Positions 1 through 64,000 of a stretch of 64,000 nucleotides of DNA are shown here, one piece after another. Position numbers and translations under genes: made by a program. Within the stretch, counting starts at the first letter, position 1; each line of letters opens with the position of its first letter. The notes beneath the pieces are model-generated. The model was not told where the DNA came from and searched no databases. It worked only from the letters and a program-made list of their open reading frames with translations. This DNA is from Rugalucina vietnamica (lineage: Eukaryota; Mollusca; Bivalvia; Lucinida; Lucinidae): the NCBI GenBank assembly GCA_964017185.1, contig OZ024870.1, positions 57,972,312-58,036,311 of the forward strand, written 5' to 3'.

Positions 1-548
1 AAAGGCTACAAAATATTCTCAACACATACATATATCAGTAGAAAGAACATCTTCTCTTCTTTCAGGTGACATGCAGATTATGCTTGTAACATTTTCCTAA
101 GGTAGGCTAAATGCCTTGCAAACATGACTACTATCAATATTTTAGCGATGGGAATGACTGTCCTTAAGAACAAAAAATGTGAAAATTCATTATCTGATTA
201 TAGCAGATATTGAATTGAAATAAAAATACTCATGGGTAAATTTTACTTTGCGTTCGCATGGGACATAATAGTAAATTTACACGTGTGTATTTTTAAAAAA
301 TAAAATTTGCATCTGGTCAGACCCAGGAGTAAATTTACCCATTTGTAATTATACTCCGGATTGTATTTGTGTTCGCATGCGCTATTTGCTTACCCCGAGT
401 AAAATTTGCACACCGGAGTATATTTACACGCGCGTATTTTTGGCTCCTGCGAATTGGACTTTAGGCTGTCATTAAACTTAAAGCTGTCATTAAGTTTAAG
501 AACTCTCTTTGTGAACATGGTGTTAATTTTCTGCTGCATAAAACATTT
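1..548. other. AT-rich intergenic DNA with a repeated GTAAATTTAC phrase
   Basis: No exon or RNA gene is supported. Between about 225 and 450 variants of the phrase (G)TAAATTTAC and AGTAAATTTACCC recur on both strands. A related phrase (GAGTAAACCTACCC) lies beyond the F1 MITE near 850, so an older repeat may be split by that MITE. Short open frames here are on opposite strands of the same DNA and look like chance. Confidence 0.4.
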
Positions 549-769
549 GAGCCGCCTCGTGGGAAAACCAACAATGAACAGGTCCGACACAAACCTGTAC
601 AAGCACAGAAAAGAGCTAGAAGCTTGAAATTTCGGATTTAAGTAGAAGAGGGATTGTACTATCCGAGTAGCGAAAACAAAGGCGCTGATCAGCTTCGCGG
701 TTACCGCGAAGCTGATCTGCGTCTTTGTTTTCGCCTATGCAGATTGTTGGTTTTCCCATGAGGCGGCTC
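549..769. repeat. F1 MITE copy 1
   Basis: The ends are GAGCCGCCTCGTGGGAAAACC and its near-perfect inverted complement. The centre is a long hairpin: GCGAAAACAAAGGCGCTGATC, a variable stem (CTTCGCGG / CCGCGAAG), then the complement. This is the classic layout of a non-autonomous DNA transposon: TIRs, no coding capacity and many copies in the window. Confidence 0.85.
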
Positions 770-1253
770 ATTTCTAAAGTACCCCAGGAGCTACATTAGC
801 TAATGGCAGCTTAAAGTAGACGCCAATGTCGATTTTCATGATGCAACAGGAGTAAACCTACCCTTAAGTGAACTGGGACTTTAACTTACATTGAAGAGTT
901 AATAGAGTGGTATGTAACAAGGCCCAGTTGTACATCCACTGATGCAAAAATTCGGCATTGTTGAATCAATTATAAAAAATAACATTAATTGACGTTACGG
1001 CAAGAAAGTAATATGATTTTAAAGTATAGAATTTTAGCAGTTTAGTAATATTCTACTCCGCAAATTTAAACTTTGATAAGCATCAAAACTTTATTTTTGT
1101 TCACAGGACATACTGGTAATCAAACACCCATCACTGTGCAAACAAGTCATCTTTTTTTCGCGTTGCCTGAAAGCGCTTCTCGCAGACTTGCAGAAACGAT
1201 GGAATCCCCTGTGGTTTTTGGTTAAAACACAGGCAACGCGGAAAGAAGGTGGC
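770..1253. other. AT-rich DNA without recognised feature
   Basis: Mostly A/T. A short GC-richer inverted pair occurs around 1155-1235 (CGCGTTGCCTG and CAGGCAACGCG), which may be a relic foldback element of about 80 bp. Nothing coding is supported. Confidence 0.35.
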
Positions 1254-1410
1254 ATTAATATTTTTGCTCAAAAGATTGATTGTGGGTATACATTACGTTA
1301 GAACCGCCTCGGACTCGCCGAGGCGGTTCTAACAAGTACACACCATTTATGGTTTGGATCAGAAATAAGAAATATAGGTATACCGCTGTAAACCCCAGTT
1401 TTACTATATG
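1254..1410. repeat. F2 MITE copy (core)
   Basis: Contains the F2 signature TTTTGCTCAAAA, ATTGTGGGTA, GTTAGAACCGCCTCGG, its inverted complement, then AGAAATAAGAAA and GGTATACC. Ends are degraded. F2 resembles a MITE of about 260-300 bp with a central GAACCGCCTC palindrome. Confidence 0.7.
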
Positions 1411-1745
1411 GGTCATTATCAGAAAATGGAGCAATCCTTGTCCCTGATGGTTTTCTCGCAAGCGCGATGTCCGAGGTTTGCTTTTTCTATGTATAATATT
1501 AGCTTCCGGGGTGCTTTACTAGAACCACACGCGATTTCACGTTTCCGAGTACGTTATTTGCAAAAAAGAGATGCTAGAAGTGCTATTTTATCGATTTTTA
1601 CCGTGTCCCTGGGTCAGGGTAAGTAGTTTTATTTGTTTCCATTGCAAAAGAAGCTTGACAGAAATCACATTTTCTGTGACCATCTATTGCATAGAATGTT
1701 ATTGAAGTCAAATTAAAAAATCTTATGATATATAAAGTGCTATTT

Positions 1746-2210
1746 AAGGGTGGGGGCACATATATAGTGTTGTCCCTGGAAAACGTATCAGTGCTGTCAC
1801 AGTTATTGAAAATCGATTTTGACCAGAGTTACAAATCATTTTCTCGGATCAAAACAATCGCGTTTTGTAGACGACACCAAGCTGAAGAAGTTACGGTAAA
1901 AAACTTTTGAACAAATTGCATTACTCCGTTGCTATACCATAAAGACATGTCAGAATTGGAGTGGGAATTTTACAAGCATCAGTCCTATCACGCGCATTTT
2001 GCCGCTTATTGTAAATATCACATACATTTTAAAACCATGACTGAATTTCAACTTAGGAGCAGTAAGAATAGACATGCGAAGTTTTCATCCTGCATTCTGT
2101 TGTTAGTCATTAGAATTAAATTTCTGTGTGAAACTCAGTACTGTCACGGTCAGTGCTGTCACGGTCGTGACAGTACTGATGCATTTGTGACAGCACTGAG
2201 TCGATTTCTG
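1746..2210. repeat. Foldback element with CAGTGCTGTCAC motifs
   Basis: The left end carries TATCAGTGCTGTCAC near 1785. The right end (about 2140-2205) carries an inverted pair of AGTACTGTCACGG / CGTGACAGTACT plus GTGACAGCACTGAG. The same motifs recur inverted at 3990-4400. The interior is AT-rich without a gene, although one frame of about 105 codons is open. Confidence 0.5.
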
Positions 2211-2634
2211 TCAGCAGGTGTAGATTCAAACAATTTCCTAGACTGAAAGGAGCTAGGTCGCCTTTCATGAGAGGGTCTCAGCTACTAACACCAGCCGCGG
2301 CCAGAAGTGGCCAATTTATATCCGCTTGAAAACCATTTGAGGTGTGTGGGGGTGATACAAAACTACAAATACAAAATTCTTCGTCGACCAGGGTATATCC
2401 AATTATCCCCGGGGGCGGTACTCTCATAATGATATTGAGACAGTATGTGTATGTAGCTTCGATAAATGCCCTTTTTGCGTCGTCCATTCCAAATAAGATT
2501 ACCCCTTTTCAGTATAAAAGAAATTTTAAGCCCCCACTTTATTCAGAAAAATTGCCTTTAAAACGCCATCCTTTTCCTTGAGGGGTGAAAGGGGCAACTC
2601 GGGGTAAAAAAAAAAAATCACATAATACATAACA

Positions 2635-2835
2635 AATACGAAAACATGCCCATGTAATATACAGAGATTTTGAAAGTTGTTAAAAATGAAAATTTTCAGT
2701 AGAAAAAAATGCTGTTTTTCTTATTTTTGCTCCAAAACATAGATTGTGGGTACACAACGGTTAGAACCGCCTCGAGAGGCGGTTCTAACGAGAACCCATA
2801 ATCTATGTTTCGGAGCAAAAATAAGGAAAACAAGT
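2635..2835 (+). repeat. F2 MITE copy
   Basis: Starts ACGAAAACATGCCCATG, then AATTTTCAGT, the ATTGTGGGTACAC / GTTAGAACCGCCTCG palindrome, and GGAGCAAAAATAAG. The far right arm is missing. Confidence 0.75.
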
Positions 2836-3774
2836 GTGGTAAGAATAATTAATTAATTATATAAACTTAACTGTTTACAGTGTACGCTAAAGAAGAATCT
2901 AGACAAACCATGAAGACGTATTAAATGCTCAAGTAATTCAAGATTTTTAAGAACATAATTCCACCAAAATAGGCAATATTGACTCTGGTGAACATGATGA
3001 GGGTATTAAAATGTCCCCAAAATAGCAAATCGGCGTAAAGCTTTTACGTCGTAACTAAGAAAAACTCGACATAATTTTGAATGCATGAGAGATAAACGAA
3101 TCAAAGAGCACCACTGCATATGCTTTACGTTTACATGTTAACATAAAAATGAAATGTTGTGGTAAAGAGGAACTTTCAAAAGACAGCAAAATTTGCCCAA
3201 GTCGTGCAAACGGTACAACCACGTCAACCGTCATGGCTCTTTTTCATTCCGTTCGTTCTTGTTCATTTCACTAATGCCGGTTTGAAATCAACTACCCGTA
3301 CATGTACAAGGCTGGTGCCTACCAAGAAAAAAAGTGGTAACTCCGTCCTGACATGACTGAAAGTTATTGACTCGGGTACATTAAACAAACAAAAATATAA
3401 GACGCGTGATGAGAAGACATGATTTTGCATATGTGAAAGCAAAAGAGCAGCTCAGCTGCAAGGTAACCTAAATTTGAGGCCCATCCAAGGGGGTATCAGC
3501 TCCAAGGTCACTAAAAGAAAAAGGACCTTTCTCCCCCAGCTCCCTTAAATGTATTCCTTGCTCCCAGCTTCCTAAAACCAAAAATGTTCTCTTAAGCGCC
3601 AACTCTCTTCAAATGTTTTCCAGTTCTCCCAAGCTCCCTGAAAACAAATGGCCCTGCCACCCAGCTCCCTAAAACCTGTGACAGGGTCCAATTTTTCCTG
3701 CGGTCGTGAACAATCCTAGTTGTTTCAGACATGGTCGAAAGGCCCAAAGACACATTTTCTCATGCTGCAGCTTA
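2836..3774. other. Non-coding stretch
   Basis: AT-rich to 3180. At 3180-3360 there is a moderate-GC segment whose end (CGTCCTGACATGACTG) resembles the tail of the SINE-like repeat at 5540-5720 (CGTCCCGACATGATTG), so it is probably a degraded SINE. A loose repetition of CTCCCAGCTCCCT with variants occupies 3530-3680. No gene is supported. Confidence 0.4.
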
Positions 3775-3960
3775 TAGTGATAAGCTGAATAGCGCTTCTA
3801 CTGCGCTTTACGTGTTACACTGCGTTTGAACGTGTTGTGTTAGAGCATTGGATCTGCGTAAAGGTGTCCCTGGTTCGAGCATCAGCCGAGGCTTCATTGG
3901 TTGCTACCTTAAGTCAGTCACTGCCCCTAAGCTCATCAGGTAATGGTCAGACGCACACAT
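3775..3960 (+). repeat. tRNA-derived SINE-like segment
   Basis: TTAGAGCATTGGA followed by CCCTGGTTCGAGCAT resembles the internal A and B promoter boxes of a tRNA gene (B-box consensus GGTTCGANNCC). No acceptor stem can be folded around it, so this is a SINE head or relic and not a functional tRNA. Confidence 0.45.
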
Positions 3961-3989
3961 TGAAATGAAAAAGGCGAGATCGGATAATT

Positions 3990-4400
3990 ATCAGTGCTGT
4001 CGCGACAGCATCAGTGCTGTCACGATATCAGTGCTGTCACGGTCATAATAATTTAAAATACTAGAAACGCAGCATATGAACATAATTGCTTTTGGTATAT
4101 AATGATACTATACTGAAATAGTAAACGTTTAGCTGAAATTATTTTTTGATTAATCATAAAAGATTATGTCTACAAAAATAAAGCGCTCCAGAAACAGAAC
4201 AAATCACAGTATGTGCATTTTCATTGAAGATCTCTTCCTCGTTAATTCATTGAAAGTATTTAAAGCTTGTGTGAACTTTTGTTCGTGACAAGTTACATAT
4301 ACCCCCACTTACAGATTGGGGAAGTCTTTTCAAATGCGCGTTTTACGCAAGAAAGTTTGTTCGTGACAGCACTGATATTTTTTCAAGGGTACCATACAAT
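3990..4400. repeat. Second foldback element with CAGTGCTGTCAC motifs
   Basis: Three direct copies of ATCAGTGCTGTC(A/G)CG occupy 3990-4045. An inverted copy, CGTGACAGCACTGATA, lies at about 4365-4380. The outer flank TTTTTTCAAGGGTACC is the inverted counterpart of the left flank of the element at 1746. The interior is AT-rich. Confidence 0.5.
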
Positions 4401-4776
4401 TAATTAATGCTGGTGCACTATTTGTTCAGTTAAACTTGGCATATTTTATTTCTATATTCTATATGCCCCTGTTAATAAAACTAACCCATTAAAAAAGAAA
4501 AAAAAATGACAATTATTTTTTTTTTTCATTTTGTCTTTCTGGATTGCTCATGATTTTTTGATACTATATTTACGAGGGGGGTTTCCAAATGAATATTTAC
4601 AGCTGAAAGAAAAAACTTCTGTATATTGCAAGGTAAGTTTTTGTAATGTTGATTCTTTTATTTCAATAGCACGACAAGATGGGCGCGTCCGAGAAAATAT
4701 CACAGCAAATATTTATATCAGATTCTATTATTCAAAGATTATCGTATAGTTTCTCCCTCACGCGCCTACCAATGCA

Positions 4777-4964
4777 CGACATTTCGTCGAAAATGTGTTT
4801 TGTCGAAAAGTTTGTAACTTCAAAAATATTCACCGCAAAATTTTGAGTTATTCCGTAGAAGACTAGCCTCTAGGTCCACATTTTGAGCCACCAACCCCAA
4901 TGTTTAGGGTAAAGGTTTAGGCATGGGGACATTTTCGACAAATGTAATTTTCGACGAAATGTCG
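4777..4964. repeat. Foldback MITE, CGACATTTCGTCG ends
   Basis: Left arm CGACATTTCGTCGAAAAT and right arm ATTTTCGACGAAATGTCG are a near-perfect inverted repeat. An inner inverted pair also matches: TTTTGTCGAAAA on the left and TTTTCGACAAA on the right. Total length is 188 bp with no coding sequence. Confidence 0.75.
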
Positions 4965-5139
4965 CCCCTACGGTTCAGGCTTTAAGAAAATCGGAAGTAA
5001 TCTTAGGTGAAGAAGGCCTAAAGCCATTTCAAGTTACTAAATAGTTATTGAAAATTGATTTGATTGTGATTTCAATGATCGATAAAACCCATTTATATTA
5101 TAAAAGCCAGAAGCACTATTTCCAATTACTCTCAGCGTT

Positions 5140-5376
5140 GAGCCGCGTCATGAGAAAACCGGATTTTTGCCTATGCGAAAACAAAGGCACAGATCAGCTT
5201 CGCACTAACTGCGAAGCTGATCTGCGCCTTTGTTTTCGCTACACGGATAGTACAATTCCTCTACTTTCTAAATCCAAAATTTCCAGCCTCTAGCCATAGC
5301 CATCTTCTATGACTGTACAGCTCGGTTTGTGTCAAACCTGTTCAGAAACCACATTCTTGGTTTTCCCAATAGTCGG
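5140..5376. repeat. F1 MITE copy 2
   Basis: GAGCCGCGTCATGAGAAAACC at the left and a degenerate right TIR (GGTTTTCCCAATAGTCGGC). The inner stem variant is CTTCGCACTAACTGCGAAG. The middle-right part carries the usual GATAGTACAATTCCTC, TTCCAGCCTCTAG and GGTTTGTGTC blocks, so the internal orientation is reversed relative to copy 1. Confidence 0.8.
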
Positions 5377-5539
5377 CAGAAATTTTCTCTTCAGTTTACA
5401 TATAATGTAACGACAGAAGGTGTATACAAAGAAGTGCAATAACAAAATGACCTGAATTGACCAACCGACACCTGTCACTCAAAATATTCACTGACCAGTA
5501 AATGTGGGGTAAAAAAAATGTACGCCAATTTGTGTCATT

Positions 5540-5790
5540 TTCAATGCCCCCCTGTAGAAATGGGTACAACTGTCGATTCAGCTCCTGGGTTCAATCCCCA
5601 AAGGCGGCACCATGTTGTGTCCTTGAACAAGGCACATTAACTCCAAAAGTACTGGTTAAAACCCAGGAAGCAGTGGCCTCGTCCCGACATGATTGAAGAA
5701 TTGTTGACTGGAACGTTACACTGCAACACTAATTAGGCTTAATTGTCGGCAGTAGTCTGAAGGACGTCATCATAGACAAGAGAGCCGCGA
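5540..5790 (+). repeat. tRNA-derived SINE-like element
   Basis: A tRNA-like B box, GGGTTCAATCCC, is followed by GTTGTGTCCTTGAACAAGGC, which resembles a widely conserved SINE core (GTGTCCTTGGGCAAGGCAC type). The tail contains GTCCCGACATGATTG and a GTAAGTAAGTAAG simple repeat lies just beyond. No gene. Confidence 0.55.
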
Positions 5791-5879
5791 CGCGAAAACT
5801 TGGTTTTCGTGTTTCCTGATCTGGTAAGTAAGTAGTAAGTAAGTAAATACTTTATTGTACGAGGGTAGCCCAGTTGGCA

Positions 5880-5950
5880 GGTCTGGCACAAACCGGCCTG
5901 TGCAGTCACAGGAGATGGCTAGAAGCTTGAAATTTTTTATTCAAGAAGAA
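5880..5950 (+). repeat. F1 fragment
   Basis: GGTCTGGCACAAACCGGCCTG and GGCTAGAAGCTTGAAATTT match the left half of F1. The fragment directly abuts the F2 right half. Confidence 0.6.
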
Positions 5951-5959
5951 GATGAATAG

Positions 5960-6105
5960 TATGAGGCGGTTCTAACGAGTACGCACAATCTATGTTTCGG
6001 AGCAAAAATAAGAAAAATAGGTATAACCCTGCATGCCCCAGTTTGACTGTATAAAAGTGGGGTTTAAGGGGATATTCATTGCACGGACATGTTTTCCTGG
6101 AGATT
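5960..6105 (+). repeat. F2 right half
   Basis: Begins GAGGCGGTTCTAACGAGTAC and runs through GGAGCAAAAATAAG, GGTATAACCC, AAAGTGGGGTTTAAGGGG to GCACGGACATGTTTTCC. The left half is absent, replaced by the F1 fragment. Confidence 0.7.
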
Positions 6106-6311
6106 GAATAGGGCTAGAATGAGATGTTTGAACCTACAAGCAGATACAGTTGGTATAGCTATTCAGCTTTACCATTTTTAACTTAACCGATATTTGACGA
6201 ATGGATTTTGCCATCATTATCATTTGTGTGAGTCCGTTTTCAGTTTTAGGGGCGTCAGGAGTGATTTTTAACTTTTAATCAATTTTTCGATGAAAATTTG
6301 CCTAGCAACAA

Positions 6312-6362
6312 AATAGCCCCAGATGTGACGCCGCGTTCTGCGGCATCACATCTGGGGCTATT
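6312..6362. repeat. 51-bp near-perfect hairpin
   Basis: AATAGCCCCAGATGTGA then CGCCGC on the left arm and GCGGCA then TCACATCTGGGGCTATT on the right arm, separated by about 5 nt. The arms differ at a single pair. It is an isolated, GC-rich foldback in AT-rich DNA. Confidence 0.7.
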
Positions 6363-6461
6363 CTGTTTGCCTATGTCCCATAAAAGGAACGCCAGGCTTA
6401 AATGAGTTAAAAAGAAAAAACAAACAAACAAACAAACAAAAAACATAATAAACCACCCATC

Positions 6462-6756
6462 TGGGAAAACATGTCCGCGAAATGTCTACCCCCTCATACC
6501 GCATTTTTACATATTAAAACTGGGGTCTACAGGGGTACATGTGTATACCTATTTTTCTTATTTCTGATTAAAAAAATGTGTGTACTCGTTTATAGAATCG
6601 CCCCGGCGAGGCGGTTCTAATGTGTACCCACAATCTATGTTTTGAGCAAAAATAAGAAAACATATCAAAACATTTAAATCTACAAGAACTACTATACGTA
6701 CTGAAAATTTTCATTTTTACAACTTAAGAAAAATCTGTATATTACATGGGCGTGTT
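6462..6756 (-). repeat. F2 MITE copy, reverse orientation
   Basis: Starts GGAAAACATGTCCGCG and ends ATTACATGGGCGTGTTTTCG. The central palindrome CGCCCCGGCGAGGCGGTTCTA and CTATGTTTTGAGCAAAAAT are intact enough to give a full-length copy. Confidence 0.8.
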
Positions 6757-6845
6757 TTCGAAATGCACCCACAAAATAAGTAGGCCTTACCCGAAACAAG
6801 GAAAATTAAACAGAAATAAATGGCACATAACGGTAGGTACAACCT

Positions 6846-7089
6846 GGGGCCAGTTGTTCAAAATTAACGACATCGTTAGTTAACCATTCGTTAAAATTTA
6901 AAACATGAATATGTCAAATACACTGTTATTTTTTGTTGAAAAAAATGTGAGAATCCTTTGCATTGCAAAGGATTCGCACATTTTATCAACAAAAAATAGC
7001 AGTATATTTGCTTACGTAATCAGCATTTACGTAACGAGCTGAGGTCTTAACGACGACGGTAAGCTAACAAAGTTTTGAACAACTGCCCC
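6846..7089. repeat. F3 MITE copy 1
   Basis: The TIR GGGGCCAGTTGTTCAAAA is matched by TTTTGAACAACTGCCCC at the right. A subterminal inverted repeat is built on TTAACGAC. The centre is a hairpin of GTGAGAATCCTTTGCA and its complement, flanked by TTTTTTGTTGA. A second copy lies at 31786-32030. Confidence 0.85.
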
Positions 7090-7186
7090 TGATCTGCATA
7101 CTGCCTTTCAAAGAATAACTCTAACAGTAGATTTTCTCATGACTCGGTTCATAATATCTGATAATATCATTATAATTGAAAATCTG

Positions 7187-7420
7187 CCGCTGCTTGGGAA
7201 AACGAACAATTAGGAGTTCCGACCAGGTCCGACACATACAAGCCTGTACAGTCTCAGAAGCATGCTAGAAGCTTGAAGATTTGAATATATGAAGACAATG
7301 AATTGTACTATCCGTGTAGCGAAAACAAAGGCGCTGATCAGCTGTGCAGTTACTGCACAGTTGATCTGCGCCTTTGTTTTCGCATATGCAGATTGTTGGT
7401 TTTCTCATGCTGTGGCTCAA
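7187..7420 (+). repeat. F1 MITE copy 3, next to the HtrL-like gene start
   Basis: Degenerate left TIR, then CGACCAGGTCCGACACA, GGATTT-type spacer, GCGAAAACAAAGGCGCTGATC, stem variant CTGTGCAG/CTGCACAG, and a right TIR GGTTTTCTCATGCTGTGGCTC. It ends about 50 bp before the ATG at 7471, so it probably lies in the promoter or 5' UTR of that gene. Confidence 0.8.
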
Positions 7421-7470
7421 CTATTGTTTACTGTCCAACTATGTGTCTCTTGTTTGTCAATGTGTTTAAG

Positions 7471-9379
7471 ATGGCGTGGAAACTATCTAGATTAATCGCA
7501 ATGCTTGGAATATTTCTGTTTCTCGTAATTTTGTTCAGTGCTTCAACATTTAATATAAGGGATACATGTAACATATTCAAGGTACAGTATCTTTCTTTAA
7601 CGTAGCACTTGACGTCCACAAAAACCCTCTATGAGTATATCAATGTTATCATGGTTACAGTATAAGAGCCTTTGACTGTTAGTTTCCGACCAGGCCCAAC
7701 ACAAACCAGGCTGTACAGCCACTAATCCGAGATTTCTCTGACATTAAACATCCTTCGATTATTTTTGACTGGCGGCTATTAAAACCCGTCAGACCCTTTT
7801 ATGGGTTTGCACCAGAGAAGACTCGGGTAGTATGAAATTGTAGATACAGAAAGTACAGTGAAACTCAAACACCAGACAAACTGCAAACCCTGGTGGTTTA
7901 TCTGACCAGTACATAAAGTGCAACATCCATCCATAAGCGCGTCAATGATTGGAAATACTGGGGGTTTCAAATGGCAACGGTAGTGGAACATTTCAGTTTA
8001 CCTTTAACAGTCACGTTGCTCTCTGCTGTTTTGACCATGACCCCAACTGGTCCGATTCTGCGAGAGAAAAAAATCCATGAAAGTATTGGATCAGACGCCT
8101 TAACACACTCCAGTAACATAACATGGTATCAATAAAGGTGATTAAACACAGTGGTGGGTGATTCAACACAGTGGTGATACAGCAGAGTGCAATGGGTCAG
8201 CATGTAAAGTTAGCCATATATGGATATTTGGTCCCTTTTGGCGATCCTTTTATGTTTTCATGGATGCAGATTGTTGGTTTTCTGGTGCTGGGCTCATTTA
8301 TGTGAAAACTGGATAAATGAAGTCGATATTTTATTTTTTTTTTTCTTGTTTTCCTGTTTAATTTGTTTGACTTGTTAGTATTTTCTCGGAAAACGGGATC
8401 ATCTTTTTTGCAGGTACAAATGGAAAGCTCAATATTGGCTCTGCCAGAATCGGGAAAACAAAGAAATAGAACAAGGAAGCTCCCACAAAGCCAGCTGTTG
8501 ATTGCAACACCAGAGAAATCTACTAACGTTTTAAATCTCAACGGCATGGAAGACGTACCGCTTACTATTGTTACTGCATACATTGATATAGGGACAATTC
8601 GAAAGGGCAAAAACGTCAAAAAGGTTCGCTGGCGAGAACCAAACGTTTATTTGGACTGGACTAAAATATTTGGACATTTGCTCAACCCCTTAGTGGTGTA
8701 CACGGATTCCGTACATTTCCTTCATTTGATTCAAAAACAGAGGTCCAGATTTCCTGAACGGACGAAATTTATTATGTTTGATAGATCGTCTTCTTGGGCA
8801 TTTAGCCTGAACAAAAGTATTGAGAAAATTTACAAAAGAAAAGAATATCCAAGTTATCTTCAGGACAATCCAACCAGTGTAAATTATTCTTGTGTACAGC
8901 ATGCAAAATATGAGATTACACAAAAGGCTGCTGAAGAAAACCTCTTCGGGACAGATTATATTGCATGGTTAGATGTTGGACTTTTTAGAGAGTCTGTGAA
9001 TAATACAAAAGACTTTATTTTGTCGTTACCCCCTGGTTTCAACGATTCCAAAATTGCTGTTGATCAATCTAAAAATGTAAGCATGAACGTTTCGTTTTGG
9101 CCAATTTTTGAAAAGAAGCTAGCCTGGATTTGTGGCTGTGCATTTATTGGTAAAATTGATACCGTGATACATTATACTAAACAGTATAAAAAGTCAGTGG
9201 AATATTTTATAAAACATAATTTAATGAACACGGATGAACAAATTTTATACGCTACATATACTGACCAAGGCCGAAAGGAGCTGAAACCTGACGTAGACTT
9301 ACAATTGTACAACAGGCCGACGAACTATACAGGCAACCTTCATTACTATATCGGATACATAATGAGACATTTTATCTAG
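7471..9379 (+). CDS. HtrL/YibB-family type II membrane protein (two exons)
   Basis: Exon 1 is 7471-7581 (37 codons) and exon 2 is 8414-9379 (321 codons plus TAG). They join in phase 0 across an intron with an AAG|GTACAG donor and a TTTTTTGCAG acceptor. The 358-aa product begins MAWKLSRLIAMLG, a basic start followed by a hydrophobic segment at about residues 7-25: a signal anchor with the body in the secretory lumen. The body carries LTIVTAYIDIG (about 87-97) and DYIAWLDVGLFR (about 218-229). I recognise these as hallmarks of the HtrL/YibB family, originally described in enterobacteria near LPS genes and of unknown biochemical function. Several N-X-S/T sites (NKS, NYS, NDS, NVS, NYT) fit lumenal glycosylation. 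The ATG at 7471 was chosen because it starts the hydrophobic anchor and sits in AAGATGG context. A role in glycan synthesis is inference only. MITEs lie about 50 bp upstream and 25 bp downstream. Confidence 0.85.
7582..8413 (+). other. Intron of the HtrL/YibB-like gene
   Basis: Holds two F1 fragments (about 7686-7730, CCGACCAGGCCCAACACAAAC; and about 8248-8298, CAGATTGTTGGTTTTCTGG) and a short repeat of GTGGTGATTCAACACAGTGG-like units near 8140-8180. A pyrimidine-rich tract (about 8330-8412) precedes the acceptor. Confidence 0.6.
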
Positions 9380-9404
9380 CTTAACTTGCCCAGATTTTTA
9401 TAAG

Positions 9405-9630
9405 GAAAAAAAATGAAAATTTCATTTCAAATTCTTTTCTGTTCTTCAGATTCTCGCTCAAAACAGTGTGGGTACACGTTAGAACCGCCTTGGCGAGGCG
9501 GTTCTAACAAGTACCCCAATCTATGTTTTGTATCAAAAAGAAAAATAGGTATACCCTTGCAAACCCAGTTTTTCTATGTAAAAGTGGGTTTAAGGAGGTA
9601 TAAATTTGGCGGACATCATTTCCTGATGTG
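9405..9630 (+). repeat. F2 MITE copy just after the HtrL-like stop codon
   Basis: AATGAAAATTTCA, GCTCAAAACAGTGTGGGTAC, GTTAGAACCGCCTTGGCGAGG and its complement, AAAAGAAAAATAGG, AAAGTGGGTTTAAGG. It begins about 25 bp after the TAG at 9377, so the 3' UTR of that gene probably runs into or ends within the MITE. Confidence 0.75.
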
Positions 9631-9663
9631 TGTCCGGATATTGTAAATCCAGGATCGAAACCC

Positions 9664-9890
9664 TAATAGTGTTTCGGCGGCCTCTATTTTCGAGTGGTCA
9701 AGAGCGCTGATTTTATTTACGCGATTTATCATTCGACCATATCTCACCGCTGTGTCTGGTGTGAGTTTGAGCCCCACTCGGGTCACATGTGAGACAAGGT
9801 AAGTACTGTCAGGTCGCTACGGTTTTTTGCGAGAGTCTCTTTCGCCCCACCAGCTACCCTTCCGATTTGACCGTAGCTGTCGATTGGGAT
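9664..9890 (+). repeat. tRNA-derived SINE-like element
   Basis: GAGTGGTCAAGAGCGCTG resembles a tRNA A-box region and AGTTTGAGCCCC resembles a B box, with correct spacing for a pol III promoter. The acceptor stem is not complementary, so it is not a functional tRNA. Confidence 0.5.
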
Positions 9891-9891
9891 G

Positions 9892-10625
9892 TACGAGGGT
9901 CATTCAATAAGTAATGCAGTATTGACCACATCTTTTTGTTTGAACACGTTATTAAAGTTTGATTTTGCTTTCTTGAAACATAAATTCAATTCGCCCTCTG
10001 CGAGACAGTTCAACACCTAGTCACATGCTCGACTTCCTGTTGCCTAGCAACAATAGAACACTAGGAAAAGGCACTTGGCCACGACTCTACAACCCGTTGC
10101 CATGGTAACAGGAAAACCAAATTAAACATATTCACTTTATTTTCTTACAACGAACTTAAAATAGTTGCATTTAGTGTTCAAGATAATGTAATCTGATCGA
10201 TATACTTGTATTTTAAATGACACCCAATCAAAGTTGAAAAAATGACTAAAATTTATCTTTCGAAGGGTGAAAAATGGGGGGTAGAGATACAATTTCTATT
10301 TATACGCCTATTTGTTTCTGCCACTGACGCTTTGTAAAGTACTTGCTATAAAATGCAATTCTCAGATAACATATTTCGTTGCCTAGCAACCAAAATCTAT
10401 GAAAAATGCATAAATCGTAATTGCATAGGTTCTGGCGATGCTAAGCAACAGTTGATAGCAAGCGTACGTAAGTCTACGTCGATGACTTTTCGTTTATGTG
10501 TGATGAAACCTTTAACAATGAATTAGAATCAACGAGAACTATATCAAAAGATAGACGATTATTTACCGTTATAATGTAAGGGAAGAGAAAGATGACTATG
10601 TCGTTGCACGTTTATTCTTCATGGT
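9892..10625. repeat. F8 element, mariner-like left TIR, X-box rich
   Basis: Starts TA followed by CGAGGGTCATTCAATAAG, like the intact TIR element at 55572. The interior has GTTGCCTAGCAAC (10039, 10378), GTTGCCATGGTAAC (10096) and GATGCTAAGCAAC (10437). No matching right TIR is visible before the poly(A) tract, so this copy is truncated or diverged. No transposase frame is open. Confidence 0.5.
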
Positions 10626-10648
10626 AAAAAAAAAAAAAAAAAAAAAAA
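10626..10648. repeat. poly(A) tract
   Basis: About 23 consecutive A residues, at the apparent end of the F8 copy. Confidence 0.9.
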
Positions 10649-10824
10649 CAGACCAATAGGGTCATTCGTTACATCGTGATCTTTTGGGCCGTGTGAGTAA
10701 CGTACGTAAAACAAGCAAGAATATAAGCTAAATGGTTCTTAATTAAAAACAAAAAAATGAAACCATTAGAATGCAGGAAATATAAATGCACATGTATACA
10801 TATTCTAACAATCTTCGACCATAT

Positions 10825-11058
10825 GAGCCGCGACGCGTGAAAACCGGTCTTCGGGGTTTCCGACCAGATCCGACACAAACCGGCCTGAACAGTCTCAGAA
10901 AAAGGCTAGAAGCTTGAAATTTCGGATTTAGAAAGATGATGTATTGTACTATCCGTGTAGCAAAAACAAAGGCGCTAATCAGCTGTGCAGTTACTGCACA
11001 GCTGATCTGCGCCTTTGTTTTCGCATAGGCAATAATCCTGTTTTCTCACGACGCAGCG
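10825..11058 (+). repeat. F1 MITE copy 4
   Basis: GAGCCGCGACGCGTGAAAACC at the left, GTTTTCTCACGACGCAGCGC at the right. Central stem variant CTGTGCAGTTACTGCACAG. Confidence 0.85.
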
Positions 11059-11955
11059 CATATATAATCCTCTTAAAGACTTGAAATAATGTAACATTTT
11101 GCCAGAAGTTTAAAACACCTTCTGTTAATCGTATAACTCAATGCGTTTCATTTTACACTTGCTTGTGAAATTATTAAGTTAAAAAATGAGCTAACCTTTG
11201 CATGTCCTTACTCTGGCACTACTCTCCACTTATTGGCGATCTAAGTTGACCTTGCCGTAAAATAGGTCAAGGTCATCCCAGGATCATGATTTATAAAAAA
11301 TTCGTAGGGCTCCATTGCCTGATGAGCTAAACTTTGCATGTCCTCAGTCTGGTACTGCATTCCATTGGAATTAATGTTATATTGGATATACGCTTTCCAC
11401 ATTATTCAGACGTTTACATGCATGTATCTCTACTGAGAATCACATGGTATTGTAAACATACAAACCGAGAAATGATCAGTGACACAAATTGCAATTGAGG
11501 CCGAAGTTGAGGTTAGATTTTCGTGTTTTCTCCTATAGCGTTTACTCTGTTGACTGATAGATAGGTGCAGGCAATGCAGAAATTTAACATTTATTGAAAA
11601 AAAGTTCTACTGTACAAGAAATCCCGGTTATTTCTTTTTCGCAAACACGTCAATGTTATTGTGGTGGAAGTGATGAGTGTTCATTTTTCGGAAGTGTTTG
11701 CGAAAACGAAAATCTAGCCTAAACTTCTGCCTCAATTGCAATGTGTGTCACCGATCATTTATGGGTTGTATCTTTACAATTGCGATATTAGATGCTACAT
11801 TTTCTTAGGAAAGGAGTCAGTGCGTGTCTAATATAGCTTGTCCCCATGCAAAAGAGCCACTAGTACCATTTTAACAACTGCGGTATGGTACGGTCGGGGC
11901 GCGAACCAACGCCATAACCTTCTGAGCTCTCGCGGACTTTTGTCAGAAATAATCT
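11059..11955. other. Non-coding stretch with foldback and SINE relics
   Basis: Around 11480-11770 an inverted pair is visible: TGATCAGTGACACAAATTGC with AATTGAGGC on the left and GCAATGTGTGTCACCGATCA with GCCTCAATT on the right, suggesting a degraded foldback element of about 290 bp. At about 11880-11935 a minus-strand B-box-like GGTTCGCGCCCC occurs within a tRNA-like relic. No gene. Confidence 0.45.
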
Positions 11956-12190
11956 GAGCCGCGACGCGAGAAAACCGGTCTTCGGGGTTTCCGACAAGGT
12001 CTGACACAAACCGGCCTGTGCAGTCACAGAAGCAGGCTAGAAGTTTGAAATTTCGGATTTAAGTAGAAGAGGAATTGTACTATCCGTGTAGCGAAAACAA
12101 AGGCGCTGATCAGCTTCGCGGTTACCGCGAAGCTGATCTGCGCCTTTGTTTTCGCATAGGCAAAAATCCGGTTTTCTCACGACGCGGCTC
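11956..12190 (+). repeat. F1 MITE copy 5 (best preserved)
   Basis: Both TIRs are intact: GAGCCGCGACGCGAGAAAACC at the left and its complement GGTTTTCTCACGACGCGGCTC at the right. The central hairpin carries the CTTCGCGG/CCGCGAAG stem. This is a good consensus copy of 235 bp. Confidence 0.9.
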
Positions 12191-12543
12191 ATCTGTCGGT
12201 ATTTAGTCCCTAGATTTATCGCTTAAAAACCTGCAAATCGGATTACGTATCGGTAAAATCAACCAAAATATTGGCCAGTTATCTAGAGCTCTGTATCATC
12301 TATCCTCCGCTGTGGGAGTGGTAGGGAGCTGGTTCGCGGTCCGGCTGCGTGCCCGCAAACTCCTTAAAACGGGACCAGTGGGACTCGCTTGCAGACTAAT
12401 TTTTGCCTTGCTTTGTATCCAATAACATAAGACAGTCACTAGACGTCGCCAGCATTATATCGAAAGTCAAGTGTTTAACGTCGCGCACCAATTATGAAAA
12501 CCGATTGCTAGCACATATTAATTGAGTTTCGGTTTGGCAATGA

Positions 12544-12588
12544 CCCAGCGGGCACATGACGTCAAAATGACGTCATTTGCCTGCTGGG
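12544..12588. repeat. 45-bp palindrome with two CRE sites
   Basis: Arms CCCAGCGGGCA-C-ATGACGTCA and TGACGTCAT-T-TGCCTGCTGGG form an almost perfect inverted repeat with two TGACGTCA sites (12557-12564 and 12568-12575). It is probably a minimal foldback element. Confidence 0.65.
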
Positions 12589-12708
12589 AATTGATTGTTT
12601 CATTTCTATAGCACGACAAGGCAGGGGAGTACGAGGAAACAAAAACATTGCGAATTTTCTTCCAAGGCTGGATTATTCTTTTTTAGATCATTTCTCTCCA
12701 ACATATTT

Positions 12709-12918
12709 GAGCCATGTCATGAGAAAACCAACAATGTGGTTTTTAAACAGGTCGTCTGTACCGTTACAGAAGTTGACTAGAAGCTTGAAATTTTGAATTT
12801 AGAAAGTAAAAGCATTGTACTATCCGTGTAGCGAAAACGAAGGCGCTGATCAGCGTCTTTGTTTTTGCATATGCAAATTCCCAGAGTGCAAATTATTGGT
12901 TTTCTCATGATGCGGCTC
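12709..12918 (+). repeat. F1 MITE copy 6, hairpin tip deleted
   Basis: GAGCCATGTCATGAGAAAACC and GGTTTTCTCATGATGCGGCTC TIRs. The centre reads GGCGCTGATCAGCGTCTTTG: the variable inner stem is missing although the outer stem remains. Confidence 0.8.
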
Positions 12919-13178
12919 ATTTATGTCATTTAAGACCCATGCTTTGTAAAAATAAGGAGATTGTCTTGATACTACAAATACCAAAAGTAAATATTTTGAA
13001 GTTTCGTAGTTGAAGAACGCCTTTAGGCATTTCAATTTACTTTATAATAACTGCAAAACGACAAGGGTGATTTAAACGATTGATATAACACGATTTAATC
13101 AACAAATGCCTTAAGGATTATTACCATTCCTAAAGCAAATATAATGCAATGCAATACGAAATGACCATCAACTATGTT

Positions 13179-13455
13179 GTAACATTACGAAAACTTGCCC
13201 ATGCAATAAACAGAGATTTTTTTTGCTTTAAAAATTGAAAATTTTCAACTGAAAAAATTTGATATTTTTCTTATTTTTGCTCAAAACATAGATTGTGCGT
13301 ACACGTTAGAACCGCCTCGCCGAGGCGGTTCTAACGAGTACCCACAATCTATGTTTTGGAGCAAAAATAAGAAAAATAGGTATACCCCTGCGTACCCCAG
13401 TTTTACAATATAAAAATGGGGTTTAAGGGGGTATTCATTGCATGGACATGTTTTC
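13179..13455 (+). repeat. F2 MITE copy, full length
   Basis: Runs from ACATTACGAAAACTTGCCC to GCATGGACATGTTTTCCTG with an intact GTTAGAACCGCCTCG / CGAGGCGGTTCTAAC palindrome. It serves as the F2 consensus copy at about 277 bp. Confidence 0.9.
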
Positions 13456-14035
13456 CTGATAAGCTTTACATTGCTTTAATATTGTTTAATTGTTGATAAC
13501 TAAGATTCGACCGAGTCCTAAAAATAACATCTGCCTTACACCAAAAGACAAACTATGGGCAAAGTAACTGAATGGTTCTTTTTGTACTTCTTAATCTTTA
13601 AATTGGTTAGGGTGGCCAAACTTAAATTTCCTACTTTTCCACAATTCAAATTTAATTCAAATCAATTGCAAATTGATCTGGTCAACCCTGAAGAGAACCA
13701 ACAATAAGTGGCCAAATTTGTTGATTTCAATTGTGTACCAATCTAACTTACTTTATATATCAATCACCACATGAAAATTGTTAGGAAGATTATTTTTATT
13801 ATTTTTATGTTGGCAAGTTGAAAGGGTAATCTCTTCACTACTTAACAATGAAGTTAACAGTCCATCAATGAATTTATATAGAATGTTTGCAACATCAGAA
13901 AGAACTTAGGTGTTATGTTGCCCACACTTATGTCACCACGGCTGTAAAGCAAATATCATGTTAATGTTATCCCTATGTTGTTGTGTCTGTGTACGTTTGA
14001 CTTGTTCTCATAACGAAAACGCATATATTTCTCAT
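13456..14035. other. AT-rich DNA without recognised feature
   Basis: No TIR, splice-bounded exon or tandem repeat was seen. Only short chance frames are open. Confidence 0.4.
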
Positions 14036-14150
14036 GTTGTAAAAATTGAAAATTTTCAGTATGTTTTGAGCAAAAATAAGCATATCAAATCAATTCTACT
14101 GAAAATTTTCAATTTTTACAACATAAGAAATGTGTTTTCATAAACATAAA
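14036..14150. repeat. F2 relic
   Basis: Inverted ATTGAAAATTTTCAGTA / TACTGAAAATTTTCAAT flank a TTTTGAGCAAAAATAAG piece. The central palindrome is lost. Confidence 0.55.
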
Positions 14151-15529
14151 CCTTCTGGTTCCTTTTGCATATTCCCAGCAAGCTAGGACCGTGTCGATGG
14201 ACAGTAATTTTGTCAATATTTACCCGAAAAGATAATTCCACGACAACTGTTTGCTTGTTTATGGTGTAACATGCTTGATTTTATCAGGGGTGTCGCTCCA
14301 TGTGGTTGGAAGGATATAAAGTGGACGAAAAATGGAAAAATAGTGGTCCCAGATATTCGTGTTGACAGATTTTCCGTTCAATGCGCTAAAGCCCTGTCAA
14401 AGTTGTGTTCGACCATGCATATTTCTACGATCATTCCTGGCACTGAAAGGAGTTAAATTATTAATAAACAGCACTGCATTGTCGGATTTTTCAGTAGATC
14501 AGTAATAAAGAAATGAATATTGATAAAAGTCTCCGAGACATACCTGTGTTTACTGTTTTTCCACCTAGAGGGCTAGCTCGTGAGTTCCCGGATGTGTCGA
14601 GGGGAACAAAATTCCGCTGACTCTTTTTGGAACTAGTTCCCCTAATTACCACCCGTGTATAAGCTGTTCGTATAACACTTAATATACACAGCCTTGCATG
14701 TTGCATTATCGTTTCTTCTTTATTTATTTATTTTTTTTTATTTTTATTTAATTTATTTCATTTATTGTTGGCATTTTAACCTTTATAAGCAGGATAAATT
14801 ACAGGCTTTGGGAGTTCAATTTCAATATATTTGTGCTATTTCAGTAATTATGAAGATTTGAAATTTAAAGCTCAGCTAAGCTGAGCATGAAACAAGTTTC
14901 ACGTATAACCTCGGGGCCAGGTGAATGTTTGGAAAATGCAGCAGAATTAATACCGGCAGTATAGCTGCATGGTAACATCAAGCCACTTTGTATCATGCTT
15001 CAATCTGGTGCCGAAATAATTCACGTATTATATTAGAAGTGCTTTCCGATTAATCAGAAACTAGTTGAAACTGTGGGAAAATGCAGACATTTTCACCAGG
15101 CGATAAGGGTGTATTTTCCGTTGACGCCGTTATTTTAGGGGCGGGGGGAGGGGGGGTGATTGGTTGCAAACATAATAGAGATACAGAGAACTGCAGCAGA
15201 AGTGTTCCGTCGTAGACAAAACACGATTCATCCGAGAAAGCAGCGCGAATGTGTAAATATTGCCCTTACCCCATCTTTTAGGTACTTCCTTTTTGTTTTC
15301 AAAATCACTCAATTCTGAAACAGCTTTTTTGCATTCAAAAAGTCTTAAAACGTGGCTGCATTTTCTTTTTCCTTTCTTTTTTTTCTTTTCTTTTTTTTTT
15401 CAATCTCTCCCATGTCCAAAGATTATCTTGAATATGCATTTTGCATGTACAAGGAAGGTATTTCCAGAACCCTTCAATTGAAAATCTGTCAAATCTATGA
15501 AAAAGTTCAGTAAGCTTTTGGACCTATAA
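14151..15529. other. Intergenic DNA, one weak exon-like frame
   Basis: At about 14289-14456 an open frame follows a TTTTATCAG acceptor-like site and encodes CGWKDIKWTKNGKIVVPD, with a more protein-like composition than its neighbours. It is not recognised and no partner exon is seen. A T/TTTA-rich tract at 14710-14765 and a T-rich tract at 15360-15405 are simple sequence. Confidence 0.3.
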
Positions 15530-18500
15530 TATATAGGCTGCTAGCCAGAGGGTCGATTGCTCCCCCACCCCCAGAGAATTTTGCAGACATACCCTATCGT
15601 AAAGAACAATTCAAGCTGAGTAGAATAAGAGATGTTTGCACCCTGAGCGTTAGGGCGTTATCCTGTAACGGCCTGTTACATATGTTACCTAAACAAAATT
15701 AAGAAATTATGATATGGTGTTTTCAGCTACAGAAAAATGACAATAGTTTATCATTTTACTCAACTTTTTCATACTGTCTGCTTGCTGTATGTCTATACCA
15801 CATATTAAAATCGTTTGAACAAAAATTTAACTCACACTTACTGTAACATACGTAACGTAATTAAAGATACCCTTTGAAAATACCACTTTTGAGTGATATC
15901 ATTTACTAATACTGTTGTACTATGCATTTTCCGAAGATATGAGATTTATTTCAATCAGCATGTTCAATTGGCAGATAGAAAAACCAAGGTTTGTTTTCCT
16001 GTCATGTATATATTGCCTTTAATGAAGTATTTAGTAACCCTACCCTCAGTTTCAAATGCGAACTATTCTATTGCAATGAACGTGAAGTATGTAAAATACT
16101 TGAAACTGGTGGATATATCATAGTTTCTTGCTTTTTTTTATCATGGACCATGGCTCTAGGGATCTGTAACCAAGTATCTTGGATCAAAGATTTTGATCCA
16201 GAATGTAACATATGTAACATACATGTAATGAATAACGAAGGGAATTGTACATAGCATGAATGCCAGTACATGCCAGTCTAATGCTCTATTCCATTAGATA
16301 TTTTGCAAACATATATCTTAAATGACAATTCAAGTTTGCTCCAATAAGAGATGTTTGCTTTATGTACATTGGAGCATGTGTCTGTTACAGTATGTTACAT
16401 ATGTTACCATAATATGTTTTAAAAATAATGATATGGCAATTTCGGCGTCAGAAAAATAAGATTTTTATTATTCCGGTTATTTTTAGTTACACACTCCTGC
16501 TTTTTTTTTCAAATATATGTGATTTTTTTCATTACCATGTTCAATGGAGGAGATAGAAAATTCCTATACTGTATATATTATACAAAATGAGTTATTTAGC
16601 CACCCTACCAGCAGTTTCAAAAGCCAAATATTGTATTGCTAATTACGTAAAACGTGTAAATAATCGTTTCTAATGGCTATATTTAATGTTGTTTATTATT
16701 TGCATATATTTCATGCTTATGGAGAACTATAGTTCTGAGTGGGTATCACTAAGTATCTAGGCTCAGACATCTTAATGAGGAATGTAACGTATGTAACATA
16801 TACGTATGAATAAAGAATGACGTGGTCTACTGTAGATTTAAATGATGCTATTTCAAAAATAGTGTCAACACTTCAAGTTTCCCTATGAATAATTTAGTTT
16901 TGGTGTAAAACAAAACTAGAAATCTTATTCAGTTCTGATAATCATGTCTTTGGACCCTATAAATACTATTTTTAAACGTTTAGAAATCTCTTTAAAATGC
17001 AGAAAAATTAGGGTATTACTACAAAATCGTTTGTACCTGTTATGTTTTAAAATAGACCTAGAATGCTGAAATTGGTATCAAATAAATGCGACGGCAATGG
17101 ACTAATGCCCTCAGTCCTCTAAATACATCATCTGCATTTAAGTTTTATGAATATTAATGAAAACTTTAGAATTTAGAGAAAATGCATAACAAATAAGCAG
17201 GTATAACTACAAAATGATTATGTTTTTCAGCAAGCTAAAGTCTGAATGTGCTGAAAATGGCAAGGGCAATTTTTTATTACCCTTCTATAATAAAAATTCA
17301 TTTGATGAGCATTAATAAAATATAATGGTTAAATTAGATGTTGGCGATTAATCGCCGAAGAATTGAGGCGGGGCCCCTATCTAACCAGATGAATCTTGGC
17401 TACTGGAAGACCTAGGCAGCTGAAATTGGTATCGACTGGTTGCTAAGGCAATGTTCTTTAACCATATGATGTTATGAATAAATCACATGAATGTTTGTTT
17501 CATGAATTGCAACAAGAACTTCAGAAATAGAGAAAAATTGCAGAAACGTGAAGGGGTATACCAACAAAGTCACTTATATCTCCACTATCAATAGCTGTCG
17601 AGTAGTCAAAATTGCATCAAATGTTACTATCTGGTCACTTTAATAATGAATTGTTGTCATGTTATCACAAAATATATGAATTATTGTCATGTTGTCATGT
17701 ATACATACCACAAAACATATGAGGTTCAAGCAAAGATACACTCGTCCCTTTGCTGGACACCCTTAATTTTTTGCTATTTACCATTTTTATCAACGATTTA
17801 TGAATATCCATGAAAGTAATTCTGATATGATTTGTATATATGAGCACTGGGAAATGGTGCATTGTCCAAGCAAATATCTGATACCAATTAAGCCCTCTAA
17901 GGCAATGAGCAGCCGGGATATAAGTGATTTTGTTGGTTTATCTCTTCATTTTTCTCTTCTCCAGTCTGTAAAAATTGCATTAATATTCATTAAACTTTTA
18001 TTCATTTATTCAAAAGTTTATTCATTTATCAGACTAGAAGACAAATTGCATAGCCCAAAGCATCAAGCTGCTACAACTTTTATCATTCTAGGTCTATTGA
18101 CATGCCAGACACTAGTAATTATGTACTAAGTATAAATGTTATTTTCCCGCGATTTTCCAATTTTTTCATAGTTTTTTTTTTATATCGATATTGATAAATA
18201 TGCAAATGAGATAATTTTCAAATAGACCCAAAACATCTGTAAAATTGTCATGTATAACCTATGTGCAACGATGATAGCTTGGGTCTGAAAGACGGTTTTA
18301 TGGGTTTTTAATGATTTTTTGGCCATTTTAATGTTTAAATTAAAATCCACAAATATGCAAATAAGATAATATGCATAACTTACCTTAAGATGAAACGGCT
18401 ATAGCTTTAAAATGAAACCAAGTTCAGTGGTTTATGATAAGTCATAACGTATATATGATCAATTTTGTATGTCAAATTAACCCGATGCGGTATTGGTAAC

Positions 18501-19110
18501 ACTGTAACATTACATGAAATCTAAATATAAAAAACTTGGCGTTACACCGTTACAACTGAGGCACTTCTAGCAAATGAAAATAACACAAGCATGTCATTCT
18601 TACCTTGCACATTGGTGTTTGCAGCTTTGTAATCCACAGAAACTATTACAGAAACCCTTATTTGTTTACAAATGTAAATCATTAAAACCCCATAAAACCG
18701 TCTTCCACAGAAACTATTACTGAAAACCTTATTTGTTTATAAATGTAAATTCGCATATTTTTGTTACATACATTACATACGTTATACAGATATACGTTAT
18801 ACATACGTTATACCCATATATGTCAACTTGATAAAATTATGCATCCCACATATCTTTCTCGAAGAATCTTGCAGAAAAATGGTAGAATTATGGTAAAACT
18901 ACCTATTGTTCATTCTCAATCAAAGAATACCGCAAATATAATAAGCTGGTAACAGTTGTTATTTTTAAATAGCTGTTACACCGTAACGCCCCGGCGTACA
19001 AAGTGCAAACATCTCTCTTTTGAATCAGAAAAGACTGCTCTTTAAGATAGACTATGTCTGCAAAATTCCCTAGGGGGGGGGGGGGAGCAGGACCTTTTTC
19101 AGCCAGAAGT
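15530..19110. mobile_element. Large TIR element without transposase (about 3.6 kb)
   Basis: The left end (GGCTGCTAGCCAGAGGG, GCTCCCCC, AATTTTGCAGACATA, then AGAGATGTTTGCAC at about 15632) is the inverted complement of the right end (GTGCAAACATCTCT at about 18999, TATGTCTGCAAAATT, GGGGGAGCAGGACC, CAGCCAGAAG). The TIRs exceed 100 bp and are diverged. Subterminal repeats built on GTTACATATGTTACC recur at about 15675, 16205 and 16390, and GTTACACCGTTAC lies near the right end. The interior is AT-rich with loose repeats of a CTGAAATTGGTATC phrase. No frame encodes a recognisable transposase, so it is non-autonomous or dead. The superfamily is not assigned. Confidence 0.6.
16960..17640. repeat. Diverged tandem repeats inside the TIR element
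   Basis: Units of roughly 180-200 bp can be aligned by the phrases AGAAAAATT/GCAGAAA, GGTATAACTACAAAAT or GGGTATTACTACAAAATC, and CTGAAATTGGTATC with a nearby GGCAATG. They have drifted strongly. Confidence 0.4.
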
Positions 19111-19197
19111 CTAATATATGTGGAAATGGCTGTTTACTTGGTTAACTGGCTAACCGTATGTTGTCTTTGCATCATTACCTTATTGTCAGTTTGGTTG

Positions 19198-19505
19198 TTG
19201 TCACGAAAACATGTCCATTTAATGTATACCCCCTTGAACCCCACTTTTATATAGTAAAATGTGATTTGCAGCGGTATCCCTATTTTTCTTATTTTTGCTC
19301 AAAAACATAGATTGTGGGTACTCGTTAGAACCGCCTCGCAGATTGTGGGTACTCGTTAGAACCGCATCGCAGAGGCGGTTCTACCGAGTACCCACAATCT
19401 ATGTTTTTGAGCAAAAATAAGAAAAATAAATAAAAAATCCACTGAAAATTTTAATTTTTCACAACTTTAAAAATCGCTGTATATTGCATGGGCATGTTTT
19501 CGTTA
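19198..19505 (-). repeat. F2 MITE copy, reverse, with internal duplication
   Basis: CACGAAAACATGTCCATTT at the left, GCATGGGCATGTTTTCG at the right. The central arm CAGATTGTGGGTACTCG + TTAGAACCGC is present twice in tandem on one side of the palindrome. Confidence 0.85.
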
Positions 19506-19587
19506 TGTTAATACCCACCTTGGGTTTTAGAGCTGGACTTTGGTTCTCATTGCAACAGTTCCTGATCATTGCTATTTTTTCACCATT

Positions 19588-19821
19588 GAGCCGTCTCGTG
19601 GGAAAACCAACAATCTGCATATGCGAAAACAAAGACGCAGATCAGCTTCGCGGTAACCGCGAAGCTGATCAGCGCCTTTGTTTTCGCTACTCGGATAGTA
19701 CAATTCCTCTTCTACTTATATCCGAAATTTCAAGCTTCTAGCTCTTTCCTGTGCTTGTACAGGTCGGTTTGTGTCGGACCTGTTCGGAAACCACATTGTT
19801 GGTTTTCCCACGAGGCGGCTC
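19588..19821 (-). repeat. F1 MITE copy 7, reverse
   Basis: Full copy with GAGCCGTCTCGTGGGAAAACC and GGTTTTCCCACGAGGCGGCTC. Stem variant CTTCGCGGTAACCGCGAAG. The internal blocks run in reverse order relative to copy 5. Confidence 0.85.
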
Positions 19822-20327
19822 ATATTATGAGTGCTGATTCTCACTACCGGGAATGTGTCGGCGTCTTCTCACAATTTGTGTATTGTTTTAACATCACCAC
19901 TTTGTAACATGTATAAATAATCAAATGAAAATTTGTTAAAATGTTAGTCATTATGTTAGCACTTGATCAGGATAAATAATAGCAACTAAAAGTACCTTTG
20001 CAATTCCGCATTTAAAATCCGTGTGAGGATCAAAATATTAAGAAAAAACGTCGCTTCCTAATGTTGTGACATATCCATCAAACGCAAAAACTACTGGCAA
20101 ATGTATGATTTCCCTAATGTCAATTGGCTTGAAAGTTTAATGAAATGCTCCAAACATTTTACCAAACCATATGAGTTGTGTAGTAATGGTGTGCAAACAC
20201 GTAAGAATTTGCAAGCTACGATTATATTTCTTGTATGCAAATGTGATTTTCCGTTTTAGAAAATTGTGACATATTTTCCGTTTCAGTAAAATAATCGCTC
20301 ATATTTCGAAAAATATAAAGTTAAGAA

Positions 20328-20366
<39 letters not shown>

Positions 20367-20926
20367 GTATTAGTCAACTCCATGTGTATTTGTTTATATA
20401 ACTATAAATTAAAATGATGTGATGCGCAACATAAACTAAATTGATTACCATGGAAACTTAGCTTATCACAGTTAAAAGTTCTTAAAAACTCAAAGTTTAC
20501 AGGTTGAGACATACGTTAATCGCTTTATCCTAGGTCGTTCTAGTCAACGCATTTAAGAATACAAATGTACGCCACATCCAGAAATCATTTGCAAAAACAC
20601 AGAATGCTTCGACGGAATAATTACCGAGCTATGTTTACTTGATTGCTCGGTAGTGCAGACCGTTGTTACAAGTTTACAGTCCGGTTTTTAGACAAAATCG
20701 CAGCGAAAATCGGAACCACGCTAAAATGCGACGCAGCAAAATATAAAGTCAACATTTATCGGATTGCACATTTCAAAACGAGTATTTTGTTGAAATTTGA
20801 GCAGAATGCCACCACAAATAAGCATGTTACACGTACATTCATAAATCGTTATGTCGACTTTTCCGTATGACGGCAGCTCCTGATGCAACGTCTAAACAAT
20901 TAATAATAGCCATCTCAGAAACGCAG
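19822..20926. other. AT-rich intergenic DNA with a poly(A) tract
   Basis: A run of about 35 A lies at 20329-20364. The rest has no recognised exon. A 75-codon open frame from 20643 has no family resemblance. Confidence 0.4.
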
Positions 20927-21512
20927 AAATTTTGTTTGTTTGAATTAATGTTTGATTTAATCTTTAACGTCCAAGTCAACAGCAATGGTCATGTCGGGAA
21001 GTTACCTCCATTTAATGGGACTTTTATCCAACATTAAGATGTCATGACACTCAAAATGTGCTTCATAATTATAACCACCCAAGCGAACCAATAAGTCTTA
21101 TATGTATGGGTGGGTTGACTAAACCACTTTTCCTGGGCAGGCTCAGACTTGAGTGGTTAACCAGTAATCAGATGGTCGGTCAGCAGTTTAGAAGCTTTGC
21201 TTGGGGGCACAAGCAGCCCATCACGCAGAAATTTTGTTTGTTTGAATTAATGCTTGAATAAATGCTTTACGTCCAAGTCAACAGCAATGTTCATGTCGGA
21301 TAGTTATCTCCATTTTATGGACCTTTTATCCAACATTAGGATGTCATTACCATGACTCAAAATGTGCTTTATAAATATAATCACCCAAGCAAACCAATAA
21401 GTCTTATTATAAACATGTATGTATGGATGGGTTGACTAAATCACTTTTCTTGGGCAGGCTCAAGTTTGAGGTTAACCAGTAATCAGATGGTCGGTCAGTA
21501 GTTTAGAAGATT

Positions 21513-21517
<5 letters not shown>
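20921..21517 (+). repeat. F7 repeat, two tandem monomers of 302 bp
   Basis: ACGCAGAAATTTTGTTTGTT occurs at 20921 and again at 21223, giving a 302-bp unit. Each unit has CTTTACGTCCAAGTCAACAGC (or close), CATGTCGG, AACATTA.GATGTCAT, AACCAATAAGTCTTAT, CTGGGCAGGCTCA and AACCAGTAATCAGATGGTCGG. F7 sequence also appears at 45690, 47532, 52478 and 53978. Confidence 0.75.

Positions 21518-21567
<50 letters not shown>
21518..21567. repeat. poly(T) tract
   Basis: About 50 T residues truncating the second F7 monomer. Lysine- or phenylalanine-only frames across it are artefacts of the homopolymer. Confidence 0.95.
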
Positions 21568-21568
<1 letters not shown>

Positions 21569-22949
21569 TATTTTTCTCCTTGGCACCATATTCCCACCCG
21601 ACCACCCTTGAAACGCAGAAATGAAACGCGTATTTTCGGTCTGCATTTGAATGTTTGTAAAGTGTCGATGGACAGAAAAAACAGATCTAAAGGTAATGTG
21701 AAGGAAAATGACAAATTCAGAAGAACTATGTAGCAGAACGGTACCAAACAAGTAAATGGAAAGAGAGAGAAAAAAAAAACACGTACTTGTTACACTGACT
21801 TCAAAATACAATGTGTAAAGAGGTACACACACGACTGAGCCGACCGCTCCGACCCATTTCAGACAGAAAGGCAAAGAACCTGTACAGACTTATACTGGAC
21901 GAACCACTATTTTTTTTAATCCATTTCAAAGAATGCCAAAAGTACCCCATAAGCAACACATGTAGAAAACCTGTTTGCATAATTTTTGTATTACGTGTTT
22001 AAATGAATGGAATATAACCCGGTAAGTTTCTGCAAATGCTTGTCAGAAAACGGTATACAAAATGTTATAATAAGATGTTTTAAAGAACTTTAAATATTTA
22101 TTGAAACAAAGAAACTTGGCGTCTCAGTTGGCCACTTCACCGGCGCGACGATCCCAATACTGTTCTACTGTGAATTATCTTCACGATAAAGCTTCAGATC
22201 TGATTATTGGAAAAGGTCCCTCCTTTTCCACAGTGTTTACTTTGAATATGAAGAAAATTCTACCCATGATCGACTGCTCTCTCTCAATTACGCGTTTTGT
22301 CACACAAAGCGCTTAATAAAAACTAGTGACCCCATCTATACCGACCAGACAGTTAACCGCAATCAATTAAATTTATCCATTTTTGACACTCCCAGTCAAA
22401 TAGCGGTAAAATCTAGCAAGCAGTCTCGATCGTGGTGACTGCTTATCATAGCGCATCTAGGTTTAGATCGTAGATATCCTGACGAGGGGTACAGACACTA
22501 TAGGAACTCTATATGGCTGACTTTTAGTCCATCATATCGGTCCCGTGGGTCTGTTTCTGGTAGTATGGCTGCAGGTCAAAATTCAGAACTCTGTCACAAA
22601 TTGACTGCACTGCAAAATGGTTTTCTACACATCGACATATTGATTGTAATCGTGTTCCCTTTAGTATTGGCTTTGGTTCCATAACTTCAGAAATTTTGGT
22701 CAATGCCTTGAGTAACAGACACACACACTGGTCAAGCGTTCATAACAAGAAACGACATTCGTGTATAGGAAACGAAACTGAAACGTATGAGAATCGAAAT
22801 TAATGACAAACCAGAGAATCAACAACACTGAAATCTAGAGCAAAAGGAATCTCTTATAACAAATGGCTGCTGACCTTTTTATTGGTTTCTTTTTAAAGAA
22901 GCCAATTTGTTCTGTATATCTCTCTGTTGTACTTTGTCGCCTGACATAC
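21568..22949. other. Intergenic DNA, no recognised gene
   Basis: Just after the T tract, CATATTCCCACCCGACCACC matches the end of F7 at about 52760. The moderate-GC stretch 22420-22730 has a minus-strand frame of 66 codons that I cannot assign to any family. No RNA gene seen. Confidence 0.35.
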
Positions 22950-23440
22950 GTTTTTGGGAAAGGTCTTTAAAAAGGTACAAGTAGGCAAAGATCAGGAAAA
23001 GGCGCAATCAGAAAAAGATTCCCACTCCAAAAACCGAGGTGGGAAAAAACCAAACCAACAGTCAGGTACTTATACCATGAAACATATCGTAAGCCGAATG
23101 AGCAGCTATTTTCCCAATAGGTGGCCACTCAGTTACCTTAACTTAACTAAAAATATGAAAACATACATAAGGCGCCAACAGCACAAAAAAATTTTCAAAC
23201 ACCAAGACGTAAAACGAAAAGAACCACCACAGAAGTATCGACTTGGAACGATCAGTAACACAAAGTTACTGGCGGGCTTAAACCGGTTTTACATGGCCAT
23301 AACCTCACCCTCAGCTTCTGCAGTGGTTCATAACATTTAGTTAGTTATTCGGTCCTCGTGGTGAATCTCTAACTAGTCAATGAATAATCAAGAACAAACA
23401 AATAAATCATGATAAACATCCTGATGAATCAAAAACCAGG
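22950..23440 (-). repeat. F9 repeat copy 1 (reverse)
   Basis: The complement of the copy at 58310-58760. It includes AGGCAAAGATCAGGAAAAGG, GATTCCCACTCC, CGTAAGCCGAATGAGCAGC, GTGGCCACTCAGTTACC and, at 23245-23300, the complement of the module GTAAAACCGGTTTAAGCCC + hairpin AGTAAC/GTTACT + GTTCCAAG. An open plus frame of 128 codons crosses it, but the same DNA recurs elsewhere without conserving that frame, so it is not called a gene. Confidence 0.65.
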
Positions 23441-23572
23441 ACTCACAGACTGAGTAAGCTGCCCGACGATGGAGATCCCTGGGCGCCGAATAACCTACTA
23501 ACTCCGGAGCAAAAGAAAAACACCAGTTGGACCCCGGTGGGCCAAGCAACAGACAAGCAGCTCCGGCCCCAA

Positions 23573-23672
23573 CCAACTAAAATGAATAGCTTTATGTCGG
23601 GGCCATCATAGAGTCTGACGCCCGACCCACCGGCGTGCAATTAAAGAAGGCAGCATAGTTATCAACCATGAT
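23573..23672 (+). repeat. 100-bp block shared with 57767-57866
   Basis: AACTAAAATGAATAGCTTTA through TCATAGAGTCTGACGCCCGA, CCCACCGGCGTGCAATTAAA to ATCAACCATGATT is almost identical at both places. Only two differences were found by eye. Each block lies near an F9 copy, but F9 has opposite orientation at the two places. Confidence 0.8.
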
Positions 23673-24300
23673 TATCGAACGTGTTATCGAACGATTAAAC
23701 GTGTTATCGAAAAAAAAAAACTGTTTTGTGATGTTTCGTGACTGGTGCCTATGTCGGAATATGAAATGCATTGATTCCAGGTCCCTGTTATGCTTACTTG
23801 GTATTTCGGTATATATTCCAACATACACGTAAAACGTCTCCCTTACATTGACATGGCACTAGTGTCATATCTTTTCTTGTTTAAATAATGCTCAGAGAAG
23901 TACTACTGCATCAGTGTTCTACATGTAAAAATTGGACCACAAAAAGGTACTCATTATGTAAGTTACACTGTCAATATATCTAAACGATTTTATTTATAAT
24001 TTTTGTGTACTGGTGTTCGGACATAACCTGTAGTATAGGCAAATCGGCCATGGTTTTCTTAAAGAGCGTACTGTTCTAGGATATGTGCACTTTACTCCGT
24101 GGAATTTCATTCAGTTTTTAGAAAACTATGACCGATTTGCTAACTGGTTCTGTCCGAATAGTAATAAATAATAACTGATTAAAAGTCACGCGATTGTCCA
24201 CTTTGAACAAGTGTCCTGTAATTTCGAGAATTTATACAAGCGAGAACGTAAATAAACTTCTAAGCATTTTCTGGGCGGAATTGCGTACAGTATGCTTTGT
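23673..24300. other. AT-rich intergenic DNA upstream of the candidate promoter
   Basis: A short direct repeat of CGTGTTATCGAACG- and GTGTTATCGA-type sequence lies at 23680-23710. No exon is supported. Confidence 0.35.
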
Positions 24301-24310
24301 CAAGAAAATA

Positions 24311-24410
24311 TTACGTCATTGTTATTGCGTAATAAAAACAATTACGTCTCGTATGTTATTTCTTATAGCCCTAATTGTTTTCACATTCAGCTTCCGGTGC
24401 GCATGCGCGC
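24311..24410 (+). promoter_or_regulatory. Candidate promoter: CRE, C/EBP, ETS and NRF1-like sites
   Basis: TTACGTCA (24311), ATTGCGTAAT (24324, a C/EBP-type palindrome), CTTCCGG (24391, ETS core) and TGCGCATGCGC (24398, NRF1 consensus) are clustered. A perfect TGACGTCA follows at 24500. ETS plus NRF1 pairs are typical of TATA-less animal promoters. No transcript is proven. Confidence 0.5.
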
Positions 24411-24486
24411 TACGATATGTTGTGATTATGTGCAATCGAGAACCTAGAAAAGATTTAGAATTCGGAATAGCGAGTGACTTGAAAGC
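24411..24486 (+). other. Putative non-coding first exon
   Basis: The interval ends at AAAGC|GTAAGT, a strong donor (intron from 24487), about 80 bp after the NRF1-like site. The next plus-strand gene is the IAP at 32 kb. Linking the two is inference. If right, the LTR element at 24670 sits in its first intron. Confidence 0.3.
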
Positions 24487-24669
24487 GTAAGTTTGTAAAT
24501 GACGTCAAGTTTGTTTGTTTTGTCAAGAATGTTATTGTAGTAGATGTAAAGTTTTTCATTGTTATTTTGACCTAGATAGTGCTGGGTTTGCTTCGATGTA
24601 TAGGTAAAATTAAATTACTTCGACCGTGCCGATATGTTGATGGGACTGATGTGGGCCTACCTATGTTCT

Positions 24670-26018
24670 TGTGGCGACTTCAGAATCTAACCCCATGGTT
24701 TTGCAAAAGTATGTCCTAGTGTTGTGGTTGTATTTATCTTTTTTCGGTTGAAAACGAAAGTAGAAATCTAATTTTTGATCAATTTCCCGTTTGCTAGACG
24801 CTTACAGTTGGAAGACGCTCATTACTAGGTATATGGACCGTTGTGCAAGGAACGTCCGTTTGCACACGACGCCGCTAGATGGCGCGTGCTCCACCACTAT
24901 AAAAGCACGAGTTCGCACAGTTTTGGTTAGTTGTAAGCTGACCGCCAAAGAAACAACATTAAAATTAAATAATTTGTAGGGAATAACTGGAGTCAACAGA
25001 TAGGACTTTAGGCCAAAATATATAAGTATTAAAACTGTACATGACCATAGGTGCTAGATCGCCAGGTGGAGTGAACAGTAAATACAAAAATATTAGCTGC
25101 CTGGGTCGTATCTGTTCTGGGTATTCCCAAGTGTGGTGAACTGGATAGTGGTCCAGTAAAAGCTGAAATAGTGATTTCAGCAACTGAGATAGTGTTCTCA
25201 GTACTATTGCAATTTGGGTGGTCTGAGGCTTGATAACTTTGTTGAACTATCCTGGATGGTTTGAGGTTTTAGGGAGGTTTCGTTGGGTAGGTCTGGGGTG
25301 CTCCAGACGCGGTTTAAAGAGGAGGCTGTGAAGGAGAGTTATACAGGGGTAAACAGCTGGGACTTTAGGCCAAAGCTGCCTATGTCGCAGTTGTCCTGTA
25401 TATCTCTCAGTGCAGTGTTTGGACAGTGGTCCAGGTGTCATAGAGACAGTGGTCTCAGCTCTCAGACAGTGGTCTCAGAGGACAGTGATGGCGGACAGTG
25501 GTCCTAGTGCGGGTTTAGCCTCATGAAAGTAACATGAATGGGATGAATGATAGATACAGTGTATGGTTATGATGTCTCTACAACGCTTGGGTAGTTTCAA
25601 GTCAGAGTGGTCTGGACTGGTCTGAAAGACCAGTGGAACGTTCTTATATCGTTATAAACATTCAGTTATGATTGTTAATAAAGGGCCATGAACCTTATCA
25701 AGACCTAGGGCGAGGGTTGGGATCCCGTAAAACCGGTTTAAGCCCCCTAGTAATTGTATTACTAACCGTTCCAAGGCGGTGCTCTTGGTATCGTTCATGC
25801 CTGTCAGACCTTTCGAAGGGTCTTATTTAACTTAGTATTGGTTGAAGTCGATTTGAGTGACCTATTTCATTTCTTAGGTCAATTTTGCTATATGATTATT
25901 GTGTGGTGGCAGTATTTGTTTAAATGAGTAAAGTCATGGTCGCATTCAATGGTCGACCATGCATAAGTTTTGTTATCAGTAGTCTAGCCAGTCGGTTACG
26001 CTCGCTCGACACGTTACA
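24670..26018 (+). repeat. 5' LTR
   Basis: TATAAAA at 24898 is a good U3 TATA box and AATAAA at 25677 the likely poly(A) signal, placing R between about 24928 and 25700. Seven AGTG-loop hairpins lie in R, and the CCGGTTTAAGCCC module (about 25735-25790) in U5. Short frames within the LTR are repeated in LTR 2 and are not genes. Confidence 0.9.
25141..25504 (+). other. Array of stem-loops with invariant AGTG loop (LTR 1)
   Basis: Seven hairpins share the loop AGTG: CTGGAT-AGTG-GTCCAG (25141), CTGAAAT-AGTG-ATTTCAG (25163), ACTGAGAT-AGTG-TTCTCAGT (25183), GGAC-AGTG-GTCC (25421), GAGAC-AGTG-GTCTC (25443), CTCAGAC-AGTG-GTCTCAG (25461) and GGAC-AGTG-GTCC (25493). Stems differ but stay paired. The equivalent array in LTR 2 is 26892-27255. 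An eighth hairpin at 25616-25634 has loop GAA (ACTGGTCT/AGACCAGT). Confidence 0.8.
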
Positions 26019-26420
26019 AAATTGGTGGCAGCGGTGGGATAATGACAACTGCCGGACAGGTGTTGCCTTACCCACATAGTATCAGATTTAGGGAGGATAT
26101 CGGATGAGATCATTATTATTTGGGACCTTCATTTCTTAACTAATTTTGGTTAAAGATGCAAAGTCACAACTTCGTTTGTCTAAAAATTTATTCTTTCGGG
26201 CTATTGCAAAAGCCATATGTCAAATGGCCTTTTTCTCGAAATGGTTATATTGTTCAAATGCTTTGGCATTTTTTTAATGATTCAGACTTATGCTCAATTG
26301 AATGGTAGTGATTTTTCCTGCGGAACATGTACTTTTCGAAACTGGTTTGGCCTTTATTTTGACTATTTTCGGTGGATTATATTTTAAATTCGGGACGAAT
26401 TTTGACTAAGGAGGGGGTAA
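26019..26420 (+). other. Internal domain: tRNA-Leu PBS to polypurine tract
   Basis: Begins AAAT then TGGTGGCAGCGGTGGGAT and ends GACTAAGGAGGGGGTAA. The rest is AT-rich without any frame of note. Confidence 0.85.
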
Positions 26421-27769
26421 TGTGGCGACTTCAGAATCTAACCCCATGGTTTTGCAAAAGTATGTCCTAGTGTTGTGGTTGTATTTATCTTTTTTCGGTT
26501 GAAAACGAAAGTAGAAATCTAATTTTTGATCAATTTCCCGTTTGCTAGACGCTTACAGTTGGAAGACGCTCATTACTAGGTATATGGACCGTTGTGCAAG
26601 GAACGTCCGTTTGCACACGACGCCGCTAGATGGCGCGTGCTCCACCACTATAAAAGCACGAGTTCGCACAGTTTTGGTTAGTTGTAAGCTGACCGCCAAA
26701 GAAACAACATTAAAATTAAATAATTTGTAGGGAATAACTGGAGTCAACAGATAGGACTTTAGGCCAAAATATATAAGTATTAAAACTGTACATGACCATA
26801 GGTGCTAGATCGCCAGGTGGAGTGAACAGTAAATACAAAAATATTAGCTGCCTGGGTCGTATCTGTTCTGGGTATTCCCAAGTGTGGTGAACTGGATAGT
26901 GGTCCAGTAAAAGCTGAAATAGTGATTTCAGCAACTGAGATAGTGTTCTCAGTACTATTGCAATTTGGGTGGTCTGAGGCTTGATAACTTTGTTGAACTA
27001 TCCTGGATGGTTTGAGGTTTTAGGGAGGTTTCGTTGGGTAGGTCTGGGGTGCTCCAGACGCGGTTTAAAGAGGAGGCTGTGAAGGAGAGTTATACAGGGG
27101 TAAACAGCTGGGACTTTAGGCCAAAGCTGCCTATGTCGCAGTTGTCCTGTATATCTCTCAGTGCAGTGTTTGGACAGTGGTCCAGGTGTCATAGAGACAG
27201 TGGTCTCAGCTCTGAGACAGTGGTCTCAGAGGACAGTGATGGCGGACAGTGGTCCTAGTGCGGGTTTAGCCTCATGAAAGTAACATGAATGGGATGAATG
27301 ATAGATACAGTGTATGGTTATGATGTCTCTACAACGCTTGGGTAGTTTCAAGTCAGAGTGGTCTGGACTGGTCTGAAAGACCAGTGGAACGTTCTTATAT
27401 CGTTATAAACATTCAGTTATGATTGTTAATAAAGGGCCATGAACCTTATCAAGACCTAGGGCGAGGGTTGGGATCCCGTAAAACCGGTTTAAGCCCCCTA
27501 GTAATTGTATTACTAACCGTTCCAAGGCGGTGCTCTTGGTATCGTTCATGCCTGTCAGACCTTTCGAAGGGTCTAATTTAACTTAGTATTGGTTGAAGTC
27601 GATTTGAGTGACCTATTTCATTTCTTAGGTCAATTTTGCTATATGATTATTGTGTGGTGGCAGTATTTGTTTAAATGAGTAAAGTCATGGTCGCATTCAA
27701 TGGTCGACCATGCATAAGTTTTGTTATCAGTAGTCTAGCCAGTCGGTTACGCTCGCTCGACACGTTACA
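26421..27769 (+). repeat. 3' LTR
   Basis: Same length as LTR 1 (offset exactly 1751 bp along its length, so no indels). TATA box at 26649, poly(A) signal at 27428. At 27214 it carries the G that completes the CTGAGAC-AGTG-GTCTCAG stem. Confidence 0.9.
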
Positions 27770-27773
27770 TTCT

Positions 27774-28512
27774 CAATAATGCGATTTTGTCACGGTAAAC
27801 AATATACGACCACGTGCTTCACATTTCACTTGAAAAATGTGTAAAACAAAAATAGGTGTTATTGTTTATAAAACTTCCATCACTTGAGTTCATGCGGCAG
27901 GGTCAAAAAATTTACCGATACCAGATGATGTATTTAAATGAGGTTCCCCAAAGGGACTTCGCTTTATTTATTGGTTTTACATTCGGAGGCTACATAGGCT
28001 TATCTTCATTAAGCGCCTCTTTCCCCATTGTATGCCCCTTTCTTTGGTTTCCGGCTTGTGTGCCTAAAAATAGAATGCACTGCGGTAACCAGTCTGTTTG
28101 TTATTGTTTGGGTATGAATTTGTATTACATAAACAGGTAGTGATGCGGCTATATAGTTCCATATTTAATTTATATTTGAGAAGAAAGTTCTTATTTTGTA
28201 TAGACATATCAAGAACGATCTAAGTCGTACAATTGTTTTTACGAGTAAATTGTTTATTTTATTCCAATTACAATTTGGTTAACCTTGTTTATTATGACGT
28301 AATTATCTAACCCACGCTTAGGCCTACTTTTTTTGGCCTCATTAGCCATTTTGATTCTGAGTCAACAACAACAACAACAGACGCCTGGATTTCCTGTTAA
28401 TTTATGTATTAATAATTAATTTGCTAATATTTTGGTGAGTATTGTTGATGTTTTTGTCGTTATACCGCATTAGGGTTTGTACATATTTTAATAATCATGA
28501 ATTGGGCGGCAC
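27774..28512. other. AT-rich DNA, no recognised gene
   Basis: A (CAA)n tract lies at about 28363-28379. A 94-codon frame at 27856 is followed by an in-frame GGTAGTG but no acceptor context or family match was seen. Confidence 0.35.
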
Positions 28513-29168
28513 AGCGTAAGGCGACCAGTGATCGATCAGGGACCAGTGATCGATCAACTAGTGATTTTCGGCTATTAATTCTCAAAGGATACCTGAAGTA
28601 AATCTTATGCTAGTCTTAACTTAAAGCGCATTATATTACCTTACAAACACTGATTTAAATTTATTTTGGAAAGCTTTTCTATCTTGGATTTTCTTGCACT
28701 TTACGAAAAGGGGGTCTTAGTTGTACTGCTTAAAACTAAAAGCTGCGATTGTTCAATGAATTCTTCAAGATAAAACAGCTTGCATTCGTTCCGGCTGGCT
28801 AATTTTTATTAACTTTACTGCATACTAAGCAAATCTGATCCACATTCCAAATTGTATACACAGATACAAACAATACGTCACAACCCACGTGGTCTATATT
28901 ATCCAGGTAAGTCAGGTGACTTTCACGTGACTTCTTTCCACTTCCGGGTGGCAATAAAGCGACCCCAGTTCAATGAATGTGTAATGAATTGTAATGTTTT
29001 GATGTATTACAAATGTAAAATAATGTCAAAATATTACTTGTTCATAACAAATTACATTTCCAAATATTTTAGCGCATTAATTGATGTGTGTTTCTAGTTT
29101 AGTATTATAAGTATTTAGCGTTTACTTCCCGTGCGGGATTAAAAAGGTTTGCATCTCAGTCAATCAAA

Positions 29169-29202
<34 letters not shown>

Positions 29203-29283
29203 CGGTAGAAATCAGATATCAACATTGAATAATTTCTGTGTTTGAGCCGTGTTTGAAGCAATAAGTTTTAAACGAGTTTTATG

Positions 29284-29326
<43 letters not shown>

Positions 29327-31074
29327 TAAGCCGTTAGAAATTGGATGCTCTCTCTCTCTCTCTCTCTCTAGAGCACACGATTTAATTAGATCTATGTCTT
29401 GCATGCGGTGAAATAATAAAAACAACTCACTAACACTTTTTTCAGTCCGTGGAATAAATATAATTTATCCACAAGTTATAATAACTTTTTGAAGTGTATA
29501 CATTTTTATTTACGACACTGGAATCATAATTATCTTTTTCTAGATCTAATCCATGCGATATCAACACCTGTTATGACATTTCGACCGACTGAACACACAC
29601 GCCGGCTGCCCCGGGGACTCATTGATCCCTTTATTCATATAGTACCCCAAGAATGTGCCATTGTTGTTGTTGTTGTTTCTTAGAGTTCCCCCGCTTGTTT
29701 ATTCGGGGCACACGTGTTTTGACGTTACTTGGGCAAGTTAAGAGCTCAATTTAATTATTTCGGTGTTTCAATGTCTTTGAAGAGGGTGTAATAAATAATA
29801 ATTAAAGAAGCCGACTCTAATCATGATGTATGGGCATCGTAATTTGAGGTGTCATAAAACTGTCTTCAGTAGCTGAAACCGCGTTTCTTTCAAATTGATT
29901 ATGATCATCAATATGTGTATAGCCTTTGAATAGTTATTATTTAAACTGGACTTAGTTATATTTCAATTTGATTATTCAAATATAATTAATTAATTAATAT
30001 ATTCTTAAGAATGAAACAGATGGAGAAAAAGGAGCAAAAATTCTTCATAAAAAACGCTAAGATAAACGCACTTTTATTGATGTAAGGCTCTGTACAAACA
30101 AGGTCGGAAAAAGGAACACGGTACAAACAAGGTCGGAAAAGGAACAAGAACTAATTATTTATTTAATTGTTTATTACCTATTTTTATTTATTTATTTTTT
30201 TTTTATTTATTTATTTTTCCATTATGAATGATTTTTTACTCTGATTGCAGACGTGGCCGCATAATGGCGCAAATTGTTATTTAATTATAAGTCATATCTA
30301 AGTAATACATATTTTCGTTCGCGCGCGGATCCAACATCGTTTGCCCAAGGTGTGAGAAATTAAATTCTTTATAAAAGAGCCAAAGGCAAAAAATTATTTG
30401 TAATTTTGTATTTAAATGTCATTGTTTTTTCCTGATTGGGATGGCGGCACACATTTTACTTTAATTTAAACTCAGTAATGTATGTAAACAACATTGACCC
30501 GGAAATGTTTTTGCCACCCGGAAGTGAAAGTTTTAACCACAATGCAACGCGCACTACGTCATCGAGGTCAAGGTCAAATAATGTAAACAATAATATTGTA
30601 CCTGTCTATAGGACAACGCTGCGATTAATGGACAATTTTTGTGATTTTCGAGCTATTTTTTCAACAGTTTTCCATTGTTTCTATGGGCGTTTATGCTTTT
30701 TGACCACCTCATTTCGCTGCTTTATTTCTTTTAACTCACTGAAAATTTCCAAACTGTGTTTCAGGGCTAGAGGTAAACAATAATCATTCTTTCTAAAAAT
30801 GTACATACCTTCAAAGTTAGCCGCGGTTTCGGAGAGAAAAAGAAGGTGATCGATCACTGGTCCACCTGACCCTGATTCACGCTGTATGATGGTGGGTGTG
30901 TTAAAATGACGTCACTGAGAATGTGACGTGATGACGTCATAAATTGACATATTGAAAACATGGCGAAGGTTCAAGCTTGCATATGGTATGTACACATGCA
31001 TTCTCCACTGCATGTCTGATCCGCAAATTTATCAAACATGGCTATTTTCGATCGATCACTAGTCCCTTTACGCT
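28513..31074. mobile_element. TIR element with ATCGATC motifs (about 2.56 kb)
   Basis: Left end AGCGTAAGGCGACCAGTGATC and right end (reversed) AGCGTAAAGGGACTAGTGATC match. A second inverted pair, GGACCAGTGATCGATCA (28540) and TGATCGATCACTGGTCC (30847), and a third, ACTTCCGGGTGGCAA (28940) versus TTGCCACCCGGAAGT (30512), are nested inside. The interior has homopolymers and an unrecognised frame of 115 codons at 30436, but no transposase. Confidence 0.6.
29171..29370. repeat. Simple repeats: poly(T), poly(A), (TC)n
   Basis: About 29 T at 29171-29199, about 40 A at 29285-29324 and a CTCTCTCT tract at 29350-29369. These are prone to slippage and assembly error. Confidence 0.9.
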
Positions 31075-31785
31075 ACTATATAATTTTGCGCTTCGTTCAT
31101 CTTCTTTACAAGCGCGCCATGGAGGGCTGCGATTTTTTAGTCAATCTTGAATTCTTTTAAAATTTTGAAATGGCGCCACCAAAATTTTACCCAGAAGTGT
31201 TTCTAAAGGTCATAGGATTCTTGGAAGCGGACAAAAGTTAATGTCATTGGAATTTAAGGAGGTCTCCTAATGGAAAATTGTCTGTGTCCATTACCCGCCA
31301 AACTTGACTGTGAAAACCAGCACCGTTCAATACCCAGCTTAGTGACTCAGCAGGATACCACCGCGTCAAGAATGCGTTAGAGAAGTTGGAAAAGGTATCG
31401 AGATGTAGCTTTAGCTGTGCAACTGCAAGCTGCCGAATTTTGGGTTTTGGATACAGTTACTGTCTGAACACCATCTTTCAGAAACTGCATTTTTCAAAAT
31501 CTTACTTTTGTGAAACGCTGAAAAATATGACTATGTCATCTTTTTGCAACCCAAAAGTCGTAAAAAGTGCTGCAAAAATTTGAAAAATCGGTTTACAAGT
31601 AAAATAATTATGCCCAACAATTACCGTATTCGTTCTAATTAGCGCACAGTGCGCATAATTTTTCAAAATAACTTAAAGTTTAGGTAACAAAATATCGTTC
31701 TAATAAGCGCACACTACGAACGAAAACAACACATAAACCTCCATGTCAGAAATACCAATGATGATGTCATTCTGTATCGAAATCC
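31075..31785. other. Intergenic DNA with a small dispersed repeat
   Basis: The phrase CGTTCTAATTAGCGCACA (about 31631) recurs as CGTTCTAATAAGCGCACA (about 31695), a short tandem-like pair. A 65-codon frame at 31386 has no match I recognise. Confidence 0.4.
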
Positions 31786-32030
31786 AGGGCCGAGTTGTTC
31801 AAAACTAACGACGTCGTTAGTTAACGTTTCGTTAAAATTTCAAACATTAATATTACAAATACACTGTCATTTTTTGTTGAAAAAATGTGAGAATCCTTTG
31901 CACTGCAAAGGATTCTCACTTTTTTTCAACAAAAAATAACAGTGTATTTGTTACTTTTGCTGATATTTGCTTAACAAATTTATGTCTTAACGATATCGTT
32001 AAGCTAACGATGCTTTGAACAACTGGGTCC
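31786..32030. repeat. F3 MITE copy 2
   Basis: AGTTGTTCAAAACTAACGACG at the left and GCTTTGAACAACTGGGTCC at the right. The central hairpin GTGAGAATCCTTTGCA / TGCAAAGGATTCTCAC is perfect. It abuts the possible first visible IAP exon. Confidence 0.85.
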
Positions 32031-32059
32031 AGTTTAATATTTATCATCGCTTGATTTAG

Positions 32060-34244
32060 AATCAGAAGCGGAATTTTGTACACTAAAAATAGTGCGCCTG
32101 TGGATAAAAATAGAAACATTATTCCGCATTCAGACTGGAAAATTGGTGATCAAGGTGAGAAAATAGTTTTTCTGTTTTCCTAAATGTCCTTTTTAAAGTC
32201 ACATAAAATGTTATCCTATATTAATTTAACGTTAATGTGCCATAATGATAGATTTAATAAATTTATAAATAAATTATTATATAAAATTACATGACATATC
32301 ATTTCCAGGTATAGATGCCGTGAGATGTTACCACTGTGGTGGAGGGTTACGGAACTGGCAACCAGGGGATGACCCATGGTTTGAGCATGCTAAATGGTAC
32401 CCACACTGTCCACATATCATCCTGGTGAAGGGGCAACCATTTATAGACAAGGTGAAAGGGAATGGTATTGAGCAGGACTGTCCAAAGGTTGCTGAGGAGG
32501 TATATAAGTTTTTCTATTTACTTGAATACAACCATATACTCACTAAATAACGCCAGTTCCAAATTTCAGAAATGATTTTTTTTTTTTTTTTTTTTTTATC
32601 GTCTGTTGTTAAGAGTTTTGTTATAATCATGGGGCTATAATGACTGATTATACCTTCATGTTATAATGTAATGTTTAGGTCAGCTGTGCCCTGATTTGAC
32701 ATATGTCAAACATGACTAAGTTTGATTCTCGTATTGACCGTTTCATTGCAGCAGCCATGGCTAAAAGGATCATAGTGCGTTTTAATTGCGCTTTAGTGTT
32801 TAAAACGTGTATATAACTTTTGAATTCTCTATTTTTCAGTCAGAAGCAGTCGAGGATGTGATGGAAACCCCAGCTGCTCTCAGTTGTATTGAGATGGGAT
32901 ACAAGAGAAGTCTGGTACAACGAGCTATCAAGAAATATATGGAAGACAAACGTAAGTAGACTAACTTTGGAATACTCGATCTCAGCCAGGAATGTCATCA
33001 AACATTACGAAAACATGCCCATATGATATACACTAATTTTTTCAGGTCAAAAATCGATCATAAATCAGAGGAATTTTTTTTTTATATTTTATTTTTGCTC
33101 AAAACATAGATTGTGGGTTCTAACGAGTACCCACAATCTATGTTTTGGAGCAAAAATAAGAAAAATAGGTATACCCCAGCATACCCCAGTTTTACTATAT
33201 AAATGTGGGGTTCAAGGGGGTATACATTACACGGATATGTTTTCGTGATGACATTCAAAATTGAGTAAACCAGTAAAAGCGCTTGAAATTAAGTCCATTT
33301 TTGTCTTTACAAAGTAAGAATAATAGGCCCAGAAATAGATACAATTTAATAATAAAAAAATCCCAACTTGGTTTTTAATAATAAAAGATTAGACTTGACA
33401 CAAGCTTCAGTGAAGCTTTTTCACACAAATCTTCTTGGTCTTTGAAAGTTGAAGTTTAGAAAAGTACCTTAATTAAGTCTTATGTTTTTCAACAATTCAT
33501 TTCAGGGCATTCCTATTTCAAGGGGGATGAGATTGCTGAACTATGTGAGGAACTAGAGGACTGTGATATTTCCAGTAGTGCTGTGTCTAACAATGTCGCT
33601 GACTGTGTTCAAACTAATTCTGTGTGTAGAAGTGACTGTATACAGTAGTTGTAGTACGGAAAATAATGGTAAGTGAAAGCAAAATAATATTTTGGTTTTC
33701 TTTGGAAGCTCCTTTTACAAGCCTTCTTGACCAAGGTTACGGTTCACATATTACGTGTTCTGATCCTCTGGATATTTTATTCATTCTTGATCATTCTTAC
33801 AATACCTGTTTAAAATGCAATACCATACGTATGTGTTTGTTCTTTTGTAAAGTTATAGCATAATCAAATAGATCTAAGCGCAATTAATATTTTAGGTTTC
33901 AGGCGCTGGGTGGTATCTTTGTATGACACAATTCTTTAGTTCATCAGACTGTCAGAGGAATAAATAAAAGTTCATTTAAAATACTTCAAAGTAAATCTTG
34001 TTCAAAACTGATTAAATAATGTATGAAAATTGTTTATTTCACAGAAAACTTAGACGATTTACTAGCAGAAAACCAACGTATAAAAGACAATTTCGCCTGT
34101 AAAATCTGTTTAGAGGACCGAGCAGCAGTGATATTCGTGAACTGTGGTCATATGGTGGCGTGCCCTCAGTGTGCCCCTGCTCTATCCAGATGTCCTATGT
34201 GCCGGTAACCAGTTGAAGGATATGTAAAAACGGTGTTTGCGTGA
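32060..34244 (+). CDS. IAP-type gene (BIR, UBA-like, RING), partial, with in-frame stops
   Basis: Exons: possible 32060-32154 (weak), 32309-32499, 32840-32951, 33506-about 33631, 34045-34208. Phases agree at the first three junctions. Exon 32309 encodes the BIR zinc core C-x2-C-x16-H-x6-C (RCYHCGGGLRNWQPGDDPWF then EH and PHC). Exon 32840 has a UBA-like helix set (ALSCIEMGYKRSLVQRAI). Exon 33506 continues YFKGDEIAELCEELE. Exon 34045 gives an IAP RING, CKIC...CGHMVACPQC...CPMCR. IAPs bind caspases or signalling partners through BIR and act as E3 ligases through RING in the cytosol. The N-terminal half of the BIR was not found. TAA follows CPMCR directly, but the next in-frame codons (34209-34241) encode PVEGYVKTVFA, the usual IAP tail, then TGA. 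Exon 33506 also meets TAG at 33646 unless spliced at the GTGACT donor (33632). It may be a pseudogene or have errors. Confidence 0.75.
32309..32499 (+). CDS. IAP exon: BIR zinc-binding core
   Basis: Acceptor TTTCCAG, donor GAG|GTATAT. 63 codons after a 2-nt split codon. All four zinc ligands (C, C, H, C) are present with exact BIR spacing. Confidence 0.85.
32840..32951 (+). CDS. IAP exon: UBA-like segment
   Basis: Acceptor TATTTTTCAG, donor AAAC|GTAAGT. Encodes a segment with an MGY motif and LVQRAIKKYME, as in ubiquitin-associated domains found between BIR and RING in many IAPs. An F2 MITE begins 46 bp into the following intron. Confidence 0.75.
33003..33249 (+). repeat. F2 MITE copy in the IAP intron, palindrome deleted
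   Basis: ATTACGAAAACATGCCC to ACACGGATATGTTTTCGTG. The centre reads ATTGTGGGTTCTAACGAGTA: one arm of the GAACCGCCTC hairpin is gone, as expected from deletion across a palindrome. Confidence 0.85.
33506..33648 (+). CDS. IAP linker exon (ambiguous 3' end)
   Basis: Acceptor CATTTCAG. Reads HSYFKGDEIAELCEELEDCD and continues to an in-frame TAG at 33646. A donor at 33632 (AGAA|GTGACT) would keep phase 1 and join the RING exon. The stronger donor AATG|GTAAGT at 33669 lies beyond the stop and is out of phase. Confidence 0.55.
34045..34244 (+). CDS. IAP RING exon, stop, and in-frame conserved tail
   Basis: Acceptor TTTATTTCACAG. The RING has C-x2-C-x11-C-x-H-x3-C-x2-C-x6-C-x2-C, complete. After CGG comes TAA (34206-34208), then CCA GTT GAA GGA TAT GTA and so on to TGA at 34242. 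The 11 residues after the stop match the pattern of the IAP C-terminal tail (small hydrophobic, x, G, x, V, basic, T, hydrophobic pair) that supports RING dimerisation. Confidence 0.85.
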
Positions 34245-34299
34245 TGGCTTACCATACTCTGATCTAGGCATTATGGTTGTCATCTACACCCATTAATCT

Positions 34300-34494
34300 G
34301 AGCCGCGACGCGAGAAAACCTGCACAGTCACAGAAGCAGGCTAGAGGCTTGAAATTTTAGGTATATGTAGAGGAGGAATTGTTCTATACGTTAAGTGAAA
34401 ACAAAGGCGCTGATCAGATTTGCAGTTACTGCAAAGCTGATCTGCGCCTTTGTTTTCGCATACGCAGAAATCCGGTTTTCTCATGACGCGGCTC
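34300..34494 (+). repeat. F1 MITE copy 8
   Basis: GAGCCGCGACGCGAGAAAACC, a shortened left spacer, stem variant TTTGCAG/CTGCAAA, and GGTTTTCTCATGACGCGGCTC. It lies 56 bp after the end of the IAP tail, so it may be in the IAP 3' UTR. Confidence 0.85.
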
Positions 34495-34631
34495 ATTTCA
34501 TTCTCAAGATCGAGACTTTTCGTTTTATTGCTCAAGTGATCTCAATTAGTTCGCGATTAAAAAAAACTGTCTTTGTGATCGAGAGAATCAGTCTACTGTT
34601 TGCTTTCTTGATAGAAAGCAAAGGTTCATGT

Positions 34632-34830
34632 GTACATTACGAAAATTTGCCCATGCAATGTATGGAGATTGTTTTGGTTGCAAAAATGAACTTTTTTACT
34701 GAAAAAAAAAATCATGATATTTTTATTGATTGTGAGAACACGTTAGAACCGCCTCGGCGAGGCGTTTCTAACGAGTACCCACAATCTATGTTTTGGAGCA
34801 ACAGTAAGAAAAATTGTATAACCCTGTATA
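34632..34830 (+). repeat. F2 MITE copy
   Basis: CATTACGAAAATTTGCCCATG, TTGATTGTGAGAACACG, TTAGAACCGCCTCGGCGAGG, and GGAGCAACAGTAAGAAAAAT. The right end is decayed. Confidence 0.75.
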
Positions 34831-35883
34831 CCTCAAACACGATTTTGCTGGTAAAGAGGCTTATATTTGACCAATGACAAGATACACGTGTATTGATTGC
34901 ATTTGTGGTTCTAGTCGAAACTTTCATTTCAACATTTGCTAATACAATATTGATACAGATCAAACCTATAAAACTTTACCATTAAATTTACTTTGCAGCA
35001 AATTTATAAAGATAAATTTAAGCCTTTCAACAAAGCGAATGACTATAGCTTGACCAATGCAACTTATTGTGAACAGTATTGAAAGTACAAATGTGTCTGT
35101 TATAAATGTTAGTAAGTAATGCCAACTATCGAAAAAAAGTGTGGGGGGACTTACAGCATACAGAATTCTCATGTAAACATAAATAGGGTAATTATGTTTT
35201 ACAAAAGTTTTGAAAAACGGACAGACGTCTCTTTACGAAGAAAAGAACTTTGAAATAATTTCCTTCAATATATGTATTTATTTTCATACATACTTTTTCG
35301 ATGGACTTTATCAACTAATAACAAGTAATCAGTTTCAATGCTATTGATGTTATTTGTTTCTATAAGTTTCACATAGGTCAATATACATTTTCAGTATAAA
35401 AAAAGTGAAAAGAATTATGTATTGTATTATATATTGAGAAAAGATGAGTAATTATTAAAATGATGAATTATCAAATTTTAATCTCTAATGGAACCTAAAC
35501 ATTGTCTTGTGTTTCGTTTTGGCAAGACGATGTCCGGGTTTACATTAGATATATGGTTTCTATAATCGGCTGTAGACTGTCCAAGGTCCTTATTTTGAAA
35601 TAAGGTCATTGTTCAGCCCAGCTTTGGTTGACTCAAATATTCCTCACCAGTACAGTACTAGTAATGCCTGGTACATATATCTATGTGAGGATTGTTTATG
35701 TTGCAAAAATTGTCATAATGAACCCTGGTGGCCGGTTAGAAGTTTTGTTTAGTATACATATGTTTTCAATCTCACCACTGTAAAGTTATAAGTGTAATAA
35801 TGACTTGCATATTGTATTACTATATAACACTATTGAATTTTATTTGTCAATTATAATTACAAGTATGTATAGCTATAAGTATT
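34831..35883. other. AT-rich intergenic DNA
   Basis: No exon, hairpin or tandem repeat is evident. Short frames on both strands look like chance. Confidence 0.4.
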
Positions 35884-36054
35884 TGCTCCAAAAACATGGA
35901 ATGTAGCTACTCTTTACAACCACTTCACCAAGGCGGTTCTAACTTGTACCCTCAATCTTTGTTTTGAGCCAAAAATAAGAAAAATGTATAAAAAAAAAAA
36001 TATAATGATATTATACATTTTCACAACCCAAAAATCTATATATTGCATGGGCAT
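35884..36054 (+). repeat. F2 MITE copy, left part, interrupted by F4
   Basis: TTTGCTCCAAAAACATGGAA to ATATTGCATGGGCAT. The expected end GTTTTCGTAATG is missing here but appears as GGTTTCATAATG at 38624-38636, directly after the F4 element. Confidence 0.75.
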
Positions 36055-38624
36055 TTTTAGCTCACCTGAGCCGAAGGCTCACAAGGTGAGCTTATAGGAT
36101 GGCCATGATCCGGCGTCCGTCCGTCGTCCACAATTTCAAAGATCTTCTTCTCTGAAACCGCTTGACCAATCAAAGTGAAATTTTATGTGGAGCATCAATG
36201 GTTAGGGGGAACTGAAGTTTGATCGCAAGATCCGGGTCACATGACCAAGATGGCCGCCACGCCCATATATGGTAAAGTCCCTTCAAAAATCTTCTTCTCC
36301 AGAACCGGTGGGCCGATTTCCACGAAACTTGGCATGTAGCATCGGGGACTTCAGCCCATCATAGTTTGATAAAATGATGACCCTTGGATGACTTTGACCT
36401 ATTTTACGGCAAGCGGCAAGGTCAAATTTGGAAACATAGGCTTTTACATAGGAAAAAGTGAAAACTATGGATTTTTTGAAAACTATTGCAGCCTGAGGCC
36501 TGAAAAGTGGTAGATGCAAACAACTAATGGAGTAGATGAAGGTGTGTGATTATTATAGGTCAAGGTCATCTCTTGACCTTGGCCAGTCTGTTGTCCATAC
36601 ACACAAAGATCTTCTTCTCTGAAACTGCTTGGCCAATCAAAGTGAAATTTTATTTGGAGCATCCATGGGTAGGGGAGACAAAAGTTTGGTTGCGAAATCC
36701 AGGTCACATGACCAAGATGGCCGCCACGCCCATATATGGTAAAAAACACTCAAAAATCTTCTTCTCCAGAACCGGTGGGCCGATTTCCACGAAACTTGGT
36801 ATGTAGCATTGGAGACCTCAGCCCATCATAGTTTGATAAAATGATGACCCTTGGATGACTTTGACCTATTTTACAGCAAGGTCAAATTGGAAACATAGGC
36901 TTTTACATAGGAGGAAGTGAAAACTATGGATTTTTTGAAAACTATTGCAGCCCGAGGCCTGAAAAGTGGTAGATGCAAACAACTAATGGAGTAGATGAAG
37001 GTATGTGATTAATATAGGTCAAGGTCATCTCTTGACCTTGGCCAGTCTGTTGTCCATACACACTTTTCAAAGATCTTCTTCTCTTAAACTGCTTGGCCAA
37101 TCCAAATGAAATTTTATGTGGAGCATCCATGGGTAAGGGAGATGAAAGTTTGATCGCGAAATCCAGGTCACATGACCAAGATGGCCGCCACGCACACATA
37201 TGGTAAAAAACACTCAAAAATCTTCTTTTCCAGAACCCATGGGTCGATTTCCACGAAACTTGGTATGTAGCATCGAGGACCTCAGCCCATCATAGTTTGA
37301 TAAAATGATGACCCTTGGATGACTTTGACCTATTTTACGGCAAGGTCAAATTTGGAAACATAGGCTTTTACATAGGAAAAAGTGAAAACTATGGATTTTT
37401 TGAAAACTATTGCAGCCTGAGGCCTGAAAAGTGGTAGATGCAAACAACTAATGGAGTAGATGAAGGTATGTAATTAATATAGGTCAAGGTCATCTTTTGA
37501 CCTTGGCCAGTCTGTTGTCCATACACACTTTTCAAAGATCTTCTTCTCTGAAACTGCGCGGCCAATCAAAGTGAAATTTTATGTGGAGCATCCATGGGTA
37601 GGGGAGACAAAAGTTTGATAGCGAAATCCAGGTCACATGACCAAGATGGCCGCCACGCCCATATATGGTAAAAACCACTCAAAAATCTTCCTCTCCAGAA
37701 CCGGTGGGCCAATTTCCACGAAACTTAGTATGTAGCATCGGGGACCTCAGCCCATCATAGTTTGATAAAATGATGACCCTTGGATGAACTTGACCTATTT
37801 TACGGCAAGGTCAAATTGGAAACATAGGCTTTTACATAGGAAGAAGTGAAAACTATGGATTTTTTGAAAACTATTGCAGCCCGAGGCCTGAAAAGTGGTA
37901 GATGCAAACAACTAATGGAGTGGATGAAGGTATGTGATTAATACAGGTCAAGGTCATCTCTTGACCTTGGCCAGTCTGTTGTCCATACACACTTTTCAAA
38001 GATCTTCTCTGAAACTGCTTGGCCAATCAAAGCGAAATTTTATGTGGAGCATCCATGGGTAGTGGAGACGAAAGTTTTTTAGCGAAATCCAGGTCACATG
38101 ACCAAGATGGCCGCCACGCCCGTATATGGTAAAAAACACTCAAAAATCTTCTTCTCCAGAACCGACAGGCCAATTTTCATGAAACTTGGTATGTAGCATT
38201 TGGGACTTCAGCCCATCATAATTTGTTGAAATGATGACCTTGACCTATTTTACGGCAAGGTCAATTTTGGAAACATAGGCTTTTACATGGGAAAAGGCAA
38301 AAACAAACTGTTGCAGCCTGAGACCTGAAAGTTGCTAGATGCAGACAACTAATGGAGTCAATGAAGGTAAGTAATTACTGAAGGCCAAGGTCATGTCTTG
38401 ACCTTGGCCCAAGGTCATTTAAATATCAAACTTAAAATTATGGTTTTCTCAGAAATCACTGGGTTTGGAAACTATTGCAGCCTGAGACCTGAAACTTTGC
38501 AGATGCAGACAACTTATGAAGTCAATAAAGGTGTGTGAGTATTCAAGGTCAAGGTCATTTCATTATGACTTAATACTCCAAGATCAGGCTTCAGGTGAGC
38601 GTTCTCAGGACCAATGGTCCTCTG
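36055..38624 (+). repeat. F4 element copy 1 with about five internal tandem units of about 460 bp
   Basis: Starts TTTTAGCTCACCTGAGCCG, with a terminal hairpin AGCTCACCT...AAGGTGAGCT enclosing GAGCCGAAGGCTC. Ends CAGGTGAGCGTTCTCAGGA + CCAATGGTCCTCTG. Units restart at about 36120, 36595, 37053, 37516 and 37981 (TGTCCATACACAC, AAGATCTTCTTCTC), spaced 460-466 bp. Each unit has GGTCACATGACC + CAAGATGGCCGCC, CTTGGATGACTTTGACC and inverted pair GGTCAAGGTCA / TGACCTTGGCC. No transposase. Related copies: 42137, 45757, 54992. Confidence 0.85.
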
Positions 38625-39212
38625 GTTTCATAATGATATGTGCTAAAATAGAAAAAAAAAAACATGTTGCTGAACATAATAAAAACTGTAAATATCTATA
38701 TTCCAGTTTTATTTCTGTCTCCCCTATACTATTTATTAGGTAAATTATACACTAAAACTACCAAAATTATGAAATAATTACACTTATTAGAACGAGTTAA
38801 AATAACTCGGTCAAAAGCCCCTTGTTCCTAATCAAACTAACACTATATCAATCCACACTTACAACACAGCTCTTTCATGAAGATTTAGTCCTCATTACAT
38901 TTCAGTGATCTTGCATTTTCGTATGCTTGTCATTCAGTTCCAAACAAAATTTGTACATTAAACAGAATTTGTTACTAGAACTGATATCCCAAATTCTGTT
39001 TGCATACCCATACAACATGCCCGAATAACTTACCATCTCAAGTTGTCTTAAGCTATTACAGTAGATACCAAATTTAAGACAGTCACATTATACAACATTC
39101 AAAAGTCTCCTGCACTATATGAAATATCATAACTGTGCTCTATATGATAATACATCTTTTAAGCCGCCCAATAATAACATGACACTTCATGTTATAATTT
39201 TTCTTGTTATGT
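38625..39212 (-). other. Probable 3' UTR and downstream region of the minus-strand sulfotransferase
   Basis: The minus-strand stop is at 39213. A poly(A) signal candidate AATAAA (plus-strand TTTATT at about 38731) lies about 480 bp downstream. The first 12 bp are the displaced end of the F2 copy. Confidence 0.4.
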
Positions 39213-40076
39213 TTACTGGTTAACGACATGAAACAAGTCAACTGGCATTGGATACCCAAACAATTTATAATCATTTTCATAGAATTTAAAAAGGGCAACC
39301 AGTTGCTTTGCTTGTAAAGTGCTGTAATACGACTTGATTGTTTCTTCTGAGCGTTGGTAAGAATCCTCTCTCTCAGGGAATGATGGTATTTGGTCCTCAA
39401 CCGCCATTTCCTTAAGTAAAAGTCTTGTGTCGGTCGCAATCGACTCAAATTTCCCGATGAAATCGTATTGAACGTGACAAGGATTGCAAAGTTCATACAC
39501 AGGAGTCCAATGTTGATCCCACGTTTTTGAACTCATGTTGAATTTGATCAGAAATTGTACAAATTCACTAAAAGTCACATCATTTTCGTAAACAAATGAA
39601 GACTGTGACGAGTTCTGCCGAAACATCTGAGCTATATTTCGCCCAAACTTCTTTTGGAAACGGTCATTAGCCATGTTAATAAATTTACTCCTGAAAGCCG
39701 ACAGTAATCGTATTAGTGGTTCTCGTACGAAAACAACTTTTGTATAATTTTTCAGTCTATATTCCCTTTCCTTTGAAGAAAATGAACTTAGTAAAGTGTG
39801 TAAATGTGCTCCGTGTACTGACTCCTTGGTTAGATTTAACGGGTTTGAGACATTTATTCTTCCCGTCAAGAAAAGAAAAATCCGCTTTAAATTTGTGCAA
39901 GCAACTTTCGGAACGAAGCAATAGATTGTCTTCTGTTCATCATTCACAATTAGATGTTCGAGTGTTAACTGTGAAAGATTCCCGAAGGAGTACCCTTTAT
40001 CGCGCAATTTCTGACATTCTCTTCTGAGCTGTGTAGATCGCAGGATCATTTCTGACGCCAATTGGGATGAAATATT
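39213..40076 (-). CDS. Carbohydrate sulfotransferase (CHST8-14-like), 3' exon
   Basis: A single exon of 287 codons plus stop, entered in phase 0 after a TTTCTTATTTCAG acceptor (minus strand; first base 40076). It has the two PAPS-binding motifs of the sulfotransferase family 2: VPKVACTNLKR (exon residues 55-65, 5'-phosphosulfate loop) and VVFVREPLIRLLSAFRSKF (114-132, 3'-phosphate site with R and S). Further family-like blocks are a DQHWTPVYELCNPC stretch and YDFIGKFES. The family transfers sulfate from PAPS to GalNAc or glucuronic acid residues of glycosaminoglycans or N-glycans in the Golgi lumen. The N-terminal exon(s) with the membrane anchor were not found upstream to 51 kb on this strand. 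Exact substrate and orthology cannot be told. A frame extends beyond the acceptor to an ATG at 40169, but it lacks a hydrophobic segment and reads through the acceptor. Confidence 0.85.
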   Translation of the reverse strand, partial: NISSQLASEMILRSTQLRRECQKLRDKGYSFGNLSQLTLEHLIVNDEQKTIYCFVPKVACTNLKRIFLFLTGRINVSNPLNLTKESVHGAHLHTLLSSFSSKEREYRLKNYTKVVFVREPLIRLLSAFRSKFINMANDRFQKKFGRNIAQMFRQNSSQSSFVYENDVTFSEFVQFLIKFNMSSKTWDQHWTPVYELCNPCHVQYDFIGKFESIATDTRLLLKEMAVEDQIPSFPEREDSYQRSEETIKSYYSTLQAKQLVALFKFYENDYKLFGYPMPVDLFHVVNQ

Positions 40077-41920
40077 CTGAAATAAGAAAGTAAATATCTT
40101 TGAATATGTCTTGAAAGATAGCTTTGATAAGCGCATGCGTGGCTGCGTTATTATCTTAAAGTTGTGCACTGAACAGTAAACGTAATGTACATTTATTTAT
40201 ACTTAGCAGTGAAATTAATGTATACTCATCAAAAGAAGTTTTGCACCAGTTAATATTTTTCTCATTTTAAAATAATGTCTAGTATAGATATTTTTCAAAT
40301 AAACTTTTAAAACTTAATGCCATCTTAAAGGGCTGGACTTCCTGAATGACAAATCAATATTTCTTCTTAAAAAGTTTAAATAAAAATGTGCAAAAATGCA
40401 TGTTTTTGAAAACACCAAAATTTGGGATGCAGCAAAAAGCCCACATCTTTATTTCTGGGCTTCCAAACCCGAATTCGTTTCACATCCTCATTCGGGATGC
40501 TGAAAGCAATCGTTTAAAGCAAAAAACTAAAAATTGAATTTTTTTGACAAAAACACTATTTTTGACCAAAAATAACGATTTTTGAGATTTTGTTTAAATT
40601 CTCAGATGAAGCTTAGTAACTCTTCTCTCCAATAAAATGAGTTGTTTTTCTTTCAAACACAGCATGCAACACCCATTAATGTTTAACTGTAGGTACTGGT
40701 TTTCAACCCATCCAAATTCAGAATTTTTAAAAAGCTGCATGTCAAAAAAGTACTCATGCAACATCTTTGACATGAGATTGCCTTTAACAGAAAGAAAACA
40801 GGCGGCAATTTTTGGTGTCAAAACATCTCATAGTGATCAAAAATTGAAATGAATTTCGATTTTACTCATTTTTTCCAATATTTATCATTTTTTCTCAAAA
40901 ATTGCAATTTTGTCAAAAAAACGAATTTTTACTAAAATTTTGAGATTTTTTAAATTGTTTTTAGGCTTAATCATTAGCTTTGGAGCTCTTGTGTGTAAAT
41001 TTGGAAACAAAAATGTGTTCTTGATGCTGTGGCATTTTTTGTGGAATTTTTTCGATTTTCCAATTTTCAGCATTTACAGAAAACTGGAATTTTCAATTTT
41101 TCCTAAAATCGTTTCCGCAACAATTTTTGGTCTTATCACACACATTGTCAAACTCTTTGAGACTGTGCAAATTCAAAAAGCTAACTTTAAATTTTGTTAG
41201 TTAAAATGTCACTTAAAAACATGAAAAAATCTAAATGGTGCAAAACTTCTTTTGATGAGTATATATCAAAAATGGATAAAAGTGATATTTTCACTGCAGA
41301 ATTAATATTGATATTTTCACTAGTGATTGATATCAGCCGATATTTTCACTGTAGAGTTTGGATTACTTCTGACGCTCCATTCACTTGACGTCATTAAATG
41401 TGCCTCACTTCAGAAATTCAAATGCCTATAACTCCGTTATTTACGAACGAAAACATAAAGTGTTGGTATTCATTTTCTTAGTTAGAACGTTAGGAACATT
41501 ATGGTATCAAAATTATTTGTGTTTTCAAAATTTTTTGGTTTTTGCATTTTCACCGCCTGCTTTGTGAATAGGAAAATGCCCGTGTTTTGTTTAAAATGAA
41601 AAGAAAATTTACTTTTTATCGGTAAATACCTTGAATATATTTCATCTCGTGACTTGAAAACATCTAAACTTTCACTTGATGTTTTGAAATATATTCGGTA
41701 TTCACATCAAAAAAGTAAATATCCTCTATGTACTTAAATGCTAGTAACCGAAAAAGTTCTTCTTTTCTTCAAACTAGATTGAAAGAAACACAGAGTTTCA
41801 TCCATTTGCCTTATTTCAATATTAAAATTATAAGGATGACACTTCTGATTTCCATTTCTAACAACTTACAGAAAGATTCAACACAAATTATATTATGAAA
41901 ACAAGCTGTGAGGTTATATG

Positions 41921-41962
<42 letters not shown>

Positions 41963-42136
41963 AAAACTTCATGGACAGCACAATATAAATGAAGAATATT
42001 TGACCTCTGGTGACGGTAATACCTGCGATGGGACCTTTCATCCAGACGGTCATCTCTCTTGAATCCCTCAAAAACAAGTTGTAATTTATACTCCACTCGC
42101 CGATTGAATGTAGCCAAAGAAGAAAGTTTGCGAAAT
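40077..42136. other. Intron or upstream region, low-complexity T/A-rich repeats
   Basis: 40330-41200 is built of AATTTTTGA, CAAAAA and TTTTTGAGATTTT phrases; the phrase CGATTTTTGAGATTTTGTTTAA (in pieces) at 40569 is echoed at about 40940, suggesting diverged tandem units of roughly 370 bp. A poly(T) tract occupies 41923-41960. No first exon of the sulfotransferase was identified. Confidence 0.4.
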
Positions 42137-42835
42137 TATTAGCTCACCTAAGCCGAAGGCTCACAAGGAGAGCTTATAGGATGGCCATGCCCCGTCGTCC
42201 GTCCGTCGTCCTTCCACAATTTCAAAGATCTGCTCTGAAACCGCTGGGCTAATCAAAGCCAAACTTCATGTGGCGCATCCTTAGAAAGGGGAACGAAAGT
42301 TTATATAAAGGGTCTAGGTCACATGACCAAGATGGCCGCCATGCTCATATATGGTAAAAACCATAAAAAAACCTTCTTCTATGGAACCGGTGGACCAATT
42401 TCAACGAAACTTGTTATGTAGCATCAGGGACTCTGGCCCATCATAGTGTATATTAATCATGACCTTGGGTTGACCTTGACCTATTTTATGGCAAGGTCAA
42501 TTTTGGTTACATAGGCTTTTCAATGGAAATAAAGTGAAAACGTTGAATTTTTCAGGAAGTTTTGAAGCATATTACCTGAAAGTTGGTAGATACATACAAC
42601 ATGTTGAGCCAATGAAGTGTTAGGAATATTAAAGGTCATGGACATTTCTTGACCTTGGCCAAAGGTCAGTTACAAATTAAATGTTAAACTTAATTTTCTC
42701 AGTAACAACTTGACCAATCAAAGCCATAGTTTATATGTAGTATCCTTGGGATAGGGGAACGAAAATTTATATAAATGGTCAAGGTCACATGACCAAGATG
42801 GCCGCCATGCTATAAATAGCAAAACCTTTAAACCG
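42137..42835 (+). repeat. F4 element copy 2, 3'-truncated
   Basis: TTAGCTCACCTAAGCCGAAGG at the start, TCCGTCCGTCGTCC, two GGTCACATGACCAAGATGGCC blocks (about 42309 and 42783), and TGACCTTGACCTATTTTA. Lost after AAACCTTTAAACC. Confidence 0.8.
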
Positions 42836-43537
42836 AAGTGTAACGGAAAACATGAGGCATTTCGCACTGATTTACCTTTCACGTGCTACTTCATAGACTC
42901 GTCGATCACTTGACGCTTTCATCGCCAAACTACTGAAATGTTTTCAAAATTTAACGATATGTCCGGGGGGACAATTCTGATTGACCAGTACGAAGATAAT
43001 ATTTTTTCTTATTATGTTTGCAATTAGTTTGTATTATAATTAAATGGAATAATTTCATTGTAATTACCTATGAAGTCAAATTGCCACTGGATCATTCTAC
43101 AATCTTTATGTACAAGTTAGCCTATCTTTATGATCAACATAAATTAAAAAGAGTGCATACTTCCTGTAAATAAAGTAAAGGGCGACGACCAATTTTAACA
43201 CGACATCTACAATGGCCGACCAAATACGAAATCAATGTACAGGCGCCTCGCATTATCTCACATCGCATAGCTCTAGACTACCGTTTACGTCGAAAACCGG
43301 TCCCGATCTTTTTCCCAATATGTTATTTGTATTTCAACAACGCATAGCTCACGCTACGCCCAAATCGACAAAACTTCCATTATTTAGTTGATTTTACGAT
43401 GCTTGACTAGAATGTACTCATGAAAAGTAGGTCGACATGCATGCATACATACAGTATTCGATAATTGGTGTTTGGGCGGTCTTGTTTTATCTACTGTTTC
43501 AACAAGTTGTTTGAGCTGAACACTTTAAGCGATCTCA
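42836..43537. other. Intergenic DNA without recognised feature
   Basis: Moderate GC stretches at 42860-42960 and 43180-43330 but no exon or repeat was recognised. Confidence 0.35.
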
Positions 43538-45082
43538 GTTTTTAGCTCGCCTGCACGAAGTGCACAGAGCTATTGTTGTCACCTCGTTCGTCCGCATTTA
43601 CGTTTACGTTTACGTCCGCGTCACACTTTCGGTTAAAGTTTTTAAAATTGTTATATCTTGATAGTCACTGACCAGAAATCATTCATATTTGGAACATTGC
43701 TGCATACGAGGGTCCTCTGTGATTTAGTGTGAAGGGACCCGTGGGGTCATGCCTGGGGGCGGGGCTAGATGTCAATATCTAGAACGCCTTTGTACAATGC
43801 TCAGATGTTGTGTTAGTTTCTCATCAACTGTAAAGCCTAGAACTGTCAAACCTTACATAAGGCTTTTCCTTGATGTCCCGACTCGGCACCTACATTGACC
43901 TACTGACCTTGACCTATATTTCATGCTCCAGTGACTATCTCATTTTTGAAGCCAACCCTTAATATCTCATCAACTATAAAGCCTACAACCATCAAACCTT
44001 GCATATAGCTTCTCCTCGCTGTCCAGACTCGGCACCCACATTGACTTACTGACCTTGACCTATATTTCATGCTCCAGTGACTTTGTCATTTTTTAAGCCA
44101 ACCCTTAACATCTCATCAACTATAAAGCCTACAACCATCAAACCTTGCATATGGCTTCTCCTCGATGTCCCGACTTTGCACCCACATTGATCTAGTGACC
44201 TCGACCTATATTTCGTGCTCTAGTGACTTTGTCATTTTTGAAGCCAACTCTTAATATCTCATCAACTATAAAGCCTACAACTATCAAACCTTGCATATGA
44301 CTTCTCCTCGATGTCCCGACTCGGCACCTACATTGATCTAGTGACCTTGACCTATATTTCGTGCTCTAGTGACTTTTTCATTAAAGTTTTTAGAAGTCTA
44401 TATCTCTTGAACATGTTGATGGATCAAGTTGATACCTTGCGTGTTGGTAGATATTGGTCTGAAGTTTTATGCAGTACCTGGGTGATCTTGAGGTCAAGGT
44501 CACAGACTTTATTTTTTTTTTTTTTTTTTTGTAAAGTTTTGGGTTAAAGATTTTTGAAGTCTATATATCTCTATGTTGATGGATCAAGTTGAAACTTTGC
44601 ATGTTTGTGGATATTGGTCTGAAATCTTATGCTGTACCATCACAACCCACCTGGGTGACCTTAAGGTCAAGATCACAGACTTAGAATTTTTTTGTTAAAG
44701 TTTTCGGTTAAAGTTTTTAGAAGTCTATATCTCTTGAACATGGAGATGGATCAAGTTGATACTTTGCACGTTGGTAGATATTGGTCTGAAGTTTAATGCC
44801 GTACCATTATGACCCACCCTGGGTGAACTTGAGGTCAAGGTCATGGCCTTAGAAATTTTTGGTTAAAGTTTTGGGTTAAAGATTTTTGAAGTCTATACAT
44901 CTCTATGTTGATGGATCAAGTTGAAACTTTGCATGTATGTGGATATTGGTCTGAAATCTTATGCTGTACCATCACAACCCACCTGAGCGACCTTGAGGTC
45001 AAGGTCATGGGTCATAGATTTTGATAAGTTTAGTGGCAAAGCACAAGTCAGGCGAGCTACGCTCTCCTGCGACAGCTCTTAT
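43538..45082 (+). repeat. F5 element copy 1
   Basis: Starts TTTTTAGCTCGCCTGCACG, ends CAGGCGAGCTACGCTCTCC then GACAGCTCTTAT. The first half is tandem units of about 145 bp (GATGTCCCGACTCGGCACC, TGACCTTGACCTATATTTC, CATCAACTATAAAGCC). The second half is units of about 190 bp (ATGGATCAAGTTGA, GATATTGGTCTGAA, CTTGAGGTCAAGGTCA). The terminal hairpin TGCACGAAGTGCA is near the left end. No coding sequence. Confidence 0.85.
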
Positions 45083-45689
45083 CCATTATTGCTTTCAATG
45101 GTAGGGTTTATCTTCTCATAATTAGCGTCAAAATAAAAAGGTATCCATTAACCAGTGTCAGTCACGATTCCTACATTATAGCTTCTTACAATATACAATT
45201 TTGATAGCTATGGCATCACGAATTGGTTAACTCGTGATACTGATAACTCGAAGTGATTTTGATTACGAGTTAAAGAGAGTGTGGACTGTAATTTAAAAAT
45301 TTGTCCTAAATTGTAAAGATTGAAAATGTTCAGTCGATAAAGTTTGCTATATTTCTCAGTTTTACTCAAAACATTAACTGTGGATACACATTAGAACCCG
45401 TGTATCTTTGTGATCCAGTCAAACCCAGTCATTCTCCGTAGTCTTCACCTTCGCCAATTATTTAGGAAAAACTCACCCGTAGCGGTTTACAAAACCACAT
45501 TCGATCATCATTAGCGCTGGGTTTGTAGTTACGCTATTCATAGCCTACTGTCAGTAGTCCGGCAACCTTCGAGATGAGCGGTCGTGTTTATTTATATCCC
45601 CCCTCCCCTTCTGAGTTTTATCTGTAGGGATTGTAATCAAATTTCTGTTGAACATGTGTTCGCCTATAGATCACAATGTTTGTTTGTTC
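45083..45689. other. Intergenic DNA with an F2 relic and a dispersed repeat
   Basis: An F2 relic (TTTTACTCAAAACATTAAC) lies at 45293-45400. 45500-45640 contains GTTTGTAGTTACGCTATTCA, AGCCTACTGTCAGTAGTCC, which recurs at 48715-48830, so it is a dispersed repeat. Confidence 0.5.
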
Positions 45690-45756
45690 ATTTGTTTGTT
45701 TGAATTGATACTTTACGTCCCAGTCAACAGCTAAGGCCATGTCAGGACGTTGCCTG
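45690..45756 (+). repeat. F7 left part, interrupted by F4
   Basis: TTTGTTTGAATTGATACTTT and ACGTCCCAGTCAACAGC through GACGTTGCCTGTATT match F7. The matching remainder (CATTGGACTTTAGGGTGTTA) resumes at 47532 on the other side of the F4 element. Confidence 0.65.
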
Positions 45757-47531
45757 TATTTTTAGCTCACCTTAGCCGAAGGCTCAAAAGGTGAGCTTAT
45801 AGGTTGGCCATGCTCCGGCGTCCGACCGTCCGTCCGTCCGTCCGTCGTCCACAATATTAAAGATCTTCTCCTCTGAAACCGCTTGGCCAATCAAAGCCAA
45901 ACTTCATGTGGAGCAATCTTAGGAAGGGGGAACGAAAGTTTATACAAATGGTCCAGGTCACATGACCAAGGTGGCCGCCATGCCCATATATGGTAAAAAA
46001 CATAAAACAATCTTCTTCTCTGGAACCGGTGGACCGATTTCAACGAAACTTGGTGTGTAGCATAGGGGACTCTGGCCCATCATAGTTTATATAAATCATG
46101 CCCTTGGGTTGACCTTGACCTATTTTACGGCAAGGTCAATTTTGGTTATACCGGCTTTTCAATGAAAAAAAAAAGAAAACATTGAAAGTTTCAGAAAGTT
46201 TTGTAGCCTGTGACCTGAAAGTTGGTAGATACAGACAACATGTTGACTTAATAAAGTGTTGAGAGCATTAAATGTCATTTTTTAACCTTGGCCAAAGGTC
46301 ATTTACAAATTAAATGTAAAACTTAATTTTCTCAGTAACCGCTTGACCAATCAAAGCCAAACTTTATATGTAGTATCCTTGGGATAGTGGGATGAAAGTT
46401 TATAAAAATAGTCAAGGTCACATGACCAAGATGGCCGTCATGACTATAAATAGCAAAAACCTTTAAAAATCTTCTTCTCCAGAACCAGAAGGCTTACGAT
46501 TTTGAAACTTAACATGAAGCATCTGGGGGATGAGCTCTACAAAGTTTATATAAATCATGGCCCTGGGATGACCTTGACCTATCTTATGGCAAGGTCAACA
46601 TAAGGCGCCCATGTATTTGAAAGGGGAAAATTGTCAAAGTGTCATTTGAAGGGAAAAACTCTATGGAAATGGGCAAATGGACTGAATATATTTGATTCTG
46701 AAAACACCCCAGGGACAGGTCTGTCCCCACCCTGGGGCAATATACATGTATAATACCATAATATTCAAAGAACAGCTTGGCCAATCAAAGCCAAACTTCG
46801 TGTTGAGCATTCTTAGGAAGGGAGAATGAAAGTTTATATGAAAAGTCAAGGTCACGTGACCAAGATGGCCGACATGGCCATAAATAGCAAAAACCTTTAA
46901 AAAAAATTTTCTCCAGAATCAGAAGGCCTATGATTTTGAAACTTGGCATGAAGCATAAGGGAGAGGAGCTCTACAAAGTTTATATAAATCATGACCTTGG
47001 GATGGGATGACCTTAGCCTATTTTATGGCAAGGCCAACATAGGTTGCCTGTGCATTTGAATGGGGAAAATTAGTAAAAAGTAATTAAATGGGGGGAAACT
47101 TGCTGGGAGTATGCAAATGGACAGAAGATTTATGTTTATGAAAAACAATGTTCTCAGGGGGGTTGTCTGCCTCTGTCCCGGGGCTATATACATGTATATG
47201 ACCATAATATTCAAACAACCGCTTGGTCAGTCAAACTCAAACTTTATGTGGAGCATCGTTAAAAAAGGGGAAAGAAAGTTTATATAAATGGTTCAGGTCA
47301 CGTGACCAAGATGGCCACCATGGTTATAAATAGCAAAAACCTTTATAAATCTTCTTCAGAACCGGAAGACCTATGATTTTGAAACTTTGCCTGAAGCAGT
47401 AGTGAATGGAGCTCTACAAACTTTGTATAAATCATGACCACGGGATGACCTTGACCTATTTTATGGCAAGGTCAGCTTAGGTCGCATATCCAAGATCTCA
47501 GGTGAGCGTTTATAGGACCACTGGTCCTCTG
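45757..47531 (+). repeat. F4 element copy 3, full length
   Basis: TTAGCTCACCTTAGCCGAAGG at the start, (TCCG)n-type CCGTCCGTCCGTCCGTCGTC, four GGTCAC(A/G)TGACC + AAGATGG/AGGTGG blocks (about 45956, 46420, 46850, 47297), and CTCAGGTGAGCGTTTATAGG + ACCACTGGTCCTCTG at the end. Inserted in F7. Confidence 0.85.
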
Positions 47532-47663
47532 TCATTGGACTTTAGGGTGTTATGACATGCTTGAAATATAACCATCAATGTGATATTAATGTGTATTTGT
47601 TTATCTCAAATATCGAGGACGGCCATTGCATTTTCGCCCTCAAATTTTCGCCGTCTCAACTTC

Positions 47664-48644
47664 TATACTTAACGACACTTCCAACGCTACCGATAGAGTT
47701 TTTGTAATAATTTCGAAACCACTCAAGATATTGAAATGAAAATTGCAGGGACGATCGAAAAATTCATAGGGCGTGCACTGAAGGCAAATCATGCCAGCGG
47801 ACCTTTACTAAGAATCATCCCAAGCGTTTAGACAAACCACACCTCATTTTCAAAAGTCGCAAAACTTGAGGGATTAAATAAAACATTATTTCAGCAATAA
47901 ACCTACAATTTATTGTCATACTGTATTTTTTATCTTTTATTCATGAAAAAAGAAGAAAAAAGAAAACAACAAACAAAACAATTGAAACTAAACTATCACA
48001 GCAGATATTCATCAGATCCAATCAAATTACCAGTTAGGCCGTCATTTTATCGAATGACAGGTAGCCATCAACTACACATCGAAGCCACGTACCGCATACA
48101 AGTATGATGCGCTATACCCTTCCACCCATCCCTTACAATTAAATTATTCAAATTCTCTACCGTCTCTTAACTACACAACTGAGAATATCCCAGATAAGGG
48201 TTAGATATGGTAGATTTATTTTAGGTCGGTGATTTGGATGGCTTTATTTTTAGCTCTGCTTGCAGTTCTAAGATTTACAGTCTTGCGTGCTGTTAGAGAC
48301 GTCGCACCGTCGTGCATCAGACGCATACCCCACTGAGTCCGTGCATATGATTTGTTTTTCTGACAAATGTTCTTCCCTTCATGTGCTGTGGCAAAAAGAG
48401 AAAACAAATGGAGAAACTATTGTAACGATATTTGTCCGCAATAGCTGGTTTTGTGACTTTTGAAAATGAGGTGTGGTGTGTCCAAACACCCGGGGCGTTT
48501 CTTTATAAAAATCTGCTGGCATAATGGTGCCTTCAGTACACGTCTCATGAATCTTTCTATAGTCGCTGCAATTTTCATTCAAATATCTTGAGTAGTTTTG
48601 AAATTATAGCAAAAACTCTATCGGTAGCGTTGGAAGTGTCGTTA
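47664..48644. mobile_element. Foldback element with arms of about 230 bp
   Basis: TACTTAACGACACTTCCAAC, GCTACCGATAGAGTTTTTG, CTCAAGATAT, AAAATTGCAG and CACACCTCATTTTCAAAAGT recur inverted at 48440-48644. On the minus strand the right arm reads TIMPADFYKETP and TTPHFQKSQN, and the left arm on plus encodes a similar peptide with stops (IMPADLY, TTPHFQKSQN). So the arms may derive from a coding fragment, which I do not recognise. The spacer holds a minus frame of 63 codons. Confidence 0.65.
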
Positions 48645-48954
48645 AGTATATTTTCCTCTAAGCATGTACATGTAGTATTCTGTATCTTAGCCAATAATTA
48701 GGGAAACGTTTGTAGAGCTGTGTTTATAGTTACGTTATGCATAGCCTACTCTCAGTAGTCCTGCAACCATCGAGGGTGAACGTTCGTGTTCGTTTTTGCC
48801 CTTTCTTTCAGAGATTTATCTGTCGAGATTTAAAATGTCGCATCGACCAGTGCCATTACCTAGCTATATAACATTGTGCACCACGAACGCGTATATGCAG
48901 CGAGTAAACCACTGATCCCGTTTTAAATAAGACCTTTAGTAGGACGCGACGGAA
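48645..48954. other. Dispersed repeat and intergenic DNA
   Basis: 48715-48830 matches 45505-45640 (GTTACGTTATGCATAGCCTA, CAGTAGTCCTGCAACC). Confidence 0.5.
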
Positions 48955-49918
48955 CATATATTATCTGAGGTTAGTTTAGCTGCTGCCATAACCTCAGGAA
49001 TCAGCGACGTATCGCTCGCCTTCGATACACCGAGATCTGAGGCGTATTTTGTTCAAACGGCGTACGTTTGACGTACCTGCTACGTTCCTGTGGCGTATCT
49101 GTATTTGTATGAAATTTCACTTTCGTATGTACGGCGTTTCAAAGCGTTTGTGTTACGTACGTGTGACGTATGTGCACGGCACACGAAACGTACCCGTGAC
49201 GTACACGTATCCACGGCGTATGCACTATGTTTCATTCTTATCTGCGGCATATCTGCTCTGTAACAAATGCGTTTTAATACCTATCAGAACAGAACGGTTT
49301 TGTTCAGAGGTCGACGATGCCAGTGAAGATTTCAAGATAATCTAGATTAACTCAAAAGAAAGAATATCGAGGGGGGAAGAGAATGCATCTTCAATAGCTC
49401 CAAATCCTGGTCGCCAGACTCCGTCAACAAATACTCGGGCTCCTGTGAACGTAATACTAAAAGAACCCAGCACGGAACGCCAAAAATGCTCCTAATACTC
49501 TTAATATGTCGAACAAACACCAATGTACGAAGCACGTATATAGCACATACACCGTTGATACGCCATTTACGTCGCTCAGTATTAAACGTTCAATTTTCAA
49601 TGATGCAAACTTTGATTTGAAATTTTGGGTAGAAATGGAAGCCATTTTTCAATTACCTCATCAAATCTCACTTTGCGATCCATAAAGAAGCAATTTGTGT
49701 TAAAACTGACTTCCAGAATACTTCAAGGGGCGCACACAACCAAAGTAACCGTTTTGACCAATCAGATTTGAGCTCACTGACCAATGCCATGAAAACATTA
49801 AAACCTTTGTACCCAATTTATTCATTGGCGATTGCTGACCATGATATGTCGGGTAGACCGTCTTACGCTACATTAAAATGCCCAAAACATGCCATTACCG
49901 TGTTGCGTTATATGTTTG

Positions 49919-49962
<44 letters not shown>

Positions 49963-50110
49963 GATAGGTAATATTGGGACAGGTGCGTTGCTCACTTTAC
50001 AATGAATATACTTACTATGGAAAACGTATCCAATATAACATATAAAATACCAATGGAAAGTAGTGCCAGAGTTAAGATTCCGTTTCGAACACATACTTTT
50101 GTTCTTTAAT
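48955..50110 (+). repeat. Segmental duplication, unit A, CGTA-rich
   Basis: ATCTGAGGTTAGTTTAGCTG to CGTTTCGAACACATACTTTTG matches 50205-51620. 49030-49220 is dense in ACGTA, GACGTA and GGCGTAT words. 49260-49500 is nearly identical to 50515-50740. It ends with one copy of the 78-bp repeat unit (about 49965-50035). Confidence 0.75.
49920..49959. repeat. (CA)n microsatellite
   Basis: About 19 CA dinucleotides within unit A of the duplication, absent from the matching place in unit B. Confidence 0.95.
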
Positions 50111-50204
50111 AGAAATTAGTAATTGCCATAACCCAACAATTATGTTCACTGCTCTTAAAGGATCTCAGTTATATTTTTACTTTAGTATGACGCGGCTGGG
50201 CTAA

Positions 50205-51635
50205 ATGAATATGTTATCTGAGGTTAGTAAAGCTGTTGCCACAACTTTTAATGAGCGACGTATCGTTCGCTTATCTATAAAATGTCCAATGCACCGAGAT
50301 CTTAGGTGTATTTTTTCAAGCGGCGTATGTGTGAAGTATCTGCTTCTTTCCTGTGGCGAATCTGTATTTTTAAGAAATTTCACTTTCGGCGTATCAAAGC
50401 GTGACTATGTGCTACGTACGTGTGACGTATGTGTGGCATACGAAGCGTACCCGTGACGTACATGTATCCACGGCGTATGCAATATGTTCCATTCTTATCT
50501 GCAGTGTATCTGCTCTTAAACAAATGCGTTTTAGTATCTATAAGAAAAGAACGGTTGTGTTCAGAGGTCGACGATGCCAGTGAAGATTTCAAGATAATCT
50601 AGATTAACTCAAAATAAAGAATATCGAGGGGGAAAGAGAACGCATCTTCAATAGCTCCAAATCCTGGTCGTGAGACTCCGTCAACAAATACTCGGGCTAC
50701 TGTGAACGTAATACTAAAAGAACCCAGCACGGCATTCCGGGCCATGGAAAACATCTGATCCATGATTTTGGAAAAACGAAAACAAAACACATTTACATAG
50801 ACAGAGGCATTTCAGATACTCTTGGAACGCCAAAAATGCTCCTAATACTCTTAATACGTCAAACATACAACAAGGCTGCAAAACGTACGAAGCACGTTTG
50901 TAGCACATACACCGTTGATACGCGAGTTACCTCGCTAGTACGTCGAGATACGCCGTAGATACGAAAAGACAGTCCAGGCTTAACATCTACGAAAGGTACG
51001 CCGGTATACCTGAGCACTACGTTGCTTTCGTATGTATTAAAGACGTATGTATGACGTACTGATGCGGCGTAGATACGTGAGTCGATAGGCAATATTGTGA
51101 CAGGTGTGTTACTCACTTTACAGTAAATATACTTACTTTGGTAAACGCAGCTACGCGTGTCGATAGGCAATATTGGGACAGGTGTGTTACTCACTTTACA
51201 GTAAAAATACTTACTTTGGAAAACGTAGATACGCGAGTCGATAGGCAACATTGGGACGGGTGCGTTACTCACTTAACAGAAAATATACTTACTATGGAAA
51301 ACGTAGATACGCGAGTCGATAGGCAATATTGGGACAGGTGTGTTACTCACTTTACAGTAAATATACTTACTATGGAAAACGTAGATACGCGAGTCGATGG
51401 GCAATATTGGGACAGGTGTGTTACTCACTTTACAGTAAAACTATGGAAAACGTAGATACGCGAGTCGATAGGCAATATTGGGACAGGTGCGTTACTCACT
51501 TTACAGTAAATATACTTACTATGGAAAACGTATCCAATATAACATATACAATACCAATGGAAATTAGTGCCAGAGTGAGGACAGTCAAAAGTAAATTCCG
51601 TTTCGAACACATACTTTTATTAATAGAAATACTCA
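50205..51635 (+). repeat. Segmental duplication, unit B
   Basis: Aligned to 48955-50110. It has a segment of about 90 bp (50728-50822) after CCCAGCACGG that unit A lacks, and an expanded 78-bp tandem array at the end. Confidence 0.75.
51081..51535 (+). repeat. 78-bp tandem array, six copies
   Basis: GTCGATAGGCAATATTG starts units at 51081, 51159, 51237, 51315, 51393 and 51464; the fifth unit is 71 bp. Each contains GACAGGTGTGTTACTCAC and CTTACTATGGAAAACG. Because 78 is a multiple of 3, frames stay open on both strands; these are not taken as genes. Confidence 0.9.
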
Positions 51636-51917
51636 AAAAAGTAAACACTTTGAATTAAACGGTCAAACTTAAAATAAACAAACCAAATAATTCATTCTCT
51701 CATGCCTTTTCAATCAACGTCGAAATCTAATCGCAGAAAAAATCGAAGACGCAATACAGTGTCAACTTATGTATTATTTTAAGCTTCTGGCTATACATAA
51801 ATTGTATTATTTGCTGTTGGTTTACTATGTTTACAGTAGCTATAATAAAATATGACACAACCCAACAAAAACATTGAAGTAAGATTAAATTGAACTTCTT
51901 GTATAATCATTGAATTT

Positions 51918-52115
51918 ATGTATGTGCAGAATATGACAGCCTATGTGCAAGGTTTTAGACGCAGGTGGCTTAAGGGACCCGTATTGCTTAATGTATTGAC
52001 ATTGTGTGTTTTGATATTTTTCTGCATTTTCTGGGCGAATAAATATATGATGGGAATCAACATTTACGTGAAAGGATGTGGAACTGGAACCAGAGACTGT
52101 CAGCCATACGTATCC
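51918..52115 (+). CDS. CHST15-like exon 1: signal anchor
   Basis: ATG at 51918 or 51933. If AG at 51928-51929 is used as an acceptor, the coding start would be the ATG at 51933. Donor TCC|GTGAGT. Confidence 0.7.
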
Positions 52116-54333
52116 GTGAGTCAGCATCATTTTTATAATTAAGCTTGAGTTACAGTTTATGAATTTCGTCATGTTAACAACTGACATTCGTTATAAACAG
52201 ATTTTTCCCTTGTATAAACTAAACCATCATTTGAAAAAGTTTTTCCCCCTATAATTTTTTATTCAAAACATAGATTGTGTGTACACGTAAGAACGGCATG
52301 CGCGGATCCAGAGGGGGGGGGGGGACCGGGGGTCCGGACCCCACCTGTAATTTGAAAATTTCACCTAAAAAAAGGTAATTTGGGGATTTTTGGGGGGTTG
52401 GACCACCCCACGTCTGTGACCAAAAAATACCATTTTCGTTGGACCCTTCTGGATCCGCGCATGAACGGCCTTGTCGATTTGTTTGTTTCTTGGAATAGGT
52501 GCTTTACGTCTTAGTCAACAGCTATGGTCATGTCGGGACATTGCCTCCATTTAATGGGAGTTTTACCCAAACTGAACAATTATGATGTCATGAAATCCAA
52601 AACGTGCATCAAATGTAGCCGATAAGGCTTATACGTATGGATGGTTTGACTCGAAACCACTTTTCCTGGGCAGGCTCAGACCCGACCGATTAAGCAATAT
52701 TCAGATAGTCAGTTGCGCATATGCTTTGCCTAGAGGTACAAGCAGCCCGTTGAGGGCCCATATTCCCACCCGACCACCATTAAGGCGGTTCTAACGAGAG
52801 CCCACAATGTCAGTCGGGTGGGAATATGGGCCCCGCCCATTGGGTCTAAAGAAATAGATGGGCTGCTTGTGCCTCCAGACAAAGCTTATACACCACTGAC
52901 TGACCAACTAATTACTAGTTAACCGCTCTGGTCTGAGCCTGTCCAGGAAACGTAGTTCAAGTCAAACCACCCCAACGACTGCTTTATGTGCGTTGTGTTT
53001 TAGTAATATGTGCTAAACTATAATGAGAACATCTAATCCATACTTATATTTGTGCTTTTGTTGAAAAATAAATGCTTGACCTCATAGAGCTACCATCTTC
53101 TTTTTCAATGTCACAAAGGACACGCTAACGCTTAAACAGATACAAACGGTCGGAACGACTGGAGATAAAACAATGGTGAAACATAATAGAAGGAAGCAAC
53201 AAATAAATAAGCTTCCTTTGGAGAAACAACCACCTAGAGAAATTAAAGAGGAAACTAAAACTGATGTAGTATACACAAAACAGAAAGTTAAGGAACCGAA
53301 ACGTGGTCACAGTGAGTCTCCTCAAGGAAAAGAAGCAACAGAAACCCTAGATCAGAGAGATCATCAGGACATTAAATACCATGGTATTGACCTTATGATG
53401 TTGGTGAGTGAACTCATCAGAACATTTCCGTGTAATGTATACCCTCTTATACCCCACTTTTACATAGGAAACTGGGGTATGCAGGGGTATACCTAATTTT
53501 CTTATTTTGATCCAAAACATACAGTGTGGGTACTCGTTAGAACCGTGTTCCCACAATGTATGTGGGGAGGCGATTCATAGGCGGAGGAAACATATTAAAA
53601 ATTTAAACTTTTTCTGGTGAGATTTTCAATTTAACAGCTGAAAAAAAATCTGTATATTGCATGGGCACGTTTTCGCAATGTGAGGTGATTGTGGCAGTAT
53701 TTACGACTCCATTAACAGCTAAGGCCCTTTTCAGAAACTGGGGTTAATAACTCGTAGGCATCGTAAGTTCCCCTACTTACGACATATACTTACGATGGTC
53801 TTAAAATTTACGCCCTTGCTATTCCAGTTTCTCTGTGCTATCGTAACTTTTAGAATTGAAAGGTACCACTTCGTCCACTACAGAAAATTTTGGCATTCTT
53901 GATCATGCTCTTTCAGTAAGAAATTGATTTTTTTGTGCCTTCACCAGGTTGAGTTTATTTTGAGAAATAACAAAAACAGCTTTGGGCTCCAGCCCATTTG
54001 GGACCTAAAAATAGATGGATTACTTGTGCCTCCAGGCAAAGCTAAGATATACACTACTGAAATATGGGTTAATGTAACCCCCAAGAAATGAACCGATACG
54101 GACGACTGTATAGGTCTAATCTGGTGCGTGATTTCTCTATTTTTTTACTTTTGTCGTTAGTGCAATTTATTAAAGCTTTTGGAAATGTGTTAAACATATT
54201 AAAAATCGTAAAACTATTTAAAACTACATTACCGACTTTTGACCCCACAAGACCCAAACTGCCAGATAACGTCACAAACGTCACAAATAGAAGAAACTAC
54301 AAAATGTAAACCAAAAAAATTAATAAATAAAAA

Positions 54334-54386
<53 letters not shown>

Positions 54387-54864
54387 AACGTCCAAAAGAA
54401 AATATCTAATAGGCACGTTTTTGTTTATATTTACAGCCCACATATACTTTCGATCCTGCATACAAAAACCCATGTTGGAACGAAAATGGAACCTTACGGT
54501 GTTTACCATACTTCTTTCTTCTTGGAGTGAAAAAATCAGGCACTACGGCATTGTGGAAACAAATTTCTAGCCACCCGGACTTCGCACTCCAAACATTACG
54601 GAAGGAGCAGCAGTGGTTTGCCGTATTGCGTTTTAATAAATCAGCAAGTGAGTTAATCTAACATGTATATATTTGACGCGATGAAAACCTGTACAGTCAA
54701 AGAAACAGCTAGAGGTATGAAATGTCTGTATGTACTTTCCGTGTAGCGAAAACAAAGGCGCTGATCAGCTGTGCAGTTACTGCACAGCTGATCTGCGTCC
54801 GTTTGTTTTCGCATATGCAAAAATTCCGTTTTCTCATCACGCGGCTCATATACACCAAGGTAAG

Positions 54865-54918
<54 letters not shown>

Positions 54919-57289
54919 ATAACAAGCATTATGATTATGTAAAACATATTTGAATTAGATATTATTATCACATATGTAAAACGGTTATATTTTTAGCTCA
55001 CCTGAGCCGAAAGCTCAAAAGGTGAGCTTAAAGGATGGCTCCGGTGTCCGTCCGTCGTCGTCGTCCACAATTTCAAGGATCTTCTCCTCTGAAGCCGCTT
55101 AGCCAATTTAAGCCAAACTTCATGTGGAGCATCCTTAGGAAGGGTGAACGAAAGTTTTTATAAATGGTCCAGGTCACATGACCAAGATGGCCGCCATGGC
55201 TGTAAATAGCAAAAACCTTTAAAAATCTTCCTCTCCCGAACCAGAAGGATTAAGATTTTGAAACTTTGCATGAAGCATCAAGGAGAGGAGCTCTATCTAC
55301 AAAGTTTATATAAATCATGACCCTGGGATAACCTTAACCTATTTTACGAGAAGATCAACATAGGTGGCCCATGCATTTGAATGGGGAAAATTATCAAAAT
55401 GTCATTTGAAGAGAAAAAATGAGCCGCTTGACTTGCATAGTTGTCACCAGTATTTTGAATAAATACAACCATTGACTTTTTTCCAAACGCCATATTATGT
55501 AACGAAATAACAACGTAATGATAGCTAGACTGACTGACGACAAAATCCATAAAAGTAATGAAAATAATAAATACGGGGGTCATTCAAGAATCAATGACAA
55601 TGGGTCCATATCTCGGAAAGTATAATCAAGCTTGGCTTTATTTGATATGTTACATGTGGACACATATATTATGCATTCGTGCTGAAAATTTTGTGCTTTT
55701 ATCATCTGTAGATTTGACGCTATGCTAATTTGAATATGGCTCCTGAAGTGTCCATGGACGCGAAAAAGTCAATTTTTACTTATTTTTGTATGGGGGTAGG
55801 GTAAGTAAAACGGGTAGGATTGTTGCTTGGACAATCTTATAAATGATTTTTGATGATTAATGAAAGCACTAGAGGTCAACAAGGACAACCATAACATTTA
55901 TGTCAATTTCCTGATTTGCAACACGCGTGGTTGCTAAGCAACAGCAGAACAGGACAAAATAAACCCATTCTGAGCCTAACAGTGTGTTTTAAACCAAATA
56001 ATGAAACAATCAAATAAATTCCAACAGCTAGTGATGTGTTTAATCTTAAAGGTATTCCTATGGCTTCTTAACAAAAACAAAAATTCAAAAATCTGAGACT
56101 GTTATGGAACAAGTATTAGATTTTAAAAAGACTAGCTAGATTTTATACAGTTAAATTTGAACTGGAGACGGTGCTGGTTCATTTTGAAACTCTATGTATA
56201 GTGTCACTGTGATCAATACCATTGACAGTCATGCTTACAACAACCACATATTTAATCCTCATAAAATGTTGTTAACATATCCAAGATACTGGTCTTCCAT
56301 CTAGGCAAGTACTAGCTTTTATAAAAAAAAACAGTATGTCGCGTCCAAGCTCATTTACCTTGTATTCTTTGGTTGCCTAGCAACCACAGAACTGGCATCT
56401 TAGCGAACTTTTGGAGGAACCATTGAATAGCATACATCTTCAAAATTGGTTATTAGTATATGAGAAGCACACAAGTGTTAAGAATAAAGTTTAATGGAAT
56501 CATTGTCATTAATTCCTGAATGACCCCCGTAAATAAATAAATAAAAACTATATCGGATTTCCAGGTTCAAAAAGCAATATTTATATTGCCAGACTAGAAG
56601 AACCTGGCGGCATTGACTTATAGCAATGATCAGCAATCGATGCAGAGATAATTTCCTCAATTTTCTCCTTTTTATGCCGGAAATTATTTTTCAGATTGGC
56701 TTGGCAATTACTGGGATGATTCCTTACCCCGCGATAATTTTGATGCCTATATAGACCTCTTTCAACGGGCAGCCACCCTAATAGATAGTAAAGAAAATCG
56801 GACCAATAATAAATGCCCACGGTGTCACATGATAACGGGTAAGTGTGCTTATGTGAGCCGCGACGAGATAAAACCGGTCTTCGAGGTTTCCGACCAGGTC
56901 TGACACAAACCGACCTCTACAGTCTCTGAAGCAGGCTAGAAGCTTGAAATATCGGATTTAAGAAGAAGAGAAATTGTTATATCCGTGTAGCGAAAACAAA
57001 GGCACTGATCAGCTTCGCAGTTATATTGGTCGATTCGGACCTCAAATTAAAACATTCTTAAACTAGTTCGGTCCTTTTCTATTAGTCAGTTCGTAGCGAA
57101 TCGTACATATTTTGTTATATGTGCCATTTCAGGGGATGGGAGTACCACTTATTTGCACCTCAATTCTCATTGGAGGTATTTGCCTGGCAACGAAAACTGC
57201 GACGAGCCAAAATATGTCATTTTGGATTATATTCATCACTTCCTACCACGAGCAAAAATCATAATAATATTCAGAGATCCTGTCGAAAG
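51918..57289 (+). CDS. CHST15-like sulfotransferase, five exons, 3' part not found
   Basis: Exons 51918-52115 (66 codons), 53119-53403 (95 codons), 54437-54647, 56695-56838 and 57133-57289. All donors are GT and all phases agree (0, 0, 1, 1, then 2 open). Residues 20-40 form one hydrophobic segment after a basic FRRRWLKG: a type II Golgi anchor. Exon 2 is a charged, low-complexity stem (many K, E, Q). Exon 3 carries YFFLLGVKKSGTTALWKQI, the 5'-phosphosulfate loop. Exon 5 carries LPGNENCDEPK and IIIIFRDPVER, the 3'-phosphate site, in an arrangement typical of CHST15 (GalNAc 4-sulfate 6-O-sulfotransferase), which acts on chondroitin or dermatan chains. About 331 residues are covered; family members are longer by some 200 residues at the C terminus. 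The missing part may lie beyond 64 kb, be unrecognised, or be lost. Confidence 0.8.
52116..53118 (+). other. CHST15-like intron 1: F2 relic, inverted F7 pair
   Basis: F2 relic at 52255-52300 and a G-rich patch (52310-52400) bounded by GCGCGGATCCAGAGGGG and CCCTTCTGGATCCGCGC, an inverted pair. F7 forward at 52478-52780 and F7 reverse at about 52805-52965 flank a small F2 piece (GGCGGTTCTAACGAGAGCCC). Confidence 0.6.
52478..52970. repeat. F7 inverted pair around an F2 fragment
   Basis: CATATTCCCACCCGACCACC (52757) is mirrored by GGTGGGAATATGGGCCCC (52820). CTGGGCAGGCTCAGAC is mirrored by GTCTGAGCCTGTCCAGG. Only about 25 bp of F2 separates the arms. Confidence 0.7.
53119..53403 (+). CDS. CHST15-like exon 2: stem region
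   Basis: 95 codons, rich in K, E, Q and T, matching the unstructured stem of Golgi enzymes. Acceptor ATGTCACAAAG is weak; donor TTG|GTGAGTG is strong. An F2 MITE begins about 10 bp into the following intron. Confidence 0.6.
53414..53683 (-). repeat. F2 MITE copy, reverse, just after the exon 2 donor
   Basis: CATCAGAACATTTCCGTG, ACCCCACTTTTACATAGG, GGGTACTCGTTAGAACCG, then a disturbed centre, and ATTGCATGGGCACGTTTTCG at the end. Confidence 0.8.
53978..54065 (-). repeat. F7 fragment, reverse
   Basis: AGCCCATTTGGGACCTAAAA, TGCCTCCAGGCAAAGCT resemble 52840-52890. Confidence 0.55.
54318..54389. repeat. (AAAT)n microsatellite
   Basis: About 17 AAAT units, with an A-rich lead-in. Confidence 0.9.
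54437..54647 (+). CDS. CHST15-like exon 3: PAPS 5'-phosphosulfate loop
   Basis: Acceptor TATATTTACAG, donor GCAA|GTGAGT. Encodes CLPYFFLLGVKKSGTTALW then KEQQWF, the family signature. Confidence 0.9.
54670..54848 (+). repeat. F1 MITE copy 9, 20-26 bp after the exon 3 donor
   Basis: GACGCGATGAAAACCTGTACA, stem variant CTGTGCAGTTACTGCACAG, and TTTTCTCATCACGCGGCTC. The left spacer is deleted as in copy 8. Confidence 0.8.
54869..54917. repeat. poly(A) tract
   Basis: About 49 A residues 20 bp beyond F1 copy 9. Confidence 0.95.
54992..55425 (+). repeat. F4 element copy 4, 3'-truncated
   Basis: TTTTAGCTCACCTGAGCCG, CCGTCCGTCGTCGTCGTCC, GGTCACATGACCAAGATGGCC; lost after TTTGAAGAGAAAAAATG. Confidence 0.8.
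55574..56529. mobile_element. F8 mariner-like TIR element, 956 bp, TA-flanked
   Basis: TA (55572) CGGGGGTCATTCAAGAATCA ... AATTCCTGAATGACCCCCG TA (56530). The ends continue as ATCAATGACAATG and CATTGTCATTAAT, giving a TIR of about 30 bp with mismatches. TA duplication fits Tc1/mariner. No transposase frame. Contains GTTGCTAAGCAAC (55930) and GTTGCCTAGCAAC (56372). Confidence 0.75.
56695..56838 (+). CDS. CHST15-like exon 4
   Basis: Acceptor AATTATTTTTCAG, donor ACGG|GTAAGT. Encodes WLGNYWDDSLPRDNFDAYID and LFQRAATLID, then a CPRC pair. Phase 1 on both sides. Confidence 0.8.
56855..57022 (+). repeat. F1 MITE copy 10, truncated, 16 bp after the exon 4 donor
   Basis: GAGCCGCGACGAGATAAAACC to GATCAGCTTCGCAGTTATAT. 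It stops at the tip of the central hairpin. Confidence 0.8.
57133..57289 (+). CDS. CHST15-like exon 5: PAPS 3'-phosphate site
   Basis: Acceptor GCCATTTCAG, donor GAAAG|GTATGT. Encodes GDGSTTYLHLNSHWRYLPGN and IIIIFRDPVER. The next exon must supply one base to finish the AG codon; no convincing partner was found. Confidence 0.85.
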
Positions 57290-57766
57290 GTATGTCATCA
57301 TTACACATTTTGAAACACATGAAACAAATTTCTCTACCATATGCAGCACCGGATCCAAGTTGGATGCTCAAATGATATGCGGTAAGTGTATGACATTTTA
57401 TCATCTACAGTGCAAAAAATATATATGTGCCTGAGCGCGCTTTCGCCTTCTTCAGAGGCGTACTATAGACCACATATTAAGAGAGTGATATCTACATCTG
57501 TTTATCATAGGCAGTAAAATACTAGAAGAGAAAAAGAGCAATCTAAAACTCATAATGTGATAAATTCTTATTTAATAACTAAAGACGGAATATTTCCATC
57601 GGTGTAACGTAAGACCTCTGTCACGGAAGTGGAGCGAGGTCACGAAGTGTTGGGGTATCACGAAGTGTATCGGAGTGCCGGTTAGCCAGCTGATCTAATA
57701 TAACTACAGACAAACTAAACACACTCATTCTGCTACAAAATAGAAACATGTAGATCAGACAAGAGA
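57290..57766 (+). other. Region after the last recognised sulfotransferase exon
   Basis: The exon 5 frame reads through the donor to TGA at about 57432. A possible small exon 57342-57381 (ATATGCAG acceptor, CG|GTAAGT donor) was noted but encodes nothing family-like. 57600-57690 is GC-richer with a repeated CACGAAGTG phrase. Confidence 0.35.
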
Positions 57767-57866
57767 AACTAAAATGAATAGCTTTAAGTCGGGGCCATCA
57801 TAGAGTCTGACGCCCGACCCACCGGCGTGCAATTAAAGTAGGCAGCATAGTTATCAACCATGATTG
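57767..57866 (+). repeat. 100-bp block, second copy
   Basis: See 23573-23672: AATGAATAGCTTTAAGTCGG to ATCAACCATGATT. Confidence 0.8.
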
Positions 57867-58309
57867 GGTTAAAACTCAGCATGCAGAATGTCGCATAACA
57901 TTTAAGTTATATCATATACGTCTGTAACGTGTAATGATTTTCCTGAACTGAAAGGAAAAATCATTCCTTCCTATAGGTTTCTTAAATTTGTAAACCAAGT
58001 CACCATAATATTCTGGTTCCGAAAGGCCCTCGCGTAAAAGGGTCTTTAGCCCAACATTAAATTTGGAAATCAATTCAGTGTCTGCGATAAAATTTAGAAA
58101 ATGTTAAGAATTTTTGAAAATTTAAAAGAAAAATGGAAAATTTAACAAAAATATGATGTTTCAAGACTTATACCTCTAGGAGAGGTTATACAAAATCTTC
58201 GATTCGTAAAAGTTGAGAAATCGAAGAATTTATTGACGTAAAATGTTGTCATTGTGAGATTTAGCGAATTTCGTGAATTTGGTTATCGGACTTCTATCTC
58301 TAAGTATAT
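57867..58309. other. AT-rich DNA, no recognised feature
   Basis: Nothing coding. It separates the 100-bp block from F9 copy 2. Confidence 0.35.
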
Positions 58310-58760
58310 CACTGAACCACTGCAGAAGCTGAGGGTGAGGTTAGGTGCCTGTAAAACCGGTTTAAGCCCGCCAGTAACTTTGTGTTACTGATCGTTCCAA
58401 GGCGATACTTCTGTGGTGGTTCTTTTTGTATTATGTCTTGGTGTTTAAATTTTTTTGTGCTGTTGGCGCCTTATGTATGTTTTCATATTTTTAATAAAGT
58501 TAAGGTAACTGAGTGGCCGCCTATTGGGAAAATAGCTGCTCATTCGGCTTACGATATGTTTCATGGTATAAGTGCCTGATTGTTAGTTTGGTTTTTTCCC
58601 ACCTCGGCCTGATTGTTAGTTTGGTTTTTTCCCACCTCGGTTTTTGGAGTGGGAATCTCTTTCTGATTGCGCCTTTTCCTTATCTTTGCCTACTTATACC
58701 TTTTTCTGAAGCGTCACTTGTAATCACAACGCTACAAATTATTGTTATTATTTTATTATT
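58310..58760 (+). repeat. F9 repeat copy 2
   Basis: GTAAAACCGGTTTAAGCCC, hairpin AGTAAC-tttgt-GTTACT, GATCGTTCCAAGGCG, TTTAATAAAGTTAAGGTAAC, GAGTGGCCGCCTATTGGG. A local tandem duplication of GATTGTTAGTTTGGTTTTTT + CCCACCTCGG occurs at about 58578-58640. Confidence 0.7.
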
Positions 58761-58904
58761 TTTACATTTCCAAATTTCAAATAAACACCGTAAGCTGTGT
58801 GAGCAGCTTTGCCTACTTGTACCTTTTCATGGTTCTAAAATTGTATGAATGGTCCAGGTCACAGCACCAAGATCGCCGAAAATGTCCATATAAACCTATA
58901 AGAA

Positions 58905-58960
58905 GTTGAAAGTAGGCAATGATCAAGAAATGGCGCAGTCAGAGAGAAATTCCCACTACA
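58905..58960 (+). repeat. F9 copy 3, left part
   Basis: GTAGGCAATGATCAAGAAAT, GGCGCAGTCAGAGAG, AATTCCCACTACAA match 22980-23030. The element is split here by F5. Confidence 0.7.
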
Positions 58961-60628
58961 ATAAGAGCTGTCGCAGGACAGCGTAGCTCGCCTGACTTGT
59001 GCTTTGCCACTAAACTTATCAAAATCTATGACCAATGACCTTGACCTCAAGGTCGCTCAGGTGGGTTGTGATGGTACAGCATAAAATTTCAGACCAATAT
59101 CCGCAAACATGCAAAGTTTCAACTTGATCCATCAACATAGAGATGTATAGACTTCAAAAATCTTTAACCCAAAACTTTAACCAAAAATTTCTAAGGCCAA
59201 GACCTTGACCTCAAGTTCACCCAGGGTGGTCATAATGGTACAGCATAAAACTTCAGACCAATATCTACCAACATGCAAAGTATCAACTTGATCAATGTAC
59301 ATGTTCAAGAGATATAGACTTCTAAAAACTTTAACCGAAAACTTTAACAAAAAAAATCCAAGTCTGTGACCTTGATCTCAAGGTCACCAAGGGTGGGTCA
59401 TGATGGTACTGCATAAAACTTCAGATCAATATCTACCAACATGCAAAGTATCAACTTGATCCATCAACATGTTCAAGAGATATAGACTTATAACAACTTT
59501 AATGAAAAAGTCACTAGAGCACGAAATATAGGTCAAGGTCACAAGATCAATGTAGGTGCAAAGTCGGGACATCGAGGAGAAGCCATATGCAAGGTTTGAT
59601 GGTTGTAGGCTTTATAGTTGATGAGATATTAAGGGTTGGCTTAAAAAATGACGAAGTCACTGGAGCATGAAATATAGGTCAAGGTCAGTAGGTCAATGTG
59701 GGTGCCGAGTTGGGACATCCAGGAAAAGCCATATGTAAGATTTGATGGTTGTAGGCTTTATAGTTGATTAGATATTAAGGGTTGGCTTCAAAAATGACAA
59801 AGTCACTAGAGCACGAAATATATGTCAAGGTCACTAGGTGAATGTGGGTGCCGAGTCGGGACATCGAAGAGAAGTCATATGCAATGTTTGATGGTTGTAG
59901 GCTTTATAGTTGATGAGATATTAAGAGTTGGCTTCAAAAACGACAAAGTCACTAGAGCACGAAATATAGGTCAAGGTCACTAGATCAATGTGGGTGCAAA
60001 GTCGGGACATCAAGGAGAAGCCATATGCAAGGTTTGATGGTTGTAGGCTGTATAGTTGATGGGATATTAAGGGTTGGCTTAAAATGACAAAGTCACTGGA
60101 GCATGAAATACAGGTCAAGGTCAGTAGATCAATGTGGGTGCCGAGTCGGGACATCGAGGAGAAGCCATATGCAAGGTTTGATGGTTGTAGGCTTTATAGT
60201 TGTTGAGATATTAAGGGTTGGCTTCAAAAATGACAAAGTCACTGGAGCATGAAATATAGGTCATGGTCAGTAGGTCAATATGGGTGCCGAGTCGGGACAT
60301 CGAGGAGAAGTCATATGTAAGGTTTGACAGTTCTAGGCTTTACAGTTAATGAGAAACTAACACAGCATCTGAGCATTGTACAAATGTGTTCTAGATATTG
60401 ACCTCTAGCCCCGCCTCCAGGCACGACATCAAGGGTCCCTTCACACTAAATCACAGAGGACCCTCATATGCAGCAATGTTCCAAATATGAATAATTTCTG
60501 GTCAGTGGCTATCAAGATATAACAATTTTAAAAACTTTAACCGAAAGTGTGACGCGAACGTACACGTAAACGGGTACGACCGAGGTGACAACAATAGCTC
60601 TGTGCACTTCGTGCAGGCGAGCCAAAAA
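58961..60628 (-). repeat. F5 element copy 2, inverted, nested in F9
   Basis: ATAAGAGCTGTCGCAGGACAG at the left and GTGCAGGCGAGCCAAAAA at the right. Full length, opposite orientation to 43538-45082. Four perfect AGGTCAAGGTCA sites at 59530, 59676, 59968 and 60112 plus several near-matches. Confidence 0.85.
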
Positions 60629-61185
60629 CGATGTGGGGAATACTAAATTAACAATAAACATCGTAAGCTGAGTGAACAGCTTTTTCCAAATAGGCGACCA
60701 CTCAGTTACAAAAACTTAACTAAGACATGAATCGAAAACGCATAAAAAAGGCACAAACAGCAAAAACATTCAACATCAAAACATAAAACAATAAGAACCA
60801 CCACAGAAGTATTACCTTGGAACGATAAGTATTTTAATGCTACCTATTTGTAGATAATGAGATTCGAATCGAGTATGACTGAAATAGCCAATGCAAGGCC
60901 TGAATTGACAGAGTATCATAAAAGCTTTATTCGTGGACTTAATACTGGTAAGGCCAAAAACATATGTGTGTTTAAAAAAAAAAACAGGGAAATTACTGGC
61001 TCGCCTATACTAGTTTTATTTGGCAATGAGCTCATCCTCAGCTACAGCAGTAGTTCACAACACTTACATGTAGTTAGTTGTTCGGTCCTTGTGGCGAATC
61101 TGTAAATAGTCAATGAATCATGAAGGACAAACAAATAAATCATGCTAACCACCATGATGAATCAAAAAAGAATAATTCATTTTAG
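60629..61185 (+). repeat. F9 copy 3, right part, with an internal insert
   Basis: CGTAAGCTGAGTGAACAGC, GGCGACCACTCAGTTAC, TTGGAACGATAAGT..., then an insert of about 150 bp, then ATTACTGGC, CATCCTCAGCTACAGCAG, AGTTAGTTGTTCGGTCC and GAACAAACAAATAAATCATG-like sequence matching 23310-23440. The insert sits in the loop of the AGTAAC hairpin. Confidence 0.6.
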
Positions 61186-61511
61186 ATATGCATGCATCTT
61201 ATTTTATTTGCACATTGCCATATGAAATGAATCGCAAAATAGACTGAGGTGTAATTATCTGGAATGGCGTTTCTAGTATGTCTACTGTCTTGTGTATGGT
61301 AGCTAAACAGGTGTTTTAATTTGTGTTAGAATGACAGGGCTGGGGTATAAAAGGCCACCAAGGTATACCTGTGTCATTCAGGAGGGAATACCAGTGCATG
61401 TTGCATCGATAACGCGGGGCTGGGGGGCGGCTTCTCTTAAATGAGTCTGGTGTCACCTCGGAGCGCGAGACTGACAATACGTGCACCCACCTTCACTGCG
61501 GAAGTGTTATT

Positions 61512-61547
<36 letters not shown>

Positions 61548-64000
61548 GCACTAGTTACATAGTTACATGTACAAGATGCAACACTTATATAAATATTATT
61601 TCATATCATAATATACATCTTTATTTTTCCCTCGGTCTTTATTTTCCCATCCATTTGCTTTTGCCTACCTATTGTATAGCAATTCTGGGGAGTAGGAGGT
61701 GTCTACGGACCGACTTAGTACTGGCTGCAATGTGGTATGCGGTGTTCGTACGAAGGCTGGGCTGTTCTCTCTGGTGGGCACTTCCGGACTCCATGTTAAG
61801 GACATTAAGGCTGTACGATAGTATGCTTGTATGTGAGTATATAGATATGTATGGTAGAGAACGTATGGGAGATGTTTTGTTACCTATGTAAACCATCTGA
61901 GTGTATATATCAGAAACCTTATCACCATTTTTATTTTCCTAAAACATTATACACACAAAAAAACTAATAAAATTCAAAAATATCACGTCACCTGGATGTA
62001 AGAAGAAGGAGAAGATATTAAGGGCATAGCACTTTACTTCATCCTTTCAACCTTACTCTCTCCATCTGACTATGTATATATCGGCCCACACATACCATCG
62101 ATGTACCATGTAATCGCCTTTATCTTGTACTTTCTTCCCATGCCAACGGCCGGGGATAGTAATTCCGTCTGGTTAAAGCATGCAAAGGAGTGGCTGTTAC
62201 TAAACTGGGACCCTTGCTATCTCCGACCAATGGTTATGGGGTAGATATATTGTATAATTCTGTCTTAATATGTTTTCAGCTCTTTGCTTTTCAGATAGGC
62301 CCACCCAAACCATGGTCAATGTCAATATATAAAAAAGACATTAGTAACTTATTTATTTTTTTACACACGATTGGTTACGAACTACGACTTAGATTGGATT
62401 ACGATAACTCACAATGCCCCCTGATTGGAACTACCCTAAGGAATGTCGCGACCCACCCAATCCACAACCAAAAATACCCTTTCACAAACCAAAAACATAT
62501 ATATGGTACAGCAACTTCATAAAACTACTTTGGTAACTCCACTCTGTACCATGACATATTTCGAACTCTTTAGGCCGCGGGTATCAAAATTCAAAATAAA
62601 GATGATACGGATGTTCAGCCCCTATATTATATAAGAACATTCTATCATCAGCCACTAGTAGGACACCCCCGTCTCTACTGGTAAAACGTCCAGCCCGCTT
62701 AAGGTTTCTCCGGCTTGCATCACAGATACCACTCCTGCTCCTCACAGAAACTCATCGCTCAGCCGCAAGCGCACGTCCGATACCACCTGTCCACATGGAT
62801 TGCAGCGTCCGTAGCTGTTTAATCATGTGCAGTTCCAAACTAGGTCATTTCACCGATCTAGCATAGCCATTAAGCGCGGCCCTAATAGAGAGCAACATGA
62901 TTGGATTTATCCTTTGACCTACATTTGCTCTCGAGCAAGATAGCGAAATCACCGATTTGCAGCCGAATTGGCACCGATTTCCTATCTACTTTTATGCTCA
63001 CTTTTCGACCATGGCGTTCAAAATTCTAAAAAGAAGTGCTCCTTCCATTTTACTTGCATTATCAGTATACGTTGGGCACAGGCGAACAGCGCGATTTGCA
63101 TTTTGCTGTCACCGCCACGATTTGCAGCCCAGGAGCACTTAACCTTCGTCCTTGTGGTGGAATCTTGGATTAAGTCCGTTCAGCCCGGCATGACGAAAAA
63201 CTGCCACTTTTTACTACTACTACTACTACTACTACCTGTGTCATTCTTTCTCTGACTGTTGAAGTTTTAACATCAATTCTGTGATTCTGATTGGTTGTCA
63301 TTTGAGTGCTACTGTGACATCAGAAAATGATTGACTGGTCTTACTTGTTTGCAACTGGCCTTGTTATCTCTTATGCTGTAACAGTAGGCAAACAAAAATA
63401 AATAAATAAGTAAATAGTCCATGTACATATAATGAATGCATAAGGCATAATTTAAAACAGCCAGTGTCTAAAATGAATGAATAAATGAACAAATGAACAA
63501 ATTAATAAACACATAAATGGGACACGTGTGGTTTTATTTACAAGTGGATAAAAGTGCATTGCTTGAAAGACAATTTTCTATCTATTATTATACATGTTAT
63601 TGATAAATAAATACAAAAATAGGTATTCAGTTTAACATGCACACAACTAGATTTTACTAAATAAGGATATGAAGGTTATGAGAAGCAAAAAAGGAACTTA
63701 TATTCTTGATATGCATAGACAATGAAAATGATCATAATTTAACATTTTATTGATAAAAAAAATACACTGATGTCATATTTTTTTAACTTTCACAAAACTG
63801 GATTTCACTTTACCAATGTATATAAATAAGTGATTCAAGAAAGAAAAATGTTTTAAATCATTAAAATGCAGCAAGCTTGTGTTTAATAAATTAATAATGT
63901 TCCATATAAGTTTTAATCCCACTGCTTTCTTGCTTCAAACTTTATCTCAGAATCTGACTGAAGTTTTGATCAGTCAAAATTTTGATTTTGTCAGTAGCTA
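61186..64000. other. Intergenic DNA to the window end
   Basis: Poly(T) at 61516-61545. 61680-61890 is GC-richer and open on both strands (LGSRRCLRTDLVLAAMWYAV on plus) but not recognised; it may be a decayed retroelement. A frame after CTTTTCAG at 62294 (IGPPKPWSMSIYKK) is exon-like but unassigned. A (CTA)n run lies at 63211-63232 and A/T simple sequence after 63380. Confidence 0.35.
61346..61379 (+). promoter_or_regulatory. TATA box with Inr at +30 spacing
   Basis: TATAAAAG at 61346 and TCATTC at 61374 (A at 61376) are spaced as in a canonical animal core promoter. What it would drive is unknown. A retroelement promoter is possible. Confidence 0.35.

Follow-up and report, generated by a model that had tools for sequence, protein, structure and literature searches.

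A duplicated module of AGTG-loop hairpins in the predicted R region of a non-autonomous LTR retrotransposon from the bivalve Rugalucina vietnamica

Anatomy and class of the element

The window, by which we mean the whole stretch of 64,000 nucleotides analysed here, contains a complete non-autonomous LTR retrotransposon, TRIM/LARD-like in kind and 3,100 bp in length, whose two LTRs of 1,349 bp each enclose an interior of 402 bp. Near-identical TG...CA direct repeats with two mismatches (25463, C/G; 25824, T/A), a target-site duplication, a primer-binding site (PBS), a polypurine tract (PPT) and the lack of gag-pol coding capacity are the features that mark it as an LTR retrotransposon. Its landmarks are the following:

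24666..24669 (left copy) and 27770..27773 (right copy), no strand: target-site duplication TTCT
24670..26018, forward strand: 5' LTR, 1,349 bp, TGTGGCG...GTTACA, two bases different from the 3' LTR
24898..24904, forward strand: TATA box TATAAAA, with a predicted RNA start near 24925-24935
25677..25682, forward strand: AATAAA polyadenylation signal, with a predicted end of R near 25695-25705
26023..26040, forward strand: primer-binding site TGGTGGCAGCGGTGGGAT, which we take to be of the tRNA-Leu type
Just past the PBS, forward strand: remnant of an ORF of 21 codons, start ATGACAACTGCC, read by eye
26408..26417, forward strand: polypurine tract AAGGAGGGGG ahead of the 3' LTR, identified by eye
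26421..27769, forward strand: 3' LTR, 1,349 bp

The R region was delimited from TATAAAA (24898) and AATAAA (25677), and the hairpin array described below does lie between these two signals, as had been claimed earlier, although the extent of R is itself a prediction. No ORF of at least 150 aa was found in the element, and it is on this ground, together with the 402-bp interior, that we consider it non-autonomous. LARDs are elements of several kb with a long interior; the window element would share with this type a large size, a PBS and a PPT, no coding capacity and mobilisation in trans, but its LTRs exceed its interior. The biv-TRIM elements of bivalves, as described in the accessible part of PMC6934838, are alike in being non-autonomous, with two terminal repeats, a short interior, a PPT and no proteins, whereas their repeats measure 202-218 bp and their interiors 77-80 bp, against 1,349 bp and 402 bp here, and they have no unambiguous PBS where ours is clear; a repeat hairpin array is not mentioned in that part of the source. 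With 3,100 bp in total and LTRs of 1,349 bp, the element is not a TRIM sensu stricto, a class for which the same text requires less than 1,000 bp in total and repeats of 100-250 bp. The Helenus and Ajax TRIMs are likewise animal non-autonomous LTR elements with RNA-gene features in their LTR sequence, and animal Helenus elements make 4-bp target-site duplications, as the window element does; however, going by the available portion of PMC10886601, these elements are smaller than 1 kb and carry a tRNA or 5S sequence in the LTR, and ours has neither. ARAGORN detected no tRNA in the window LTR and no Rfam family reached its cut-off there, which removes Helenus, Ajax and Cassandra, all of which require tRNA- or 5S-derived LTR sequence, from the candidate classes.

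Elsewhere in the window, a tandem array occupies 36137-38573, with a unit of ~464 bp present in 4-6 copies, depending on the part of the unit, that are 72-100% alike, and a 49-nt sequence occurs three times (33118, 34766 and 35937, at spacings of 1,648 and 1,171).

Hairpins and duplicated modules in R

Seven stem-loops whose loops contain AGTG, reported in an earlier note made from the letters alone, are present in the 5' LTR at the positions listed here, and they recur in the 3' LTR (26891-27255):

H1, 25140..25157, forward strand: ACTGGA-TAGTGG-TCCAGT
H2, 25162..25181, forward strand: GCTGAAA-TAGTGA-TTTCAGC
H3, 25183..25202, forward strand: ACTGAGA-TAGTGT-TCTCAGT
H4, 25418..25435, forward strand: TTTGGA-CAGTGG-TCCAGG
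H5, 25443..25456, forward strand: GAGA-CAGTGG-TCTC
H6, 25459..25480, forward strand: CTCT(G/C)AGA-CAGTGG-TCTCAGAG
H7, 25493..25504, forward strand: GGA-CAGTGG-TCC

An eighth AGTG loop, at 25506, has a 5-bp stem. One pair of H6 is broken in LTR1 by the C at 25463, where LTR2 has G and an intact pair, and the pair is also intact in most fetched copies that have H6, locus L042 being the exception. The AGTG hairpins in R are not a product of chance. Of the AGTG loops in LTR1, 8 have a stem of 4 bp or more, where 500 dinucleotide shuffles average 0.45 and never exceed 4; for stems of 5 bp or more the count is 6 (shuffled mean 0.18, maximum 2), so that shuffled LTR sequence does not give similar numbers. 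A second control kept all 18 AGTG words fixed and randomised the remaining letters in 1,000 shuffles. Hexaloop hairpins with stems of at least 4 bp, of which LTR1 has 6 and LTR2 has 7, then averaged 0.66 and 0.70, respectively, and for neither LTR did a shuffle give more than 4.

The loop had been described as an invariant AGTG tetraloop. AGTG is indeed common to the seven hairpins, but they are better described by a hexaloop Y-AGTG-D on an A-T closing pair, which fits 7/7, because the tetraloop description fails at H3, where T.T stands at the closing place. The AGNN tetraloop substrates of the yeast enzyme Rnt1p, which have longer stems, are alike in a loop starting with AG, but H3 is without a tetraloop closing pair. 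The stems, for their part, had been taken as different yet pairing; pairing and covariation hold, but the stems are not unrelated, all being variants of CTG(R)GA/TC(Y)CAG. Centred on the loop, the seven LTR2 hairpins align without gaps and give a covariation score of 0.601, versus 0.304 shuffled (0/500) and at most 0.185 in slid registers, with two-sided changes in 7 of 8 pairs, 85.7% of cells paired against 70.5% shuffled, and a score of 0.590 versus 0.260 shuffled for the inner five pairs alone; the seven rows are paralogues within one sequence, so these controls are only indicative.

The seven AGTG hairpins are half of a larger structured RNA module that is duplicated within R, as first indicated by a sequence of 32 nt present at both 24986 and 25343. 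The other half of each module is a long hairpin:

M1, 24979..25128, forward strand: long hairpin of module 1, core GGACTTTAGGCCAAA...AGCTGCCTGGGTCG, with an extra apical domain of ~80 nt
M2, 25334..25408, forward strand: long hairpin of module 2, paralogous to M1 but lacking its apical domain

The two cores are alike (GGACTTTAGGCCAAA...AGCTGCCT..GTCG), and the apical domain of M1 is inserted between CAA and AGCT, where M2 has a 7-nt loop. The AGTG hairpins follow each long hairpin in matching order and at nearly equal spacing (H1-H3; H4-H6 plus H7). Local alignment of the module 1 half with the module 2 half scored 98, compared with a mean of 46.4 and a maximum of 67 in shuffled sequences (0/500). 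Across 34 in-register pairs, taken from a hand-aligned list that comprises the inner M stem, the core stems, H1/H4, H2/H5 and H3/H6, the differences between the modules comprise 5 compensatory doubles and 3 compatible singles, and 2 pairs are broken; when the same numbers of changes are placed at random, doubles average 0.7 or 1.0, and at least 5 arise with a P of 6e-5 (uniform) or 3e-4 (transition-biased). This test covered the pairs inside the outer module stems, whose registers slip by one base when the folds are compared by hand. Compared as wholes (20 pairs), the two arrays gave a weaker result, with a covariation of 0.267 versus 0.143 shuffled (3/500) and no excess of pairs with a two-sided change (3 versus 2.5 shuffled, 288/500), this count being made on 4 rows that are near-identical in 2 and 2. 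A match of the M2 region to mir-994 was rejected, at 27.8 bits versus a Rfam cut-off of 93. A further hairpin, CTGGTCT-GAA-AGACCAG, is located in 25590-25640, just 5' of the polyadenylation signal and beside a GTGG-loop hairpin.

As a whole, R folds with a z of −6.5 in sense and −6.0 in antisense (20 shuffles each). Windows of 120 nt showed no folding excess in U3, where z is near zero, and clearly negative values from ~24960, an onset that, as expected, would fit a structured RNA predicted to start near 24930. The strongest negative value is that of 25320-25439 (z −5.2), while 24960-25079 gives z −3.3 in sense versus +0.5 in antisense, which indicates that M1 depends on G-U pairs. R cannot be singled out by a low z alone, because some of 207 background windows of 120 nt (mean z −0.41, sd 1.57) reach −9.9.

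Genomic copies and related elements

Copies were searched for in a genome of 1.09 Gb in 47 contigs. The R probe gave 116 candidates, 40 of which were scored; 38 of these lie elsewhere in the genome than the window and show 96-97% identity. For the core 15-mer we counted 171 occurrences (reversed control, 0 and 2), and for array A (63 nt, at most 3 mismatches) 97 (control, 0). A random genome sample of 202 kb held no R copy. The 97 copies of array A show 28 distinct variants, 9 of which fall on the AGTG sites (12 of 63), where 5.3 would be expected if uniform, so that these sites are not depleted; the stem sites (40) hold 17 variants versus 17.8 expected, and the loop-flank sites (6) and spacer sites (5) hold 1 each. 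A standard pair is kept by 3 of the 17 stem variants, about the chance rate of one in six. Compensatory double changes number 0 in the 97 copies, and the covariation among genomic copies that the earlier note set as a check is not seen in array A. Nor is a loop fixed by selection supported for the present copies: for 16 variants, 7 of them in AGTG, there is some element with the variant in both of its LTRs, so that elements have probably transposed with altered loops, although conversion between LTRs could also explain it. Four insertions carry the H1 loop variant A8T, and seven carry G62A, a change that disrupts an H3 pair; none of the 97 copies departs from AGTG in the H2 loop. We also aligned 19 fetched copies with the window, excluding the incomplete locus L047 from the alignment and the counts. 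Each of their 19 stem changes affects one side of a pair only; 7 are compatible and 12 breaking, or 5 and 11 when each site and letter is counted once, compatible changes being slightly above chance. If selection acted on R structure, it did so earlier or is now weak on a redundant set; the R fold looks like the product of past selection, of whose upkeep the present copies show little sign.

Fourteen loci were fetched at core positions, and five of them (L035, L036, L037, L045 and L046) have one core only, with array A. All five diverge from the window downstream of array A; four (not L046) align to it in U3, and four (not L036) run into a different 3' half ending ACGCTACA, which in L035 is followed by the same PBS (TGGTGGCAGCGGTGGGAT) and an interior that begins almost identically. 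Over M1 plus array A, all five loci together differ from the window at 2/222 sites, and at one of the two, 25039, the window letter is found nowhere else among 19 copies. The corresponding figures are 4-6 of 249-258 in U3 (four loci), 1-6 of 47-49 in 24929-24977, and 8/55 in 25207-25262 (four loci). By these sequence comparisons the module appears as the best-kept part of the one-core loci, with the caveat that ancestry is shared and a breakpoint is near.

The 31-mer of PBS and ATG start, TGGTGGCAGCGGTGGGATAATGACAACTGCC, has 2,492 genome copies with at most 3 mismatches (1,222+1,270; control, 0), which points to a large related family. Among 10 sampled elements, all on contig 1, none has an AGTG hexaloop hairpin with a stem of 4 bp or more upstream of the 31-mer. 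Four of the ten carry a block of 100-111 nt that is 92-95% identical to window 25688-25798 and is their only blastn match to the window LTR (E 0.001); their LTRs count as about one LTR type because they are related to each other, three being ~90% alike over ~980 bp and the fourth 68-84%. On this sample, the hairpin array would be a trait of one LTR lineage and not of the whole family. The 31-mer occurs under different LTRs in the ten sampled elements, as if LTRs had been exchanged or were evolving far faster than the PBS region. A pattern for other AGTG arrays with other spacings, which had been designed to leave out the window LTR family, gave 367 forward and 781 reverse matches (reversed pattern, 395 and 365), with the reverse count in excess; among the 100 matches listed of 1,148, no further paired-hairpin array was found, most of those listed being minisatellites by eye and 7 rows belonging to the window LTR family. 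A minisatellite in locus L008 (reverse strand, 5875-7823) has units of ~110 bp, each with a 4-bp CAGTG hairpin, and no similarity between it and R was found. In the viral and prokaryotic collections, three core patterns had 0 matches and the two-hairpin pattern occurred in 5 contigs, which we take as chance.

The block shared with other LTRs corresponds to a second structured domain, in U5. This domain and the SECIS_1 matches found near some of its copies are located as follows:

25690..25796, forward strand: U5 structured domain, closing stem and hairpin arms, from fold and alignment
Window 23550-23617, reverse strand: SECIS_1 match
L010, 5309-5376: SECIS_1 match
L011, 3397-3464 (reverse strand) and 6052-6119: SECIS_1 matches

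The domain (~107 nt) is common to the window LTR, to another LTR type with the same PBS type and to an abundant non-LTR repeat, and further copies of the domain lie at window 58314-58422 and 23221-23329 (reverse strand) and in L010, L011, L023, L025, L050, L056, L057 and L058; it is 92-95% identical between LTRs that have no other blastn match. In an alignment of 12 rows (the window, 4 other LTR copies and 7 repeat copies) and 109 columns, 7 of 25 named pairs have two-sided changes, 92.3% of cells are paired versus 85.2% shuffled, and covariation is 0.258 versus 0.128 shuffled (0/500), with slid registers at 0.071 or less. Further pair types number 11, below the shuffled mean of 15.2 (500/500), and the two-sided changes represent few events, because most of them separate the LTR rows from the repeat rows. 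In the non-LTR repeat, the 3' end is shared by the copies and the 5' ends vary (5'-truncated). Four of its copies match SECIS_1 at 35 to 37.9 bits (cut-off 35), 217-224 nt upstream of the shared domain, and ORFs in L011 and L025 were called RT-like by eye, the one examined having no Pfam match. For this SECIS-bearing repeat, the selenocysteine-using Penelope-like elements (Naiad) may offer a parallel. Twister-P1 was rejected for a non-LTR copy of the domain, at 17.7 bits versus a cut-off of 67.2.

Possible roles of the array

The anatomy of the element, the duplication, the pairing covariation between paralogues and the spread to many genomic sites are established, and what we infer beyond them is recognition in trans at the RNA level. 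We tentatively propose, with a probability of about 0.4, that the array is an ancient set of redundant, putative RNA recognition sites, perhaps for the Gag of a partner. Each module presents a long hairpin with a partly unpaired conserved core (GGACUUUAGGCCAAA / AGCUGCCU..GUCG) and then three AGUG hairpins, with one more in module 2. Carrying R at both ends, the RNA of the element would offer the AGUG loops as repeated, mutually redundant protein sites to a recognising protein supplied in trans, for which our first choice would be the Gag/nucleocapsid (NC) of an autonomous partner. The packaging hairpin of HIV-1 sits in the leader after the PBS and, unlike our hairpins, is not in tandem in R. 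We prefer partner Gag/NC because the 402-bp interior leaves little but RNA to recognise and because exposed loop guanosines are known NC ligands: in the HIV-1 leader, as far as the accessible text of PMC7395439 goes, NC binds exposed guanosines, including those of a hairpin loop, and the GGAG packaging hairpin resembles ours in its short G-containing loop near the 5' end of the RNA. According to the same text, replacing that loop hardly affected packaging. Redundancy among the seven sites would let single hairpins or loops decay, as seen in the genomic copies.

Recognition by Gag is weakened by how little the present copies are constrained and by the lack of the array in the 10 sampled elements with the same PBS; a partner among these would not need the hairpins, because 0/10 have them. 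That antisense R folds nearly as far beyond its shuffles as sense R (z −6.0 versus −6.5) also counts against it. A literature search on LTR elements with an IRE, AGNN tetraloops in retrotransposons and tandem LTR hairpins returned no paper, and broader searches gave none recognised as describing such an R region among the papers listed, which is weak evidence, with most subscription papers outside the search. To our knowledge, the recognition in trans of protein-less LTR elements is largely an open question.

Quasipalindromes can be corrected by template switching of reverse transcriptase (RT), and the strongest rival explanation, though one we consider doubtful, is that such switching and segmental duplication make and keep palindromes and paired changes without selection, the array having no present function. 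Little or no loop or stem constraint in 97 copies would be in keeping with it, as would palindromes that are near-perfect on both strands in a region that RT copies every round, and an array and module that arose through duplication; yet template switching should yield some simultaneous two-sided changes, of which there are none among the recent copies, and neither the need of M1 for G-U pairs (24960-25079, z −3.3 in sense versus +0.5 in antisense) nor the partly unpaired core GGACTTTAGGCCAAA common to both modules agrees with it. The structure could instead serve the leader in translation, nuclear export or stability (IRES- or export-like) and not packaging. The ATG remnant just past the PBS would give the parent element a strongly structured leader of ~1.1 kb, to which U5 adds a second structured domain, but the element is without an ORF of at least 150 aa to translate and the hairpins occur in 0/10 sampled relatives with the same ATG context, so we regard this role as unlikely.

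Binding by a host protein, with the iron-responsive element (IRE) and IRP1 as the nearest type, seems quite improbable. Known IRE loops are CAGUGN hexaloops and some invertebrate IREs with an unusual bulge still bind IRP, in the accessible portion of PMC4184891, and the loops studied here read YAGUGD, with CAGUGG in 4/7. The other 3/7 start with U (UAGUGN), however; five bases 5' of the loop there is no unpaired C, and where a C is present (H2, H3 and H6) it is paired. The window hairpins are moreover arrayed, and no Rfam IRE match was found in 26860-27280 up to E 10 or in 24600-27850 up to E 5, so that an IRE is contradicted both by the missing bulged C and by Rfam. At the level of DNA, near-perfect inverted repeats downstream of a TATA box might be palindromic sites for a dimeric transcription factor, but it is the arms that vary and the asymmetric centre that is conserved, whereas dimer half-sites would show the reverse, and here again M1 needs G-U pairs; we give this explanation hardly any credence.

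Should the proposed recognition array be real, the recurrence of one loop on covarying stems in R would constitute a compact, testable recognition code. If, on the other hand, the palindromes were made by reverse transcriptase, they would stand as a warning that covariation among paralogous hairpins in retroelements need not mean selection.
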